Part shown: positions 1-39,626 of the stretch, one piece after another
How the letters are laid out: every line of letters starts with the position of its first letter
Numbering within the stretch: position 1 is the stretch's first letter
Source: Trueperaceae bacterium
GTDB lineage: Bacteria; Deinococcota; Deinococci; Deinococcales; Trueperaceae
Direction: 5' to 3'
Length of the DNA stretch: 39,626 nt
Assembly: GCA_007695125.1 (NCBI GenBank)
Contig: REEJ01000165.1
Coordinates: forward strand, 1-39,626
The notes under the pieces: model-generated
The model's database searches: none
The model's input: only the letters and a program-made list of their open reading frames with translations
Told to the model about the DNA's origin: nothing
Program-made: the position numbers and the translations under genes

Positions 1-29
1 GGATGCTCTACCAGTTGAGCTAGGGTGGC
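1..29 (-). tRNA. tRNA gene, 5' part only (cut by window edge)
   Basis: Read on the minus strand from 29 to 1, the sequence gives a 7-nt acceptor strand GCCACCC, the TA linker and a D arm (GCTC, loop AACTGGTA, GAGC), then A and the first bases TCC of the anticodon stem. This is the classic 5' half of a tRNA. The anticodon lies beyond the window, so the identity cannot be read; the arrangement resembles tRNA-Thr genes, but that is only a guess. A strong promoter stands at the right distance upstream (102-131). Confidence 0.85.
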
Positions 30-101
30 ATCCCGACGGCGTGTGTCCAGCCCGGCCGGCGCTCAGGCCCTGCCCGGGCCCTCACGCACGTCCGGAGAGC
101 G

Positions 102-131
102 AGCGTAGCATCGCCCGAGCCGGGGTGTCAA
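102..131 (-). promoter_or_regulatory. Promoter of the tRNA gene
   Basis: On the minus strand a perfect -35 TTGACA (126-131) is followed after 18 nt by TACGCT (102-107), preceded by TGC as in an extended -10. The predicted start is near position 95, about 65 nt before the tRNA 5' end. It is the best sigma-70-type promoter in the window, as expected for a stable RNA gene. A possible promoter for the divergent tatA is much weaker. Confidence 0.7.
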
Positions 132-233
132 CAGCGCCCCACGGCGGCCTGGTCCCGTCCAGGACGCCAACCAAGGCGAACGCGACGGCGCTCGTCGAAG
201 GACGTGAGGACCACCGGATGTCCCGGTCGGCTC

Positions 234-242
234 TGCTATGCT
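234..242 (+). promoter_or_regulatory. Possible extended -10 of tatA
   Basis: TGCTATGCT matches an extended -10 (TGnTANNNT), with TATGCT at 237-242. No convincing -35 is visible. Transcription would start near 249, directly at the GGAGG Shine-Dalgarno of tatA, giving a leader of about 12 nt. Confidence 0.35.
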
Positions 243-260
243 TCCCTCGGAGGTCGGTAG

Positions 261-587
261 ATGCGAATCGGTCCATTCGGTGTGTGGGAGATCCTGATCA
301 TCTTGATCGTGGTCCTCCTGATCTTCGGTCCCCGGCGGCTGCCCGAGATGGCCAAAGGGCTCGGACAATCCGTGCGGGAGTTCCGCAAGGAGATGCGGAA
401 CATCAAGGACGACTTCAACGTGGACGAGGACCGCGACACCCCCGGTCCGCGCTCCGGCGTGAGCCCGGCGACGGTGCAAGAGGCGCAGGAGGCACGTGCC
501 CCAGCGAGCGCCGTCCCGAGTGCGCCAGCGGCGGACACGGCCGTTGCGGCCGAGAGCCCGAAGGCCGACGACGAGAAGAAGGGCTGA
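261..587 (+). CDS. tatA: Sec-independent translocase subunit TatA/TatE
   Basis: This 108-residue protein forms the pore-forming TatA/E component of the twin-arginine translocase, which exports folded proteins across the cytoplasmic membrane. Residues 6-22 (VWEILIILIVVLLIFGP) are the single short membrane helix, followed by the FGPRRLPEMAKGLGQ hinge and an amphipathic helix (about 27-50). The rest is a charged, Ala/Pro-rich low-complexity tail typical of the family. A GGAGG Shine-Dalgarno at 249-253 lies 7 nt before the ATG and fixes the start. tatC follows about 70 nt downstream, so the two probably form a minimal TatAC system. No tatB is visible, as is common outside proteobacteria. Confidence 0.93.
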   Translation: MRIGPFGVWEILIILIVVLLIFGPRRLPEMAKGLGQSVREFRKEMRNIKDDFNVDEDRDTPGPRSGVSPATVQEAQEARAPASAVPSAPAADTAVAAESPKADDEKKG

Positions 588-659
588 TCACCCCCACGGC
601 GCCCGCGGCGTTGACACGCTTCGGTGCGTCGTGGAGAGGTCGCCGCTGGTGATGCCTCG

Positions 660-1385
660 ATGACCCTGTTCGATCACCTCGACGAGTTGCGCAAGCGCGT
701 CTTCGTCGCCGTCGCCGCGTGGCTCGTGGCGTCCGGCGTCATGTTCGTGTTCCGGTTCGACGTCATCGAGTGGCTGAAGCGGCCCCTGCCCGACAACATG
801 ACGTTGTCGTACTTCTCGCTGCTCGAGCCCTTCATCACCAGCATGCAAGTCGCCAGCTTCTTCGGACTGGTCGTGGCTGCCCCGGTCCTGATCGCGCAGG
901 TGTGGGGCTTCCTCGCCCCAGGGCTCCACGAGGACGAGCGCAAGTACGCCGTCCCGTTCATCCTGCTCGCCGCGCTCGCGTTCGCCATCGGCGTGGCGTT
1001 CGCGTACTACGTCGTCCTCCCCTTCACGGTGCCGATCCTGCTCTCGTTCCTCGGTGAGGCAGCCACCGGCTTCCTGTCGATCGGTCGCTACATCGGCAAC
1101 CTGATCATGCTGATGGGCGTGTTCGGGATGATGTTCGAGCTGCCCGTCGTGGCGTTCCTGCTCGCCCGCATCGGCCTGATCCGGGCTCCGATGCTCGTGG
1201 CGACGCGGCGGTACGCGATCGTGATCCTGCTGGTGCTCGCGGCGGCCATGTCGCCCAGCGGCGATCCGTTCAACTTCGCGCTGGTGGCCGGTCCGCTGCT
1301 CGTGCTGTACGAGGTGTCGATCGTCGTGGTTCGCTTGGCACAGCGTCCCGAACGTCGCGACGCAGCCGAACCCGACCCGTTGTGA
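660..1385 (+). CDS. tatC: Sec-independent translocase subunit TatC
   Basis: TatC is the multi-spanning receptor that binds twin-arginine signal peptides and recruits TatA. The 241-residue product opens with MTLFDHLDELRKRVFVAV, the conserved TatC N-terminus. Hydrophobic helices can be seen at about residues 14-34, 66-90, 105-130, 145-170 and 180-205, and the cytoplasmic loop contains FLAPGLHEDERKYAVPF, a family hallmark. The start is not certain. ATG 660 matches the family N-terminus but has no well-placed Shine-Dalgarno (GGAGAGG at 633-639 is 20 nt away). An in-frame GTG at 624 would add 12 residues. It probably forms an operon with tatA. Confidence 0.93.
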   Translation: MTLFDHLDELRKRVFVAVAAWLVASGVMFVFRFDVIEWLKRPLPDNMTLSYFSLLEPFITSMQVASFFGLVVAAPVLIAQVWGFLAPGLHEDERKYAVPFILLAALAFAIGVAFAYYVVLPFTVPILLSFLGEAATGFLSIGRYIGNLIMLMGVFGMMFELPVVAFLLARIGLIRAPMLVATRRYAIVILLVLAAAMSPSGDPFNFALVAGPLLVLYEVSIVVVRLAQRPERRDAAEPDPL

Positions 1386-1410
1386 CCGCACGCGCCTGAG
1401 CCATCCGTCA

Positions 1411-1416
1411 TAGGCT
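1411..1416 (+). promoter_or_regulatory. Putative -10 element for the DAHP synthase gene
   Basis: TAGGCT fits the TANNNT -10 pattern seen repeatedly in this window. Transcription would start near 1422, immediately before the hairpin at 1424-1440, giving a leader of about 31 nt. No clear -35 is seen. Confidence 0.4.
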
Positions 1417-1423
1417 TGCCCAG

Positions 1424-1440
1424 CGTGGCGTCACGCCACG
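1424..1440 (+). promoter_or_regulatory. Leader hairpin directly before the DAHP synthase Shine-Dalgarno
   Basis: CGTGGCG-TCA-CGCCACG is a perfect 7-bp stem with a 3-nt loop. It sits between the end of tatC and the AGGAGG (1442-1447) of the next gene and is not followed by a T tract, so it is not a typical terminator. If transcription starts near 1422, it would cap the 5' end of the mRNA, where it could stabilise the transcript or modulate translation. Confidence 0.5.
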
Positions 1441-1453
1441 GAGGAGGGAGACC

Positions 1454-2593
1454 GTGCCGCGGCGTCACACGCGGTACGACCACACCATGGACGAACGAGT
1501 CACGCGTCTGCGCGAGCGCATCGACGCGCTGAACATCGAACTCCTGGAGCGGCTGTCCGAGCGCGCCGAGGTCGCCGAGGCGATCGGTCGTCTCCAGACG
1601 GAGCTCGGGATGTCGCACTACGACCCCGTCCGTGAGCAGGCCATGCTCGACGCGCTGACGCACGCGAACCGGGGCCCGTTCAGCGACGCCGTCGTCAAGA
1701 GCCTGTTCAAGCAGGTCTTCCAGGCCTCCATGCAGCTCGAGCACGATCAGGACAAGACACGCTACCTGACGTCGCGCCAGACCCACGACGCCGACACCGT
1801 CGTTCACGTGGGCGGCGTGCCGATCGGTGGCGAGCACCCACCCGTGTTGATCGCCGGACCATGCGCCATCGAGAGCTCCGAGCAGGTAGGCATCATCGCG
1901 GCGTTCCTGGCCTCGCGCGGCGTCAAGATCATGCGCGGCGGCGCCTTCAAGCCCCGCACCGACCCGTACAGCTTCCAAGGGCTCGGCGTCGACGGGCTCC
2001 GGCTCGGCCGCGAGGCCGCCGATGCGCACGGGTTGGCGTTCGTGACGGAGGTGATGGACGCAGCCGACGTCGTCGCCTGCGCCGAGTACGCCCACATGCT
2101 GCAGATCGGCGCGCGCAACATGCAGAACTTCACCCTCCTGCGCGCCGCGGCGCGATCCGGGCGACCCGTGTTGCTGAAGCGTGGCCTGTCCGCCACCATC
2201 GAAGAGTGGGTGATGGCCGCGGAGTACCTGCTGCACGGCGGCAACGACCAGGTCGTGCTGTGCGAGCGGGGCATCCGGACCTTCGAACGCTACACGCGCA
2301 ACACGCTCGACGTCTCGGCGGTCGCGCTCGCCAAGCTCGAGACGCACCTGCCCATCCTCGTCGACGTGACCCACTCGGGAGGTCGACCCGACCTGCTCGT
2401 GCCGCTCACGAAGGCCGGGCTCGCGGTCGGTGCCGACGGCGTCATGATCGAGGTCCACCCGAACCCAGCCGTTGCCCTCTCCGACAACAAGCAGCAGATC
2501 GACTTCGAGGCGTTCGACGCCTACCTGGAAGCGACGCGCTACCACGGCCGCTTGAGCCCGGGCCGGACAGAACTGTACGGCGCCGAGGGGTAG
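1454..2593 (+). CDS. aroF: Bifunctional chorismate mutase / DAHP synthase (AroQ-type N-terminal domain)
   Basis: The enzyme condenses phosphoenolpyruvate and erythrose 4-phosphate to DAHP, the first step of the shikimate pathway. Residues about 12-95 (MDERVTRLRERIDALNIELLERLSER...) are an AroQ-type chorismate mutase domain. In related fusions it also serves as the sensor for feedback inhibition by chorismate or prephenate. The DAHP synthase barrel follows from about residue 110, with VLIAGPCAIES, GGAFKPRTDPYSFQG, VTEVMD, RNMQNFTLL, LLKRGL, CERGIRTFE, DVTHSGGR and MIEVHPNP. The GTG at 1454 is chosen because AGGAGG at 1442-1447 is 6 nt upstream; ATG 1487 is the alternative. At 379 residues it has the length of Bacillus-type AroA(G) fusions. 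EPSP synthase is encoded elsewhere in the window (20.3-21.6 kb). Confidence 0.93.
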   Translation: MPRRHTRYDHTMDERVTRLRERIDALNIELLERLSERAEVAEAIGRLQTELGMSHYDPVREQAMLDALTHANRGPFSDAVVKSLFKQVFQASMQLEHDQDKTRYLTSRQTHDADTVVHVGGVPIGGEHPPVLIAGPCAIESSEQVGIIAAFLASRGVKIMRGGAFKPRTDPYSFQGLGVDGLRLGREAADAHGLAFVTEVMDAADVVACAEYAHMLQIGARNMQNFTLLRAAARSGRPVLLKRGLSATIEEWVMAAEYLLHGGNDQVVLCERGIRTFERYTRNTLDVSAVALAKLETHLPILVDVTHSGGRPDLLVPLTKAGLAVGADGVMIEVHPNPAVALSDNKQQIDFEAFDAYLEATRYHGRLSPGRTELYGAEG

Positions 2594-2596
2594 TCT
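2591..2596 (+). promoter_or_regulatory. Leaderless-type -10 of the polyferredoxin gene
   Basis: TAGTCT ends 6 nt before ATG 2603, so transcription would start at the A of the start codon. Its TAG is also the stop codon of the upstream DAHP synthase gene. The GAGG between them is too close to the ATG to act as a normal Shine-Dalgarno. Confidence 0.55.
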
Positions 2597-2602
2597 GAGG
2601 AC

Positions 2603-3592
2603 ATGGACCGGGTGCTGGGATGGTTCTTCAAACAGACGGAGGCCACGCCGACCTACCACCAGGAGCGCTGCCTCGCCACGAAGGCGACGGGCTGCCGGAT
2701 CTGCGCCGACGAGTGCCCACACGACGCCATCCGGGTCCGCCGCAAGGTCGAGATCGACCCGATCGACTGCACCGGTTGCGGCATCTGCGTGAGCGCGTGC
2801 CCGTCGTTGGCGCTCACGCCTCGCGGGCCCGCGGCGCCGAGCGACGTGGCGTTGCGCTGCTCCCAGGTTGCGGGCAACGCGCCGAGCGTGACCTGCCTGG
2901 CGCGACTGCTGCCCACCGACCTGCTTCGACTCGCCGATGCCGACGGCGTCGTGCGCCTCGGGCGTGGGGACTGTGCCGACTGCGCGATCGGGGCCCCCGA
3001 CGTGCCCGAGCGGGTCGAGGCGACGGCCATGCGCGCACGCGCCATCGCGGCCGTGCTCTCACGCGAACTCCAGGTGCGCATCGAACACACCGAACGCATC
3101 GACGTGGAGGTCCAGGACCGCGCCCTGAGCCGCCGCGAACTGCTGCGCAGCGGGTCGACGAGCGCCAAGCGCGTGACCGCCTCGGCACTGGCGCCGCTCG
3201 AGAGGCTCGCCGGTCCGGAGCAGACCCCCGGTGCGCGGCCAGCGCTTCCCACCGATTGGGTCGACACGCTGGCGCTGTACGACGCCGCCTCCCTGGCCCC
3301 CGAGACGCTGGTGCCGGCCCGCCTCCCTCACGTCGTCGACGGGTGCCTGTTCTGCCCGGCGTGCACGGCCGCCTGTCCGACCGACGCGATCCAACGGCGC
3401 TTCGAGGACGACGGCGCCACCACGCTGTGGCTCGAGCCACGCCGCTGTGTCGGTTGCGACGCGTGCCAACAGGTCTGCCCGGTGAAGGTCGTGCGGATGG
3501 ACGAGCCCGTCACGTGGGAGCGCCTGGCCGCCGAACGTACCGAGCTGGCCCGGCGCGGCGGCGAGGGGCCTCCGGGCACCTCGGCGCGCTGA
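2603..3592 (+). CDS. Polyferredoxin with two pairs of 4Fe-4S motifs and an extra central cysteine set
   Basis: The 329-residue protein is probably a cytoplasmic electron carrier or the iron-sulfur subunit of a larger complex; its partner is unknown. The N-terminal pair of cluster motifs is C23-x7-C31-x2-C34-x3-C38-P and C56-x2-C59-x2-C62-x3-C66-P. A central region (85-130) carries four further cysteines, C86, C98, C124 and C127, which could bind a third metal centre. A basic segment LSRRELLR (175-182) resembles a twin-arginine motif, but it is internal. The C-terminal pair is C248-x2-C251-x2-C254-x3-C258-P and C282-x2-C285-x2-C288-x3-C292-P. The gene has its own leaderless-type promoter. It precedes a small winged-helix-like gene and an acyl-CoA dehydrogenase, but proximity alone does not show that it reoxidises a flavoprotein. 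Confidence 0.75.
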   Translation: MDRVLGWFFKQTEATPTYHQERCLATKATGCRICADECPHDAIRVRRKVEIDPIDCTGCGICVSACPSLALTPRGPAAPSDVALRCSQVAGNAPSVTCLARLLPTDLLRLADADGVVRLGRGDCADCAIGAPDVPERVEATAMRARAIAAVLSRELQVRIEHTERIDVEVQDRALSRRELLRSGSTSAKRVTASALAPLERLAGPEQTPGARPALPTDWVDTLALYDAASLAPETLVPARLPHVVDGCLFCPACTAACPTDAIQRRFEDDGATTLWLEPRRCVGCDACQQVCPVKVVRMDEPVTWERLAAERTELARRGGEGPPGTSAR

Positions 3593-3644
3593 CGTCCGCG
3601 GCCGTCGCCTCGCGCCTAGGCACGAGTCCCGTGCACCCATCACG

Positions 3645-3650
3645 TACACT
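3645..3650 (+). promoter_or_regulatory. Leaderless-type -10 of the small 80-residue gene
   Basis: TACACT ends 5 nt before ATG 3656, which predicts transcription starting at or next to the start codon. A small stem GCACG-AGTCC-CGTGC (3620-3634) lies just upstream, near where a -35 would be; its role is unclear. Confidence 0.6.
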
Positions 3651-3655
3651 GGAGC

Positions 3656-3898
3656 ATGACGGTCGACGACTGGGTCCTCGAAGCGGTGCAGCTCGCCGGC
3701 GCCAACGGCGCGACGGTACGCGACGTGCAGCGGCGCATCGACGAGCGCCATTACGAGGAGTTGGCCATCGACACGATCGAGGCGTCGCTGGCGACGTTGC
3801 TGATATCCGAGCGCGTCACGGAGCAGGACGGCCGCTGGACGTTCGTGCGCAAGACGACCAAGGAAGACGCGCTCAAACGTCTGTTCGGCGACGCGTGA
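3656..3898 (+). CDS. Small winged-helix-like protein, function unknown
   Basis: This 80-residue protein (MTVDDWVLEAVQLAGANGATVRDVQRRIDERHYEELAIDT...) has the helix-helix-helix then strand pattern of a compact winged helix. The A-N-G-A-T-V-R-D-V-Q-R-R-I segment could be the helix-turn-helix and the ...VTEQDGRWTFVRK segment the wing. I do not recognise a named family. It has a leaderless-type promoter and ends 37 nt before the acyl-CoA dehydrogenase, so the two may be co-transcribed. It might be a local regulator, but DNA binding is inference only. Confidence 0.7.
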   Translation: MTVDDWVLEAVQLAGANGATVRDVQRRIDERHYEELAIDTIEASLATLLISERVTEQDGRWTFVRKTTKEDALKRLFGDA

Positions 3899-3935
3899 CG
3901 AGCGACGACCACCCCCAGCTTCGGAGGCACACGGC

Positions 3936-5138
3936 ATGACGACCACCGCACCCTCGCGCGCAACCCCCGCGAGCAGCCGCTCGTTGCAGGACTTCTTCGA
4001 CCTCGACACCCTGTACACCGCCGAGGAGCGGATGATCCGCGACAGCGTACGCGAGTTCGTCCGCGGCGAGATCCTGCCACACGTCGGCGAGTGGTGGCAG
4101 GAGGGCGTCTTCCCGGCAGACCTGCCACGGCGCTTCGGTGAGATGGGCATGCTGGGCGTGACGCTGCCCGAACGCTTCGGCGGCGCCGGCGCTTCGTACA
4201 CCGCCTACGGGCTCCTGAACCGCGAGATCGAGTACGGCGACTCGGGCATGCGTTCGTTCGTGAGCGTGCAGTCGAGCCTCGTCATGTACCCCATACACGC
4301 CTACGGCTCGGACGCCATGCAGGAGACCTGGTTGCCGCGGTTGGCGACCGGCGAGGCGATCGGTTGCTTCGCCTTGACCGAGCCGGACGCGGGGAGCGAT
4401 CCGGGGGCCATGCGGACGCGTTGCCGCAGGGTCGGCTCGGACTGGCTGATCACCGGCGTGAAACGCTGGATCACCAGCGGCTCGCGCTCCGACATCGCCA
4501 TCGTGTGGGCCCGCGACGAGGCGGACGCCGTCGTGCGCGGCTTCCTGGTCGAGACCGACCGCGACGGCTTCGCCGCCGTCGACATCAAGACCAAGGCCTC
4601 GATGCGCGCCTCGGTCACGAGCGAGCTCTACCTCGACGAGGTCGCCGTCCCGGACGCCAACCGACTGGCCGTCGAAGGCCTGCGCGGACCCCTCTCGTGT
4701 TTGAACCAGGCGCGCTACGGCATCGCCTGGGGCGTCCTCGGCGCCGGCTTCGCGTGCCTCGAAGAGGCGGCGGCGTACGTCGAGGATCGGCCCGTGTTCG
4801 GCGTGCCGCTCGCCAGCAAGCAGCTCGTGCAGGCGTCGTTGGCAGACATGTGGGCCGACTTGACCAAGGGATCGCTGCTCGCCTTCCACCTCGGCCGCCT
4901 CAAGGAGGCGGGCAAGGACACACCGGCACGCGTCTCGATGGCGAAGCGCGACAACGTGCGCGCCGCGCTCGCCGCGGCTCGTGCCGCCCGCGACCTCCTC
5001 GGTGGCAACGGCATCACCACCGAGTACGGCGCGATCCGACACATGTTGAACCTGGAGACGGTCGCCACGTACGAGGGCACCGATACCGTGCACACCTTGG
5101 TGCTGGGGCGCGAGATCACCGGCCACAACGCGTTCTGA
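3936..5138 (+). CDS. gcdH: Acyl-CoA dehydrogenase, glutaryl-CoA dehydrogenase type
   Basis: This FAD enzyme of about 400 residues is predicted to oxidise and decarboxylate glutaryl-CoA to crotonyl-CoA in lysine and tryptophan breakdown. The hallmarks are LTEPDAGSDPGAMRT (FAD/substrate binding), ITGVKRWITSGSRSD, LNQARYGIAWGVLGAG (typical of glutaryl-CoA dehydrogenases), the FGVPLASKQLVQ block, LLGGNGITTEYGAIRHMLNLE and the catalytic glutamate E380 in ATYEGTDTVHTL. GGAGG at 3923-3927 lies 8 nt before the ATG. The N-terminal 15 residues are Ser/Ala/Pro-rich and longer than needed. A short-chain acyl-CoA dehydrogenase with another substrate is possible, but the RYGIAWG block favours glutaryl-CoA. 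Confidence 0.88.
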   Translation: MTTTAPSRATPASSRSLQDFFDLDTLYTAEERMIRDSVREFVRGEILPHVGEWWQEGVFPADLPRRFGEMGMLGVTLPERFGGAGASYTAYGLLNREIEYGDSGMRSFVSVQSSLVMYPIHAYGSDAMQETWLPRLATGEAIGCFALTEPDAGSDPGAMRTRCRRVGSDWLITGVKRWITSGSRSDIAIVWARDEADAVVRGFLVETDRDGFAAVDIKTKASMRASVTSELYLDEVAVPDANRLAVEGLRGPLSCLNQARYGIAWGVLGAGFACLEEAAAYVEDRPVFGVPLASKQLVQASLADMWADLTKGSLLAFHLGRLKEAGKDTPARVSMAKRDNVRAALAAARAARDLLGGNGITTEYGAIRHMLNLETVATYEGTDTVHTLVLGREITGHNAF

Positions 5139-5170
5139 CACCGGCACGAACACGCGGCGGACGAGGGCGG

Positions 5171-5187
5171 CCGCGGTCGGGCCGCGG
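5171..5187. terminator. Hairpin between convergent genes
   Basis: CCGCGG-TCGGG-CCGCGG forms a 6-bp GC stem between the acyl-CoA dehydrogenase stop (5138) and the stop of the minus-strand membrane protein gene (5200). There is no T tract on either strand, so intrinsic termination is unproven. Confidence 0.3.
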
Positions 5188-5199
5188 ACGTCCGGGTCG

Positions 5200-5520
5200 T
5201 CAGCGGTAGAGGGCGAAGGCCACCCAGGCGATCAGGGTGAGGCCGAACGCGGCTCGCAGGAGATGCCGCCACGCGACCACGCGACCGAGGACGAGGGCGG
5301 CGTTCACCCGCGACGTCAGCGACGCTCCGACGGCTCCGACCACCGTCAGGAGGAGCGCAACCCAGTGCTCGAAGGCCAGCGCCACGGCCGCCACGGTCAA
5401 CAACACGGCCACCGCCATGAACGCGATCGCGACGGAGCGCCGGCGATGCGACACCGACCAGGCGCCGAAGGCGTTCACGACCGCGTAGGCTGCGACGAGC
5501 ACCACGCCGATCGCCGTCAT
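5200..5520 (-). CDS. Small integral membrane protein, unknown
   Basis: The 106-residue product starts MTAIGVVLVAAYAVVNAFGAWS and contains four hydrophobic stretches (about 3-22, 28-48, 50-66 and 85-104), so it is an inner-membrane protein. No family is recognised. Its ATG overlaps the TGA of the upstream HgdB-like gene (ATGA), a strong sign of translational coupling and of a shared operon with that gene and perhaps the helicase. It could be a small membrane anchor, but nothing in the sequence shows what for. Confidence 0.7.
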   Translation of the reverse strand: MTAIGVVLVAAYAVVNAFGAWSVSHRRRSVAIAFMAVAVLLTVAAVALAFEHWVALLLTVVGAVGASLTSRVNAALVLGRVVAWRHLLRAAFGLTLIAWVAFALYR

Positions 5521-6383
5521 GGCGTCGACGCGAGCGGCCCTCCGGGGACGAGCGCACGCACCAACACCTCGCGGTCCATGGCGCTGTCGAGCGTGCTCAC
5601 CTCGACCCGCTCCGCGGCGAGCGCCAACGCCCGCCGCGCCAACCAGCCGTCGGCCATGCCGGCGCCGTCCACGACCAACCGGACGGCGTCGACGTCGGCA
5701 CGCCGAGCGAAGCGACGCACCGCACCGAGGACCTCGGCGTCGACGTCGTTCAGGTCGGCCCGCCAGCGGCGTCCCTCCGCTCGCAGGTCGGCCGGGTCGA
5801 GTTGGTGCTGCCCGACGAGCACCTCCCCGGGCCGCGTCAGGGCCGGGGCCAGGCGAGGCTGACACCACCACGGGGCCCCGGCGAGCGCAACGCGTCGGCC
5901 CGCGGCGGCGGGCGGCGGAGCGGTCGCGGGCCGCCACGGCCGCAGGGCATCCGAGCGATGCTGCGCCCACGCCCGGCGAACCTGAGCGGCGTCGGGCTGC
6001 AGCCGGAGGAGCAGGGGGATGACCTCGTGCTCGATCGCGGGTCCCGTCTCGGCCGGAACGGTGACCAGCCCCGGCGCGCCCGGTTCGGCGCGCGCGAGCA
6101 CGCCGGCGAGATCGGCCACCCACGGGTCCTGCGAGCTGCCGGGCCCAGCGACACCCTCCGGTAGGATCCGCGGCACCACGACCAGGTCGACCTGGTCGAG
6201 GGAGCGCAGCGTGGCGCGAGCGAGCCACGCCAACAGGCCGTCGGCGGGGTCCAGCGTCGCGCCCGCCTCCACCACGGCGTCCGCCTCGGGCAGCACCACG
6301 TCGACGCCGACGGTCGACAGCAACTGCTGCCAGAACGGTCCGTAACGGTCCCACGAGATGGTGGTCAAGAAGCCGACGCGCAC
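5517..6383 (-). CDS. HgdB/DUF2229-like protein (tentative)
   Basis: The 288-residue protein begins MRVGFLTTISWDRYGPFWQQLLSTVGVDVVLPEADAV. This resembles the N-terminus of DUF2229 and 2-hydroxyacyl-CoA dehydratase-activator-related proteins, where a YGPLW-type motif precedes an 'E-L-G-x-E-V-V-x-S' strand. The usual cysteine ligands of that superfamily are not evident: the only cysteine I see is in APWWCQPRLAP. If related, it has lost cluster binding and is unlikely to be a canonical activator. The start is GTG at 6383, just inside a 7-nt gap after the helicase stop. TAGACT at 6392-6397, 8 nt upstream, could give a near-leaderless transcript of its own. The stop overlaps the ATG of the next gene. 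Confidence 0.7.
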   Translation of the reverse strand: MRVGFLTTISWDRYGPFWQQLLSTVGVDVVLPEADAVVEAGATLDPADGLLAWLARATLRSLDQVDLVVVPRILPEGVAGPGSSQDPWVADLAGVLARAEPGAPGLVTVPAETGPAIEHEVIPLLLRLQPDAAQVRRAWAQHRSDALRPWRPATAPPPAAAGRRVALAGAPWWCQPRLAPALTRPGEVLVGQHQLDPADLRAEGRRWRADLNDVDAEVLGAVRRFARRADVDAVRLVVDGAGMADGWLARRALALAAERVEVSTLDSAMDREVLVRALVPGGPLASTP

Positions 6384-6389
6384 GAGTCG

Positions 6390-8699
6390 TCAGTCTAGCA
6401 CCGCCGCCGCACGCCGCGACGCGTCCGACCACGCTCGGCCGAGTCTCAGCGCGGCCGCCTTGTCGAGGAACTGATTGCCGTTGCCGCACTTGGGCGAGAG
6501 CACGCAGCGCGGACAGCCTGCGGCGCACGGACAGCGGGCCAGCAGCTCGAGCGCGCTCTCCAGCCAGGTGTCGAACACGGCGGCCCCCGCTCGGGCATAA
6601 CCGACGCCGCCGGGATGACCGTCGTACACGAACACGGTCGCGCGGCCGTCGGGCGGGTAGCTCGGGTACGACACGCCGCCGACGTCGGCACGCTCGCACA
6701 GCACGAAGGCCGGGAGCAGGCCGATCAGCGTGTGCTCGAGCGCGTGCATCGCGGCGCCGAGCACGCCCGCTGCGACCGCCTCGGCGACCTCGTCGACCAC
6801 GAACCACAGCGCCTGCGTGTCGTACGACACCTCGGGCAGGTCGAGCGGACGCTCGTCGAGGACGCCTCGCTGCCGGAAGCGGCGCCGCACGTAACCGGTC
6901 ACCACGGTACGCACGCGCACGCGCCCCGTCATCACACCAGGCGGCGGCCGCAGCATCACCGCGGCGTCGCCGGCATGCTCGCGCCCGCGCCTGCCCTCGG
7001 GCCAGACCTCGAGCACCTCGACGTCGGTCTCCGAGCGCGCCTGGGTGTAGTAGTCCTCGATGTGCGGCAGCAAGAGCGCCTCACCTCGCTCCAGGTCGAG
7101 CCGAGCGGACACGTAGGCCTCGCCCTGGTGGAGGTACACCGCACCGGGGTGCAGCTCGCGCAGCGCCTCCGCGCCGTCCACCATGCCCAGCGTGCGACCG
7201 TCGACGTCGCGCAACCGGACGCGGCCGGGCCCGAGCCCACCGCGCACGCGCACCGCCCGGTGCGGGTAGCGGCGCACGCTGACCCAGCGATCCGCCCCGT
7301 CGCGGAGCAGCCCCGGGACCGTCGCCAGGTCGAGCCACGGCGCGACCACGCCTTCGTCCTGCGCGAGCGGCCGTTCGGCGGCAGCGCAGCGCACGTGGAG
7401 CGGGTGGAGCTCGTCGTTCCACGGGTCGGCGATCGCGTCCTCCGGCTGGCCGTCGAGGAGCCGGTCGGGGTTGAGCAGGTAGAACTCGTCCAACGGGTCG
7501 GGGCCCGGGATCCACAGCGTCAGGCTGCGGGCCTCGCCACGACCCGCGCGGCCGCTGCGCTGCCAGAAGGCCGCCTGCGAGCCCGGGTAGCCCACCAGCA
7601 CCACGGCGTCGACGCCACCGACGTCGACGCCGAGCTCGAGAGCGCTGGTGGCCACCAGCAGCCGCACGTCGCCGTCGCGGAACCCCGCCGCGATGCGCTC
7701 GCGGTCTTCCGCCGTGTAGCCGCCGCGGTAGCTCAGGATCGCCGCCTGGAGCGCCGGCGGCGCCAGTTGGACCGCGTAGCGCCGAACCAGCTCGGCGCCT
7801 CGCCGGGTGTTGCTGAACACCAGCGTCTTGACGCCGGCCCGCGCCAGCGCGACACCGAGCTCGGCGGCCTCGATCGCGGCGCTGCGTCGCCGCGACGCGT
7901 CGCCGGGCAGGTCGGCCGGGCGCCACACCACCACCTCGCGCGGCCCGCGCGGCGCGTCGTCCTCGACGAACGCCAGCGCCGAACGGCCGCAGAGCCGCGT
8001 CAGGTGCGCGGCGGGGTTCCCGATCGTCGCCGACGTGGCGATGACCTGTGGCGCCCCACCGTGGACCTCGGCGAGGCGCAGCGCGCGCCGCACCACGTTC
8101 GCCACGTGGACGCCGAGGACGCCGCGGAAGGCGTGCACCTCGTCGAGCACCAACCAGCGCAGCGACGACAGGAAGCCGTGCCACGCGTCGTGGAACGGCA
8201 GGAGTCCGTAGTGGAGCATGTCCGGGTTGGTGATGATCACGCGTGCGCTCTGGCGCGCCGCCCGGCGCGCGTCTGGTGGCGTGTCGCCGTCGTAGCGCAC
8301 GATCGCGTCCGCAGCCAGGCCGAGGCTCGCCGCCGCGGCGCGCCAGCGCACCAGCTGATCGGCCGCCAGGGCCTTCGTGGGCATCACCGCGAGCGTGGTA
8401 CCACCGTCGCGCAGCGCCTGCAGCGCGGGGACCTGGTAGATCAAGGACTTGCCCGAGGCCGTGCCCGTCGCGACCACCACGTCGTTCCCGGCCGTGAGCG
8501 CGCGCAGGGCCGCCGCTTGGTGTCCGTACGGGTGCACGCCGAGGCATTCGAGCAGAGCGTCCCACGGCGGGCCGGCGTCGCCGTGCCGGGCACGCCGCGG
8601 GGGAAGGAAGGCGTGCGCGCGCACCTGCGCGTGCCCGTCGCCGACACCGGCCAGCCAGGCATGAAACGACTCGCTCTCGGCCAGCACACCATCGTTCAC
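6390..8699 (-). CDS. DEAD/DEAH-box helicase with DUF1998 domain (YprA/MrfA-like)
   Basis: This 769-residue superfamily 2 helicase contains Walker A at about 79-85 (GTASGKS), motif II LVLDEVHAFRG, motif III SATIGNP, motif V TSALELGVDVGGVDAVV and motif VI QRSGRAGRGEA. The C-terminal DUF1998 region ends in a cysteine cluster (LLARCPCAAGCPRCVLSPKCGNGN) that probably binds zinc. YprA/MrfA of Bacillus shares this plan and repairs mitomycin-type DNA damage with the exonuclease MrfB. No MrfB-like gene is next to it here; instead an HgdB-like protein and a small membrane protein follow closely. The start is GTG at 8699. TAGCCT (8706-8711) ends 6 nt upstream, predicting leaderless mRNA. The first 25 residues are less conserved-looking than the rest. 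Confidence 0.88.
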   Translation of the reverse strand: MNDGVLAESESFHAWLAGVGDGHAQVRAHAFLPPRRARHGDAGPPWDALLECLGVHPYGHQAAALRALTAGNDVVVATGTASGKSLIYQVPALQALRDGGTTLAVMPTKALAADQLVRWRAAAASLGLAADAIVRYDGDTPPDARRAARQSARVIITNPDMLHYGLLPFHDAWHGFLSSLRWLVLDEVHAFRGVLGVHVANVVRRALRLAEVHGGAPQVIATSATIGNPAAHLTRLCGRSALAFVEDDAPRGPREVVVWRPADLPGDASRRRSAAIEAAELGVALARAGVKTLVFSNTRRGAELVRRYAVQLAPPALQAAILSYRGGYTAEDRERIAAGFRDGDVRLLVATSALELGVDVGGVDAVVLVGYPGSQAAFWQRSGRAGRGEARSLTLWIPGPDPLDEFYLLNPDRLLDGQPEDAIADPWNDELHPLHVRCAAAERPLAQDEGVVAPWLDLATVPGLLRDGADRWVSVRRYPHRAVRVRGGLGPGRVRLRDVDGRTLGMVDGAEALRELHPGAVYLHQGEAYVSARLDLERGEALLLPHIEDYYTQARSETDVEVLEVWPEGRRGREHAGDAAVMLRPPPGVMTGRVRVRTVVTGYVRRRFRQRGVLDERPLDLPEVSYDTQALWFVVDEVAEAVAAGVLGAAMHALEHTLIGLLPAFVLCERADVGGVSYPSYPPDGRATVFVYDGHPGGVGYARAGAAVFDTWLESALELLARCPCAAGCPRCVLSPKCGNGNQFLDKAAALRLGRAWSDASRRAAAVLD
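6392..6397 (-). promoter_or_regulatory. Possible near-leaderless -10 of the HgdB-like gene
   Basis: On the minus strand TAGACT ends 8 nt before the GTG at 6383. It overlaps the last codons and the stop of the helicase gene, so it would be an internal operon promoter. Confidence 0.4.
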
Positions 8700-8705
8700 C
8701 CGCCG

Positions 8706-8711
8706 AGGCTA
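8706..8711 (-). promoter_or_regulatory. Leaderless-type -10 of the helicase gene
   Basis: TAGCCT on the minus strand ends 6 nt before GTG 8699, so the transcript would start at the start codon. It is divergent from, and 24 nt away from, the -10 of the glycosyltransferase gene. Confidence 0.55.
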
Positions 8712-8732
8712 CCGCGCCTGGAGCCGGGCGCC

Positions 8733-8741
8733 TGCTAGACT
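8733..8741 (+). promoter_or_regulatory. Extended -10 of the family 2 glycosyltransferase gene
   Basis: TGCTAGACT contains TAGACT at 8736-8741, 10 nt before ATG 8752. The expected leader is only about 4 nt and no Shine-Dalgarno is present, so translation is probably leaderless or nearly so. Confidence 0.55.
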
Positions 8742-8751
8742 CGCCCCGCGC

Positions 8752-9963
8752 ATGGCCGTCATCGTGTTCGTCGTCGCCCTCGTCTACGTCGCCATCGCCG
8801 GAGCCCTGGGCCTGGCGCTGGCGCTGCGGCGTCAGGATCCGCCTGCGTTCCCGTCGAGCGGCGCCTGGCCGGACGTGGACGTGGTGCTGCCGGCCCGCAA
8901 CGAAGCCGAGCGGCTCCCTGCCGCGCTGGCCGCGCTCGCGGCTCAGGACTACCCGGGCCGCTTCCACGTGTGGGTTGTCGACGACCGATCCGAGGACGCG
9001 ACGTCCGAGATCGCCCGGCGTGCGGCCGCGGCGGACGCGCGCTTCAGGCTGGTCAGCGTCGCAGCACCGTCGCGCCGCATGGCACCGAAGGTGCACGCCG
9101 TGGCGCGCGGCGTCGCCGCTGGTTCGGCGGCGTGGATCGCGACGACGGACGCGGACTGCGTCCACCCACCTGGTTGGCTGCGGGCGCTGATCGGCGCCGC
9201 CCGGCCCAGCGACGTGCTGATCACCGGCTACGTCGAGACCGCCCGGCGCGGCGCAGGTCGCGGCCTGCTGGGGCACGTCGAGGCGCTCGACTGGGTGTCG
9301 CTGATGCTGACGAACCGTGCGCTGTTCACGTACGGCCTCTCCGTCGCCAGCTCGGCCAACAACCAGGCGTACCGTCGCGCCGCCTTCGAACGAGCCGGCG
9401 GCTTCGGCGTCACCGGGCGGGCGCCGTCGGGCGACGAAGACCTGCTCGCGCAGCGACTCGGTGCCCTGCCGGGCGCGACGGTGACGTTCGCCGACGCGCC
9501 CCAGGCGCGCGTGCTCACGGCGGCGACCGGTTCCTGGGCGGCGTTCCTGCAGCAGCGGCGGCGCTGGGTCTCGCGCTACCACCACCCGCAGCACTACCGG
9601 CCGGGCTTCCTGGCTGGCATCGTGCTGCTCGGCCTCCACAGCACCACGCTCACGCTGGCCACGCTGAGCGCACCCTGGTGGAGCGCCGGCCAGGTCTGGG
9701 TGCTCGCGGCCTGGGCCTCGGTCCTCGTGGTCGTCGTGCCGGGCATGCACGTCGGCCTCGCGCGGCTCGGACGACGGGACCTGATGGGCTGGCCCGTGCT
9801 CGCGTGGGCACTGCTCCACCCGTTCTTCATCGCCGCGGTGTCGGTGTGGTCGTTCGTGCGGCCAGGATCGTGGCGTGCCGGGGCCGGCGGCTACCGGCGG
9901 CGCTGGTGGCGCGCGTGGTGGTGGCGCACGCGACGTCGCCGCGTGTGGCCCGGTACGCGCTGA
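8752..9963 (+). CDS. Membrane-bound family 2 glycosyltransferase
   Basis: The 403-residue protein has an N-terminal membrane helix (about 2-24) and then a GT2 catalytic domain. Visible motifs are VDVVLPARNEAERLPAAL, VWVVDDRSEDATSEIA, the DxD-type TDADC near residue 138, GDEDLLAQRL with the likely catalytic acid, and QQRRRWVSR, the QxxRW motif of processive or lipid-linked enzymes. Two or three further helices lie at about 283-370, before a very basic Arg/Trp-rich tail (GGYRRRWWRAWWWRTRRRR). The enzyme would transfer a sugar from a nucleotide donor to a lipid or polyprenyl acceptor at the membrane. The sulfolipid genes follow downstream, so a role in glycolipid synthesis is a reasonable inference. 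Confidence 0.85.
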   Translation: MAVIVFVVALVYVAIAGALGLALALRRQDPPAFPSSGAWPDVDVVLPARNEAERLPAALAALAAQDYPGRFHVWVVDDRSEDATSEIARRAAAADARFRLVSVAAPSRRMAPKVHAVARGVAAGSAAWIATTDADCVHPPGWLRALIGAARPSDVLITGYVETARRGAGRGLLGHVEALDWVSLMLTNRALFTYGLSVASSANNQAYRRAAFERAGGFGVTGRAPSGDEDLLAQRLGALPGATVTFADAPQARVLTAATGSWAAFLQQRRRWVSRYHHPQHYRPGFLAGIVLLGLHSTTLTLATLSAPWWSAGQVWVLAAWASVLVVVVPGMHVGLARLGRRDLMGWPVLAWALLHPFFIAAVSVWSFVRPGSWRAGAGGYRRRWWRAWWWRTRRRRVWPGTR

Positions 9964-10012
9964 TGCCGCGTGAGCGTCGCGCGCGACCGACAGCGTGGCG
10001 ACGCACCGGTGG

Positions 10013-10018
10013 TAGCCT
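10013..10018 (+). promoter_or_regulatory. Putative -10 of the UDP-sulfoquinovose synthase gene
   Basis: TAGCCT lies 9 nt before an in-frame ATG at 10028 and about 75 nt before the preferred start at 10094. Transcription near 10025 would either give an almost leaderless 22-residue extension or a leader carrying the strong GAGGAGG at 10079-10085. Confidence 0.45.
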
Positions 10019-10093
10019 CGTGGCAACATGCCGGCCGCGTTGCGCGCACGCGCAACGATGCGCCAGCGCCGGTCGGCCGAGGAGGCGCTTGAC

Positions 10094-11353
10094 ATGAAGG
10101 TGTTCGTCTTGGGTGGTGACGGCTTCTGCGGCTGGCCCACCGCGTTGCACTTGTCCGACCTGGGCCATGAGGTCGTGATCGTCGACGACCTGTCCCGTCG
10201 CGCGATCGAGCACGAGCTCGAGGCCTACTCGCTCACGCCCATCACGCCGCTCGGAACGCGCTTGCGTGTATGGCACGAACTCGGTGGGCACGAGATCCGC
10301 TTCGAGCGCCTGGACGTCGCGCGCGAGTACGAGCGGCTGCTGGCGCTGATAGAGGGCGAGCGACCCGACGCGATCGTGCACTTCGCGGAGCAGCGGGCGG
10401 CGCCGTACTCGATGAAATCGAGCCGCCACAAACGCTACACCGTCGACAACAACCTCAACGCCACGCACAACGTGCTCGCGGCGATCGTCGACAGCGGCCT
10501 CGACGTGCACCTCGCGCACCTGGGCACGATGGGCGTGTACGGCTACGGCACCGCCGGCATGAAGATCCCCGAGGGCTACCTGCCGGTCGAGGTCGTGACC
10601 GACGACGGCACGCGCGTCCGCCAGGAGATCCTCTACCCCACCAACCCCGGCTCGATCTACCACATGACCAAGACGCAAGACCAGCTCTTCTTCGCGTACT
10701 ACGCCAAGAACGACCAGGTGCGCATCACCGACCTGCACCAGGGCATCGTGTGGGGCACGAACACCCCGCAGACCCTGCGCGACGAGCGGCTGATCAACCG
10801 CTTCGACTACGACGGCGACTACGGCACGGTGCTGAACCGCTTCCTGATGCAGGCCGCGGTCGGCTACCCGCTCACCGTGCACGGCACCGGCGGGCAGACC
10901 CGGGCGTTCATCCACATCCGCGACACGGTGCGCTGCGTGCAACTCGCGCTGGAGCACCCACCGGAGCGCGGCGAACGGGTGCGGATCCTGAACCAGATGA
11001 CCGAGACGCACCGCGTTCGCGACCTGGCGCAGCTCGTCGCGAGCCTGACCGGTGCGCACGTCGAGCTGGTCCCGAACCCCCGCAACGAGGCTGCCGAGAA
11101 CGAGTTGCACGTCACCCACGACCTGTTCCTCGACCTCGGGCTGCAACCGACCACGCTCAGCGACGGGCTCCTGAGCGAAGTCACCGACGTGGCGCGACGC
11201 TACGCACACCGGGCGGACCTCTCCAAGATCCCCTGCACCAGCACTTGGACGAAGCTCCAGCGCCCCGGCGCTCCGAGCGCCACCGAGACGGGCGAGCGCC
11301 GCTCCGACGCCGCTCGCCCCGACGCCGACGAGGAGGCCATCGGCCGCACCTGA
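10094..11353 (+). CDS. sqdB: UDP-sulfoquinovose synthase
   Basis: This short-chain dehydrogenase/reductase of 419 residues makes UDP-sulfoquinovose from UDP-glucose and sulfite, the head-group donor for sulfolipid. Identification rests on the N-terminus MKVFVLGGDGFCGWPTALHLSDLGHEVVIVDDLSRR (NAD-binding GxxGFxG variant), VHFAEQRAAPYSMKS, NNLNATHNVLAAI, LGTMGVYGYG, the YxxxK pair in GSIYHMTKTQDQLFF, and LHQGIVWGTNT, all characteristic of SQD1/SqdB. The start at ATG 10094 is set by GAGGAGG at 10079-10085, 8 nt upstream. An in-frame ATG at 10028 would add 22 Arg/Ala-rich residues unlike the family. The C-terminal 30 residues are charged and variable. The SqdX-like gene follows 18 nt later. Confidence 0.95.
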   Translation: MKVFVLGGDGFCGWPTALHLSDLGHEVVIVDDLSRRAIEHELEAYSLTPITPLGTRLRVWHELGGHEIRFERLDVAREYERLLALIEGERPDAIVHFAEQRAAPYSMKSSRHKRYTVDNNLNATHNVLAAIVDSGLDVHLAHLGTMGVYGYGTAGMKIPEGYLPVEVVTDDGTRVRQEILYPTNPGSIYHMTKTQDQLFFAYYAKNDQVRITDLHQGIVWGTNTPQTLRDERLINRFDYDGDYGTVLNRFLMQAAVGYPLTVHGTGGQTRAFIHIRDTVRCVQLALEHPPERGERVRILNQMTETHRVRDLAQLVASLTGAHVELVPNPRNEAAENELHVTHDLFLDLGLQPTTLSDGLLSEVTDVARRYAHRADLSKIPCTSTWTKLQRPGAPSATETGERRSDAARPDADEEAIGRT

Positions 11354-11371
11354 GCGGCCCAGGGTCCACGC

Positions 11372-12580
11372 ATGCGCATCGCACTCTTCACGGAGACGTT
11401 CCTGCCCAAGATCGACGGGATCGTGACGAGGCTGGTGAGGACGCTCGATCACCTCGCCGACCTGGGCCACGAGGTGCTCCTCTTCGCACCGCACGATCCG
11501 CCGACGTCGTACGCCGGGCATCGCGTGGTCCCCGTGCCGGCGTTCTCGTTCCGACCGTGGTACCCCGAGCTGTTCCTGGGGTTGCCACGACCACGCCTCG
11601 GCCGCGAACTCGACGCCTTCGCCCCCGACGTCGTGCATGTGGTGAACCCGGTCATCCTCGGCCTGTGGGGCACGATGGTGGCGCGCCAGCGCGACCTGCC
11701 GCTGTTGGCCAGCTTCCACACCGACATCACCCAGTACGCGGTGCACCTGCGGCTCGCGTTCCTCGGCCCGATCTCGCGCGTGTTCCTGCGAGACGTCCAC
11801 AACCAGGCGCACGTGAACCTGTGCACGTCGCAGCCGATGGTCGATTCGGCGCGGGCCCTCGGCATCCGGCGCGTCCGCTTGTGGCCGAAGGCCGTCGACA
11901 CGGAGCGCTACCATCCGGGCCGGCGCGACCCAGCGATGCGCGCTCGGCTCAGCGACGGCCAGCCCGACGCGCCGCTGATGCTCTACGTCGGCAGGCTCTC
12001 GCACGAGAAGCGACTCGCTTGGCTCCTCGAGCCGCTGCGGCGCATGCCCGGCGTGCGGCTGGCGTTCGTGGGTTCGGGTCCAGCGGAGGCCGAGCTGCGA
12101 ACGCGCTTCGAGGGCACGCCGACGACGTTCATGGGCTACCTGGCGGGCGACGCGCTGGCGGCGGCGTACGCCTCGGCCGACGTGTTCGCCTTCCCCTCGG
12201 ACACCGAGACGCTCGGGTTCGTGGCGATGGAGTCGATGGCGTCCGGCGTGCCCGCCGTCGGCGCGCGCGCCGGCGGTGTCCCGGACGTGATCCGGCACCA
12301 GGAGAACGGTCTGCTGTTCGAGCCCGGCGACACCGACGACCTCACCGAGCAGCTGCGCCGGCTGCTGTTCGACACCGAGTTGCGCGCGCGCCTCGCGCAC
12401 GCCGCTCGCGCCGACATGGAGCGCTGGTCGTGGCGCGCCTCCACCGAGGCGCTGGTGTCGTACTACCGCAAGGCGCGCGAGGTCCACGCGCGCTTCGAAC
12501 CCCCGAGCGACGCGCGTCAGACGCGCGGCACCACCGTCGGACCGCGGGGCGAGTCGAAGACGTCGACCTCGGTGCGGTAG
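11372..12580 (+). CDS. sqdX: Family 4 glycosyltransferase, sulfoquinovosyl-diacylglycerol synthase (SqdX-like)
   Basis: The 402-residue enzyme is predicted to transfer sulfoquinovose from UDP-sulfoquinovose to diacylglycerol at the membrane, completing SQDG. It starts MRIALFTETFLPKIDGIVTRLVRTLDHL, the typical SqdX/MgtA N-terminus, with SFHTDITQY, LWPKAVDTERYHP, LYVGRLSHEKRLAWLLE and the GT4 acid/donor motif FPSDTETLGFVAMESMASGVPAVGARAGGVPDVI. It lies 18 nt after sqdB and is surely co-transcribed; AGGG at 11361-11364 is a weak Shine-Dalgarno. Its last 64 nt overlap the 3' end of btuD on the opposite strand, so the C-terminal tail (about 380-402) is coded antisense to the importer ATPase. Other GT4 mannosyl- or glucosyltransferases look similar, but the sqdB neighbour supports the call. 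Confidence 0.88.
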   Translation: MRIALFTETFLPKIDGIVTRLVRTLDHLADLGHEVLLFAPHDPPTSYAGHRVVPVPAFSFRPWYPELFLGLPRPRLGRELDAFAPDVVHVVNPVILGLWGTMVARQRDLPLLASFHTDITQYAVHLRLAFLGPISRVFLRDVHNQAHVNLCTSQPMVDSARALGIRRVRLWPKAVDTERYHPGRRDPAMRARLSDGQPDAPLMLYVGRLSHEKRLAWLLEPLRRMPGVRLAFVGSGPAEAELRTRFEGTPTTFMGYLAGDALAAAYASADVFAFPSDTETLGFVAMESMASGVPAVGARAGGVPDVIRHQENGLLFEPGDTDDLTEQLRRLLFDTELRARLAHAARADMERWSWRASTEALVSYYRKAREVHARFEPPSDARQTRGTTVGPRGESKTSTSVR

Positions 12581-13356
12581 GCGCGCTCGAGGCGGGAACG
12601 CACCAGCACCTGGCGCACGGTGCCGGCCGCGACCACACGGCCGTCGGTCAGCAGCAGCATCCGGTCACACGCCCGCGCAGCCAGGTTGAGGTCGTGGATG
12701 ACGAGCAGGACCCCGACACCGTCGGCGGCCGCTTGGCGCGCAGCACGCAGCAACTCGGCCTGGTAGCGCAGGTCGAGATGGCTGGTGGGCTCGTCGAGCA
12801 CGAGCACCCGCGGGCGCTGCGCCAGCGCCCGCGCCAACACCACGCGCTGACGCTCACCGCCCGACAGGTGCTCCACGGGTCGCTCCGCCAGACCCCACAC
12901 GCCCGTCTGCCGCATCGCACGCTCGACCTCGGCCTCGTCTTCGGCACTGGGACCACGCCAGGCGCGGACGAACGGGGTCCGTCCCATGCGCACGACCTCG
13001 CCGACCAGGAACCCGTCGGGCAGCGTCGCCGCCTGCGGCATCACCGCCAGGCGGCGCGCCAACGCGCGCCGACCCAAGCTCGCCAGCGGCGCTCCGTCGA
13101 CCCACACACTGCCCGACTGGACGGCCAACACCTTGCTGATCACATGCACCAGCGTGGACTTCCCCGCGCCGTTCGGTCCGATGATGCCGAGGACCTCGCC
13201 GGCGCGCACCTCCAGGTCGACGCCGTGCAACACGGGTCGCGCGCCGTACCCGGCGTGCACGCCCTCCAGCCGCAGCACGTCGGGCGCGGCGGAGGCCATG
13301 AGCGCGTCGGTCGCCCCGCGACCCGCCGCGACGCTGGGCGCCACGACGTCCGTCAT
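12517..13356 (-). CDS. btuD: Cobalamin ABC transporter ATP-binding protein
   Basis: This 279-residue ATPase powers the B12 importer. Walker A is GPNGAGKS (about 60-67), the Q loop is VMPQAA, the signature is HLSGGERQRVVLARALAQ, Walker B is VLVLDEPTSHLD and the switch histidine is in LVIHDLNLA. This order and spacing fit the BtuD/FecE/FhuC family. The ATG at 13356 overlaps the TGA of btuC (ATGA). The N-terminal 27 residues before VLRLEGVHAGYG are an extension of low complexity. The family alone cannot tell B12 from haem or ferric siderophore, but the cobalamin riboswitch ahead of the operon settles it in favour of B12. The 3' end overlaps the sqdX 3' end on the other strand. Confidence 0.93.
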   Translation of the reverse strand: MTDVVAPSVAAGRGATDALMASAAPDVLRLEGVHAGYGARPVLHGVDLEVRAGEVLGIIGPNGAGKSTLVHVISKVLAVQSGSVWVDGAPLASLGRRALARRLAVMPQAATLPDGFLVGEVVRMGRTPFVRAWRGPSAEDEAEVERAMRQTGVWGLAERPVEHLSGGERQRVVLARALAQRPRVLVLDEPTSHLDLRYQAELLRAARQAAADGVGVLLVIHDLNLAARACDRMLLLTDGRVVAAGTVRQVLVRSRLERAYRTEVDVFDSPRGPTVVPRV

Positions 13357-14438
13357 GCCGCGCTCCGACGCCGCAGCAGCACGAGGAAGAAGGGCGCACC
13401 GACCAGCGCGGTGACCACGCCCACCGGAAGCTCGGCGGGTGCGATCACGGTGCGAGCCACCAGGTCGGCGAGCACCATGAAGCCGGCGCCCCACACCGCC
13501 GCGAGCGGCACGAGGCGACGATGGTCCGGGCCGAACGCCAGCCGGACGGCGTGCGGCACCACCAGGCCCACGAAGCCGATCACGCCGGCGACGCTGACGG
13601 CCGCGGCCGTCGCCAGCGTGCCGGCCAACACCACGCCGAGCTTGAGCGCCTCCACCGACACGCCGAGGTGGGCGGCGGCGAGCTCGCCGAGTTGCAGCAC
13701 GTCGAGTGCCCGCGCGGCGGCGAGCATGCCGGCGGCCGCAACGAGCACGAGCGGCAGCAGGCTGCCGACACGGTCCCACGACGCGAACGCCAGGCTCCCC
13801 AGGAGCCAGGTGAGGATCCCGGCCGCCTGCTCGCGCGCGGCGAGCAGCACGAACGACGTCCCGGCGGCCAGACACGAGCCGATCACGACGCCGGCCAGCA
13901 CCAGCGGCACCACCGGTAGGGTCCAACCGCGCCGAGCCAGCGCCACCACCGCCAGCACCGTGAGCGTCGCCCCGACGAACGCGGCGGCGCTCACGCTGAA
14001 AGCGCCGAGCACGCCGAGCGTTCCACCCGCCACCATCACCAACGCGGCGGCGAAGCCCGCGCCGCTGGCGGCGCCGAGCAGGTACGGGTCGGCCAACGGG
14101 TTGCGGAACACGCCCTGGAAGCCCGCGCCAGCCAGCGCCAAGGCGGCCCCGACGAGCGCGGCCAACACCACGCGCGGCAACCGGATCTGCCACACGATCG
14201 TGTCGATCACGCGCTGGCCTGCGTCGACGGGCACGCTCGGCGCCAGCCCGAACGCAGCCCGGACGCTCCCCTCGATCCCCCGCACCGTGGCGGCCGTGAC
14301 GTCGGCGGGACCGATACGCACGCTGCCGATGCCAGCGGCGAGCACCACCACCAGGCCCAGGGCGAGCGTCGACAGCGCCAAGGGGCGGGTCAGGCGCCGC
14401 ACCGCGACGCCAGCGCTGCTCACGCGAGCCACGCTCAC
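13353..14438 (-). CDS. btuC: Cobalamin ABC transporter permease
   Basis: The 361-residue permease belongs to the FecCD/BtuC family, which forms a homodimeric channel of about ten helices per subunit. Visible family motifs are LPRVVLAALVGAALALAGAGFQGVFRNPLADPYLLGAASGAG, the LLGSLAFASWD region, GVIGFVGLVVPHAVRLAFGPDHRRLVPLAAVWGAGFMVLADLVART (coupling-helix region) and PVGVVTALVGAPFFLVLLRRR at the C-terminus. The start is GTG 14438; AGGAG lies 8 nt upstream, in the 25-nt gap after btuF. It overlaps btuD by ATGA. The operon is btuF-btuC-btuD under one riboswitch. Confidence 0.95.
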   Translation of the reverse strand: MSVARVSSAGVAVRRLTRPLALSTLALGLVVVLAAGIGSVRIGPADVTAATVRGIEGSVRAAFGLAPSVPVDAGQRVIDTIVWQIRLPRVVLAALVGAALALAGAGFQGVFRNPLADPYLLGAASGAGFAAALVMVAGGTLGVLGAFSVSAAAFVGATLTVLAVVALARRGWTLPVVPLVLAGVVIGSCLAAGTSFVLLAAREQAAGILTWLLGSLAFASWDRVGSLLPLVLVAAAGMLAAARALDVLQLGELAAAHLGVSVEALKLGVVLAGTLATAAAVSVAGVIGFVGLVVPHAVRLAFGPDHRRLVPLAAVWGAGFMVLADLVARTVIAPAELPVGVVTALVGAPFFLVLLRRRSAA

Positions 14439-14463
14439 GCCGTCAGCTCCTGTGCCAGCGTCG

Positions 14464-15390
14464 TCAGAACATCTCCGGGTGCAGGATGCGGGCCAGCAGG
14501 TGCAGCGCCTCGCCGATGCGGGGGCCGGCCCGGCTCATGACGTCGCTCTGGTCCTGCGTGAGCTCGATCACGCGTCCGTCGACGACCGCCGCGATCCCGG
14601 CCCAGCCCGGGCGCTCCGCCACCATCTCGGCGCTCACGCCGTACGGGGCGTCGGCGAGGACGATCACCTGGGGATCGGACGCGACCACGAACTCGGGATC
14701 GACGAGCGGGAAGTCGCCGAGCTCGGCGGGCACGATGTTGGCGCCCCCAGCGAGCGCGATGAGGGTGCCGATGAAGCCGTCGGGCCCGACGCTGTACGGT
14801 GACGGGTCGACCTCGTAGAACACGGTGGGGCGCTCACGGCCGGCGACCAGAGCGGCCACGCCGTCGAGTTCGCCGCGCAGCCGCCCACGCAGCAGCGCCG
14901 CCTCGTCCGGTGTTCCGAGCAGCAGCGCGAGACGATCGATCACCTCGAACACCTCCTCGAGACGCTGCGGGGTGCCGGCGTAGACGGGGATGCCGAGCGG
15001 CGCCAAGGCGTCGGCCGCGCCGCTGTACTCGTCGACCAACACGAGATCGGGGCGCAGGGCGACGAGCGCTTCGAGGTCGGGCGCGAAGGCGCTGCCGAGC
15101 TCGGGAAGGTCCAGCACGACGAGCGGGTAGTTGCTGAACGCGTCGCGGCCCACGAGCCGCTCGCACGCGCCCAGCGCGCACACCGTCTCGGTGTGGCTCG
15201 GGACCAACGAGACGACGCGCTGCGGCGCCGCCTCGAGCCGCACCTCGCGGCCGAGGTCGTCGACGACGGTCACCGGCCAGGCCGCGAACGCGACCCCCAG
15301 CCACGTCAGGGTGGCGACGAGGGCGACCAGCATGGACGCACGCGCCACGCGAGGGTGAGAGAAACGGTCGGGTGTCTGGATGGATCGCAT
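14464..15390 (-). CDS. btuF: Cobalamin-binding periplasmic/surface protein
   Basis: This 308-residue substrate-binding protein delivers B12 to BtuCD. A signal-anchor or signal peptide covers residues 1-36 (...ASMLVALVATLTWLGVAFA), with no lipobox cysteine, so it is likely a secreted or N-terminally anchored protein. The mature part shows the class III fold landmarks: PVTVVDDLGREVRLEAAPQRVVSLVPSHTETVCALGACERLVGRDAFSNYP, then PDLVLVDEYSGA, VYAGTPQRLEEVFEVIDRLALLLG, GANIVPAELGDFPLVDPEFVVASDPQVIVLAD and the C-terminal MSRAGPRIGEALHLLARILHPEMF. The start at ATG 15390 follows GGAGG (spacing 7); the reading frame stays open upstream, but that sequence is the riboswitch leader. Confidence 0.92.
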   Translation of the reverse strand: MRSIQTPDRFSHPRVARASMLVALVATLTWLGVAFAAWPVTVVDDLGREVRLEAAPQRVVSLVPSHTETVCALGACERLVGRDAFSNYPLVVLDLPELGSAFAPDLEALVALRPDLVLVDEYSGAADALAPLGIPVYAGTPQRLEEVFEVIDRLALLLGTPDEAALLRGRLRGELDGVAALVAGRERPTVFYEVDPSPYSVGPDGFIGTLIALAGGANIVPAELGDFPLVDPEFVVASDPQVIVLADAPYGVSAEMVAERPGWAGIAAVVDGRVIELTQDQSDVMSRAGPRIGEALHLLARILHPEMF

Positions 15391-15397
15391 CACAAGG

Positions 15398-15409
15398 CCT
15401 CCGGAGGCG
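15398..15409 (-). promoter_or_regulatory. Palindrome containing the btuF Shine-Dalgarno
   Basis: GCCTCCGGAGGC is a perfect 12-nt palindrome 7 nt before the btuF ATG. It pairs the GGAGG ribosome site with an adjacent CCTCC. Folding it would hide the ribosome site, which suggests a translational expression platform for the riboswitch. Confidence 0.5.
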
Positions 15410-15424
15410 CTTGCGAGTCGGGAA

Positions 15425-15450
15425 CGTCCGTCGACTGGGTCGACCGGACG
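15425..15450 (-). promoter_or_regulatory. Stem-loop in the btuF leader between aptamer and start
   Basis: On the minus strand CGTCC-G-GTCGA-CCCAG-TCGAC-GGACG pairs 5+5 bp with one bulged G. It is not followed by a U tract, so it is not an obvious terminator. It may be part of the riboswitch expression platform. Confidence 0.4.
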
Positions 15451-15510
15451 GCAAGCGAACGACCGTAGCCGCCGCGTGCTGCCCTTCCTCGTCCGCGCAA
15501 GGGGTGCAGT

Positions 15511-15601
15511 CGTTCGCGTGCGGCATTCGGGCTCGCCCCGTGAGGGGACCACCGTTGCGGGACAGCGCCGGGTTCACACCGGACTTCCCCACACGCGAAC
15601 G
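15511..15601 (-). ncRNA. Cobalamin riboswitch aptamer
   Basis: Read on the minus strand, this stretch carries the B12 riboswitch core: GGGGAAGTCCGGTGTGAACC, then GCTGTCCCGCAACGGT, then GAGCCCGAATGCCGC. These match the conserved GGGAA...GGTG...AA.CC, GCTG.CCCGCAACGGT and AG.CCGAA.ACC.GC blocks. The ends pair as a perfect 10-bp P1 helix (CGTTCGCGTG, 15592-15601, with CACGCGAACG, 15511-15520). At about 91 nt the aptamer is compact. It is followed by about 120 nt of leader and then btuF, so it should repress the importer when B12 is plentiful. Confidence 0.92.
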
Positions 15602-15606
15602 TCTGC

Positions 15607-15636
15607 AGCCTACGCCCGCGCCGGGCGGATGGTCAA
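15607..15636 (-). promoter_or_regulatory. Promoter of the riboswitch-btuFCD operon
   Basis: TTGACC (15631-15636) and TAGGCT (15607-15612) are separated by 18 nt on the minus strand. The predicted transcription start, about 15600, falls exactly at the first base of the riboswitch P1 helix. Confidence 0.7.
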
Positions 15637-15679
15637 CGGTCGCTGCGCACGCCGCACGGCGCCGGGCACCGACCCGTGG

Positions 15680-15685
15680 TAGTTT
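15680..15685 (+). promoter_or_regulatory. Leaderless-type -10 of the ZapE-like gene
   Basis: TAGTTT ends 6 nt before GTG 15692 and no Shine-Dalgarno is present, so the transcript would begin at the GTG. The promoter is divergent from that of btuFCD. Confidence 0.6.
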
Positions 15686-15691
15686 TCGCGC

Positions 15692-16795
15692 GTGCTGCGC
15701 CTCGACGACCTCCCGGCGCTCACGCGCACCGACGCCGCCGCGTTCACGCCGCCGCCGCGCTTCGGCACCGTCGATCTGGCCGGCTTCCGGACACCGCACC
15801 CGAGCCAGGCGTTGGCCAAGGAGCGCGTGCGCGCCTTCGCCGGCGCCTGCCGCGATCACGACGAGCGCACGCCAGGGTGGTGGCCGTTCACGCGCCGCAC
15901 CCGCGACGTCGGGCGCAGCGGCCTCTACCTCGACGGCGGCTTCGGGGTCGGCAAGACCCACCTGCTCGCAGCGGCGTACGGCCTCGCACCGACGTCGTCG
16001 AAGCGCTACGTGTCGTTCCAGCAACTCGTGCACGTGATCGGCGTGCTCGGCATGCCCGCCGCCAAGGAGCGCATCGCGCACGTGCGCCTGCTGTGCCTCG
16101 ACGAGTTCGAGCTCGACGACCCGGGCAACACGCTCATCGTGAAGACCTTCCTCGCCGCCGTGTTCGAGCGCGGTGGTTCGGTGATCACCACGTCCAACAC
16201 CGCCCCGGAAGCGCAAGGGCGGGGACGCTTCGACGCGGAGCACTTCCGGCGCGAGATCCAGTCGATCGCGGAGCGCTTCGAGGTCGTGAGCATCGACGGC
16301 CCCGACGCCCGCACCAGCACCGACGAGGGCGGCATCATGCGCCCGGACGAGCTCCCGGGCGGCAGCGCCCATCGGGTTCGGACCGATTGGGACGCTCTGC
16401 TGGCCCACCTCCGGCGCCACCACCCGGCGCGCTATCGCGCCCAACTCGAGATGGTGGATGGCATCGCCGTGGCCGGGGCGCGGCGGCTCGACGACCAGAA
16501 CGACGCGCTGCGCTTCGTGCACTTCGTCGACACCCTCTACGACCTGCGCGTCCCGCTGTGGCTCGCGGCGCCGGACGGCGCCGCGGAGGCCGGCGCCGCG
16601 GAGGCCGCCCCGCTCGACGACCCGCTCGACGACCCGTTCGACCTGTTCGCCCCGAGCTATCGGGACGGTGCGTACGCGAAGAAGTACCGGCGCTGCGCGT
16701 CGCGCCTCGCGGAGGTGTCGCACGAGGCGCGTGCGCTGCACGTCGCCGCGACGCACCCGCGGCGACGCGACGCTCGGGCCCGAGCGTCGACCTAG
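15692..16795 (+). CDS. zapE: ZapE/AFG1-type ATPase
   Basis: The 367-residue AAA+ ATPase belongs to the AFG1/ZapE family (ZapE modulates the FtsZ ring; mitochondrial AFG1 acts on respiratory-chain proteins). Key features are PPPRFGTVDLAGFRTPHPSQALA, Walker A GGFGVGKTH (82-90), Walker B LLCLDEFELDDPGNT (family signature DEF), the sensor segment GGSVITTSNTAPEAQ and a C-terminal FVHFVDTLYDLRVPLWLAA block. A short insert near residues 295-320 is coded by two tandem repeats (a 15-bp unit twice at 16576-16605 and a 12-bp unit twice at 16609-16632), giving GAAEAGAAEA and LDDPLDDP. The GTG start follows a leaderless-type -10. The stop overlaps that of the convergent LpxB-related gene within CTAG. Confidence 0.88.
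   Translation: MLRLDDLPALTRTDAAAFTPPPRFGTVDLAGFRTPHPSQALAKERVRAFAGACRDHDERTPGWWPFTRRTRDVGRSGLYLDGGFGVGKTHLLAAAYGLAPTSSKRYVSFQQLVHVIGVLGMPAAKERIAHVRLLCLDEFELDDPGNTLIVKTFLAAVFERGGSVITTSNTAPEAQGRGRFDAEHFRREIQSIAERFEVVSIDGPDARTSTDEGGIMRPDELPGGSAHRVRTDWDALLAHLRRHHPARYRAQLEMVDGIAVAGARRLDDQNDALRFVHFVDTLYDLRVPLWLAAPDGAAEAGAAEAAPLDDPLDDPFDLFAPSYRDGAYAKKYRRCASRLAEVSHEARALHVAATHPRRRDARARAST
16576..16632 (+). repeat. Two short in-frame tandem repeats inside the ZapE-like gene
   Basis: The 15-bp unit CGGCGCCGCGGAGGC is present twice (16576-16605). Shortly after it, the 12-bp unit CCCGCTCGACGA is present twice (16609-16632) with a degenerate third partial copy. Both keep the reading frame and code a flexible acidic linker. 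Confidence 0.75.
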
Positions 16796-18015
16796 GCTCG
16801 CCGGCGCGACGCGCCTGCGGCCGCCTCGGCGACACCGGCCGCGCCGGCGGCACCCACCGTCTCGAGCAGGTCGTCGGCAATGCGCGCCGCCGCGCCGGCG
16901 GGACCCATGCGAGCCGGTCCCTCGCGCTCCGCGTCGCGACGGTGTGGGCCGGGCTCGAGCGCGGCGGCGACGGCGCCCGCGATCGCCACGCCGTCCGCAG
17001 CGACGACCCGCAGCGCGGGGCCGAGCAGTCGCAGCTGGTTGGCGACGAAGGCGTGGCCGTGGAGCGGCGGCTGCGCGAAGGTCACCACCGGCAACCCGAG
17101 CCCCGCCGCCTGCTCCTGCGCCGTCCCCGTCGTCCCGACGGCGACCTGCGCGCTGGCAAGCACGTCCGCGAAGCGCTGCGCGAGCCACCACACCTCGGCG
17201 TCGCGGTGGCGCCACGCGGCCAGCAGGCCGCGCTCGTCGCGCTCGACGCTCAGCCACCCGGGCGGGGGTGACGGCAGCCGGTCGTGGGTCCAGGCCACCA
17301 GACCGACGACGGGACCGCAGGCCGTGAGGGCGTCCAGCATGCGAAGGGCGCTCGTGAAGGCGTGCTCGCGCGAGCCCGGCAACAGGGCGACCACGCGCCG
17401 GCCCGGCAGCCCGGCGATCGGTCGCCCGCCGTGTGCGCCGTCCATCATCGGGTTGCCCAGCCAGCGGGCGTGCGCGACGCCGCGGGAACGCAGCCATGCG
17501 GCGGTGTCGCCGTCGCGCGGGTACACGGCGAGCACGCGGCCGCGCATCAGACGGCGCTCGACGGCGTGGATCCCCTCCATGAAGCGCCGCGGGCCGAGCG
17601 TGAGGCGTCCCGGTACCCGCATGCGGACCGACACGAGCGTCTGCACGACGCTGCGCGGAGCGTCGACGAGGCTCGCGAGCGCGTGGGCGTACACGTCGCC
17701 GACGACGACGACGTGCTCTGCCTCGGCGCGGCGCAACGCCCCGCACTGCGCCAGCGTGAGCCGCACCAGCCCCGCGCGCAGGTCGGACCACAGCAGGCTC
17801 GGGGCGTGCATCGTGAGCCCCGCGGAGGGCAACCGTGCCCGCGGATCGAGCAGGTCGACACCGGTCGCCGCGAACGCCGAGCCGGTCCCCACCAACGGCA
17901 GCGCCGCGAGCTCGAGCCCCGGCCGGCGCGTGCGCACCGCGCTGGCGATCCTGGCAGCGACGTGGTCTTCGCCGTGACCGTTCGAGACGAACAACCAACG
18001 TCCGGCGCCCTTCAC
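16792..18015 (-). CDS. LpxB-related glycosyltransferase-like protein
   Basis: The 407-residue protein matches the 'lipid-A-disaccharide synthase-related' group (GT-B fold) found in cyanobacteria and deinococci. It starts WLFVSNGHGEDHVAARIASAVR, contains VVVVGDVYAHAL, LGNPMMDG, the LPGSREH motif shared with LpxB, and GTTGTAQEQAAGLGLPVVTFAQPP, the likely nucleotide-sugar binding site. True lipid A is not expected in this lineage, so its acceptor is probably another lipid or glycan. The GTG start at 18015 is 16 nt after the methyltransferase stop, so the two are co-transcribed. The last 20 residues are Ala/Arg-rich. Its TAG stop shares CTAG with the zapE stop. Confidence 0.8.
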   Translation of the reverse strand: MKGAGRWLFVSNGHGEDHVAARIASAVRTRRPGLELAALPLVGTGSAFAATGVDLLDPRARLPSAGLTMHAPSLLWSDLRAGLVRLTLAQCGALRRAEAEHVVVVGDVYAHALASLVDAPRSVVQTLVSVRMRVPGRLTLGPRRFMEGIHAVERRLMRGRVLAVYPRDGDTAAWLRSRGVAHARWLGNPMMDGAHGGRPIAGLPGRRVVALLPGSREHAFTSALRMLDALTACGPVVGLVAWTHDRLPSPPPGWLSVERDERGLLAAWRHRDAEVWWLAQRFADVLASAQVAVGTTGTAQEQAAGLGLPVVTFAQPPLHGHAFVANQLRLLGPALRVVAADGVAIAGAVAAALEPGPHRRDAEREGPARMGPAGAAARIADDLLETVGAAGAAGVAEAAAGASRRRA

Positions 18016-18031
18016 GAGCGCCGTCCGCGCC

Positions 18032-18649
18032 TCAGCGTTCGGCCGCCCGACGCACCACCAGCGCGTACAGCGGATCGCCTTCCTCCGGGACGTGACGCAG
18101 GACCTCGGCCGGGCCGAACCGCGCCGCCTCGGTGAGGTAACAGCGCACCAGCCGATGGTGCGCCGCGTCGTCCGAGGCGCGCCACGCCAGCACCGCCTTG
18201 GTCGGGAACATGCGGGTCGAGAACGCGACCACGAAGGGGGCCTCCGGCTTGAGCACGCGTGCGACCTCCCCGAACAGCTCGACCGGGCGGGTGAGGTACT
18301 GGACCGACACGGTGCACACCGCGCCGTCGAAGCGCGCGTCGCCGTAGGGCAGGGTCGGGTCGGCGTTGACGTCGTGTATCAGGGCCTCGTCCACGCGCGG
18401 GTTGCGGCGCAACTCCTCCGCGTTCAGCCCCAGTCCGACGACGTGGTCGACGTGCTCCGGGAGGTGAGACTCGATGCCGGCGAGCAGGTCGAGCACGTGG
18501 CCGCCTGGCGGCATCAGGGTTCGGTACCAGTCGCGAGCGGCTGCTCTCGCTCCGTCGTCGATGTGGGAGTCCACTCGCGGCGTCTCGTAGAAGACCGCGT
18601 CGGGCCGTTCGTCGTGCCGCCGGAAGAACTCCGGGAACATCTCCGTCAT
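18032..18649 (-). CDS. SAM-dependent methyltransferase (type 11-like)
   Basis: This 205-residue class I methyltransferase has motif I HVLDLLAGIESHLPE (unusual: DLLAGIES rather than the DxGxGxG form), then VVGLGLNAEELRRNPRVDEALIHDVNADPTLPYGDARFDGAVCTVSVQYLTRP and a Leu-rich RVLKPEAPFVVAFSTRMFPTKAVLAWR block. The DLLAGIESHLP and GLGLNAEEL wording occurs in a conserved bacterial family without an assigned substrate. It starts 52 nt after nadK and is followed closely by the LpxB-related gene. CACAAT ends 6 nt before the ATG and could be a poor leaderless -10, but it lacks the first T of TANNNT. Confidence 0.8.
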   Translation of the reverse strand: MTEMFPEFFRRHDERPDAVFYETPRVDSHIDDGARAAARDWYRTLMPPGGHVLDLLAGIESHLPEHVDHVVGLGLNAEELRRNPRVDEALIHDVNADPTLPYGDARFDGAVCTVSVQYLTRPVELFGEVARVLKPEAPFVVAFSTRMFPTKAVLAWRASDDAAHHRLVRCYLTEAARFGPAEVLRHVPEEGDPLYALVVRRAAER

Positions 18650-18701
18650 GGCGACATTGTGACGTATGCGAAGCCGCTCGCGATGGGGGCGCGCTCACGG
18701 T

Positions 18702-19580
18702 TCAGGAAGCCTCGTCCGCCCGATCGAGAGCAGGGCCCTCGCCCCAGCGCAGCTTCAGCCTGAGGACCTCGAACGCGCTGCGCTCGCTCGCCACGAGGTT
18801 GACGGCCTCGGCGGCGGCGGTGACGTCGATCCGCTCGCCGGCGCGCAGGTCGACCCGCTCCTGGCCGTCGATGACGAGCGCCATCTCATCGACCTGGCTG
18901 AGCAGCTCGAGCCCGAGCGTGCTGCTGCCGGAGAGCACGATCGGGCGGTTCGTCAGGCTGTGCGGCGCGATGGGCGTGACGACCATGGCACGCAGTTCCT
19001 GGGCGAGGATGGGCCCTCCCAACGACAGCGAGTACGCGGTGGAGCCGACCGGCGTCGACACGACCACGCCGTCGGCGCGGTACTCGGTGGCGACGTGCCC
19101 ATCGACCGACAGCCGCAGCCGGGCGAGGCGGGTCATCACGCCTTGGTTCAGCATGATGTCGTTGAGCGCATAGCGTGCTTGGGGGTCGTGCTGGACTCGG
19201 ATCTCGAGCATCATCTTGGGCGACAGCGGCCACGACGGCGCATGCCCGCCGGTGGCGTAGCGTTCGACCTCGTCGGCGCCGAAGCCCGCCAGGAAGCCGA
19301 GCTTGCCGAGGTTGACGCCGATCACCGGCGTCGCCGCTCCGACGAGTCGTCTGGCGGTCGACAGCAGGGTGCCGTCGCCTCCGACCGCAACGACGAGATC
19401 GGCCTCGAGGTCACGCAGTGGCCGGTCGCCCGCCAGGTCGAGGACGACCTCGGCCCCGGCCTGTCCGAACGCCTCGGCCAGCCGCACGGCCACGGGATGG
19501 GCCGCCGGCTTGAAGCGCGTGCTGACCACGGCGACGCGCCGGAGGTCGTGTGCGGGGCGCTCGAAGCGAGGCGGCGTCAC
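18702..19580 (-). CDS. nadK: NAD kinase
   Basis: The 292-residue enzyme phosphorylates NAD to NADP. The GGDGT motif at 67-71 (VVAVGGDGTLLSTAR), the NLGKLGFLAG segment, ALNDIMLNQG (NE/D motif), the glycine-rich STPVGSTAYSLSLGGPIL and PIAPHSLTNRPIVL motifs are all typical. The start is GTG 19580, which overlaps the cmk stop as GTGA, so it is the third gene of aroA-cmk-nadK. The N-terminal FERPAHDLRR extension is short and variable. Confidence 0.96.
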   Translation of the reverse strand: MTPPRFERPAHDLRRVAVVSTRFKPAAHPVAVRLAEAFGQAGAEVVLDLAGDRPLRDLEADLVVAVGGDGTLLSTARRLVGAATPVIGVNLGKLGFLAGFGADEVERYATGGHAPSWPLSPKMMLEIRVQHDPQARYALNDIMLNQGVMTRLARLRLSVDGHVATEYRADGVVVSTPVGSTAYSLSLGGPILAQELRAMVVTPIAPHSLTNRPIVLSGSSTLGLELLSQVDEMALVIDGQERVDLRAGERIDVTAAAEAVNLVASERSAFEVLRLKLRWGEGPALDRADEAS

Positions 19581-20296
19581 GACCGCACCGCTCGCGCGTC
19601 GCTCGGCGCCGAGCCGGCGTCGCTGGCACGGATCGAGGCGAGCACCCGCTCCACCACCTCATCCAAGTCGAGCCCGTCGGTGTCGACGTGGACGGCATCG
19701 GCGGCTGGGGCGAGTTGGCGCGCATCGCCCTCGTCGCGACGCGCGATGGCCGCCGCGACGGCGGCGAGGTCGGCGGCGCGCTCGCCGACCCGGCGCCGCG
19801 CCCGCTCCTGGGCCGAGGCGGTGAGGTAGAACTTGTGCCGCGCCTCCGGGAACACGACCGACCCCATGTCGCGCCCGTCGATCGCGAACGGTGGTGGCAC
19901 CCGCCGCAGTTGTTCCGACACCCACGCGCGCACGTCCGGATGCCCGGCGACGGTCGACACGACGGCGTCGACGTGATCGGTGTGGAGCTGCGACGTCACC
20001 GATCGGCCATCGACGAGCACGTCGTTGCCGGTGATGTCCGGCCGGAGGTCGACGACGTGCACGCCGAGCAGGTCCAGGACGGCGTCCTGGTCGCCGGCGT
20101 CGGTGCCGCTGCGCGCGACCAGGTGGGTCGCCGCCCGGTACAGCAGGCCGCTGCTGACGAAGGGGATGCCCAGAGCGAGCGCGACGCGCTGGGCCACCGA
20201 CGACTTCCCCGAGGCGGCGGGTCCGTCGAAGGTGATCACGCCTGGCTCGCGCGCGCCGCGATCCCCGTCGGCCCCGCGGTGAGACGCCGCGCTCAC
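19577..20296 (-). CDS. cmk: Cytidylate kinase
   Basis: This 239-residue kinase phosphorylates CMP and dCMP. It has the P loop ITFDGPAASGKSSVAQRVAL (about 21-40), FVSSGLLYRAATHLVA, DITGNDVLVDGRSVTSQLHTDHVDAVVSTVAGHPDVRAWVSEQLR, the DGRDMGSVVFPEARHKFYLTASAQERARRR block and a C-terminal RRDEGDARQLAPAADAVHVDTDGLDLDEVV. The start is GTG 20296: GGAGG lies 7 nt upstream, and the GTGA overlaps the aroA stop. GTG 20239 would give the more usual length (220 residues) but has no ribosome site. The first 19 residues are therefore an unusual charged extension. Confidence 0.94.
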   Translation of the reverse strand: MSAASHRGADGDRGAREPGVITFDGPAASGKSSVAQRVALALGIPFVSSGLLYRAATHLVARSGTDAGDQDAVLDLLGVHVVDLRPDITGNDVLVDGRSVTSQLHTDHVDAVVSTVAGHPDVRAWVSEQLRRVPPPFAIDGRDMGSVVFPEARHKFYLTASAQERARRRVGERAADLAAVAAAIARRDEGDARQLAPAADAVHVDTDGLDLDEVVERVLASIRASDAGSAPSDARAVRS

Positions 20297-21609
20297 GCGA
20301 CCGCCTCCGCGCCCACGCCGGCGCTCGCCAGGTCCGTCCAGAAGCCAGGATACGTCTTGGCCACGCAGCCGGGGTCGTCGATCACGATCCCTGGCCAGCG
20401 CACGCCGGCCAGCGCGAAGGCCATCGCCATGCGGTGGTCGCCGTAGGTGGCCACCACGCTCGGTCGCGGCGCGCCGTCGAGGGGCCACACGCTGAGGCCG
20501 TCGCGCCGCTCCTCGACCCTCGCGCCGAGCCGCTGCAGCTCGGTGGCGAGTGCACGCAGCCGGTCGGTCTCCTTGATGCGCAGGTTCCACACGTCGTCGA
20601 TGTGCACCGGTTCGCTCGCGCCGAGCGCGAGCACGGCCAGCGTCTGCGCCTGATCCGGGAAGGCGTTGAGGTCGAAGCGCCCGCCTCGCAGCCGACCGTG
20701 CGCCGGCCCGCTGACGTGGATGGCGTCGTCGTCTCGCTCCACCGTGCAGCCCATCTCGGCGAGCACGTCGAGCAGCGCCATGTCGCCCTGCACGCTGGCG
20801 CTGCCGAGGCCGCGCGTGGTCGCGCGCCCGCCGCTGAGCGCAGCCGCGGCCCAGAAGTACCCGGCCGCCATGGCGTCGCCCTCCACCCGGTACGTGCGGG
20901 CGCGGTACGCGCCGGTCGGCACGTGGAACGTGCGGTAGCCGTCGCGCTCGACCTCTGCGCCGAACGCCCGCATCACGGCCAGCGTCACGTCGACGAAGGG
21001 CTTGGACTGCAAGACGCCGCCGACCGCCACGGTCAACGGATCGCGCGCGTAGGGTGCGGCCAGCAGCAGACCCGACAGGTACTGCGACGAGCGATCGCCG
21101 CTCACGGTGACGGTGCCGCCGGGAAGGCCGTCCGCGTCGATGACCACCGGTGGGCAGCCGCTGCCGTGCTCGCTGCGCGCGTCGACGCCGAGGCCGCGCA
21201 AGGCCTCGAGCTGGTCCTCGATCGGCCGTTCGCGCATGCGCTCCGTCCCGTCGAGCCGGAACCGGCCCCGACCGAGGCAAACCGCAGCGGTGAGGAAGCG
21301 CACGGCCGTGCCGGAGAGGCGGACGTCGAGCTCGGCGCCGGCCACGGGCCAGCGCCCGGCGACGCCACGAACGGCGAGCACGGCGCCTGCCGGGCCCGCC
21401 TCGCGCTCTTCGATCCGCGCGCCGAGCTGCACCAGCGCGACACGCATCACCTCGGCGTCCTCGGCCACCAACGCGCCCTGCAGCAGGCTCTCGCCTTCCG
21501 CCAGGGCGGCGACGAGCAGCGCCCGGTTCGTGAGGCTCTTGGAGCCCGGGACGCGCAGGTCGAGCGAGAACGCGGCGGGCGGGGCGAGGGCGATGCGGCG
21601 CTGCGGCAT
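20293..21609 (-). CDS. aroA: 3-phosphoshikimate 1-carboxyvinyltransferase (EPSP synthase)
   Basis: This 438-residue enzyme makes EPSP from shikimate 3-phosphate and phosphoenolpyruvate. Motifs visible are LRVPGSKSLTNRALLVAALAEG, LSGTAVRFLTAAVC (in place of the GNAGTAMR form), DGTERMRERPIEDQLEALRGLGV, SGDRSSQYLSGLLLAAP, LNAFPDQAQTLAVLALGASEPVHIDDVWNLRIKETDRLRALATEL and YGDHRMAMAFALAG. ATG 21609 is chosen: the frame stays open to 21717, but the longer form would run through the divergent promoter region and into the sufE-like gene. TACCCT (21621-21626) sits 11 nt upstream. It is the first gene of the aroA-cmk-nadK operon. Confidence 0.95.
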   Translation of the reverse strand: MPQRRIALAPPAAFSLDLRVPGSKSLTNRALLVAALAEGESLLQGALVAEDAEVMRVALVQLGARIEEREAGPAGAVLAVRGVAGRWPVAGAELDVRLSGTAVRFLTAAVCLGRGRFRLDGTERMRERPIEDQLEALRGLGVDARSEHGSGCPPVVIDADGLPGGTVTVSGDRSSQYLSGLLLAAPYARDPLTVAVGGVLQSKPFVDVTLAVMRAFGAEVERDGYRTFHVPTGAYRARTYRVEGDAMAAGYFWAAAALSGGRATTRGLGSASVQGDMALLDVLAEMGCTVERDDDAIHVSGPAHGRLRGGRFDLNAFPDQAQTLAVLALGASEPVHIDDVWNLRIKETDRLRALATELQRLGARVEERRDGLSVWPLDGAPRPSVVATYGDHRMAMAFALAGVRWPGIVIDDPGCVAKTYPGFWTDLASAGVGAEAVA

Positions 21610-21620
21610 GGTCGCCGACC

Positions 21621-21626
21621 AGGGTA
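21621..21626 (-). promoter_or_regulatory. Putative short-leader -10 of aroA
   Basis: TACCCT on the minus strand ends 11 nt before ATG 21609, giving a predicted leader of about 4-5 nt without a Shine-Dalgarno. It is divergent from the sufE-like promoter at 21643. Confidence 0.4.
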
Positions 21627-21642
21627 CACCGGCGCCGCGCGG

Positions 21643-21648
21643 TACCGT
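21643..21648 (+). promoter_or_regulatory. Leaderless-type -10 of the SufE-like gene
   Basis: TACCGT ends 6 nt before ATG 21655, and the upstream sequence has no Shine-Dalgarno. Confidence 0.5.
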
Positions 21649-21654
21649 GCACGC

Positions 21655-22098
21655 ATGAACGCCGATGACGCCACCCTCCCGACGACGCTGCAACGCGTGG
21701 TCGACGAGTTCCGCCACGCCCCTGCGGCGTTGCGGACGCAGCTCCTGCTGGAGTACGGCGGCCGCGTGCCGCCGTTGCCGGACGCGATCCGCGAGCTACC
21801 TGGCCGCTTGGAGCGCGTCCACGAGTGCATGACGCCCTTCTTCGTGGCGAGCGACGTGGACGCAGACGGCCGCGTCAGCCTGTACTTCGACGCGCCCCAG
21901 GAGGCCCCGACGACGCGCGGCTTCGCAGGGATCTTGCACGCCGGGCTCGACGGCCAGCGCGCAGCCACGATCGTGGCGGTGCCCGACGACTTCTACGACG
22001 CGCTGGGGCTCGCGGAGGTCATCTCGCCGCTGCGCCTGCGCGGCATGGCTGCCATCCTGGCGCGGCTCAAGCGCCAGGTCAGGACCGCAGGCTCCTGA
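21655..22098 (+). CDS. sufE: SufE-like cysteine desulfuration protein
   Basis: The 147-residue protein accepts sulfur from a SufS-type desulfurase and passes it to Fe-S cluster assembly. The order of elements fits SufE: an N-terminal helix (LQRVVDEFRHAPAALRTQLLLEYGGRVPPLPD), the active cysteine C58 in RVHECMTPFFVASDV, a strand pair ending in LYFDAPQEAPTTRGFAGIL, and C-terminal LGLAEVISPLRLRGMAAILARLKRQV, a well-conserved SufE tail. The usual loop is CQSQVWL, so ECMTPFF is a divergent form. Other suf genes are not in the window. The start is set by a leaderless-type -10. Confidence 0.9.
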   Translation: MNADDATLPTTLQRVVDEFRHAPAALRTQLLLEYGGRVPPLPDAIRELPGRLERVHECMTPFFVASDVDADGRVSLYFDAPQEAPTTRGFAGILHAGLDGQRAATIVAVPDDFYDALGLAEVISPLRLRGMAAILARLKRQVRTAGS

Positions 22099-22133
22099 CC
22101 CGTCCACACCTGCGCACGGAGCGCCGTCGGTTC

Positions 22134-22142
22134 TGCTACCAT
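22134..22142 (+). promoter_or_regulatory. Extended -10 of rpmE
   Basis: TGCTACCAT with TACCAT at 22137-22142 lies in the gap after the sufE-like gene. Transcription near 22149 would give a leader of about 42 nt made up of the hairpin (22154-22177) and the Shine-Dalgarno. No clear -35 is visible. Confidence 0.5.
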
Positions 22143-22153
22143 GCACGGTGCTC

Positions 22154-22177
22154 GCGGCACGACGACGCCCGTGCCGC
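22154..22177 (+). promoter_or_regulatory. rpmE leader hairpin, candidate L31 autoregulatory site
   Basis: GCGGCACG-ACGACGCC-CGTGCCGC is a perfect 8-bp stem with an 8-nt loop, ending 4 nt before GAGGAGA of rpmE. L31 leaders that bind the protein are known in several other phyla. Whether this one binds L31 is inference. Confidence 0.45.
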
Positions 22178-22190
22178 CACGAGGAGAACC

Positions 22191-22406
22191 ATGAAGAAGG
22201 ACATCCACCCCAAGCTGGTCCCCTGCAAGATCATCTGCGAGGGCCAGGTGGTGCTCGAGACCTACAGCACGCGCCCAGAGATCCACGTCGACGTGTGGTC
22301 CGGCAACCACCCGTTCTACACGGGCCAACAGCGTTTCATCGACACCGAGGGCCGGGTCGAGAAGTTCCAGAAGCGCTTCGGCGATTCCTACCGCAAGCAG
22401 CGCTGA
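22191..22406 (+). CDS. rpmE: Ribosomal protein L31
   Basis: The 71-residue bL31 sits at the top of the central protuberance of the 50S subunit. It reads MKKDIHPKLVPCKIICEGQVVLETYSTRPEIHVDVWSGNHPFYTGQQ. Of the zinc-binding cysteines in the C+ form, only a C12/C16 pair remains. The second pair (CSxCHPFYTG) is replaced by WSGNHPFYTG, so this is a form that probably lacks zinc. The start is ATG 22191 behind GAGGAGA (spacing 4-5 nt). The C-terminal VEKFQKRFGDSYRKQR is canonical. Confidence 0.97.
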   Translation: MKKDIHPKLVPCKIICEGQVVLETYSTRPEIHVDVWSGNHPFYTGQQRFIDTEGRVEKFQKRFGDSYRKQR

Positions 22407-22444
22407 ACCAGCGCAGCGCCGCCAGGCGCGCTCGACCACCCTCG

Positions 22445-22481
22445 AGGCCTCGCTGGCCGGCTCATGCCGGTAGCGAGGCCT
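22445..22481. terminator. Long hairpin between convergent rpmE and histidine kinase genes
   Basis: AGGCCTCGCT (22445-22454) pairs perfectly with AGCGAGGCCT (22472-22481). An inner CCGGC-TCAT-GCCGG extends it, making a 15-bp hairpin that spans the kinase stop codon. No T run follows on either strand, so it may act as a bidirectional terminator or a 3' stabiliser. A smaller stem GCGCC-GCCA-GGCGC precedes it at 22416-22429. Confidence 0.5.
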
Positions 22482-24333
22482 TGATCGTCGTGCCGTCGTC
22501 CGGGTCGCTGACGATCTCGAAGCGCCCACCGCGGCCCTCGACGCGTTCACGCATCTGGCGCAGGCCCAGGCCGCCAGCGCTCGTGACGCGGTCGCCGACT
22601 TCGGCCGGGTCGAACCCGCGGCCATCGTCGCGGATCTCGATGGTGACCATGCCACCGCCGCCGCCGAGCGTGATCGTCACGGCACGCGCACCGGCGTGCT
22701 TCGCGACGTTGTTCATCGCCTCCTGGAAGATCCGGAACAGCACCGCTTCGGACTTGAGGCTCAGTTCTGGCAACGCTGGGATGTGGAGAGCGACCCCGAC
22801 GTCGTTCTGCTGCCCGAAGTCGAGGGCGTAGCGGCGCAGCGTCTCGACGAAACCGTGACGTTCGAGGTCGACGGGCCGCAACGCGAAGATCGAACGACGA
22901 ATCTCGCGGATCATCTCGCGCACGGTCGAGCGAGCCGACTGGAGTTCGGACTCGGCGGCGCGCGGGTCGCGCCGCAGCAGGCGGGCGACCAGGTCGAGCT
23001 TCAGGCCGGCGAAGGCGAGCGACTGCGCCACCCCGTCGTGGATCTCGCGCGCGATGCGGTTGCGCTCCTCGACGATGGCCAGCTCCTCGGACTGCAGGTA
23101 CGCGTTGGCGTTGCCGACGGCCAGGCTCAACTGCCCGGCGAGCAAGCCGAGGAACGGCAGGCTCACGTCGGCACCCCGACCAGCCTCGTCGTGCGCGAGC
23201 ACGATGACGCCGAGCAAGCGCTCGTCGGTCGACAGCGGTAGCAGCACGGCGCTGCCGGCGTGCTCGAGCAGCGGGCCACCGCCGGCGCGCTCCGCTCGTG
23301 CGACGGCCGACAGGATGAGCGGCTCGCGCCCCACCGCCGCCCGGCCCACGAGCCCTTCACCGCGCCTGATCGGCACGGGGGACGGACGCCAGGTCTCGTA
23401 CGCCCCGTCCTTGGCCCTGATGGCGGCGCGCAGCTCGAGCGTGCCGTCGTCGTCCGAGAGGTAGACGCCGGCGCGCTCGGCGCCGACGCGTGCCGCCATC
23501 CGCGACACGAGCGAGACCAACAGGCGGGCCAGGTTGCCCTCGGCACGGATCGAGCGATCGACCTCGAACAGGGTCAGGAGGTCGCGCGTGCGGCCCTGCA
23601 CCGCCTCGGCCGCGGCCGCGAAGTCGGCCGCCAGGATCTGCAGCGTCTCACGCTGCTTGTCGTCGGGTACGACGTCGAACGTCGCCTGCATGCTCCCCTC
23701 GTGTTTGCCGCCGCGTCGCAGCGCCAGCAGCGTGGTCGTGCCGCCGTCCGCCTCGGTGAGCGTGACGGCGCTGGCGGCGTCGCGCTGCAGAGCGGCGTCA
23801 CGCTCGAGCGCGGTGCGCTGGGCCGCGCCGCGACCGGCGTCGCCGAGGTCGTCGCCGTGGACCGAGACCACGCTCGCGCCCACCACCACAGCGGCGAGGC
23901 GCGCGCCCGTCGCCTCGCGCACGCCGTGGCTCGCCGCCTCGACCGCGCGCTCGAGGTCCGGTGCGCTCGCGAACCGTTCCGTGACCCGCTGCAGCGCACC
24001 CAGGACGGCGTGGGCGTCCTGGAGTTCGCGGTACAGGCGCTGCAGTTCGACCTGGGCCCGCTCGCGGCTGCGTACCTCCGTCGCGATCCAGTTGAGGGTC
24101 ACGTAGGTCGCGATCGGGCCGAGGATGCTGTAGAAGGCGAGCTGCGACCAGAAGCGCCACGTGTCGCCACCGAGCGGGACGATGAGGAGTTGGTGGACGA
24201 GCACGACGCCGACGATGACCGCGGGCAACCAAATGCGGGCGAACCGGACCTGCGCGTGCAGGCTGCGGCGCGGCGCGGATACCCTCTCGTCGGAGGCGTC
24301 GGCCTCTCGAGCTGCGTTGGCCGTCACCGCCAT
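22462..24333 (-). CDS. Membrane sensor histidine kinase with GAF domains (NarL-type, HisKA_3)
   Basis: This 623-residue protein has two membrane helices (about 34-53 and 60-82), a short coiled coil (85-105) and two GAF-like regions (about 110-245 and 255-405). The dimerisation/phosphorylation domain has H432 in EERNRIAREIHDGVAQSLAFAGLKLDL. The HATPase domain has the N box AMNNVAKHAGARAV, G1 DDGRGFDP and G2 GGLGLRQMRERVE. The H box and DxxGRGF layout belong to the LuxR/NarL-partner class, in which a response regulator with a LuxR helix-turn-helix is expected. No regulator is adjacent, so it is an orphan here. The ATG follows a leaderless-type -10. Confidence 0.9.
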   Translation of the reverse strand: MAVTANAAREADASDERVSAPRRSLHAQVRFARIWLPAVIVGVVLVHQLLIVPLGGDTWRFWSQLAFYSILGPIATYVTLNWIATEVRSRERAQVELQRLYRELQDAHAVLGALQRVTERFASAPDLERAVEAASHGVREATGARLAAVVVGASVVSVHGDDLGDAGRGAAQRTALERDAALQRDAASAVTLTEADGGTTTLLALRRGGKHEGSMQATFDVVPDDKQRETLQILAADFAAAAEAVQGRTRDLLTLFEVDRSIRAEGNLARLLVSLVSRMAARVGAERAGVYLSDDDGTLELRAAIRAKDGAYETWRPSPVPIRRGEGLVGRAAVGREPLILSAVARAERAGGGPLLEHAGSAVLLPLSTDERLLGVIVLAHDEAGRGADVSLPFLGLLAGQLSLAVGNANAYLQSEELAIVEERNRIAREIHDGVAQSLAFAGLKLDLVARLLRRDPRAAESELQSARSTVREMIREIRRSIFALRPVDLERHGFVETLRRYALDFGQQNDVGVALHIPALPELSLKSEAVLFRIFQEAMNNVAKHAGARAVTITLGGGGGMVTIEIRDDGRGFDPAEVGDRVTSAGGLGLRQMRERVEGRGGRFEIVSDPDDGTTIKASLPA

Positions 24334-24339
24334 GCCTGC

Positions 24340-24345
24340 ACGCTA
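24340..24345 (-). promoter_or_regulatory. Leaderless-type -10 of the histidine kinase gene
   Basis: TAGCGT on the minus strand ends 6 nt before ATG 24333. It forms a divergent pair with the TraB-like promoter at 24394. Confidence 0.6.
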
Positions 24346-24393
24346 CCACCCGCCCGAGGACCGCTGCGGACCGGTACGGACCGATGCGCCGGG

Positions 24394-24399
24394 TAGACT
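24394..24399 (+). promoter_or_regulatory. Leaderless-type -10 of the TraB-family gene
   Basis: TAGACT ends 7 nt before ATG 24407 with no Shine-Dalgarno in between. This places the gene start at 24407 rather than at further-upstream in-frame codons. Confidence 0.6.
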
Positions 24400-24406
24400 G
24401 CGCCGC

Positions 24407-25672
24407 ATGAGCGACGGCGAGCGCGTCATGAGCGCGTCCCCCCCGATCCCGAGCGTCGCGTCGAGCGACGGCCCCCGTGCGGTCGTCGAACGCGACGGTG
24501 TCACCTTCACCCTGCTCGGCACCGCCCACGTGTCGTCGGCGAGCGCCGAGGAGGTGGAGCGGGAGGTCGCCTCGGGCGTGTACGACGCCGTCGCGGTCGA
24601 ACTCGACGCCGCGCGACACGCGGCGATGACCGACCCCGACCGCTGGGCCAAGCTCGACCTCTTCCAGGTCCTGAAGCAAGGCAAGATGGGCATGGTCGCC
24701 GTCAGCCTGGCCCTCGGCGCGTTCCAGCAGCGTCTCGCCGACCAACTGGGGATCCAACCCGGCGCGGAGATGCGCGCAGCCGTCGACGGCGCCGCAGTCG
24801 CAGGCGTTCCGCTCCTCCTGGTCGATCGCGACCTGGGCGTCACGCTGCGCCGCATCTCCGCGAGCGTGCCGTGGTGGCAACGCCCCGCCCTCGTGGTCGG
24901 CGTGGTCGCCAGCGCGCTGTCACGTGAGACCATCGACCCGGCCGAGATCGAGCAGCTCAAGCAGGGCGACATGCTGGAGGCGACCTTCGCGGAGTTCGCG
25001 GAGCGAGAGCGTGCGCTGTTCGTGCCGCTCATCACCGAGCGCGACAGGTTCATGGCCGCGCAACTCGAGCGCCAGGTGCTCGAACGGCCGGCGGAGGGTC
25101 GCCCCCGCTCGGTGCTGGTGGTCATCGGAGCGGGTCACCTCGCCGGCCTGCAACGCGCCCTGCGCGGAGGCGAACGAGCGGGTACCAGCAACGCAGACGA
25201 CGAGATCGCGGAACTGGAGCGGATGCCACCCAAGCACCCACTGCTGCGGGCGCTCCCGTGGCTCCTCGTCGCCGCCATCCTGTTGGGCTTCTACCTGGGG
25301 TTCAGGCGCGAACCCGATCTCGGCATCCGGCTGATGCTCGAGTGGATGATCATCAACGGCGGCCTCGCCGGCCTCGGTGCTGCGGTCGCACTGGCGCACC
25401 CGGTCACCGTGCTCGGCACGGCGTTGGCGGCTCCGTTCACGTCGCTGAACCCGCTGATCGGCGCGGGCTTCGTCGCTGCAGGCCTCGAGTTGTGGCTGCG
25501 CAAGCCGAGCGTGGGCGACTTCGAGAAGCTGCGCTCTGACGTGACCACGGCCCGCGGCTGGTGGTCGAACCGGGCGGCGCGGGCGTTCCTGGTGTTCGTG
25601 CTCGCGACGCTCGGCTCGGTGGCCGGAACGTACCTGGGCGGCTTCAGGATCATCGACGGGCTGCTGCGCTGA
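24407..25672 (+). CDS. TraB/PrgY-family membrane protein
   Basis: The 421-residue protein has an N-terminal TraB/PrgY/GumN-like domain (FTLLGTAHVSSASAEEVEREVASGVYDAVAVELDAARHAAM; GxAH and ExD residues are typical), a middle segment TITERDRFMAAQLERQVLE and a final strand SVLVVIGAGHLAGLQRAL. These GxAH, ELD, RD and GAGH positions are the putative metal-binding or catalytic residues of the family. A C-terminal membrane domain with four or five helices (about 285-305, 318-345, 350-370, 395-415) follows. PrgY acts against peptide pheromones, but this broader bacterial and archaeal group has no agreed function. Divergent from an orphan histidine kinase. Confidence 0.85.
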   Translation: MSDGERVMSASPPIPSVASSDGPRAVVERDGVTFTLLGTAHVSSASAEEVEREVASGVYDAVAVELDAARHAAMTDPDRWAKLDLFQVLKQGKMGMVAVSLALGAFQQRLADQLGIQPGAEMRAAVDGAAVAGVPLLLVDRDLGVTLRRISASVPWWQRPALVVGVVASALSRETIDPAEIEQLKQGDMLEATFAEFAERERALFVPLITERDRFMAAQLERQVLERPAEGRPRSVLVVIGAGHLAGLQRALRGGERAGTSNADDEIAELERMPPKHPLLRALPWLLVAAILLGFYLGFRREPDLGIRLMLEWMIINGGLAGLGAAVALAHPVTVLGTALAAPFTSLNPLIGAGFVAAGLELWLRKPSVGDFEKLRSDVTTARGWWSNRAARAFLVFVLATLGSVAGTYLGGFRIIDGLLR

Positions 25673-25678
25673 ACCGGG

Positions 25679-25720
25679 GTGCCGCAGGCGGGTGCCGCAG
25701 GCGGGTGCAGCAGGCACCCG
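25679..25720 (+). repeat. 13-bp tandem repeat ending in a terminator-like hairpin
   Basis: GTGCCGCAGGCGG occurs at 25679-25691 and 25692-25704, then a diverged third copy. The last part forms a perfect 7-bp hairpin, CGGGTGC-AGCAG-GCACCCG (25702-25720). It lies in the 100-nt space between the convergent TraB-like and large repeat-protein genes, and no T run follows. Confidence 0.6.
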
Positions 25721-25773
25721 GCGACACCCCGAGACGTGCGTTCGTCGTGGACCGACGGTGGGGACCGATCGGC

Positions 25774-28074
25774 TCAGGGAGCCCCTTGCAGCAACCACTC
25801 CGCGTAGCCGTCGACGAACGTGAAGCTCGTGTCGGCCGCGCCCTCGCCGAGCACGAAGCGCAGGAAGTCGACGACGTCGGCCTCGTCCGAGGCCGCGAAG
25901 GCTTCGCCACCGCTGCTACCGGCAAAGCGCCCGGCGTCGATCGACGGCAGCACGTCTTCGGCGATGGGGGCGGCCACCTGCAGTTCAGCGAGCAGGCGCG
26001 CGAGCACGACGCCCGCCTGCGCCACGTCGCGCGGCGCGAACAGCGCCTGCTCGGTCTCGAGCGCCAGCAAGGTGACATCGCGTCCCACGAGCCGACGGAC
26101 GACCTCGGCCGTCCCGTCGACGTCGAGGCCGCGCACCGCCTCGGCCTCGAGGCCGTCACCCGTCGCTCGCACGACGAGCGTGTAACGCCCGGCCATGAGC
26201 GGATCGGGGAGTTCGAGCCGTGCGACCTCGACCACGAAGCCGATGGCGCCCATCGGCACGTCGACTTCGCGCTCCGCACTCGCCAGGACGACGCCGTCGC
26301 TGTCTTCGAGTGAGGCGCTGAGCTCGAGCACGCGCGGCAGCGCGTCACCCATGGTCGAGACCTCGAAGCCGACGACGAGTGGATCTCCCGGTTGCGCCGT
26401 CTCGACGACGGGACCACGCCGGCCGAGGCGCGCGTCGATGGCGCCTTCGATCGAGATCGGCGGCAGGGGCGCGCGCAACGCAGCCGCGCGCTCGTTCGCC
26501 TCGCGCACCCGGACAGGGTCCGCCGCGGGGTGCGCCTCGCGGGCGGTGGCGAGCGCAGCATAGCGCTCGAAGGCGGCGGCTGCGGCTTCACGCTCGCCGC
26601 GCGCCTCCTCGAGCTCGCCGAGCGCGAACGGCACGCCGATCGCGTCCGGGTAGAGCTCCTCGGCGTCGACCAGGTCGACGATGGCCTCCGGTTCGACGCG
26701 GGGATCGAAGCGCAGCGCTTCGCGATACGTCGCCAGGGCGTCGTCGAGGCGGTCGGTCACCACCTCGACCAGGCCGAGGTTGTAGCGCGCGATCACCTGA
26801 CCGGGGTCGAGTTCGAGCGCTCGCAGGCTGGCGGCCTCGGAGCGCTCCATGAAGCCGAGGAGGTACAGCGCCCAGCCGTAGTTGGTCCAGTACAGGTCGC
26901 TCTCGCGCTCGAGCTCGATCGCCACCGCCAGCGCGGTCGCCGCGCCGAGCGCGTCGTCGCGATCGAACGCCAGGAACGAACGCCGCTCGAACGAGAACGC
27001 GAGGAAGGGGGCGACGCGTCCGAGCTGGGCGGCGAGGGCGTCCTCGCGCTCGGCTTCGCCAGCCAGGTTGGCAGCGACGACGCCGACGAGCAAGCCACCG
27101 GCGCTGGCGCCCGGCCGAGCCGCCAAGGCGTCGAGGTCGCTGCCGGCTCCGGGGCCATCGGTGGTGTGTCGATACGCGGCGCGCGCTGCGAGACCGGCAG
27201 CGAAGTCCGGATTCGCCGCGGCGCGGTCGAAGGCGGCAGTGGCCTCGGCCTCGGCCCCCTCGTTGTGTGCGATCACGCCGTCCCACACGTCGCCGGCCGG
27301 GACGCCGGCGGCGCCGAGCGCGTTGAAGGCGGCACCTGCCCCGGCGAGGTCGCCGAGGTTCAGCACCACGACGGCTCGCAACGCCAGCGTGTCCAGGTCG
27401 GCGGGGCCGCTGGCGGGGTCGGTGGCGGGGTCGGCGCCCTCCACAGCGTCCCTGAGGACCTGCTGCTGAGCTTCGGCGCGCGCGGGCAGCGGCCCCTCGG
27501 CGGCGGCCTGGTCGAGCGTCGTGAGCGCGTCGCGTGGCAGTCCGGCGGCGATGAGGCCGAGCGCACGGCCGACCGCGCCATCGGCGCCGGACATGTCGAT
27601 CGGCCCCGTGGCCGTCGCAGTCCGCCCCGTCCAGGCCGCTACGAGCACGGCAGCGCGCTGCGCGAGGGCTCCGGGATCGTCACGGTCACCGCTCAGGCGG
27701 GCGCGTCGCTCCTGACCGCGCACGTCTGCCTCGAGGCGCAGCACGAGCGCGTCACCCTCGGCCCTGAGCGACCCCGTGACGGCGCCGTCCACACCGATCA
27801 CGCCACGGAGCAACCACGCGGCGTTGCGGCCGCTCAGCCCGGGATCGTCGATGAACACGGTCGGGCTGACGAAGCCGTTCGGAGCGATGAGCGGCGCCAC
27901 CAGAGCCGGCGTCGCTGCAGGCCCGATGACGCCCTCGCCGAGCGCCTCGGCGACCCGATCGGCGACGATCATCCCCAGCGCGGGATCCTGCGATTGGAAC
28001 GGATGGACAGCCAACGGCGCCGCGGCGGCGGCTCCGATGAGGGTGAGAACGATCGTCAGGACCAGGTAGCGCAT
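25774..28074 (-). CDS. Large exported tetratricopeptide-type protein, unknown
   Basis: This acidic, Ala-rich 766-residue protein starts with a clear signal peptide (MRYLVLTIVLTLIGAAAAAP). Residues about 25-110 contain HPFQSQDPALGMIVADRVAEALGEG, reminiscent of periplasmic binding or CsgG-like chaperone N-termini, though I cannot assign it. Tetratricopeptide-like helices follow: ...LYWTNYGWALYLLGFMERSEAASLRALELDPGQVIARYNLGLVEVVTDRLDDALATYREALRFDP is an almost ideal TPR stretch (about 405-480). The C-terminal part (about 560-660) is beta-rich and may be a carbohydrate-binding-type or invasin-like domain. GGAGG (28082-28086) is 7 nt before the ATG. TGCTAGCGT (28097-28105) is a likely extended -10. 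Confidence 0.8.
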   Translation of the reverse strand: MRYLVLTIVLTLIGAAAAAPLAVHPFQSQDPALGMIVADRVAEALGEGVIGPAATPALVAPLIAPNGFVSPTVFIDDPGLSGRNAAWLLRGVIGVDGAVTGSLRAEGDALVLRLEADVRGQERRARLSGDRDDPGALAQRAAVLVAAWTGRTATATGPIDMSGADGAVGRALGLIAAGLPRDALTTLDQAAAEGPLPARAEAQQQVLRDAVEGADPATDPASGPADLDTLALRAVVVLNLGDLAGAGAAFNALGAAGVPAGDVWDGVIAHNEGAEAEATAAFDRAAANPDFAAGLAARAAYRHTTDGPGAGSDLDALAARPGASAGGLLVGVVAANLAGEAEREDALAAQLGRVAPFLAFSFERRSFLAFDRDDALGAATALAVAIELERESDLYWTNYGWALYLLGFMERSEAASLRALELDPGQVIARYNLGLVEVVTDRLDDALATYREALRFDPRVEPEAIVDLVDAEELYPDAIGVPFALGELEEARGEREAAAAAFERYAALATAREAHPAADPVRVREANERAAALRAPLPPISIEGAIDARLGRRGPVVETAQPGDPLVVGFEVSTMGDALPRVLELSASLEDSDGVVLASAEREVDVPMGAIGFVVEVARLELPDPLMAGRYTLVVRATGDGLEAEAVRGLDVDGTAEVVRRLVGRDVTLLALETEQALFAPRDVAQAGVVLARLLAELQVAAPIAEDVLPSIDAGRFAGSSGGEAFAASDEADVVDFLRFVLGEGAADTSFTFVDGYAEWLLQGAP

Positions 28075-28096
28075 GCCGTGACCTCCGAGTGCGGTC

Positions 28097-28105
28097 ACGC
28101 TAGCA
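28097..28105 (-). promoter_or_regulatory. Extended -10 of the large TPR protein gene
   Basis: On the minus strand TGCTAGCGT sits upstream of GGAGG and ATG 28074, giving a leader of about 15 nt. The gene may also be read from argR, whose stop is only 66 nt upstream. Confidence 0.4.
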
Positions 28106-28140
28106 CGCGTCCAGATGAGCGTTCGGAGCCGGGCTACCGA

Positions 28141-28599
28141 TCACTCCAGCAGCGACTCGAACTCGTCGAGCAAGGCTACGGCCTGCTCCCCGCTGCGGCA
28201 CACCACCAGGATCGTGTTCTGCCCGGCGAGGGTCCCGACGATCTCGTCGCGATCGAGCTTGTCGATCACGTACGCGATGCCGGACGCGTGCCCCTCGTCG
28301 GTGGTGACGACGAGGAGGTTCTCGCCGCGATCGAGGTCGCGGACGAACAGCTTGAAGCGTTGCGACAGCTCCCCGACCACGTCCTCCTGGGCGGCGAGCG
28401 GCGTCGATCGGTAGCGGTGTTGGCCGTTCCCGGCGGGAAGGCGAACGAGTCGGAGCTCGTTCACGTCGCGGCTGATCGTGGCCTGCGTGACGTTGATCCC
28501 GCGCAGTGCGAGGTGCTCCGCGATCTCCGCTTGCGTGCTGATGAACTCGCGCTCGACGAGTTCCTCGATGAGGCGTTGGCGGTACTCTTTACTCGGCAT
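28141..28599 (-). CDS. argR: Arginine repressor ArgR
   Basis: The 152-residue hexameric regulator senses arginine. The N-terminal winged helix reads MPSKEYRQRLIEELVEREFISTQAEIAEHLALRGINVTQATISRDVNELRLVRL, with the recognition helix in TQATISRD. The C-terminal oligomerisation/arginine-binding domain contains GENLLVVTTDEGHASGIAYVIDKLDRDEIVGTLAGQNTILVVCRSGEQAVAL, with the GTLAGxxTILV/DE pattern of ligand-binding ArgR. ATG 28599 is preferred because CATAAT (28608-28613) is 8 nt upstream; ATG 28605 is only 2 nt from it and adds MN. No arginine biosynthesis genes are nearby. It sits in the order gmk-rpoZ-argR. Confidence 0.95.
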   Translation of the reverse strand: MPSKEYRQRLIEELVEREFISTQAEIAEHLALRGINVTQATISRDVNELRLVRLPAGNGQHRYRSTPLAAQEDVVGELSQRFKLFVRDLDRGENLLVVTTDEGHASGIAYVIDKLDRDEIVGTLAGQNTILVVCRSGEQAVALLDEFESLLE

Positions 28600-28613
28600 A
28601 TTCATGCATTATG
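28596..28613 (-). promoter_or_regulatory. AT-rich promoter/operator candidate at the argR start
   Basis: CATAATGCATGAATATGC on the minus strand is an AT-rich island in very GC-rich DNA. It contains a good -10 (CATAAT) and a CATGAATA half-site resembling the ARG box of other bacteria, with imperfect dyad symmetry (CATAnT...AnTATG). Autoregulation by ArgR is plausible. Confidence 0.35.
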
Positions 28614-28702
28614 ACCCATGCGGGGGCAATCTGGGGCGTCGTGGGCCGACGCCCGGTCACACCCCGCACGGGACCCGCGCTGCGGCGGGCAGCAACCGTC
28701 GT

Positions 28703-29014
28703 TCAGTCGACGTCGTCGCTGAACAAGTCGGCGCGCGAGACCGTGAAGTTCGGCTCCTCGCGCTTGCGCTCATCCACCACGTGGCGGCGCAACTCGTCCC
28801 AGCTCGGCAGGTCGTCACCCCAGAAGACGCCGCGACCGAGCCGCAGCTCGTGCATCGCGATGGTGACGGTGTTGGTGGTGTCGGGCTGCTCCTCGATCGC
28901 CAGGGTGGTGGGAACGCCGCCCTTGAGCTGCGCGGCGCGGCGCGCCACGATCATCGACAAGCGGTAGCGCGAATCTGTCAACGTCATCAGGACGTCGTAA
29001 CCATCTTGTGCCAT
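28703..29014 (-). CDS. rpoZ: RNA polymerase omega subunit
   Basis: The 103-residue omega subunit wraps the beta' C-terminus and supports RNA polymerase assembly. The sequence MAQDGYDVLMTLTDSRYRLSMIVARRAAQLKGG... carries the DSRYRLSMIVARRAAQL core motif. A Deinococcota-style tail (HELRLGRGVFWGDDLPSWDELRRHVVDERKREEPNFTVSRADLF) follows. It lies 86 nt downstream of gmk, the common gmk-rpoZ pair. GGAGG (29019-29023) is only 4 nt before the ATG, a short but usable spacing. Confidence 0.93.
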   Translation of the reverse strand: MAQDGYDVLMTLTDSRYRLSMIVARRAAQLKGGVPTTLAIEEQPDTTNTVTIAMHELRLGRGVFWGDDLPSWDELRRHVVDERKREEPNFTVSRADLFSDDVD

Positions 29015-29100
29015 GCGGCCTCCAGAGCGGAACCGCCGCCGCCTGTCGAGGCGGCGCGGCGACGCGACCGATCGAGTGTAGCAGGTACGCGTGCCCAGGC

Positions 29101-29718
29101 TCAGGTCGCTCGCTGCAGGGCGAGCACGAAGGCTTCGCTGTAGCGCCAGGCACGCAGCCGCTCGGCGCGGATCACCGCCTGGAACGCGACGACGGCGTCC
29201 TCCAGGCGATCGTTGACGATGAGGTAGTCGAACTCGCGCACCGCGCGCAGTTCGACACGCGCCCGCTCCAACCGCCGCTGGATCTTGGCTTCGGTGTCGG
29301 TGCCACGCCCCCGCAGGCGCCGCTCGAGCTCTGCCAGCGACGGCGGGGCGATGAAGAGCATGACGGCGTCCTCACGCTTCTCCTTGACCTGGCGCGCGCC
29401 GTCGAGTTCGATCTCGAGGATGACGTCGCGCCCGGCCTCGAGCGCCCGGTCGACCGCCGCCGCCGGTGTCCCGTAGTAGTCGCCGACGTACTCCGCGTGC
29501 TCCAGCAGCGCGTCCTCGGCGAGGGCCCGCTCGAAGGTCGCCACGTCGTAGAAGTGGTAGTGCACGCCGTCGATTTCACCCTCGCGCCGCGGACGCGTGG
29601 TCGCCGACACCGAGTAGTGGACGTCGCCGAGTTCCGGCACGGCGGCGTGCCGAACGGTCCCCTTGCCGACGCCCGAGGCGCCGGTCATGACGAAGAGGAT
29701 GCCGCGTGATGCCGTCAC
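29101..29718 (-). CDS. gmk: Guanylate kinase
   Basis: This 205-residue enzyme phosphorylates GMP and dGMP. It starts GTG (29718), MTASRGILFVMTGASGVGKGTVRHAAVPEL with the P loop GASGVGKGT. VHYSVSATTRPRREGEIDGVHYHFYDVATFERALAEDALLEHAEYVGDYYGTP is the GMP-binding region, followed by LEIELDGARQVKEKREDAVMLFIAPPS and the C-terminal FDYLIVNDRLEDAV. The frame stays open to 29820, but that upstream sequence belongs to the divergent promoter region. Upstream TACGGT (29740-29745) is a possible -10. It is followed by rpoZ. Confidence 0.95.
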   Translation of the reverse strand: MTASRGILFVMTGASGVGKGTVRHAAVPELGDVHYSVSATTRPRREGEIDGVHYHFYDVATFERALAEDALLEHAEYVGDYYGTPAAAVDRALEAGRDVILEIELDGARQVKEKREDAVMLFIAPPSLAELERRLRGRGTDTEAKIQRRLERARVELRAVREFDYLIVNDRLEDAVVAFQAVIRAERLRAWRYSEAFVLALQRAT

Positions 29719-29830
29719 AGTGTCCGCCTGCGCGCTCGCACCGTATTGGCGCCCGCCGCATCGGCGAGCGCGGCACTGCGCGCGTCTGGGACGGTACCAC
29801 GCCCAGCCGAGCCGGAGCACGCGGAGCCGG

Positions 29831-29839
29831 TGCTACGAT
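29831..29839 (+). promoter_or_regulatory. Extended -10 of pyrG (near leaderless)
   Basis: TGCTACGAT, with TACGAT at 29834-29839, ends 8 nt before GTG 29848, so the transcript should begin within 2-3 nt of the start codon. The gmk promoter region lies about 90 nt away on the other strand. Confidence 0.55.
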
Positions 29840-29847
29840 ACGTTTTC

Positions 29848-31539
29848 GTGAAGGGTCCCCAGGACACCACGTACGTGTTCGTCACCGGCGGCGTCGTCTC
29901 GAGTCTCGGCAAGGGCATCGCCACGTCCAGCATCGGAGCGCTCCTGCGCGCGCGCGGGTACCGAGTCAGCGCCGTCAAGATCGACCCGTACATCAACGTC
30001 GACGCGGGCACCATGCGCCCGTACGAGCACGGTGAAGTGTTCGTGACCGAGGACGGCGCGGAGACCGACCTCGACATCGGCACGTACGAGCGCTTCCTCG
30101 ACATCGACCTCGGCCGTGGCAACAACGTCACGACCGGCCAGGTGTACCAGGCCGTCATCCAGAAGGAGCGCCAGGGCGCCTACCTGTCGCAGACCGTACA
30201 AGTCATCCCGCACGTCACGGACGAGATCAAGTCGCGCATCTACCAGGCGGGCGAGGACGATGGGGCCGAGATCGTCCTGGTCGAGGTCGGCGGCACCGTG
30301 GGCGACATCGAATCGCTGCCCTTCCTGGAGGCCATCCGGCAGGTGCGTTTCGAGGTGGGGCGAGAGCGCTCCCTCTACCTGCACGTGACCTTGCTCCCCT
30401 ACCTGGGCTCCAGCGAGGAGTACAAGACGAAGCCCACGCAGCACTCCGTCGCGACGCTGCGCGGTGTCGGCATCCAGCCAGACGGGCTGATCCTGCGAAG
30501 CCGGAGCGCGCTGCCGCCCGAGGCCCGCACCAAGATCGCCCTCTTCACGAACGTCGAGGCCGACGCCGTGTTCAGCGCCTACGACGCCGACCACGTGTAC
30601 GCGGTGCCGGAGATGCTCGAGCAGCAAGGCATCGCGCGTCTCCTGGAGCGGCATCTCAAGCTGGAGCGTGTCACGCCCGAGCTGCGGGTCTGGCACGAGG
30701 CCGTGCGGGTGCTTCGCCAGCCCGACACGCACGTGTCGATCGGCGTGGTCGGCAAGTACGTCGCCATGCCCGACGCCTACCTGTCGCTGATGGAGGCCCT
30801 GAAGCACGCCGGCATCGCCAACCGCGCCCGGGTCGACATCGACTGGGTGTCCGCCGAGGCGGTGGCCGAGGGCGACGTCGAACAGCTCGCCGCCTTCGAC
30901 GGCATCTTGGTGCCAGGCGGCTTCGGCGTGCGTGGCATCGAGGGGAAGGTGCGCGCAGCCCGCTTCGCGCGGGAGGGCGGTGTCCCCTTCCTCGGCATCT
31001 GTCTCGGCCTGCAGGTCGCGGTGATCGAGTTCGCTCGACACGTCGCGGCCCTCGACGGCGCCAACTCCACCGAGTTCGACCCCTACACGCCCCACCCCGT
31101 CATCGACCTGATGCCGGAGCAGCTCGAGGTCGAGGGTCTCGGCGGCACGATGCGCCTCGGTTCCTGGCCCATGCGCGTCGCGCCCGCCACGCTGCTCGCC
31201 GAGCTCTACGCCGGCCGTCTCGAGGCGGCCGCGCACGCCGGGCACCACGACACCGTGTCGGAGCGGCATCGCCACCGTTACGAGGTCAACCCCGCGTACG
31301 TCGACGCGCTCAAGGCGGCGGGGCTCGTGGTCTCGGGGGTCACGCCCGGCATGGCCGGTCGCGGCGAGGGCCTGGTCGAGGCCATCGAGTTGCCGGGGCA
31401 CCCGTTCTTCCTGGCCCTGCAGTCGCATCCGGAGTTCACCTCGCGCCTCATGCGCGCCAGCCCGCCGTTCACGGGGTTCATCCGCGCCGCCGTCCGTCGT
31501 CGCAGCGAGCTCCTGAACCCAGACGTGGTCACCGCTTGA
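29848..31539 (+). CDS. pyrG: CTP synthase
   Basis: This enzyme makes CTP from UTP, ATP and glutamine. The 563-residue product begins (GTG) MKGPQDTTYVFVTGGVVSSLGKGIATSSIGALLRARGYRVSAVKIDPYINVDAGTMRPYEHGEVFVTEDGAETDLDIG, the classic amidoligase N-terminus. It continues with EVGGTVGDIESLPFLEAIRQ. The glutaminase half has the nucleophile C385 (GGVPFLGICLGLQVAVIEFARHVA) and the H527/E529 pair (QSHPEFTSR). The start is set by the near-leaderless -10; the reading frame is open further upstream, but those codons overlap the gmk promoter. TGA overlaps the TTG of udk (TTGA). It is a slightly long member because of the C-terminal tail (AAVRRRSELLNPDVVTA). Confidence 0.96.
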   Translation: MKGPQDTTYVFVTGGVVSSLGKGIATSSIGALLRARGYRVSAVKIDPYINVDAGTMRPYEHGEVFVTEDGAETDLDIGTYERFLDIDLGRGNNVTTGQVYQAVIQKERQGAYLSQTVQVIPHVTDEIKSRIYQAGEDDGAEIVLVEVGGTVGDIESLPFLEAIRQVRFEVGRERSLYLHVTLLPYLGSSEEYKTKPTQHSVATLRGVGIQPDGLILRSRSALPPEARTKIALFTNVEADAVFSAYDADHVYAVPEMLEQQGIARLLERHLKLERVTPELRVWHEAVRVLRQPDTHVSIGVVGKYVAMPDAYLSLMEALKHAGIANRARVDIDWVSAEAVAEGDVEQLAAFDGILVPGGFGVRGIEGKVRAARFAREGGVPFLGICLGLQVAVIEFARHVAALDGANSTEFDPYTPHPVIDLMPEQLEVEGLGGTMRLGSWPMRVAPATLLAELYAGRLEAAAHAGHHDTVSERHRHRYEVNPAYVDALKAAGLVVSGVTPGMAGRGEGLVEAIELPGHPFFLALQSHPEFTSRLMRASPPFTGFIRAAVRRRSELLNPDVVTA

Positions 31540-32177
31540 CGCGGCCGCCACCGTTGGTGATCGGGCTTGCCGGCGGCACCGGCTCGGGCAAGACCACCGT
31601 CGCTGCCGCGCTCGTGAGCGCCGCCGGCGCCGAGCGCGTGGCGCTCCTGCCGCAAGACGCGTACTACCGAGCGCAGCCCGACGTGCCGTTCGAGGCCCGC
31701 GCCCGCACGAACTACGACGAGCCCGGCGCGTTCGACCACGGCCTGCTGATCGAGCACGTCGACGCGCTCGTCTGCGGTGACACGATCGAGCGACCCGTGT
31801 ACGACTTCGAACACCACGACCGTTCGAACCGGACCACGCCCCTGGCCAGCGCACCGATCGTGATCGTGGAGGGCATCCTCGTGCTCCACGACGCCGATCT
31901 GCGCCGGCGCCTGACGCTGAAGGTCTTCGTCGACGCCCCCGCCGACGAGCGCTTCATACGACGGCTCGAGCGCGACGTGCGCGAGCGCGGGCGCAGCGCC
32001 GAGAGCGTCATCGACCAGTACCGGCGCACGGTGAAGCCGATGCACGACCTGTTCGTCGAGCCGTCGAAGCAGCACGCCGACCTGATCCTGCCCGGGGGCG
32101 GCCAGAACCAGGTGGCGCTCGACGTGCTGCGGGCGTTCGCGCTCAGCCACCTCGAGCGCCTGGGGATGGTCGCATGA
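31536..32177 (+). CDS. udk: Uridine kinase
   Basis: The 213-residue P-loop kinase phosphorylates uridine and cytidine in nucleotide salvage. The N-terminus LVIGLAGGTGSGKTTVAAAL holds the P loop (about 10-20). It continues with LLPQDAYYRAQPDVPFEARARTNYDEPGAFDHGLLIEHVDALVCG, then RPVYDFEHHDRSNRTTPLASAPIVIVEGILVLHD and VFVDAPADERFIRRLERDVRERGRSAESVIDQYRRTVKPMHDLFVEPSKQHADLILPGGG, all canonical. The TTG start at 31536 overlaps the pyrG stop as TTGA. GTG 31557 is another option. Its TGA in turn overlaps the start of the DUF5693 gene, so pyrG-udk-DUF5693-csaB is one translationally coupled chain. Confidence 0.94.
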   Translation: MTRPPPLVIGLAGGTGSGKTTVAAALVSAAGAERVALLPQDAYYRAQPDVPFEARARTNYDEPGAFDHGLLIEHVDALVCGDTIERPVYDFEHHDRSNRTTPLASAPIVIVEGILVLHDADLRRRLTLKVFVDAPADERFIRRLERDVRERGRSAESVIDQYRRTVKPMHDLFVEPSKQHADLILPGGGQNQVALDVLRAFALSHLERLGMVA

Positions 32178-34084
32178 ACACGCCCGACGCACGCCGACCG
32201 CTGAGCCCGGCCGAACGGCGCCCGGCGCTCGTGCGCGGCCTCTTCGCCCTCCTCGCCCTGACGCTTGTGCCGGCGCTGCTGCTGGTGGGCGAACGGGTCG
32301 GCGGCGAGAGCGCCGAGCGCCGCGTCGCGATCGTGATGGACGAGATCGCGCTGGCCGAACAGGCCGCCTACCTGGGCCGTGACGTGCTCGAGCTCGGTCG
32401 CCACTACCAGGCGTTGGGCCTGGGCGGCATCGCGCTGTACGAGGACACCATCGAGACGGCCGCGATCAAGGGGCGCCTGGCGGCCCTGCTCGGCCGCGAG
32501 GCGTACGCCGTCGCGGCCGCGTTGGGCGAACCGCGCCCGGCGGTCGCGGCCGACACGACGCTGGTGCGACCGCTGGAGCCGGGCGCGGCGGATCGGCTCC
32601 TGAGCAACAGCACCGTCGTCCCGACCACGCTCACGCTGGCCGGCGAGACCTGGTACGCCTGGCCTGGCGACACCTTCCGCACCAGGCCGGCGGGGGCCGA
32701 CCGAGGCCAGGTGGAGGCGTGGCACGCTGCCGGCTTCGAGATCGCCTATCGACCGCGCAACTTCCCCGGCCTGCAGGGCGTGGGCGCCGACTACCCCGCA
32801 GAGGCCCGCTACCTGATCTACGCCGGTCTGCAGGTGGCGGGGCACCCGGCAGCGCTCGGCCAGGTGATCGACGTCAGTCAGGACTACCTGACCGCGATCA
32901 TCGAGGGCACGCCGCAAGACGGCATGCCGGTCGTGGCCGGGCGCGTCCCGACCGCACGGCTGTTGTCGTTCAACCAGGACTACCTCAACCAACGGTTGCG
33001 CCCCGCAGAGGTGGTCGAGAAGTACCTGCTCGCCGCCAACGAGCGCAACGTGACGATCTTCTACCTGCGGCCCTACACCGAAGAGCAGCTCGGCGACATG
33101 CTCACCAACACCGAGGAGCTCGTGTCGGGCCTGCGTCGAGCGCTCGAGCGCGAAGGGTTCGTCGTGGGCGGGCTGACGCAGCTCGACGTCGAGTACGTGC
33201 CGAACGCCGTGTTGCGGGCGGGGGCCGGCATCGGCGTGGTGGTGGGCCTGGTCCTCCTCGCGCTCGCGTTCCCCGCCCCGTGGGGCCTGCTCGCCGCGGC
33301 CGCGCTGGCGCTGCTCGCGCTGGTCGTCGCCGGGGCCTCCTGGGCCGCGCTCGCGCTGGTGTCGGCCATCGTGTTCCCGGTGCTCGGCTTCGCGCTGCTG
33401 CGCCATACCGGCTGGGCGCTCCTCGGCGCGACGCTCCTCAGCCTGGTCGGGGCGGCGCTGCTCGTCGCGGTCGGCTCGGATCGCGCGAGCATGCTCGCGA
33501 TCGAACCGTTCGCCGGTGTCGCTGCCACGCTCGTGCTGCCCCCCGCACTCATGGCGCTCCAGTTGCTCCTGCGCTGGCGCAGGCCGGCGACGTGGGTCCG
33601 CAGCCTCTGGGGCTACCGCGTCCGACTGGGTGACGTGGCGGTGGCGGTCGTCGTGGCAGGCGTGCTCGCGCTCGTCGTGATCCGACGCGGCAACTTCCCC
33701 ATCCTGGGGGCGAGCGAGGCGGAGCTCGCGCTGCGCTCCGCGCTCAACGAACTCTTCGTCCGGCCCCGCTTCAAGGAGCTCATCGGTCACCCACTCGCGG
33801 TGCTCGCGCTCCTGAACCCGCGTTGGCCGGCCTGGGCGACGGGGCCGCTGATCGTGGCTGGCGTGATCGCGCAGGCCAGCATCCTGAACAGCTTCAGCCA
33901 CTACCACACGCCCGTCATGATCTCGCTCCAGCGCACCCTGATCGCCCTCGCGCTCGGCGTCGCGATCGGGCTCGTCCTCGTCCCCCTGGCACGCACGGCC
34001 GTGACCCTGGTGCGGCGCTGGCTCAGCGCCGACGCCGAGGCGGAAGCCGCTCACGCGCCGAGCTCCGACTCGAGCGGCACGTGA
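32174..34084 (+). CDS. DUF5693 membrane protein
   Basis: The 636-residue protein has a signal-anchor helix (about 20-42), an extracytoplasmic part (about 45-345) and about eight helices from 348 to 625. The soluble part has short motifs such as LLGREAYAVAAALG, FEIAYRPRNFPGLQG, MPVVAGRVPTARLLSFNQDYLNQRLRPAEVVEKYLLAANERNVTIFYLRPY, typical of DUF5693. The family always seems to travel with csaB, as here. It overlaps udk at the start (ATGA) and csaB at the end (GTGA). It may build or move the wall polymer that CsaB pyruvylates; this is inference. Its helix-rich C-terminal half is GC-rich but otherwise ordinary. Confidence 0.85.
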   Translation: MNTPDARRPLSPAERRPALVRGLFALLALTLVPALLLVGERVGGESAERRVAIVMDEIALAEQAAYLGRDVLELGRHYQALGLGGIALYEDTIETAAIKGRLAALLGREAYAVAAALGEPRPAVAADTTLVRPLEPGAADRLLSNSTVVPTTLTLAGETWYAWPGDTFRTRPAGADRGQVEAWHAAGFEIAYRPRNFPGLQGVGADYPAEARYLIYAGLQVAGHPAALGQVIDVSQDYLTAIIEGTPQDGMPVVAGRVPTARLLSFNQDYLNQRLRPAEVVEKYLLAANERNVTIFYLRPYTEEQLGDMLTNTEELVSGLRRALEREGFVVGGLTQLDVEYVPNAVLRAGAGIGVVVGLVLLALAFPAPWGLLAAAALALLALVVAGASWAALALVSAIVFPVLGFALLRHTGWALLGATLLSLVGAALLVAVGSDRASMLAIEPFAGVAATLVLPPALMALQLLLRWRRPATWVRSLWGYRVRLGDVAVAVVVAGVLALVVIRRGNFPILGASEAELALRSALNELFVRPRFKELIGHPLAVLALLNPRWPAWATGPLIVAGVIAQASILNSFSHYHTPVMISLQRTLIALALGVAIGLVLVPLARTAVTLVRRWLSADAEAEAAHAPSSDSSGT

Positions 34085-35175
34085 GCGAACGGTACGCGAG
34101 CGCACGGCACGCGAGCGAACGGCGCCGCGCCGCGCGGGCGGCCCCGTCCCTGGACGCTGGCGCGGTGCGCTGGCTCGTCTCTGGCTACTACGGCGCCGAC
34201 AACCTCGGGGACGAGGCGCTCCTGGCCGGTCTCCTGGGCGGCCTGCGCGCTCGGGGCGCACGCCGCGTGAGCGTCTTGTCGCTCGACCCCGGGGCGACGC
34301 GGGCCGCGCATCACGTCGACGCCCGCCATCGCCTGCTCGGCCTGCCCCGCGCCTTGCTCACGACCGACGTGCTGGTCTCCGGGGGCGGCGGCCTGCTCCA
34401 AGACACGACCAGTCTGCGCAGCCTCGACTACTACCTGGGCGTGATCCGCGCAGCGCGCGCGCTCGGGCGACGCGTGGTGGTGTACGGCCAGTCGCTCGGG
34501 CCTCTCGGCGAGGCGAGCAGGGACCGGGTGAGGCGTGCTCTGCACGGCCTGCCGCTCGGCCTGCGCGACGCCCCCTCGCTGGACCTCGCAGCCACGCTCG
34601 GCCTGGCCGCCAGCCCGGTCGCGGACGCAGCGCTCGCGCTCGCCCCGCCGGCTGGACGAGCACGCGACGCGCTCGTGCTGGTGCCGCGCGGCGGCGAGCC
34701 GTGGGCGACCGAGACCCTGCGCCGGCTCGGTGCCGACGCCCTCGCGCAGGGTCTGCAGGTCGAGGTCCTGGCCTGCCAGCCCAGCCAGGACGACGGCGAA
34801 CTCGAGCGCTTGCGGGCGGCGCTGCCGGGGTTGAGGCGCCTGCCGAGCGGGCCGCCGGCAACCACGCTGAACGCCCTGGCCGGCGCCCGGCTGGTCGCCT
34901 CGGTCCGGCTGCACGGGCTCGTGCTCGCCACGGTGGCCGGCGTACCGCACGCCGGCCTGTCGTACGACCCGAAGGTGGCCGGCTTCGCGGAACGCTCTGG
35001 TGCGCCGGTCTGGGCCGTGCCGCGTACCTCGGAGGCCGTCGCCGCGACCAGCGCGGCGCTCGGCGGCGTGCTCAGGGCGCCGCAGTTCGATGCCGCGGCG
35101 CGGCGCGCACTGCTCGACGATGCCCGAGCCGGTATCGATTGGCTCGTGCGCGAAGGGCTTCACGGTCGCTCATGA
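34081..35175 (+). CDS. csaB: Polysaccharide pyruvyl transferase CsaB
   Basis: CsaB transfers pyruvate to a wall-associated polymer, which S-layer-homology (SLH) proteins then bind. The 364-residue protein has the family N-terminus (WLVSGYYGADNLGDEALLAGLL), DVLVSGGGGLLQDTTSLRSLDYYLGVIRAARALGRRVVVYGQSLGPL, the DAPSLDLAATLG region and C-terminal ARLVASVRLHGLVLATVAGVPHAGLSYDPKV. The start is GTG 34081, overlapping the DUF5693 stop (GTGA). The first 28 residues (VSERYASARHASERRRAARAA...) are Arg/Ala/Ser-rich and coded by a short GAGCGAACGG-type repeat. GTG 34164 would start directly at the conserved fold. The pyruvylated polymer suggests an SLH-type S-layer in this organism. Confidence 0.9.
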   Translation: MSERYASARHASERRRAARAAPSLDAGAVRWLVSGYYGADNLGDEALLAGLLGGLRARGARRVSVLSLDPGATRAAHHVDARHRLLGLPRALLTTDVLVSGGGGLLQDTTSLRSLDYYLGVIRAARALGRRVVVYGQSLGPLGEASRDRVRRALHGLPLGLRDAPSLDLAATLGLAASPVADAALALAPPAGRARDALVLVPRGGEPWATETLRRLGADALAQGLQVEVLACQPSQDDGELERLRAALPGLRRLPSGPPATTLNALAGARLVASVRLHGLVLATVAGVPHAGLSYDPKVAGFAERSGAPVWAVPRTSEAVAATSAALGGVLRAPQFDAAARRALLDDARAGIDWLVREGLHGRS

Positions 35176-35184
35176 AGCGACGCG

Positions 35185-35190
35185 TACACT
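35185..35190 (+). promoter_or_regulatory. Leaderless-type -10 of the secreted TPR protein gene
   Basis: TACACT ends 6 nt before ATG 35197 with no Shine-Dalgarno. It is identical in sequence to the element before the small gene at 3656. Confidence 0.6.
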
Positions 35191-35196
35191 GACGCC

Positions 35197-35997
35197 ATGC
35201 GAGTGCTCGCCGTGACGCGCCCCACCCTGCTGCTGACCGCCGTCGTGCTGCTGACGGCCGTGCTGCTGCTCACGGGTTCGGCGCAGGCGCGAGACGACGC
35301 CATGCGCCAGATGGAAGACCTGCTCCAACGCGGCTACTACAACTCGGCCGCGCAATTGAACGGGCCCAACTTGATCCAGCGCTTCCCGGACGACCCGCAG
35401 GCTCACCTGCTGTACGCACTCGCGTTGTACTACGTCGGCGACACCGCCGGTGCGCAGGCGTCTCTCGACGCCGCCACCGCCCGGACGACCGGCAGCGTTC
35501 CCGCGCGTCACGCCCATCTCGATGGACTGCTCCGCAGCGCGCGTGGTGACGCCGTCGGCGCGGTGCGAGCCCTTCAGAACGCGTTCCTGCGCGAGCCGCT
35601 CTACGACTACGCGATGGACTGGGCGCGCGTCGCCTGGCAGGCCGGGCTCTACGACGACGCCCTCGAGGGCTTCAGCGCCGCGACCGGCACGGTGCGCGGA
35701 CGCCGCGAGCCGTGGCCACACGTCGGGCGCGGCCGCATCCTCCTGGCGTCGAACCGCACGGCGGAGGCGATCGAGGCGTTCGAGACGGCGATCGAGGTCT
35801 TCGAGGCGTTCGATACCGGCAACTCGCGACTGCCCTCCCCGGCCTACGTCGAGGCCTGGTATCGCTTGGGCGAGGCGTACGAGTCGCTGGGGCGACTGAC
35901 CGACGCCGAGGTGGCCTACAAGGCTGCGCGGAGCGCCGACCCGAACTACGGGCCGGCCGTCGCGGCGATCGACCGGCTCGCTCGCCGTCTCGATTGA
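35197..35997 (+). CDS. Exported tetratricopeptide-repeat protein, unknown role
   Basis: The 266-residue protein starts with a signal peptide (MRVLAVTRPTLLLTAVVLLTAVLLLTGSAQARD; cleavage after about AQA). The mature part is TPR-like: MRQMEDLLQRGYYNSAAQLNGPNLIQRFPDDPQAHLLYALALYYVGDTAGAQASLDAA, then an AHLDGLLRSARGD unit, WARVAWQAGLYDDALEGFSAAT, GRGRILLASNRTAEAIEAFETAIEVF and YRLGEAYESLGRLTDAEVAYKAARSADPNYGPAVAAIDRLARRLD. It is probably a periplasmic scaffold. It follows csaB by 21 nt but has its own leaderless-type promoter. Confidence 0.88.
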   Translation: MRVLAVTRPTLLLTAVVLLTAVLLLTGSAQARDDAMRQMEDLLQRGYYNSAAQLNGPNLIQRFPDDPQAHLLYALALYYVGDTAGAQASLDAATARTTGSVPARHAHLDGLLRSARGDAVGAVRALQNAFLREPLYDYAMDWARVAWQAGLYDDALEGFSAATGTVRGRREPWPHVGRGRILLASNRTAEAIEAFETAIEVFEAFDTGNSRLPSPAYVEAWYRLGEAYESLGRLTDAEVAYKAARSADPNYGPAVAAIDRLARRLD

Positions 35998-36022
35998 CCA
36001 GCCCTGTGCCTGCCCCGAGGGG

Positions 36023-37264
36023 TCAGTTCACGAGCTTGGTGCGGCGCGCCTGGAAGTCCTGCAGCACGTAGCGCCCGACCGTGGCGGGGGTGGTGAAGTA
36101 CGCCTTGCCGCGCGTCATCGCCGAGACGCGCTGCACGAACGCGATCAGCTCTGGCTCACGGGCCAGCATGAAGGTGTTGACCTGGATGCCCTGGCGCCGG
36201 CAACTCCCGACCTCGCGCAGTGTCTCGCCCAGCACGAGCGGGTCGAGCCCGTAGGCGTTCTTGTAGATGCGCCCGCCCGGCAGCGTGATCGCCGATGGCT
36301 TGCCGTCGGTGATCATCACGATCTGCTTCATGTCCTTGTGCTGCCGTGCGAGCAGGCGCTGCGCCAGCCGCAACCCCTCGGCGGTGTTGGTGTGGAACGG
36401 CCCGACCTGCGATTGCGCCAGGCGCGTGAGCGGCACCTCCTCGGCCGAGTCGTGGAACAGGACGAAGCGGATGGTGTCGCCGCGGTACTGGGTGCGGATC
36501 ATGTGCGCGAGCGCCAACGCCACGCGCTTGGCGGGCGTGAAGCGGTCCTCGCCGTAGAGGATCATCGAGTGGGAGCAGTCGAGCATGACGACGGTCGCGC
36601 ACGAGGACTGGTACTCGGCCTGAGCGACGACGAGGTCGTCCTCCTCGAGCCGCAAGCGACCGTCGTCGAGGCCTCGCGCCGCCGCGTTCTTGAACGTCTG
36701 CGCGACGTCGAGGTTGAGCGCGTCGCCGAACGCATACGGCTTGCTCTCGCCCGTCGTCTCGACGCCGGTGGTCTGGCGCTCGGTGTCGTGGGCGCCGACG
36801 CTCGCGGCACCCGACGCGCCGAGCACATCCTTGAGCGTGCGGTAGCCGAGGAAGTCGATGGCCTTGTCGGTCAGCTCGAAGGTGCTGTGACCGGGATCGC
36901 CCGCCCCGCCACCGCTGCCCTCGGCAGCCGATCCCGGTTCCTGCCCCTCGCCCGGGCGCAGGAAGCCCTCGCGCTCCAGGCGCTGCGCGAGCTCTCGCAC
37001 GGTGCGTCCGAGTTCGCTCTGCAGCCAATCCTCGGCCTCGAGCGCTTGCGACAGGGTCTGCTCGTCGATCAGGTCGTTGGCGATCAACGCCTCGGCGATG
37101 GCCTGGTAGAGGTCGTCCATCGTCTGTCGAGCGTCCGGATCGGGGTCCCACGGATCACGATCGAAGCCCGACTGCAGCAAGCGGTCTTGCAGCATGCGCA
37201 TGAGCTCGGCCATGTCGAGGTCGTCGAGGCTGCCCTCGTACTTCGAGTACCGGATCGCAGGCAT
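36023..37264 (-). CDS. VWA-domain protein (chelatase ChlD-like) paired with MoxR
   Basis: This 413-residue cytoplasmic protein has a helical N-terminal part (about 1-110; [29 protein letters not shown]...). A Gly/Ser/Glu-rich linker (110-130) follows, then a region with [21 protein letters not shown] and a von Willebrand factor A domain from about 222. The MIDAS residues are intact: D229-x-S231-x-S233 (MLDCSHSM), the T in HTNTAEG and D in VMITDGK. The domain order fits the group next to MoxR ATPases, thought to act as metal-dependent chaperones. It starts 5 nt after the moxR-like stop, so the two form an operon and probably one complex. It is convergent with the exported TPR gene, 25 nt away. 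Confidence 0.88.
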
Positions 37265-37269
37265 GGCCG

Positions 37270-38709
37270 TCAGTTCCAGCGCCTTCGAGCGCCCGCGGCC
37301 GCCTGGGCGTTCGGTTCTGGCGCGACGTAGCCACGCTCCTCGGAGCGAGCCACCTGCCGTTTCGCCACCAGGCCCTCGAGCACGAACTCGGCGGCGACGA
37401 CCACGTCGTCGGGGTCTGGCCCCTCGGCCAGCGCTTCCGCCGCAGCCAACAGGCCGGGCACCAGCGCGTAGCGCTCGAGCAAGGCCGTTCCCGTCTCATC
37501 GCTCGGCACTTGCAGGGCCTGGTCGGCCTCGAAGTAGCCGACGACGTCGTCGAGCTCGAGCAGCGCGCCGCGGCGCGAGAACACCTGCCCGATGGCGCGC
37601 CGTACCAGCTCGCGGGCGACGGCTTCGCCGCCCTTCAGCTCGCCCTCGTACTCCAGCTCGAGCTTGCCGGTGATCGCCGACAGCCCCGCGTAGAGGTCCG
37701 ACGGCCGCACCAGCGGCCGAGCGGCGCCGGCCGCCAACGCGCGCCGCTCGGCGTTCGACACGACGTCCTCGAGCAGGCTGATCGGCAGCCGCTGCGAGAC
37801 GCCCGAGTGCTTGTCGACGCGCGCGTCGTCGCGGGCCTGGAACGCCACCTCCTCCACCATCTCGCGAACGAAGCTCGGCACCGAGACGCCCGTGTCGCGC
37901 ACCGTCCAGGCCTCCTGGGCCGTGATCGACATGGCGTCGTCGACGGTGCGCGGGTAGTGCGTCCGGATCTCCGAGCCGATGCGGTCCTTGAGCGGCGTGA
38001 TGATCTTGCCGCGCGCGGTGTAGTCCTCGGGGTTGGCGCTGAACACGAGCAGCAGATCGAGCGCGAGCCGCACGGGGTAGCCCTTGATCTGCACGTCGCC
38101 CTCTTGCATCACGTTGAACAGCGCGACCTGGACTTTGCCGGCGAGATCCGGGAGTTCGTTGATCGCGAAGATCCCACGGTTCGCCCGTGGCAGCAAGCCA
38201 TAGTGCACGGAACGCGGGTCGCCGAGCTGGGTGCCGAGTCTGGCGGCCTTGATCGGGTCGATGTCGCCGACGATGTCGGCCACGGTGACGTCGGGCGTCG
38301 CCAGCTTCTCGACGTAGCGCGCGTCGCGCGGCAGCCAGCCCACCGCGGCGTCGTCACCCTGCTCGGCCACCAGCGACTTGCCTTCGAGGCTGATGGGCGC
38401 GAAGGGGTCGTCGGGCAACTCGGCATCGCGCAGGATCGGCACTTCGGGGTCGAGCAACTCGGTCAGGGCGCGCAGGAGGCGCGTCTTGGCCTGCCCCCGC
38501 AGACCCAGCAGGATGAAGTTGTGCCGCGACAGCAACGCGTTGACGACCTGGGGCACCACGCTCTCCTGGTACCCCAGCACGCCGGGGAACACGGTCTGGC
38601 CGTGCCGCAGGCGCGCCACCAGGTTGGCGCGCAGCTCGTCCTTGACGCTGCGACCGGCAGAGGCTTCCCACGATGTGCCCCGCAGCGCGCCGAGGGTGGT
38701 GGGCTTCAT
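37270..38709 (-). CDS. MoxR-type AAA+ ATPase
   Basis: The 479-residue ATPase has the P loop GLRGQAKT (69-76; the usual glycine before K is alanine) and a Walker B-like [76 protein letters not shown], which holds sensor 1 (SANP) and the arginine finger. It also has [23 protein letters not shown] and a lid domain at about 300-420. In MoxR/VWA pairs the ATPase works with the VWA protein to mature or activate target complexes. ATG 38709 is preferred because [10 protein letters not shown] matches the family, but no Shine-Dalgarno precedes it. A 17-codon leader ORF ends in an ATGA overlap with this ATG. ATG 38766, in frame, lies inside the -10 element. Confidence 0.9.
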
Positions 38710-38759
38710 GGCAGGTCGTGCGCGTGCACGACGCACGTCGCGGGTGGGGTGAGGGACAT
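38706..38759 (-). CDS. Leaderless leader ORF of moxR (17 residues)
   Basis: On the minus strand, ATG 38759 follows TACCAT (38765-38770) by 5 nt, the position of a leaderless start. The ORF codes [17 protein letters not shown] and its TGA overlaps the moxR ATG as ATGA. Because moxR has no Shine-Dalgarno, translation of this leader could deliver ribosomes to it by coupling. No homology is claimed for the peptide. Confidence 0.45.
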
Positions 38760-38764
38760 GCGGC

Positions 38765-38773
38765 ATGGTAGCA
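38765..38773 (-). promoter_or_regulatory. Extended -10 of the moxR-VWA operon
   Basis: TGCTACCAT on the minus strand (TACCAT at 38765-38770). The predicted start is about 38759, the ATG of the 17-codon leader ORF. It is divergent from the cinA -10 at 38845. Confidence 0.5.
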
Positions 38774-38844
38774 CCGCCTGCTGGCGGCGCCGTATGCGGC
38801 CTCACCGAGTGGCGCGGCACGCCGCACGCGGCGCCACGCCCCGG

Positions 38845-38850
38845 TACGCT
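38845..38850 (+). promoter_or_regulatory. Leaderless-type -10 of cinA
   Basis: TACGCT ends 7 nt before ATG 38858 and no Shine-Dalgarno is visible in the gap. Confidence 0.55.
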
Positions 38851-38857
38851 CCACTGC

Positions 38858-39626
38858 ATGGACCGTATCCGCTCGGCCGAACTCATCGCCGTGGGCACCG
38901 AGCTGCTCCTGGGCGAGATCGTCGACACCAACTCCGCCTACCTGGCACGCGCGCTCGCGGATCGCGGCGTCGACGTCTACTGGTCACAACGGGTCGGCGA
39001 CAACCGCGGTCGCATCACCGAAGCGATCGACACCGCGCGCTCACGCGCCGACCTCGTGCTGCTGTGCGGCGGCCTGGGCCCCACCGAGGACGACCTCACG
39101 CGCGAAGCGATCGCAGACGCCGTAGGCGAGACACCCCTGGTCGACGCCGAGCTCGAGCGCGTGTTGCGCGAGCGTTTCGGGCGCCTGGGGCGCGACATGC
39201 CGAACGGCAACCTCAAACAGGCCTGGCTCCTCCCGAGCGCCGAGGCGCTGCCGAACCCTGCGGGCACCGCGCCGGGCTGGCTGGTGCGCACGAGCTTCGC
39301 TGGCGCTCCGCGGCTCGTGGCCGCGCTGCCTGGCCCGCCGCGCGAGCTCACCCAGATGTGGAACGAGCAGCTCGTCCCGCGGCTGGCGTTCCCTGGCGCC
39401 GTCTTCGCAGCGGCCACGCTCAAGACCCACGGCATCGGCGAGTCGCACGTCGGCAGCGCGCTGACCGGGTTGACGGAGCGCGCCAACCCTTCGGTCGCCA
39501 CGTACGCCAAGCGTGACGGCGTGCACGTGCGCGTCGCCGCCAAAGGCGCCAGCCGCGAGGCGGCCCGCGCTGCGCTCGAGCCGGTGCTGCGCGAGGTCGA
39601 ACGGCGTCTCGACGGCCACGTGTGGG
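38858..39626 (+). CDS. cinA: CinA-family protein, cut by the window edge
   Basis: The visible 256 residues are the N-terminal MoCF/molybdopterin-binding-like domain of Cin[91 protein letters not shown], then [13 protein letters not shown] and [12 protein letters not shown]. These are the GTELLLG, GGLGPTxDDLT and LPGPPxEL motifs. CinA proteins have nucleotide-repair activity (nicotinamide mononucleotide deamidase in the C-terminal domain, ADP-ribose pyrophosphatase in this one) and are competence-linked, often beside recA in Deinococcota. The C-terminal domain and downstream genes lie outside the window. Starts from a leaderless-type promoter. Confidence 0.92.

Follow-up and report, generated by a model that had tools for sequence, protein, structure and literature searches.

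A compact cobalamin riboswitch upstream of btuF in Trueperaceae and a docking hairpin that may also carry its anti-anti-SD strand

Background

How can a riboswitch control its gene when a strand able to mask the ribosome-binding site is built into every transcript? This question is raised by the minus-strand leader of btuF in a contig of a Trueperaceae bacterium, a 39,626-nt stretch of which, referred to here as the window, was analysed. The initial annotation described a short cobalamin aptamer and a Shine-Dalgarno (SD) sequence that is part of its own masking structure, and argued that the ligand would have to bias a competing fold.

Riboswitch expression platforms are usually too variable for covariation to be used. 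The platform described here can be aligned over ~80 nt across a whole bacterial family, which makes it possible to identify the competing strands and put them to the test. If the proposal made below is true, it shows one docking hairpin serving both strands of a switch, and the loss of a terminator while translational control stays. Its value is that of a useful test case and not of a new principle.

The aptamer, its promoter and its operon

Within the 39.6-kb window Rfam has a single match, to RF00174 (15611-15502, minus strand, E 1.5e-5). The covariance search covers the full model, positions 1-189, and scores above the gathering score of 31.5 bits. P1 is formed by CGTTCGCGTG/CACGCGAACG, in which 15601-15592 pair with 15520-15511, closing exactly 91 nt, the approximate size estimated initially. 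Comparison with the model finds neither a P2 arm nor a P7-P11 arm, peripheral elements that, with the joining region, set the sub-class (Class I / IIa / IIb) and its preference for AdoCbl or for MeCbl/HyCbl, and P6 is capped by a short CCCC-UCAC-GGGG hairpin. The small aptamer is not peculiar to the window, as several relatives have Rfam matches of 109-114 nt.

15511-15601, minus strand: cobalamin aptamer, P1 to P1, 91 nt (RF00174, 35.4 bits)
15558-15562, minus strand: L5, UCCCG, a loop predicted to dock on L13; identical to the L5 consensus given in PMC10653944
15607-15636, minus strand: promoter, with a -35 element TTGACC (15636-15631), an 18-nt spacer and a -10 element TAGGCT (15612-15607), from sequence and conservation
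14464-15393, minus strand: btuF, GTG start, periplasmic binding protein (PF01497), from the domain match and orthologues in the family
13353-14438, minus strand: btuC, FecCD (PF01032), from the domain match
12517-13359, minus strand: btuD-like ABC ATPase (PF00005), from the domain match; start tentative

Two further marks of the cobalamin class are present: a C-rich L5 with a partner loop, L13, on the 3' side of P1 (from sequence and conservation), and B12-related genes downstream, the homologues of btuF, btuC and btuD. Judged from its sequence, the element is a compact cobalamin riboswitch (RF00174) that precedes btuF-btuC-btuD and would bind B12. A single-program fold of the whole leader was set aside: its minimum-energy structure lacks the cobalamin core because the pseudoknot and the ligand are not modelled.

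A scan for consensus promoters made no call at the riboswitch because TAGGCT, with 3/6 matches to TATAAT, falls below its threshold. Conservation of place across species was used instead. Of 34 homologous leaders, 32 have the pattern TTGACN-(16-19)-TANNNT at the same place, compared with 3 of 3,452 control windows, which upholds the promoter initially described as abutting P1. Five bases separate TAGGCT from P1 (about 5-6 nt from promoter end to P1). Transcription had been said to start exactly on the first base of P1; a start there or within about 2 nt of it is plausible from the sequence. On the plus strand, a gene for a ZapE-type ATPase (15692-16795) lies back to back with the promoter, ~55 bases apart (15640-15692).

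The GTG at 15393-15391 is the conserved start of btuF, the relatives reading GTGAAG or GTGAAC. It is a likelier start than the ATG at 15390, which is optional.

The leader family

RF00174 was matched in 52 of the 61 relatives searched, with btuF orthologues behind the matches, and 34 btuF-type leaders were gathered from 16 genera of Trueperaceae. The same leader occurs in named records, which are Trueperaceae metagenome bins. The P13 motif, searched across all genome contigs, was found in 22 stretches, 17 of them in records of Trueperaceae, Truepera or the Deinococcales/Thermus group. No cobalamin riboswitch lies near the remaining five, which were taken as chance. A CGC motif served as the anchor for the second alignment block; it was located by pattern in 28 leaders and by hand in 6. 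The leaders are related by descent, and the alignment cells counted below are not independent events.

The P13 hairpin and the sequester hairpin

The platform begins with a hairpin next to P1.

15479-15509, minus strand: P13 hairpin, CUGC-A-CC-CCUUG-[CGCGGA]-CGAGG-AA-GG-GCAG, from conservation of pairing
15492-15497, minus strand: L13, CGCGGA; CG[AC]GGA in 34/34 leaders

Over 27 distinct sequences 87.2% of the P13 cells are paired, compared with 36-57% in slid controls. The family form is CUGC-A-CC-CCUUG-[CGMGGA]-CGAGG-AA-GG-GCAG. The inner stem can form in almost all leaders, and the letters of the outer stem vary between them (e.g. CACCG/CGGUG, GACC/GGUC). L13, read as CG-(N)-GGA, could form five pairs with L5 UCCCG, leaving one base bulged. 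A bulge in the L5-L13 contact has been reported as the source of its B12 dependence (PMC10907184).

The second hairpin of the platform covers the start of btuF.

15391-15415, minus strand: sequester hairpin, CGCAAG-C-GCCU-CCGG-AGGC-CUUGUG, over the SD and the GTG, from the predicted fold and conservation of pairs
15410-15415, minus strand: anti-SD/anti-start hexamer CGCAAG, common to both folds; CGC in 34/34 leaders, neighbours varying
15397-15408, minus strand: palindrome GCCTCCGGAGGC, in three genomes only (G000, G001 and G004)
15402-15398, minus strand: SD, GGAGG, within the palindrome

On its own the sequester hairpin has a predicted energy of -11.9 kcal/mol. GGAGG does lie inside the perfect palindrome that had been reported, GCCTCCGGAGGC; the palindrome as such is not the masking device. 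Its centre, TCCGGA, is found in 3 of the 34 leaders, and elsewhere the centre is CTTGGA, CTCGGA, CACGGA, CATGGA, CGAGGA and others. What is conserved is the longer hairpin CGCAAGcGCC-NNNGGA-GGCCUUGUG, with CGCAAG-GCC on one side and GGC-CUUGUG on the other, in which the SD is paired and, in most species, a GTG start as well. From this comparison, the palindrome is a local accident, the form that the sequester hairpin takes in three close genomes.

Sequester pairing was scored on a hand alignment of 27 leaders. Exchanges of A-U for G-C occur in 4 genera, with one of G-C for A-U; the hairpin reads, for example, CAGGA.ACC/GGU.UCCUG in G015. In the remaining 7 leaders, mostly of genera g8 and g5, such a hairpin is not clearly recognisable.

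The competing helix

The 5' strand of P13, together with the first bases of L13, forms a near copy of the sequence at the btuF start, and the same anti-SD hexamer can pair with either.

15496-15501, minus strand: anti-anti-SD strand CUUGCG, the 5' strand of P13 and the first two bases of L13, from complementarity and controls

The strand CUUGCG (15501-15496) is complementary to CGCAAG (15415-15410) in 200 of 204 cells over 34 leaders from 16 genera, and pairing of CGCAAG with it and with the start are mutually exclusive. The competing fold that the initial annotation had called for can be recognised here. In an 8-bp form this antisequester helix is paired in 89.8% of cells over 27 distinct composite sequences, and in 8-62% when the partner is slid. 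Eight of its cells are altered on both sides, and the covariation score is above all of 500 shuffles. One exchange, U-A to C-G, occurs in 4 leaders of two genera. Part of the invariance of CGC is by construction because the alignment block was anchored on it, and this favours the antisequester helix.

In leaders that start with GTG, pairing of CGC with GUG would by itself conserve CGC. The case for the antisequester helix leans for this reason on two other observations. CGC is also retained in leaders with an ATG start, where the predicted sequester hairpin leaves it unused. Furthermore, in the column of the L13 bulge base A faces U in 11 of the 27 distinct sequences and C faces G in 5, from four genera; the window itself is mismatched (C-U) there. 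This exchange is explained only by the antisequester helix because the base is bulged in the kissing contact, lies outside the sequester hairpin and is not demanded by P13. When each leader is tested singly, the P13 strand of most GC-rich leaders complements the hexamer no better than shuffled queries do; it is position, and conservation from species to species, on which the case rests.

The same observations bear on a simpler account, in which P13/L13 docks on L5 in the presence of B12, the sequester hairpin follows or is sterically blocked, and the match of CUUGCG with CGCAAG is a by-product without a role of two conserved hairpins. P13 and the sequester hairpin are each independently well conserved, the CUUG of P13 by itself resembles that at the start, and control by docking alone is known for env8 (PMC10907184). 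Against this account stand the CGC kept where the sequester leaves it unused, the covariation of the L13 bulge base with the base before CGC, and the dominance of CUUGCG:CGCAAG in the nascent folds of 30/34 leaders, which together make it unlikely.

The nascent folds are those of RNA ending before the SD. When this RNA is folded without constraints, the minimum-energy structure of the 30 leaders includes the antisequester helix; its mean probability is 0.87, compared with 0.25 when the hexamer is shuffled. In the window, too, pairing of the anti-SD strand of the nascent RNA with the P13 strand has a predicted probability of 0.87. At full length, 12 of the 34 leaders still favour the antisequester fold. 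The leader of the window favours the masked fold by 8.6 kcal/mol, and those of its genus do so by 6.6-10.1, so that equilibrium folding alone would keep the start masked with or without B12. The decision would therefore have to fall, in this genus, during transcription or early ribosome loading. The self-masking described initially holds for the finished transcript of the genus, in which the masked fold is ahead, but the anti-SD is not simply always present, as the predicted folds of the nascent RNA indicate. Even in the antisequester fold of the window, a 4-bp hairpin, GCCU/AGGC, is predicted over the SD.

This energetic bias, and an antisequester probability of 0.00 in the full leader, would also be expected if the stronger, palindromic sequester hairpin of the genus always masked btuF, leaving expression low and independent of B12. 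A leader that is closed permanently, or nearly so, is very improbable: P13, L13, the hexamer and the promoter are identical letter for letter within the genus, which is unexpected for a dead switch, and the antisequester helix, dominant until the SD has been transcribed, would still allow control during transcription.

The proposed switch

The leader is probably a cobalamin OFF-switch of btuF-btuC-btuD, mainly translational, that acts by strand exchange of CGCAAG. Two nearly identical sequences, CUUGUG (15396-15391) and CUUGCG (15501-15496), would be the alternative partners of this hexamer (15415-15410). Pairing with CUUGUG, together with GCC/GGC, would hide the SD and the start codon, and pairing with CUUGCG would free the start. 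When B12 is bound, the L5-L13 kissing contact would hold P13 closed, CUUGCG would be unavailable and the start would be masked. Without B12, P13 would open and CUUGCG would capture CGCAAG. The SD is paired in one predicted fold, and a competing fold is conserved, as expected of a translational riboswitch; predicted folds and covariation lend moderate support to the translational control, by sequestering of the SD, that had been suggested. The opposite direction, activation by B12, was rejected, since the genes serve uptake and locking of P13 would mask the SD and not free it.

These relationships suggest that the hairpin predicted to dock on the B12-bound sensor also bears the strand that would uncover the ribosome-binding site without B12.

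The middle stem

A further stem had been noted at 15425-15450, between the aptamer and the SD. It is present.

15425-15451, minus strand: middle stem-loop, at the site of the relatives' intrinsic terminator, without a U-tract; fold -16.1 kcal/mol
15450-15484, minus strand: antiterminator-like hairpin GGGCAG...CUUGCC using the 3' strand of P13, a predicted fold

No terminator-like site, that is no GC stem followed by a U-run, was found in 15300-15750, in agreement with the first reading of the sequence. By a strict rule, 4 of the 34 relatives (G014, G008, G020 and G007) have a terminator with a U-run at the place of the middle stem, and G011 and G017 look terminator-like there by eye. The antiterminator-like pairing is kept with other letters in G011, G014 and G007, also by eye. 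The strand exchange may thus have a second half: without B12 the other strand of P13 (GGCAG) would pair with CUUGCC beside the middle stem. This pairing would be the remnant of an antiterminator, of the kind expected in relatives whose terminator persists at that site, and the counterpart of the antiterminator of Priestia megaterium metE (PMC10653944).

Tentatively, P13 of Trueperaceae can be viewed as a two-way distributor that offers the anti-anti-SD on its 5' strand (plus L13) and an antiterminator on its 3' strand. One docking event would then govern translation and, in lineages with a U-tract, termination via two separate downstream hairpins; in the genus of the window the U-tract would have disappeared, with the translational half remaining.

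That control is mainly transcriptional, with the middle stem (15451-15425) acting as a terminator or a Rho-dependent site under the P13 3' strand and the sequester hairpin being secondary, is most improbable in a window with neither a U-tract nor a terminator-like site, even though the relatives just named have a terminator there (four by the strict rule, two more by eye) and a P13 3' strand antiterminator is proven in Priestia megaterium metE (PMC10653944).

An anti-P1 element was also considered. Positions 15452-15460 (GTCGTTCGC) match the 3' strand of P1 (GCGAACGAC) by eye; the candidate was dropped, as the site is not kept in relatives.

Relation to known systems

In E. coli btuB and in env8 the kissing contact stabilises P13 and promotes the hairpin at the ribosome-binding site (PMC10653944), and btuB has anti-SD/anti-anti-SD strands (PMC11162775). 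E. coli btuB resembles the Trueperaceae leader in its cobalamin aptamer, its L5-L13 kissing contact, its separate hairpin at the ribosome-binding site (P14), its anti-SD/anti-anti-SD pairing and the repression of an uptake gene by the cofactor (PMC11162775, PMC10653944). Its aptamer, however, is much larger, and the likeness is drawn on the logic of the strands and not base by base on the source of the anti-anti-SD.

The closest precedent of this logic is metE of M. tuberculosis, in which L13 overlaps the anti-anti-TIR (PMC11260477). Its sister ppe2 has a fused P1-P3 arm and a truncated P6 extension and is compact like the Trueperaceae aptamer. The metE and ppe2 switches differ in their target genes and in having uORFs, and the passages of that source compared here report neither an antiterminator from the P13 3' strand nor family-wide covariation.

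In metE of P. megaterium the 3' strand of P13 pairs with the 5' side of the terminator region as an antiterminator, and L5 is UCCCG; control is transcriptional only, and no SD sequester uses the P13 5' strand (PMC10653944). The dual transcription/translation platforms described by Barrick and Breaker (2007, PMC2258182) likewise put a terminator and masking of the SD under the control of one aptamer. In those platforms the SD is contained in the 3' side of the terminator, whereas the Trueperaceae relatives with a terminator have it and the SD hairpin as two separate elements.

The openly licensed papers compared here describe no case in which the two strands of one P13 serve separate downstream hairpins, and no riboswitch platform that covaries across a family. 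The Trueperaceae leader would appear to join a known class and a known logic, that of E. coli btuB and M. tuberculosis metE, in a new wiring, for which no priority is claimed.

Other cobalamin leaders

The genome of the window has a second RF00174 riboswitch (L036; C342:3220-3370, within C342:1600-4600; 41.1 bits), which precedes a ribonucleotide reductase gene (PF02867). Its platform is unlike that of btuF, as a P13-like hairpin directly adjoins the SD.

Several btuF-type leaders have unusual surroundings. In G022 the next full gene after such a leader (L050, around 616-987) is btuC, with only a short open frame between them, as though the switch had lost its btuF. G018 has two btuF-type leaders (L056 and L046), one of which precedes a match to the N-terminal part of BtuF only. 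A leader of a third type (L037, G026) is followed by a frame that is unlike btuF and may break off soon after its start.

In other families of the order, four leaders (L005, L006, L013 and L016) have a strong hairpin over GGAGG, and some of them a terminator. Given these leaders, the layout with two hairpins may predate the family Trueperaceae.
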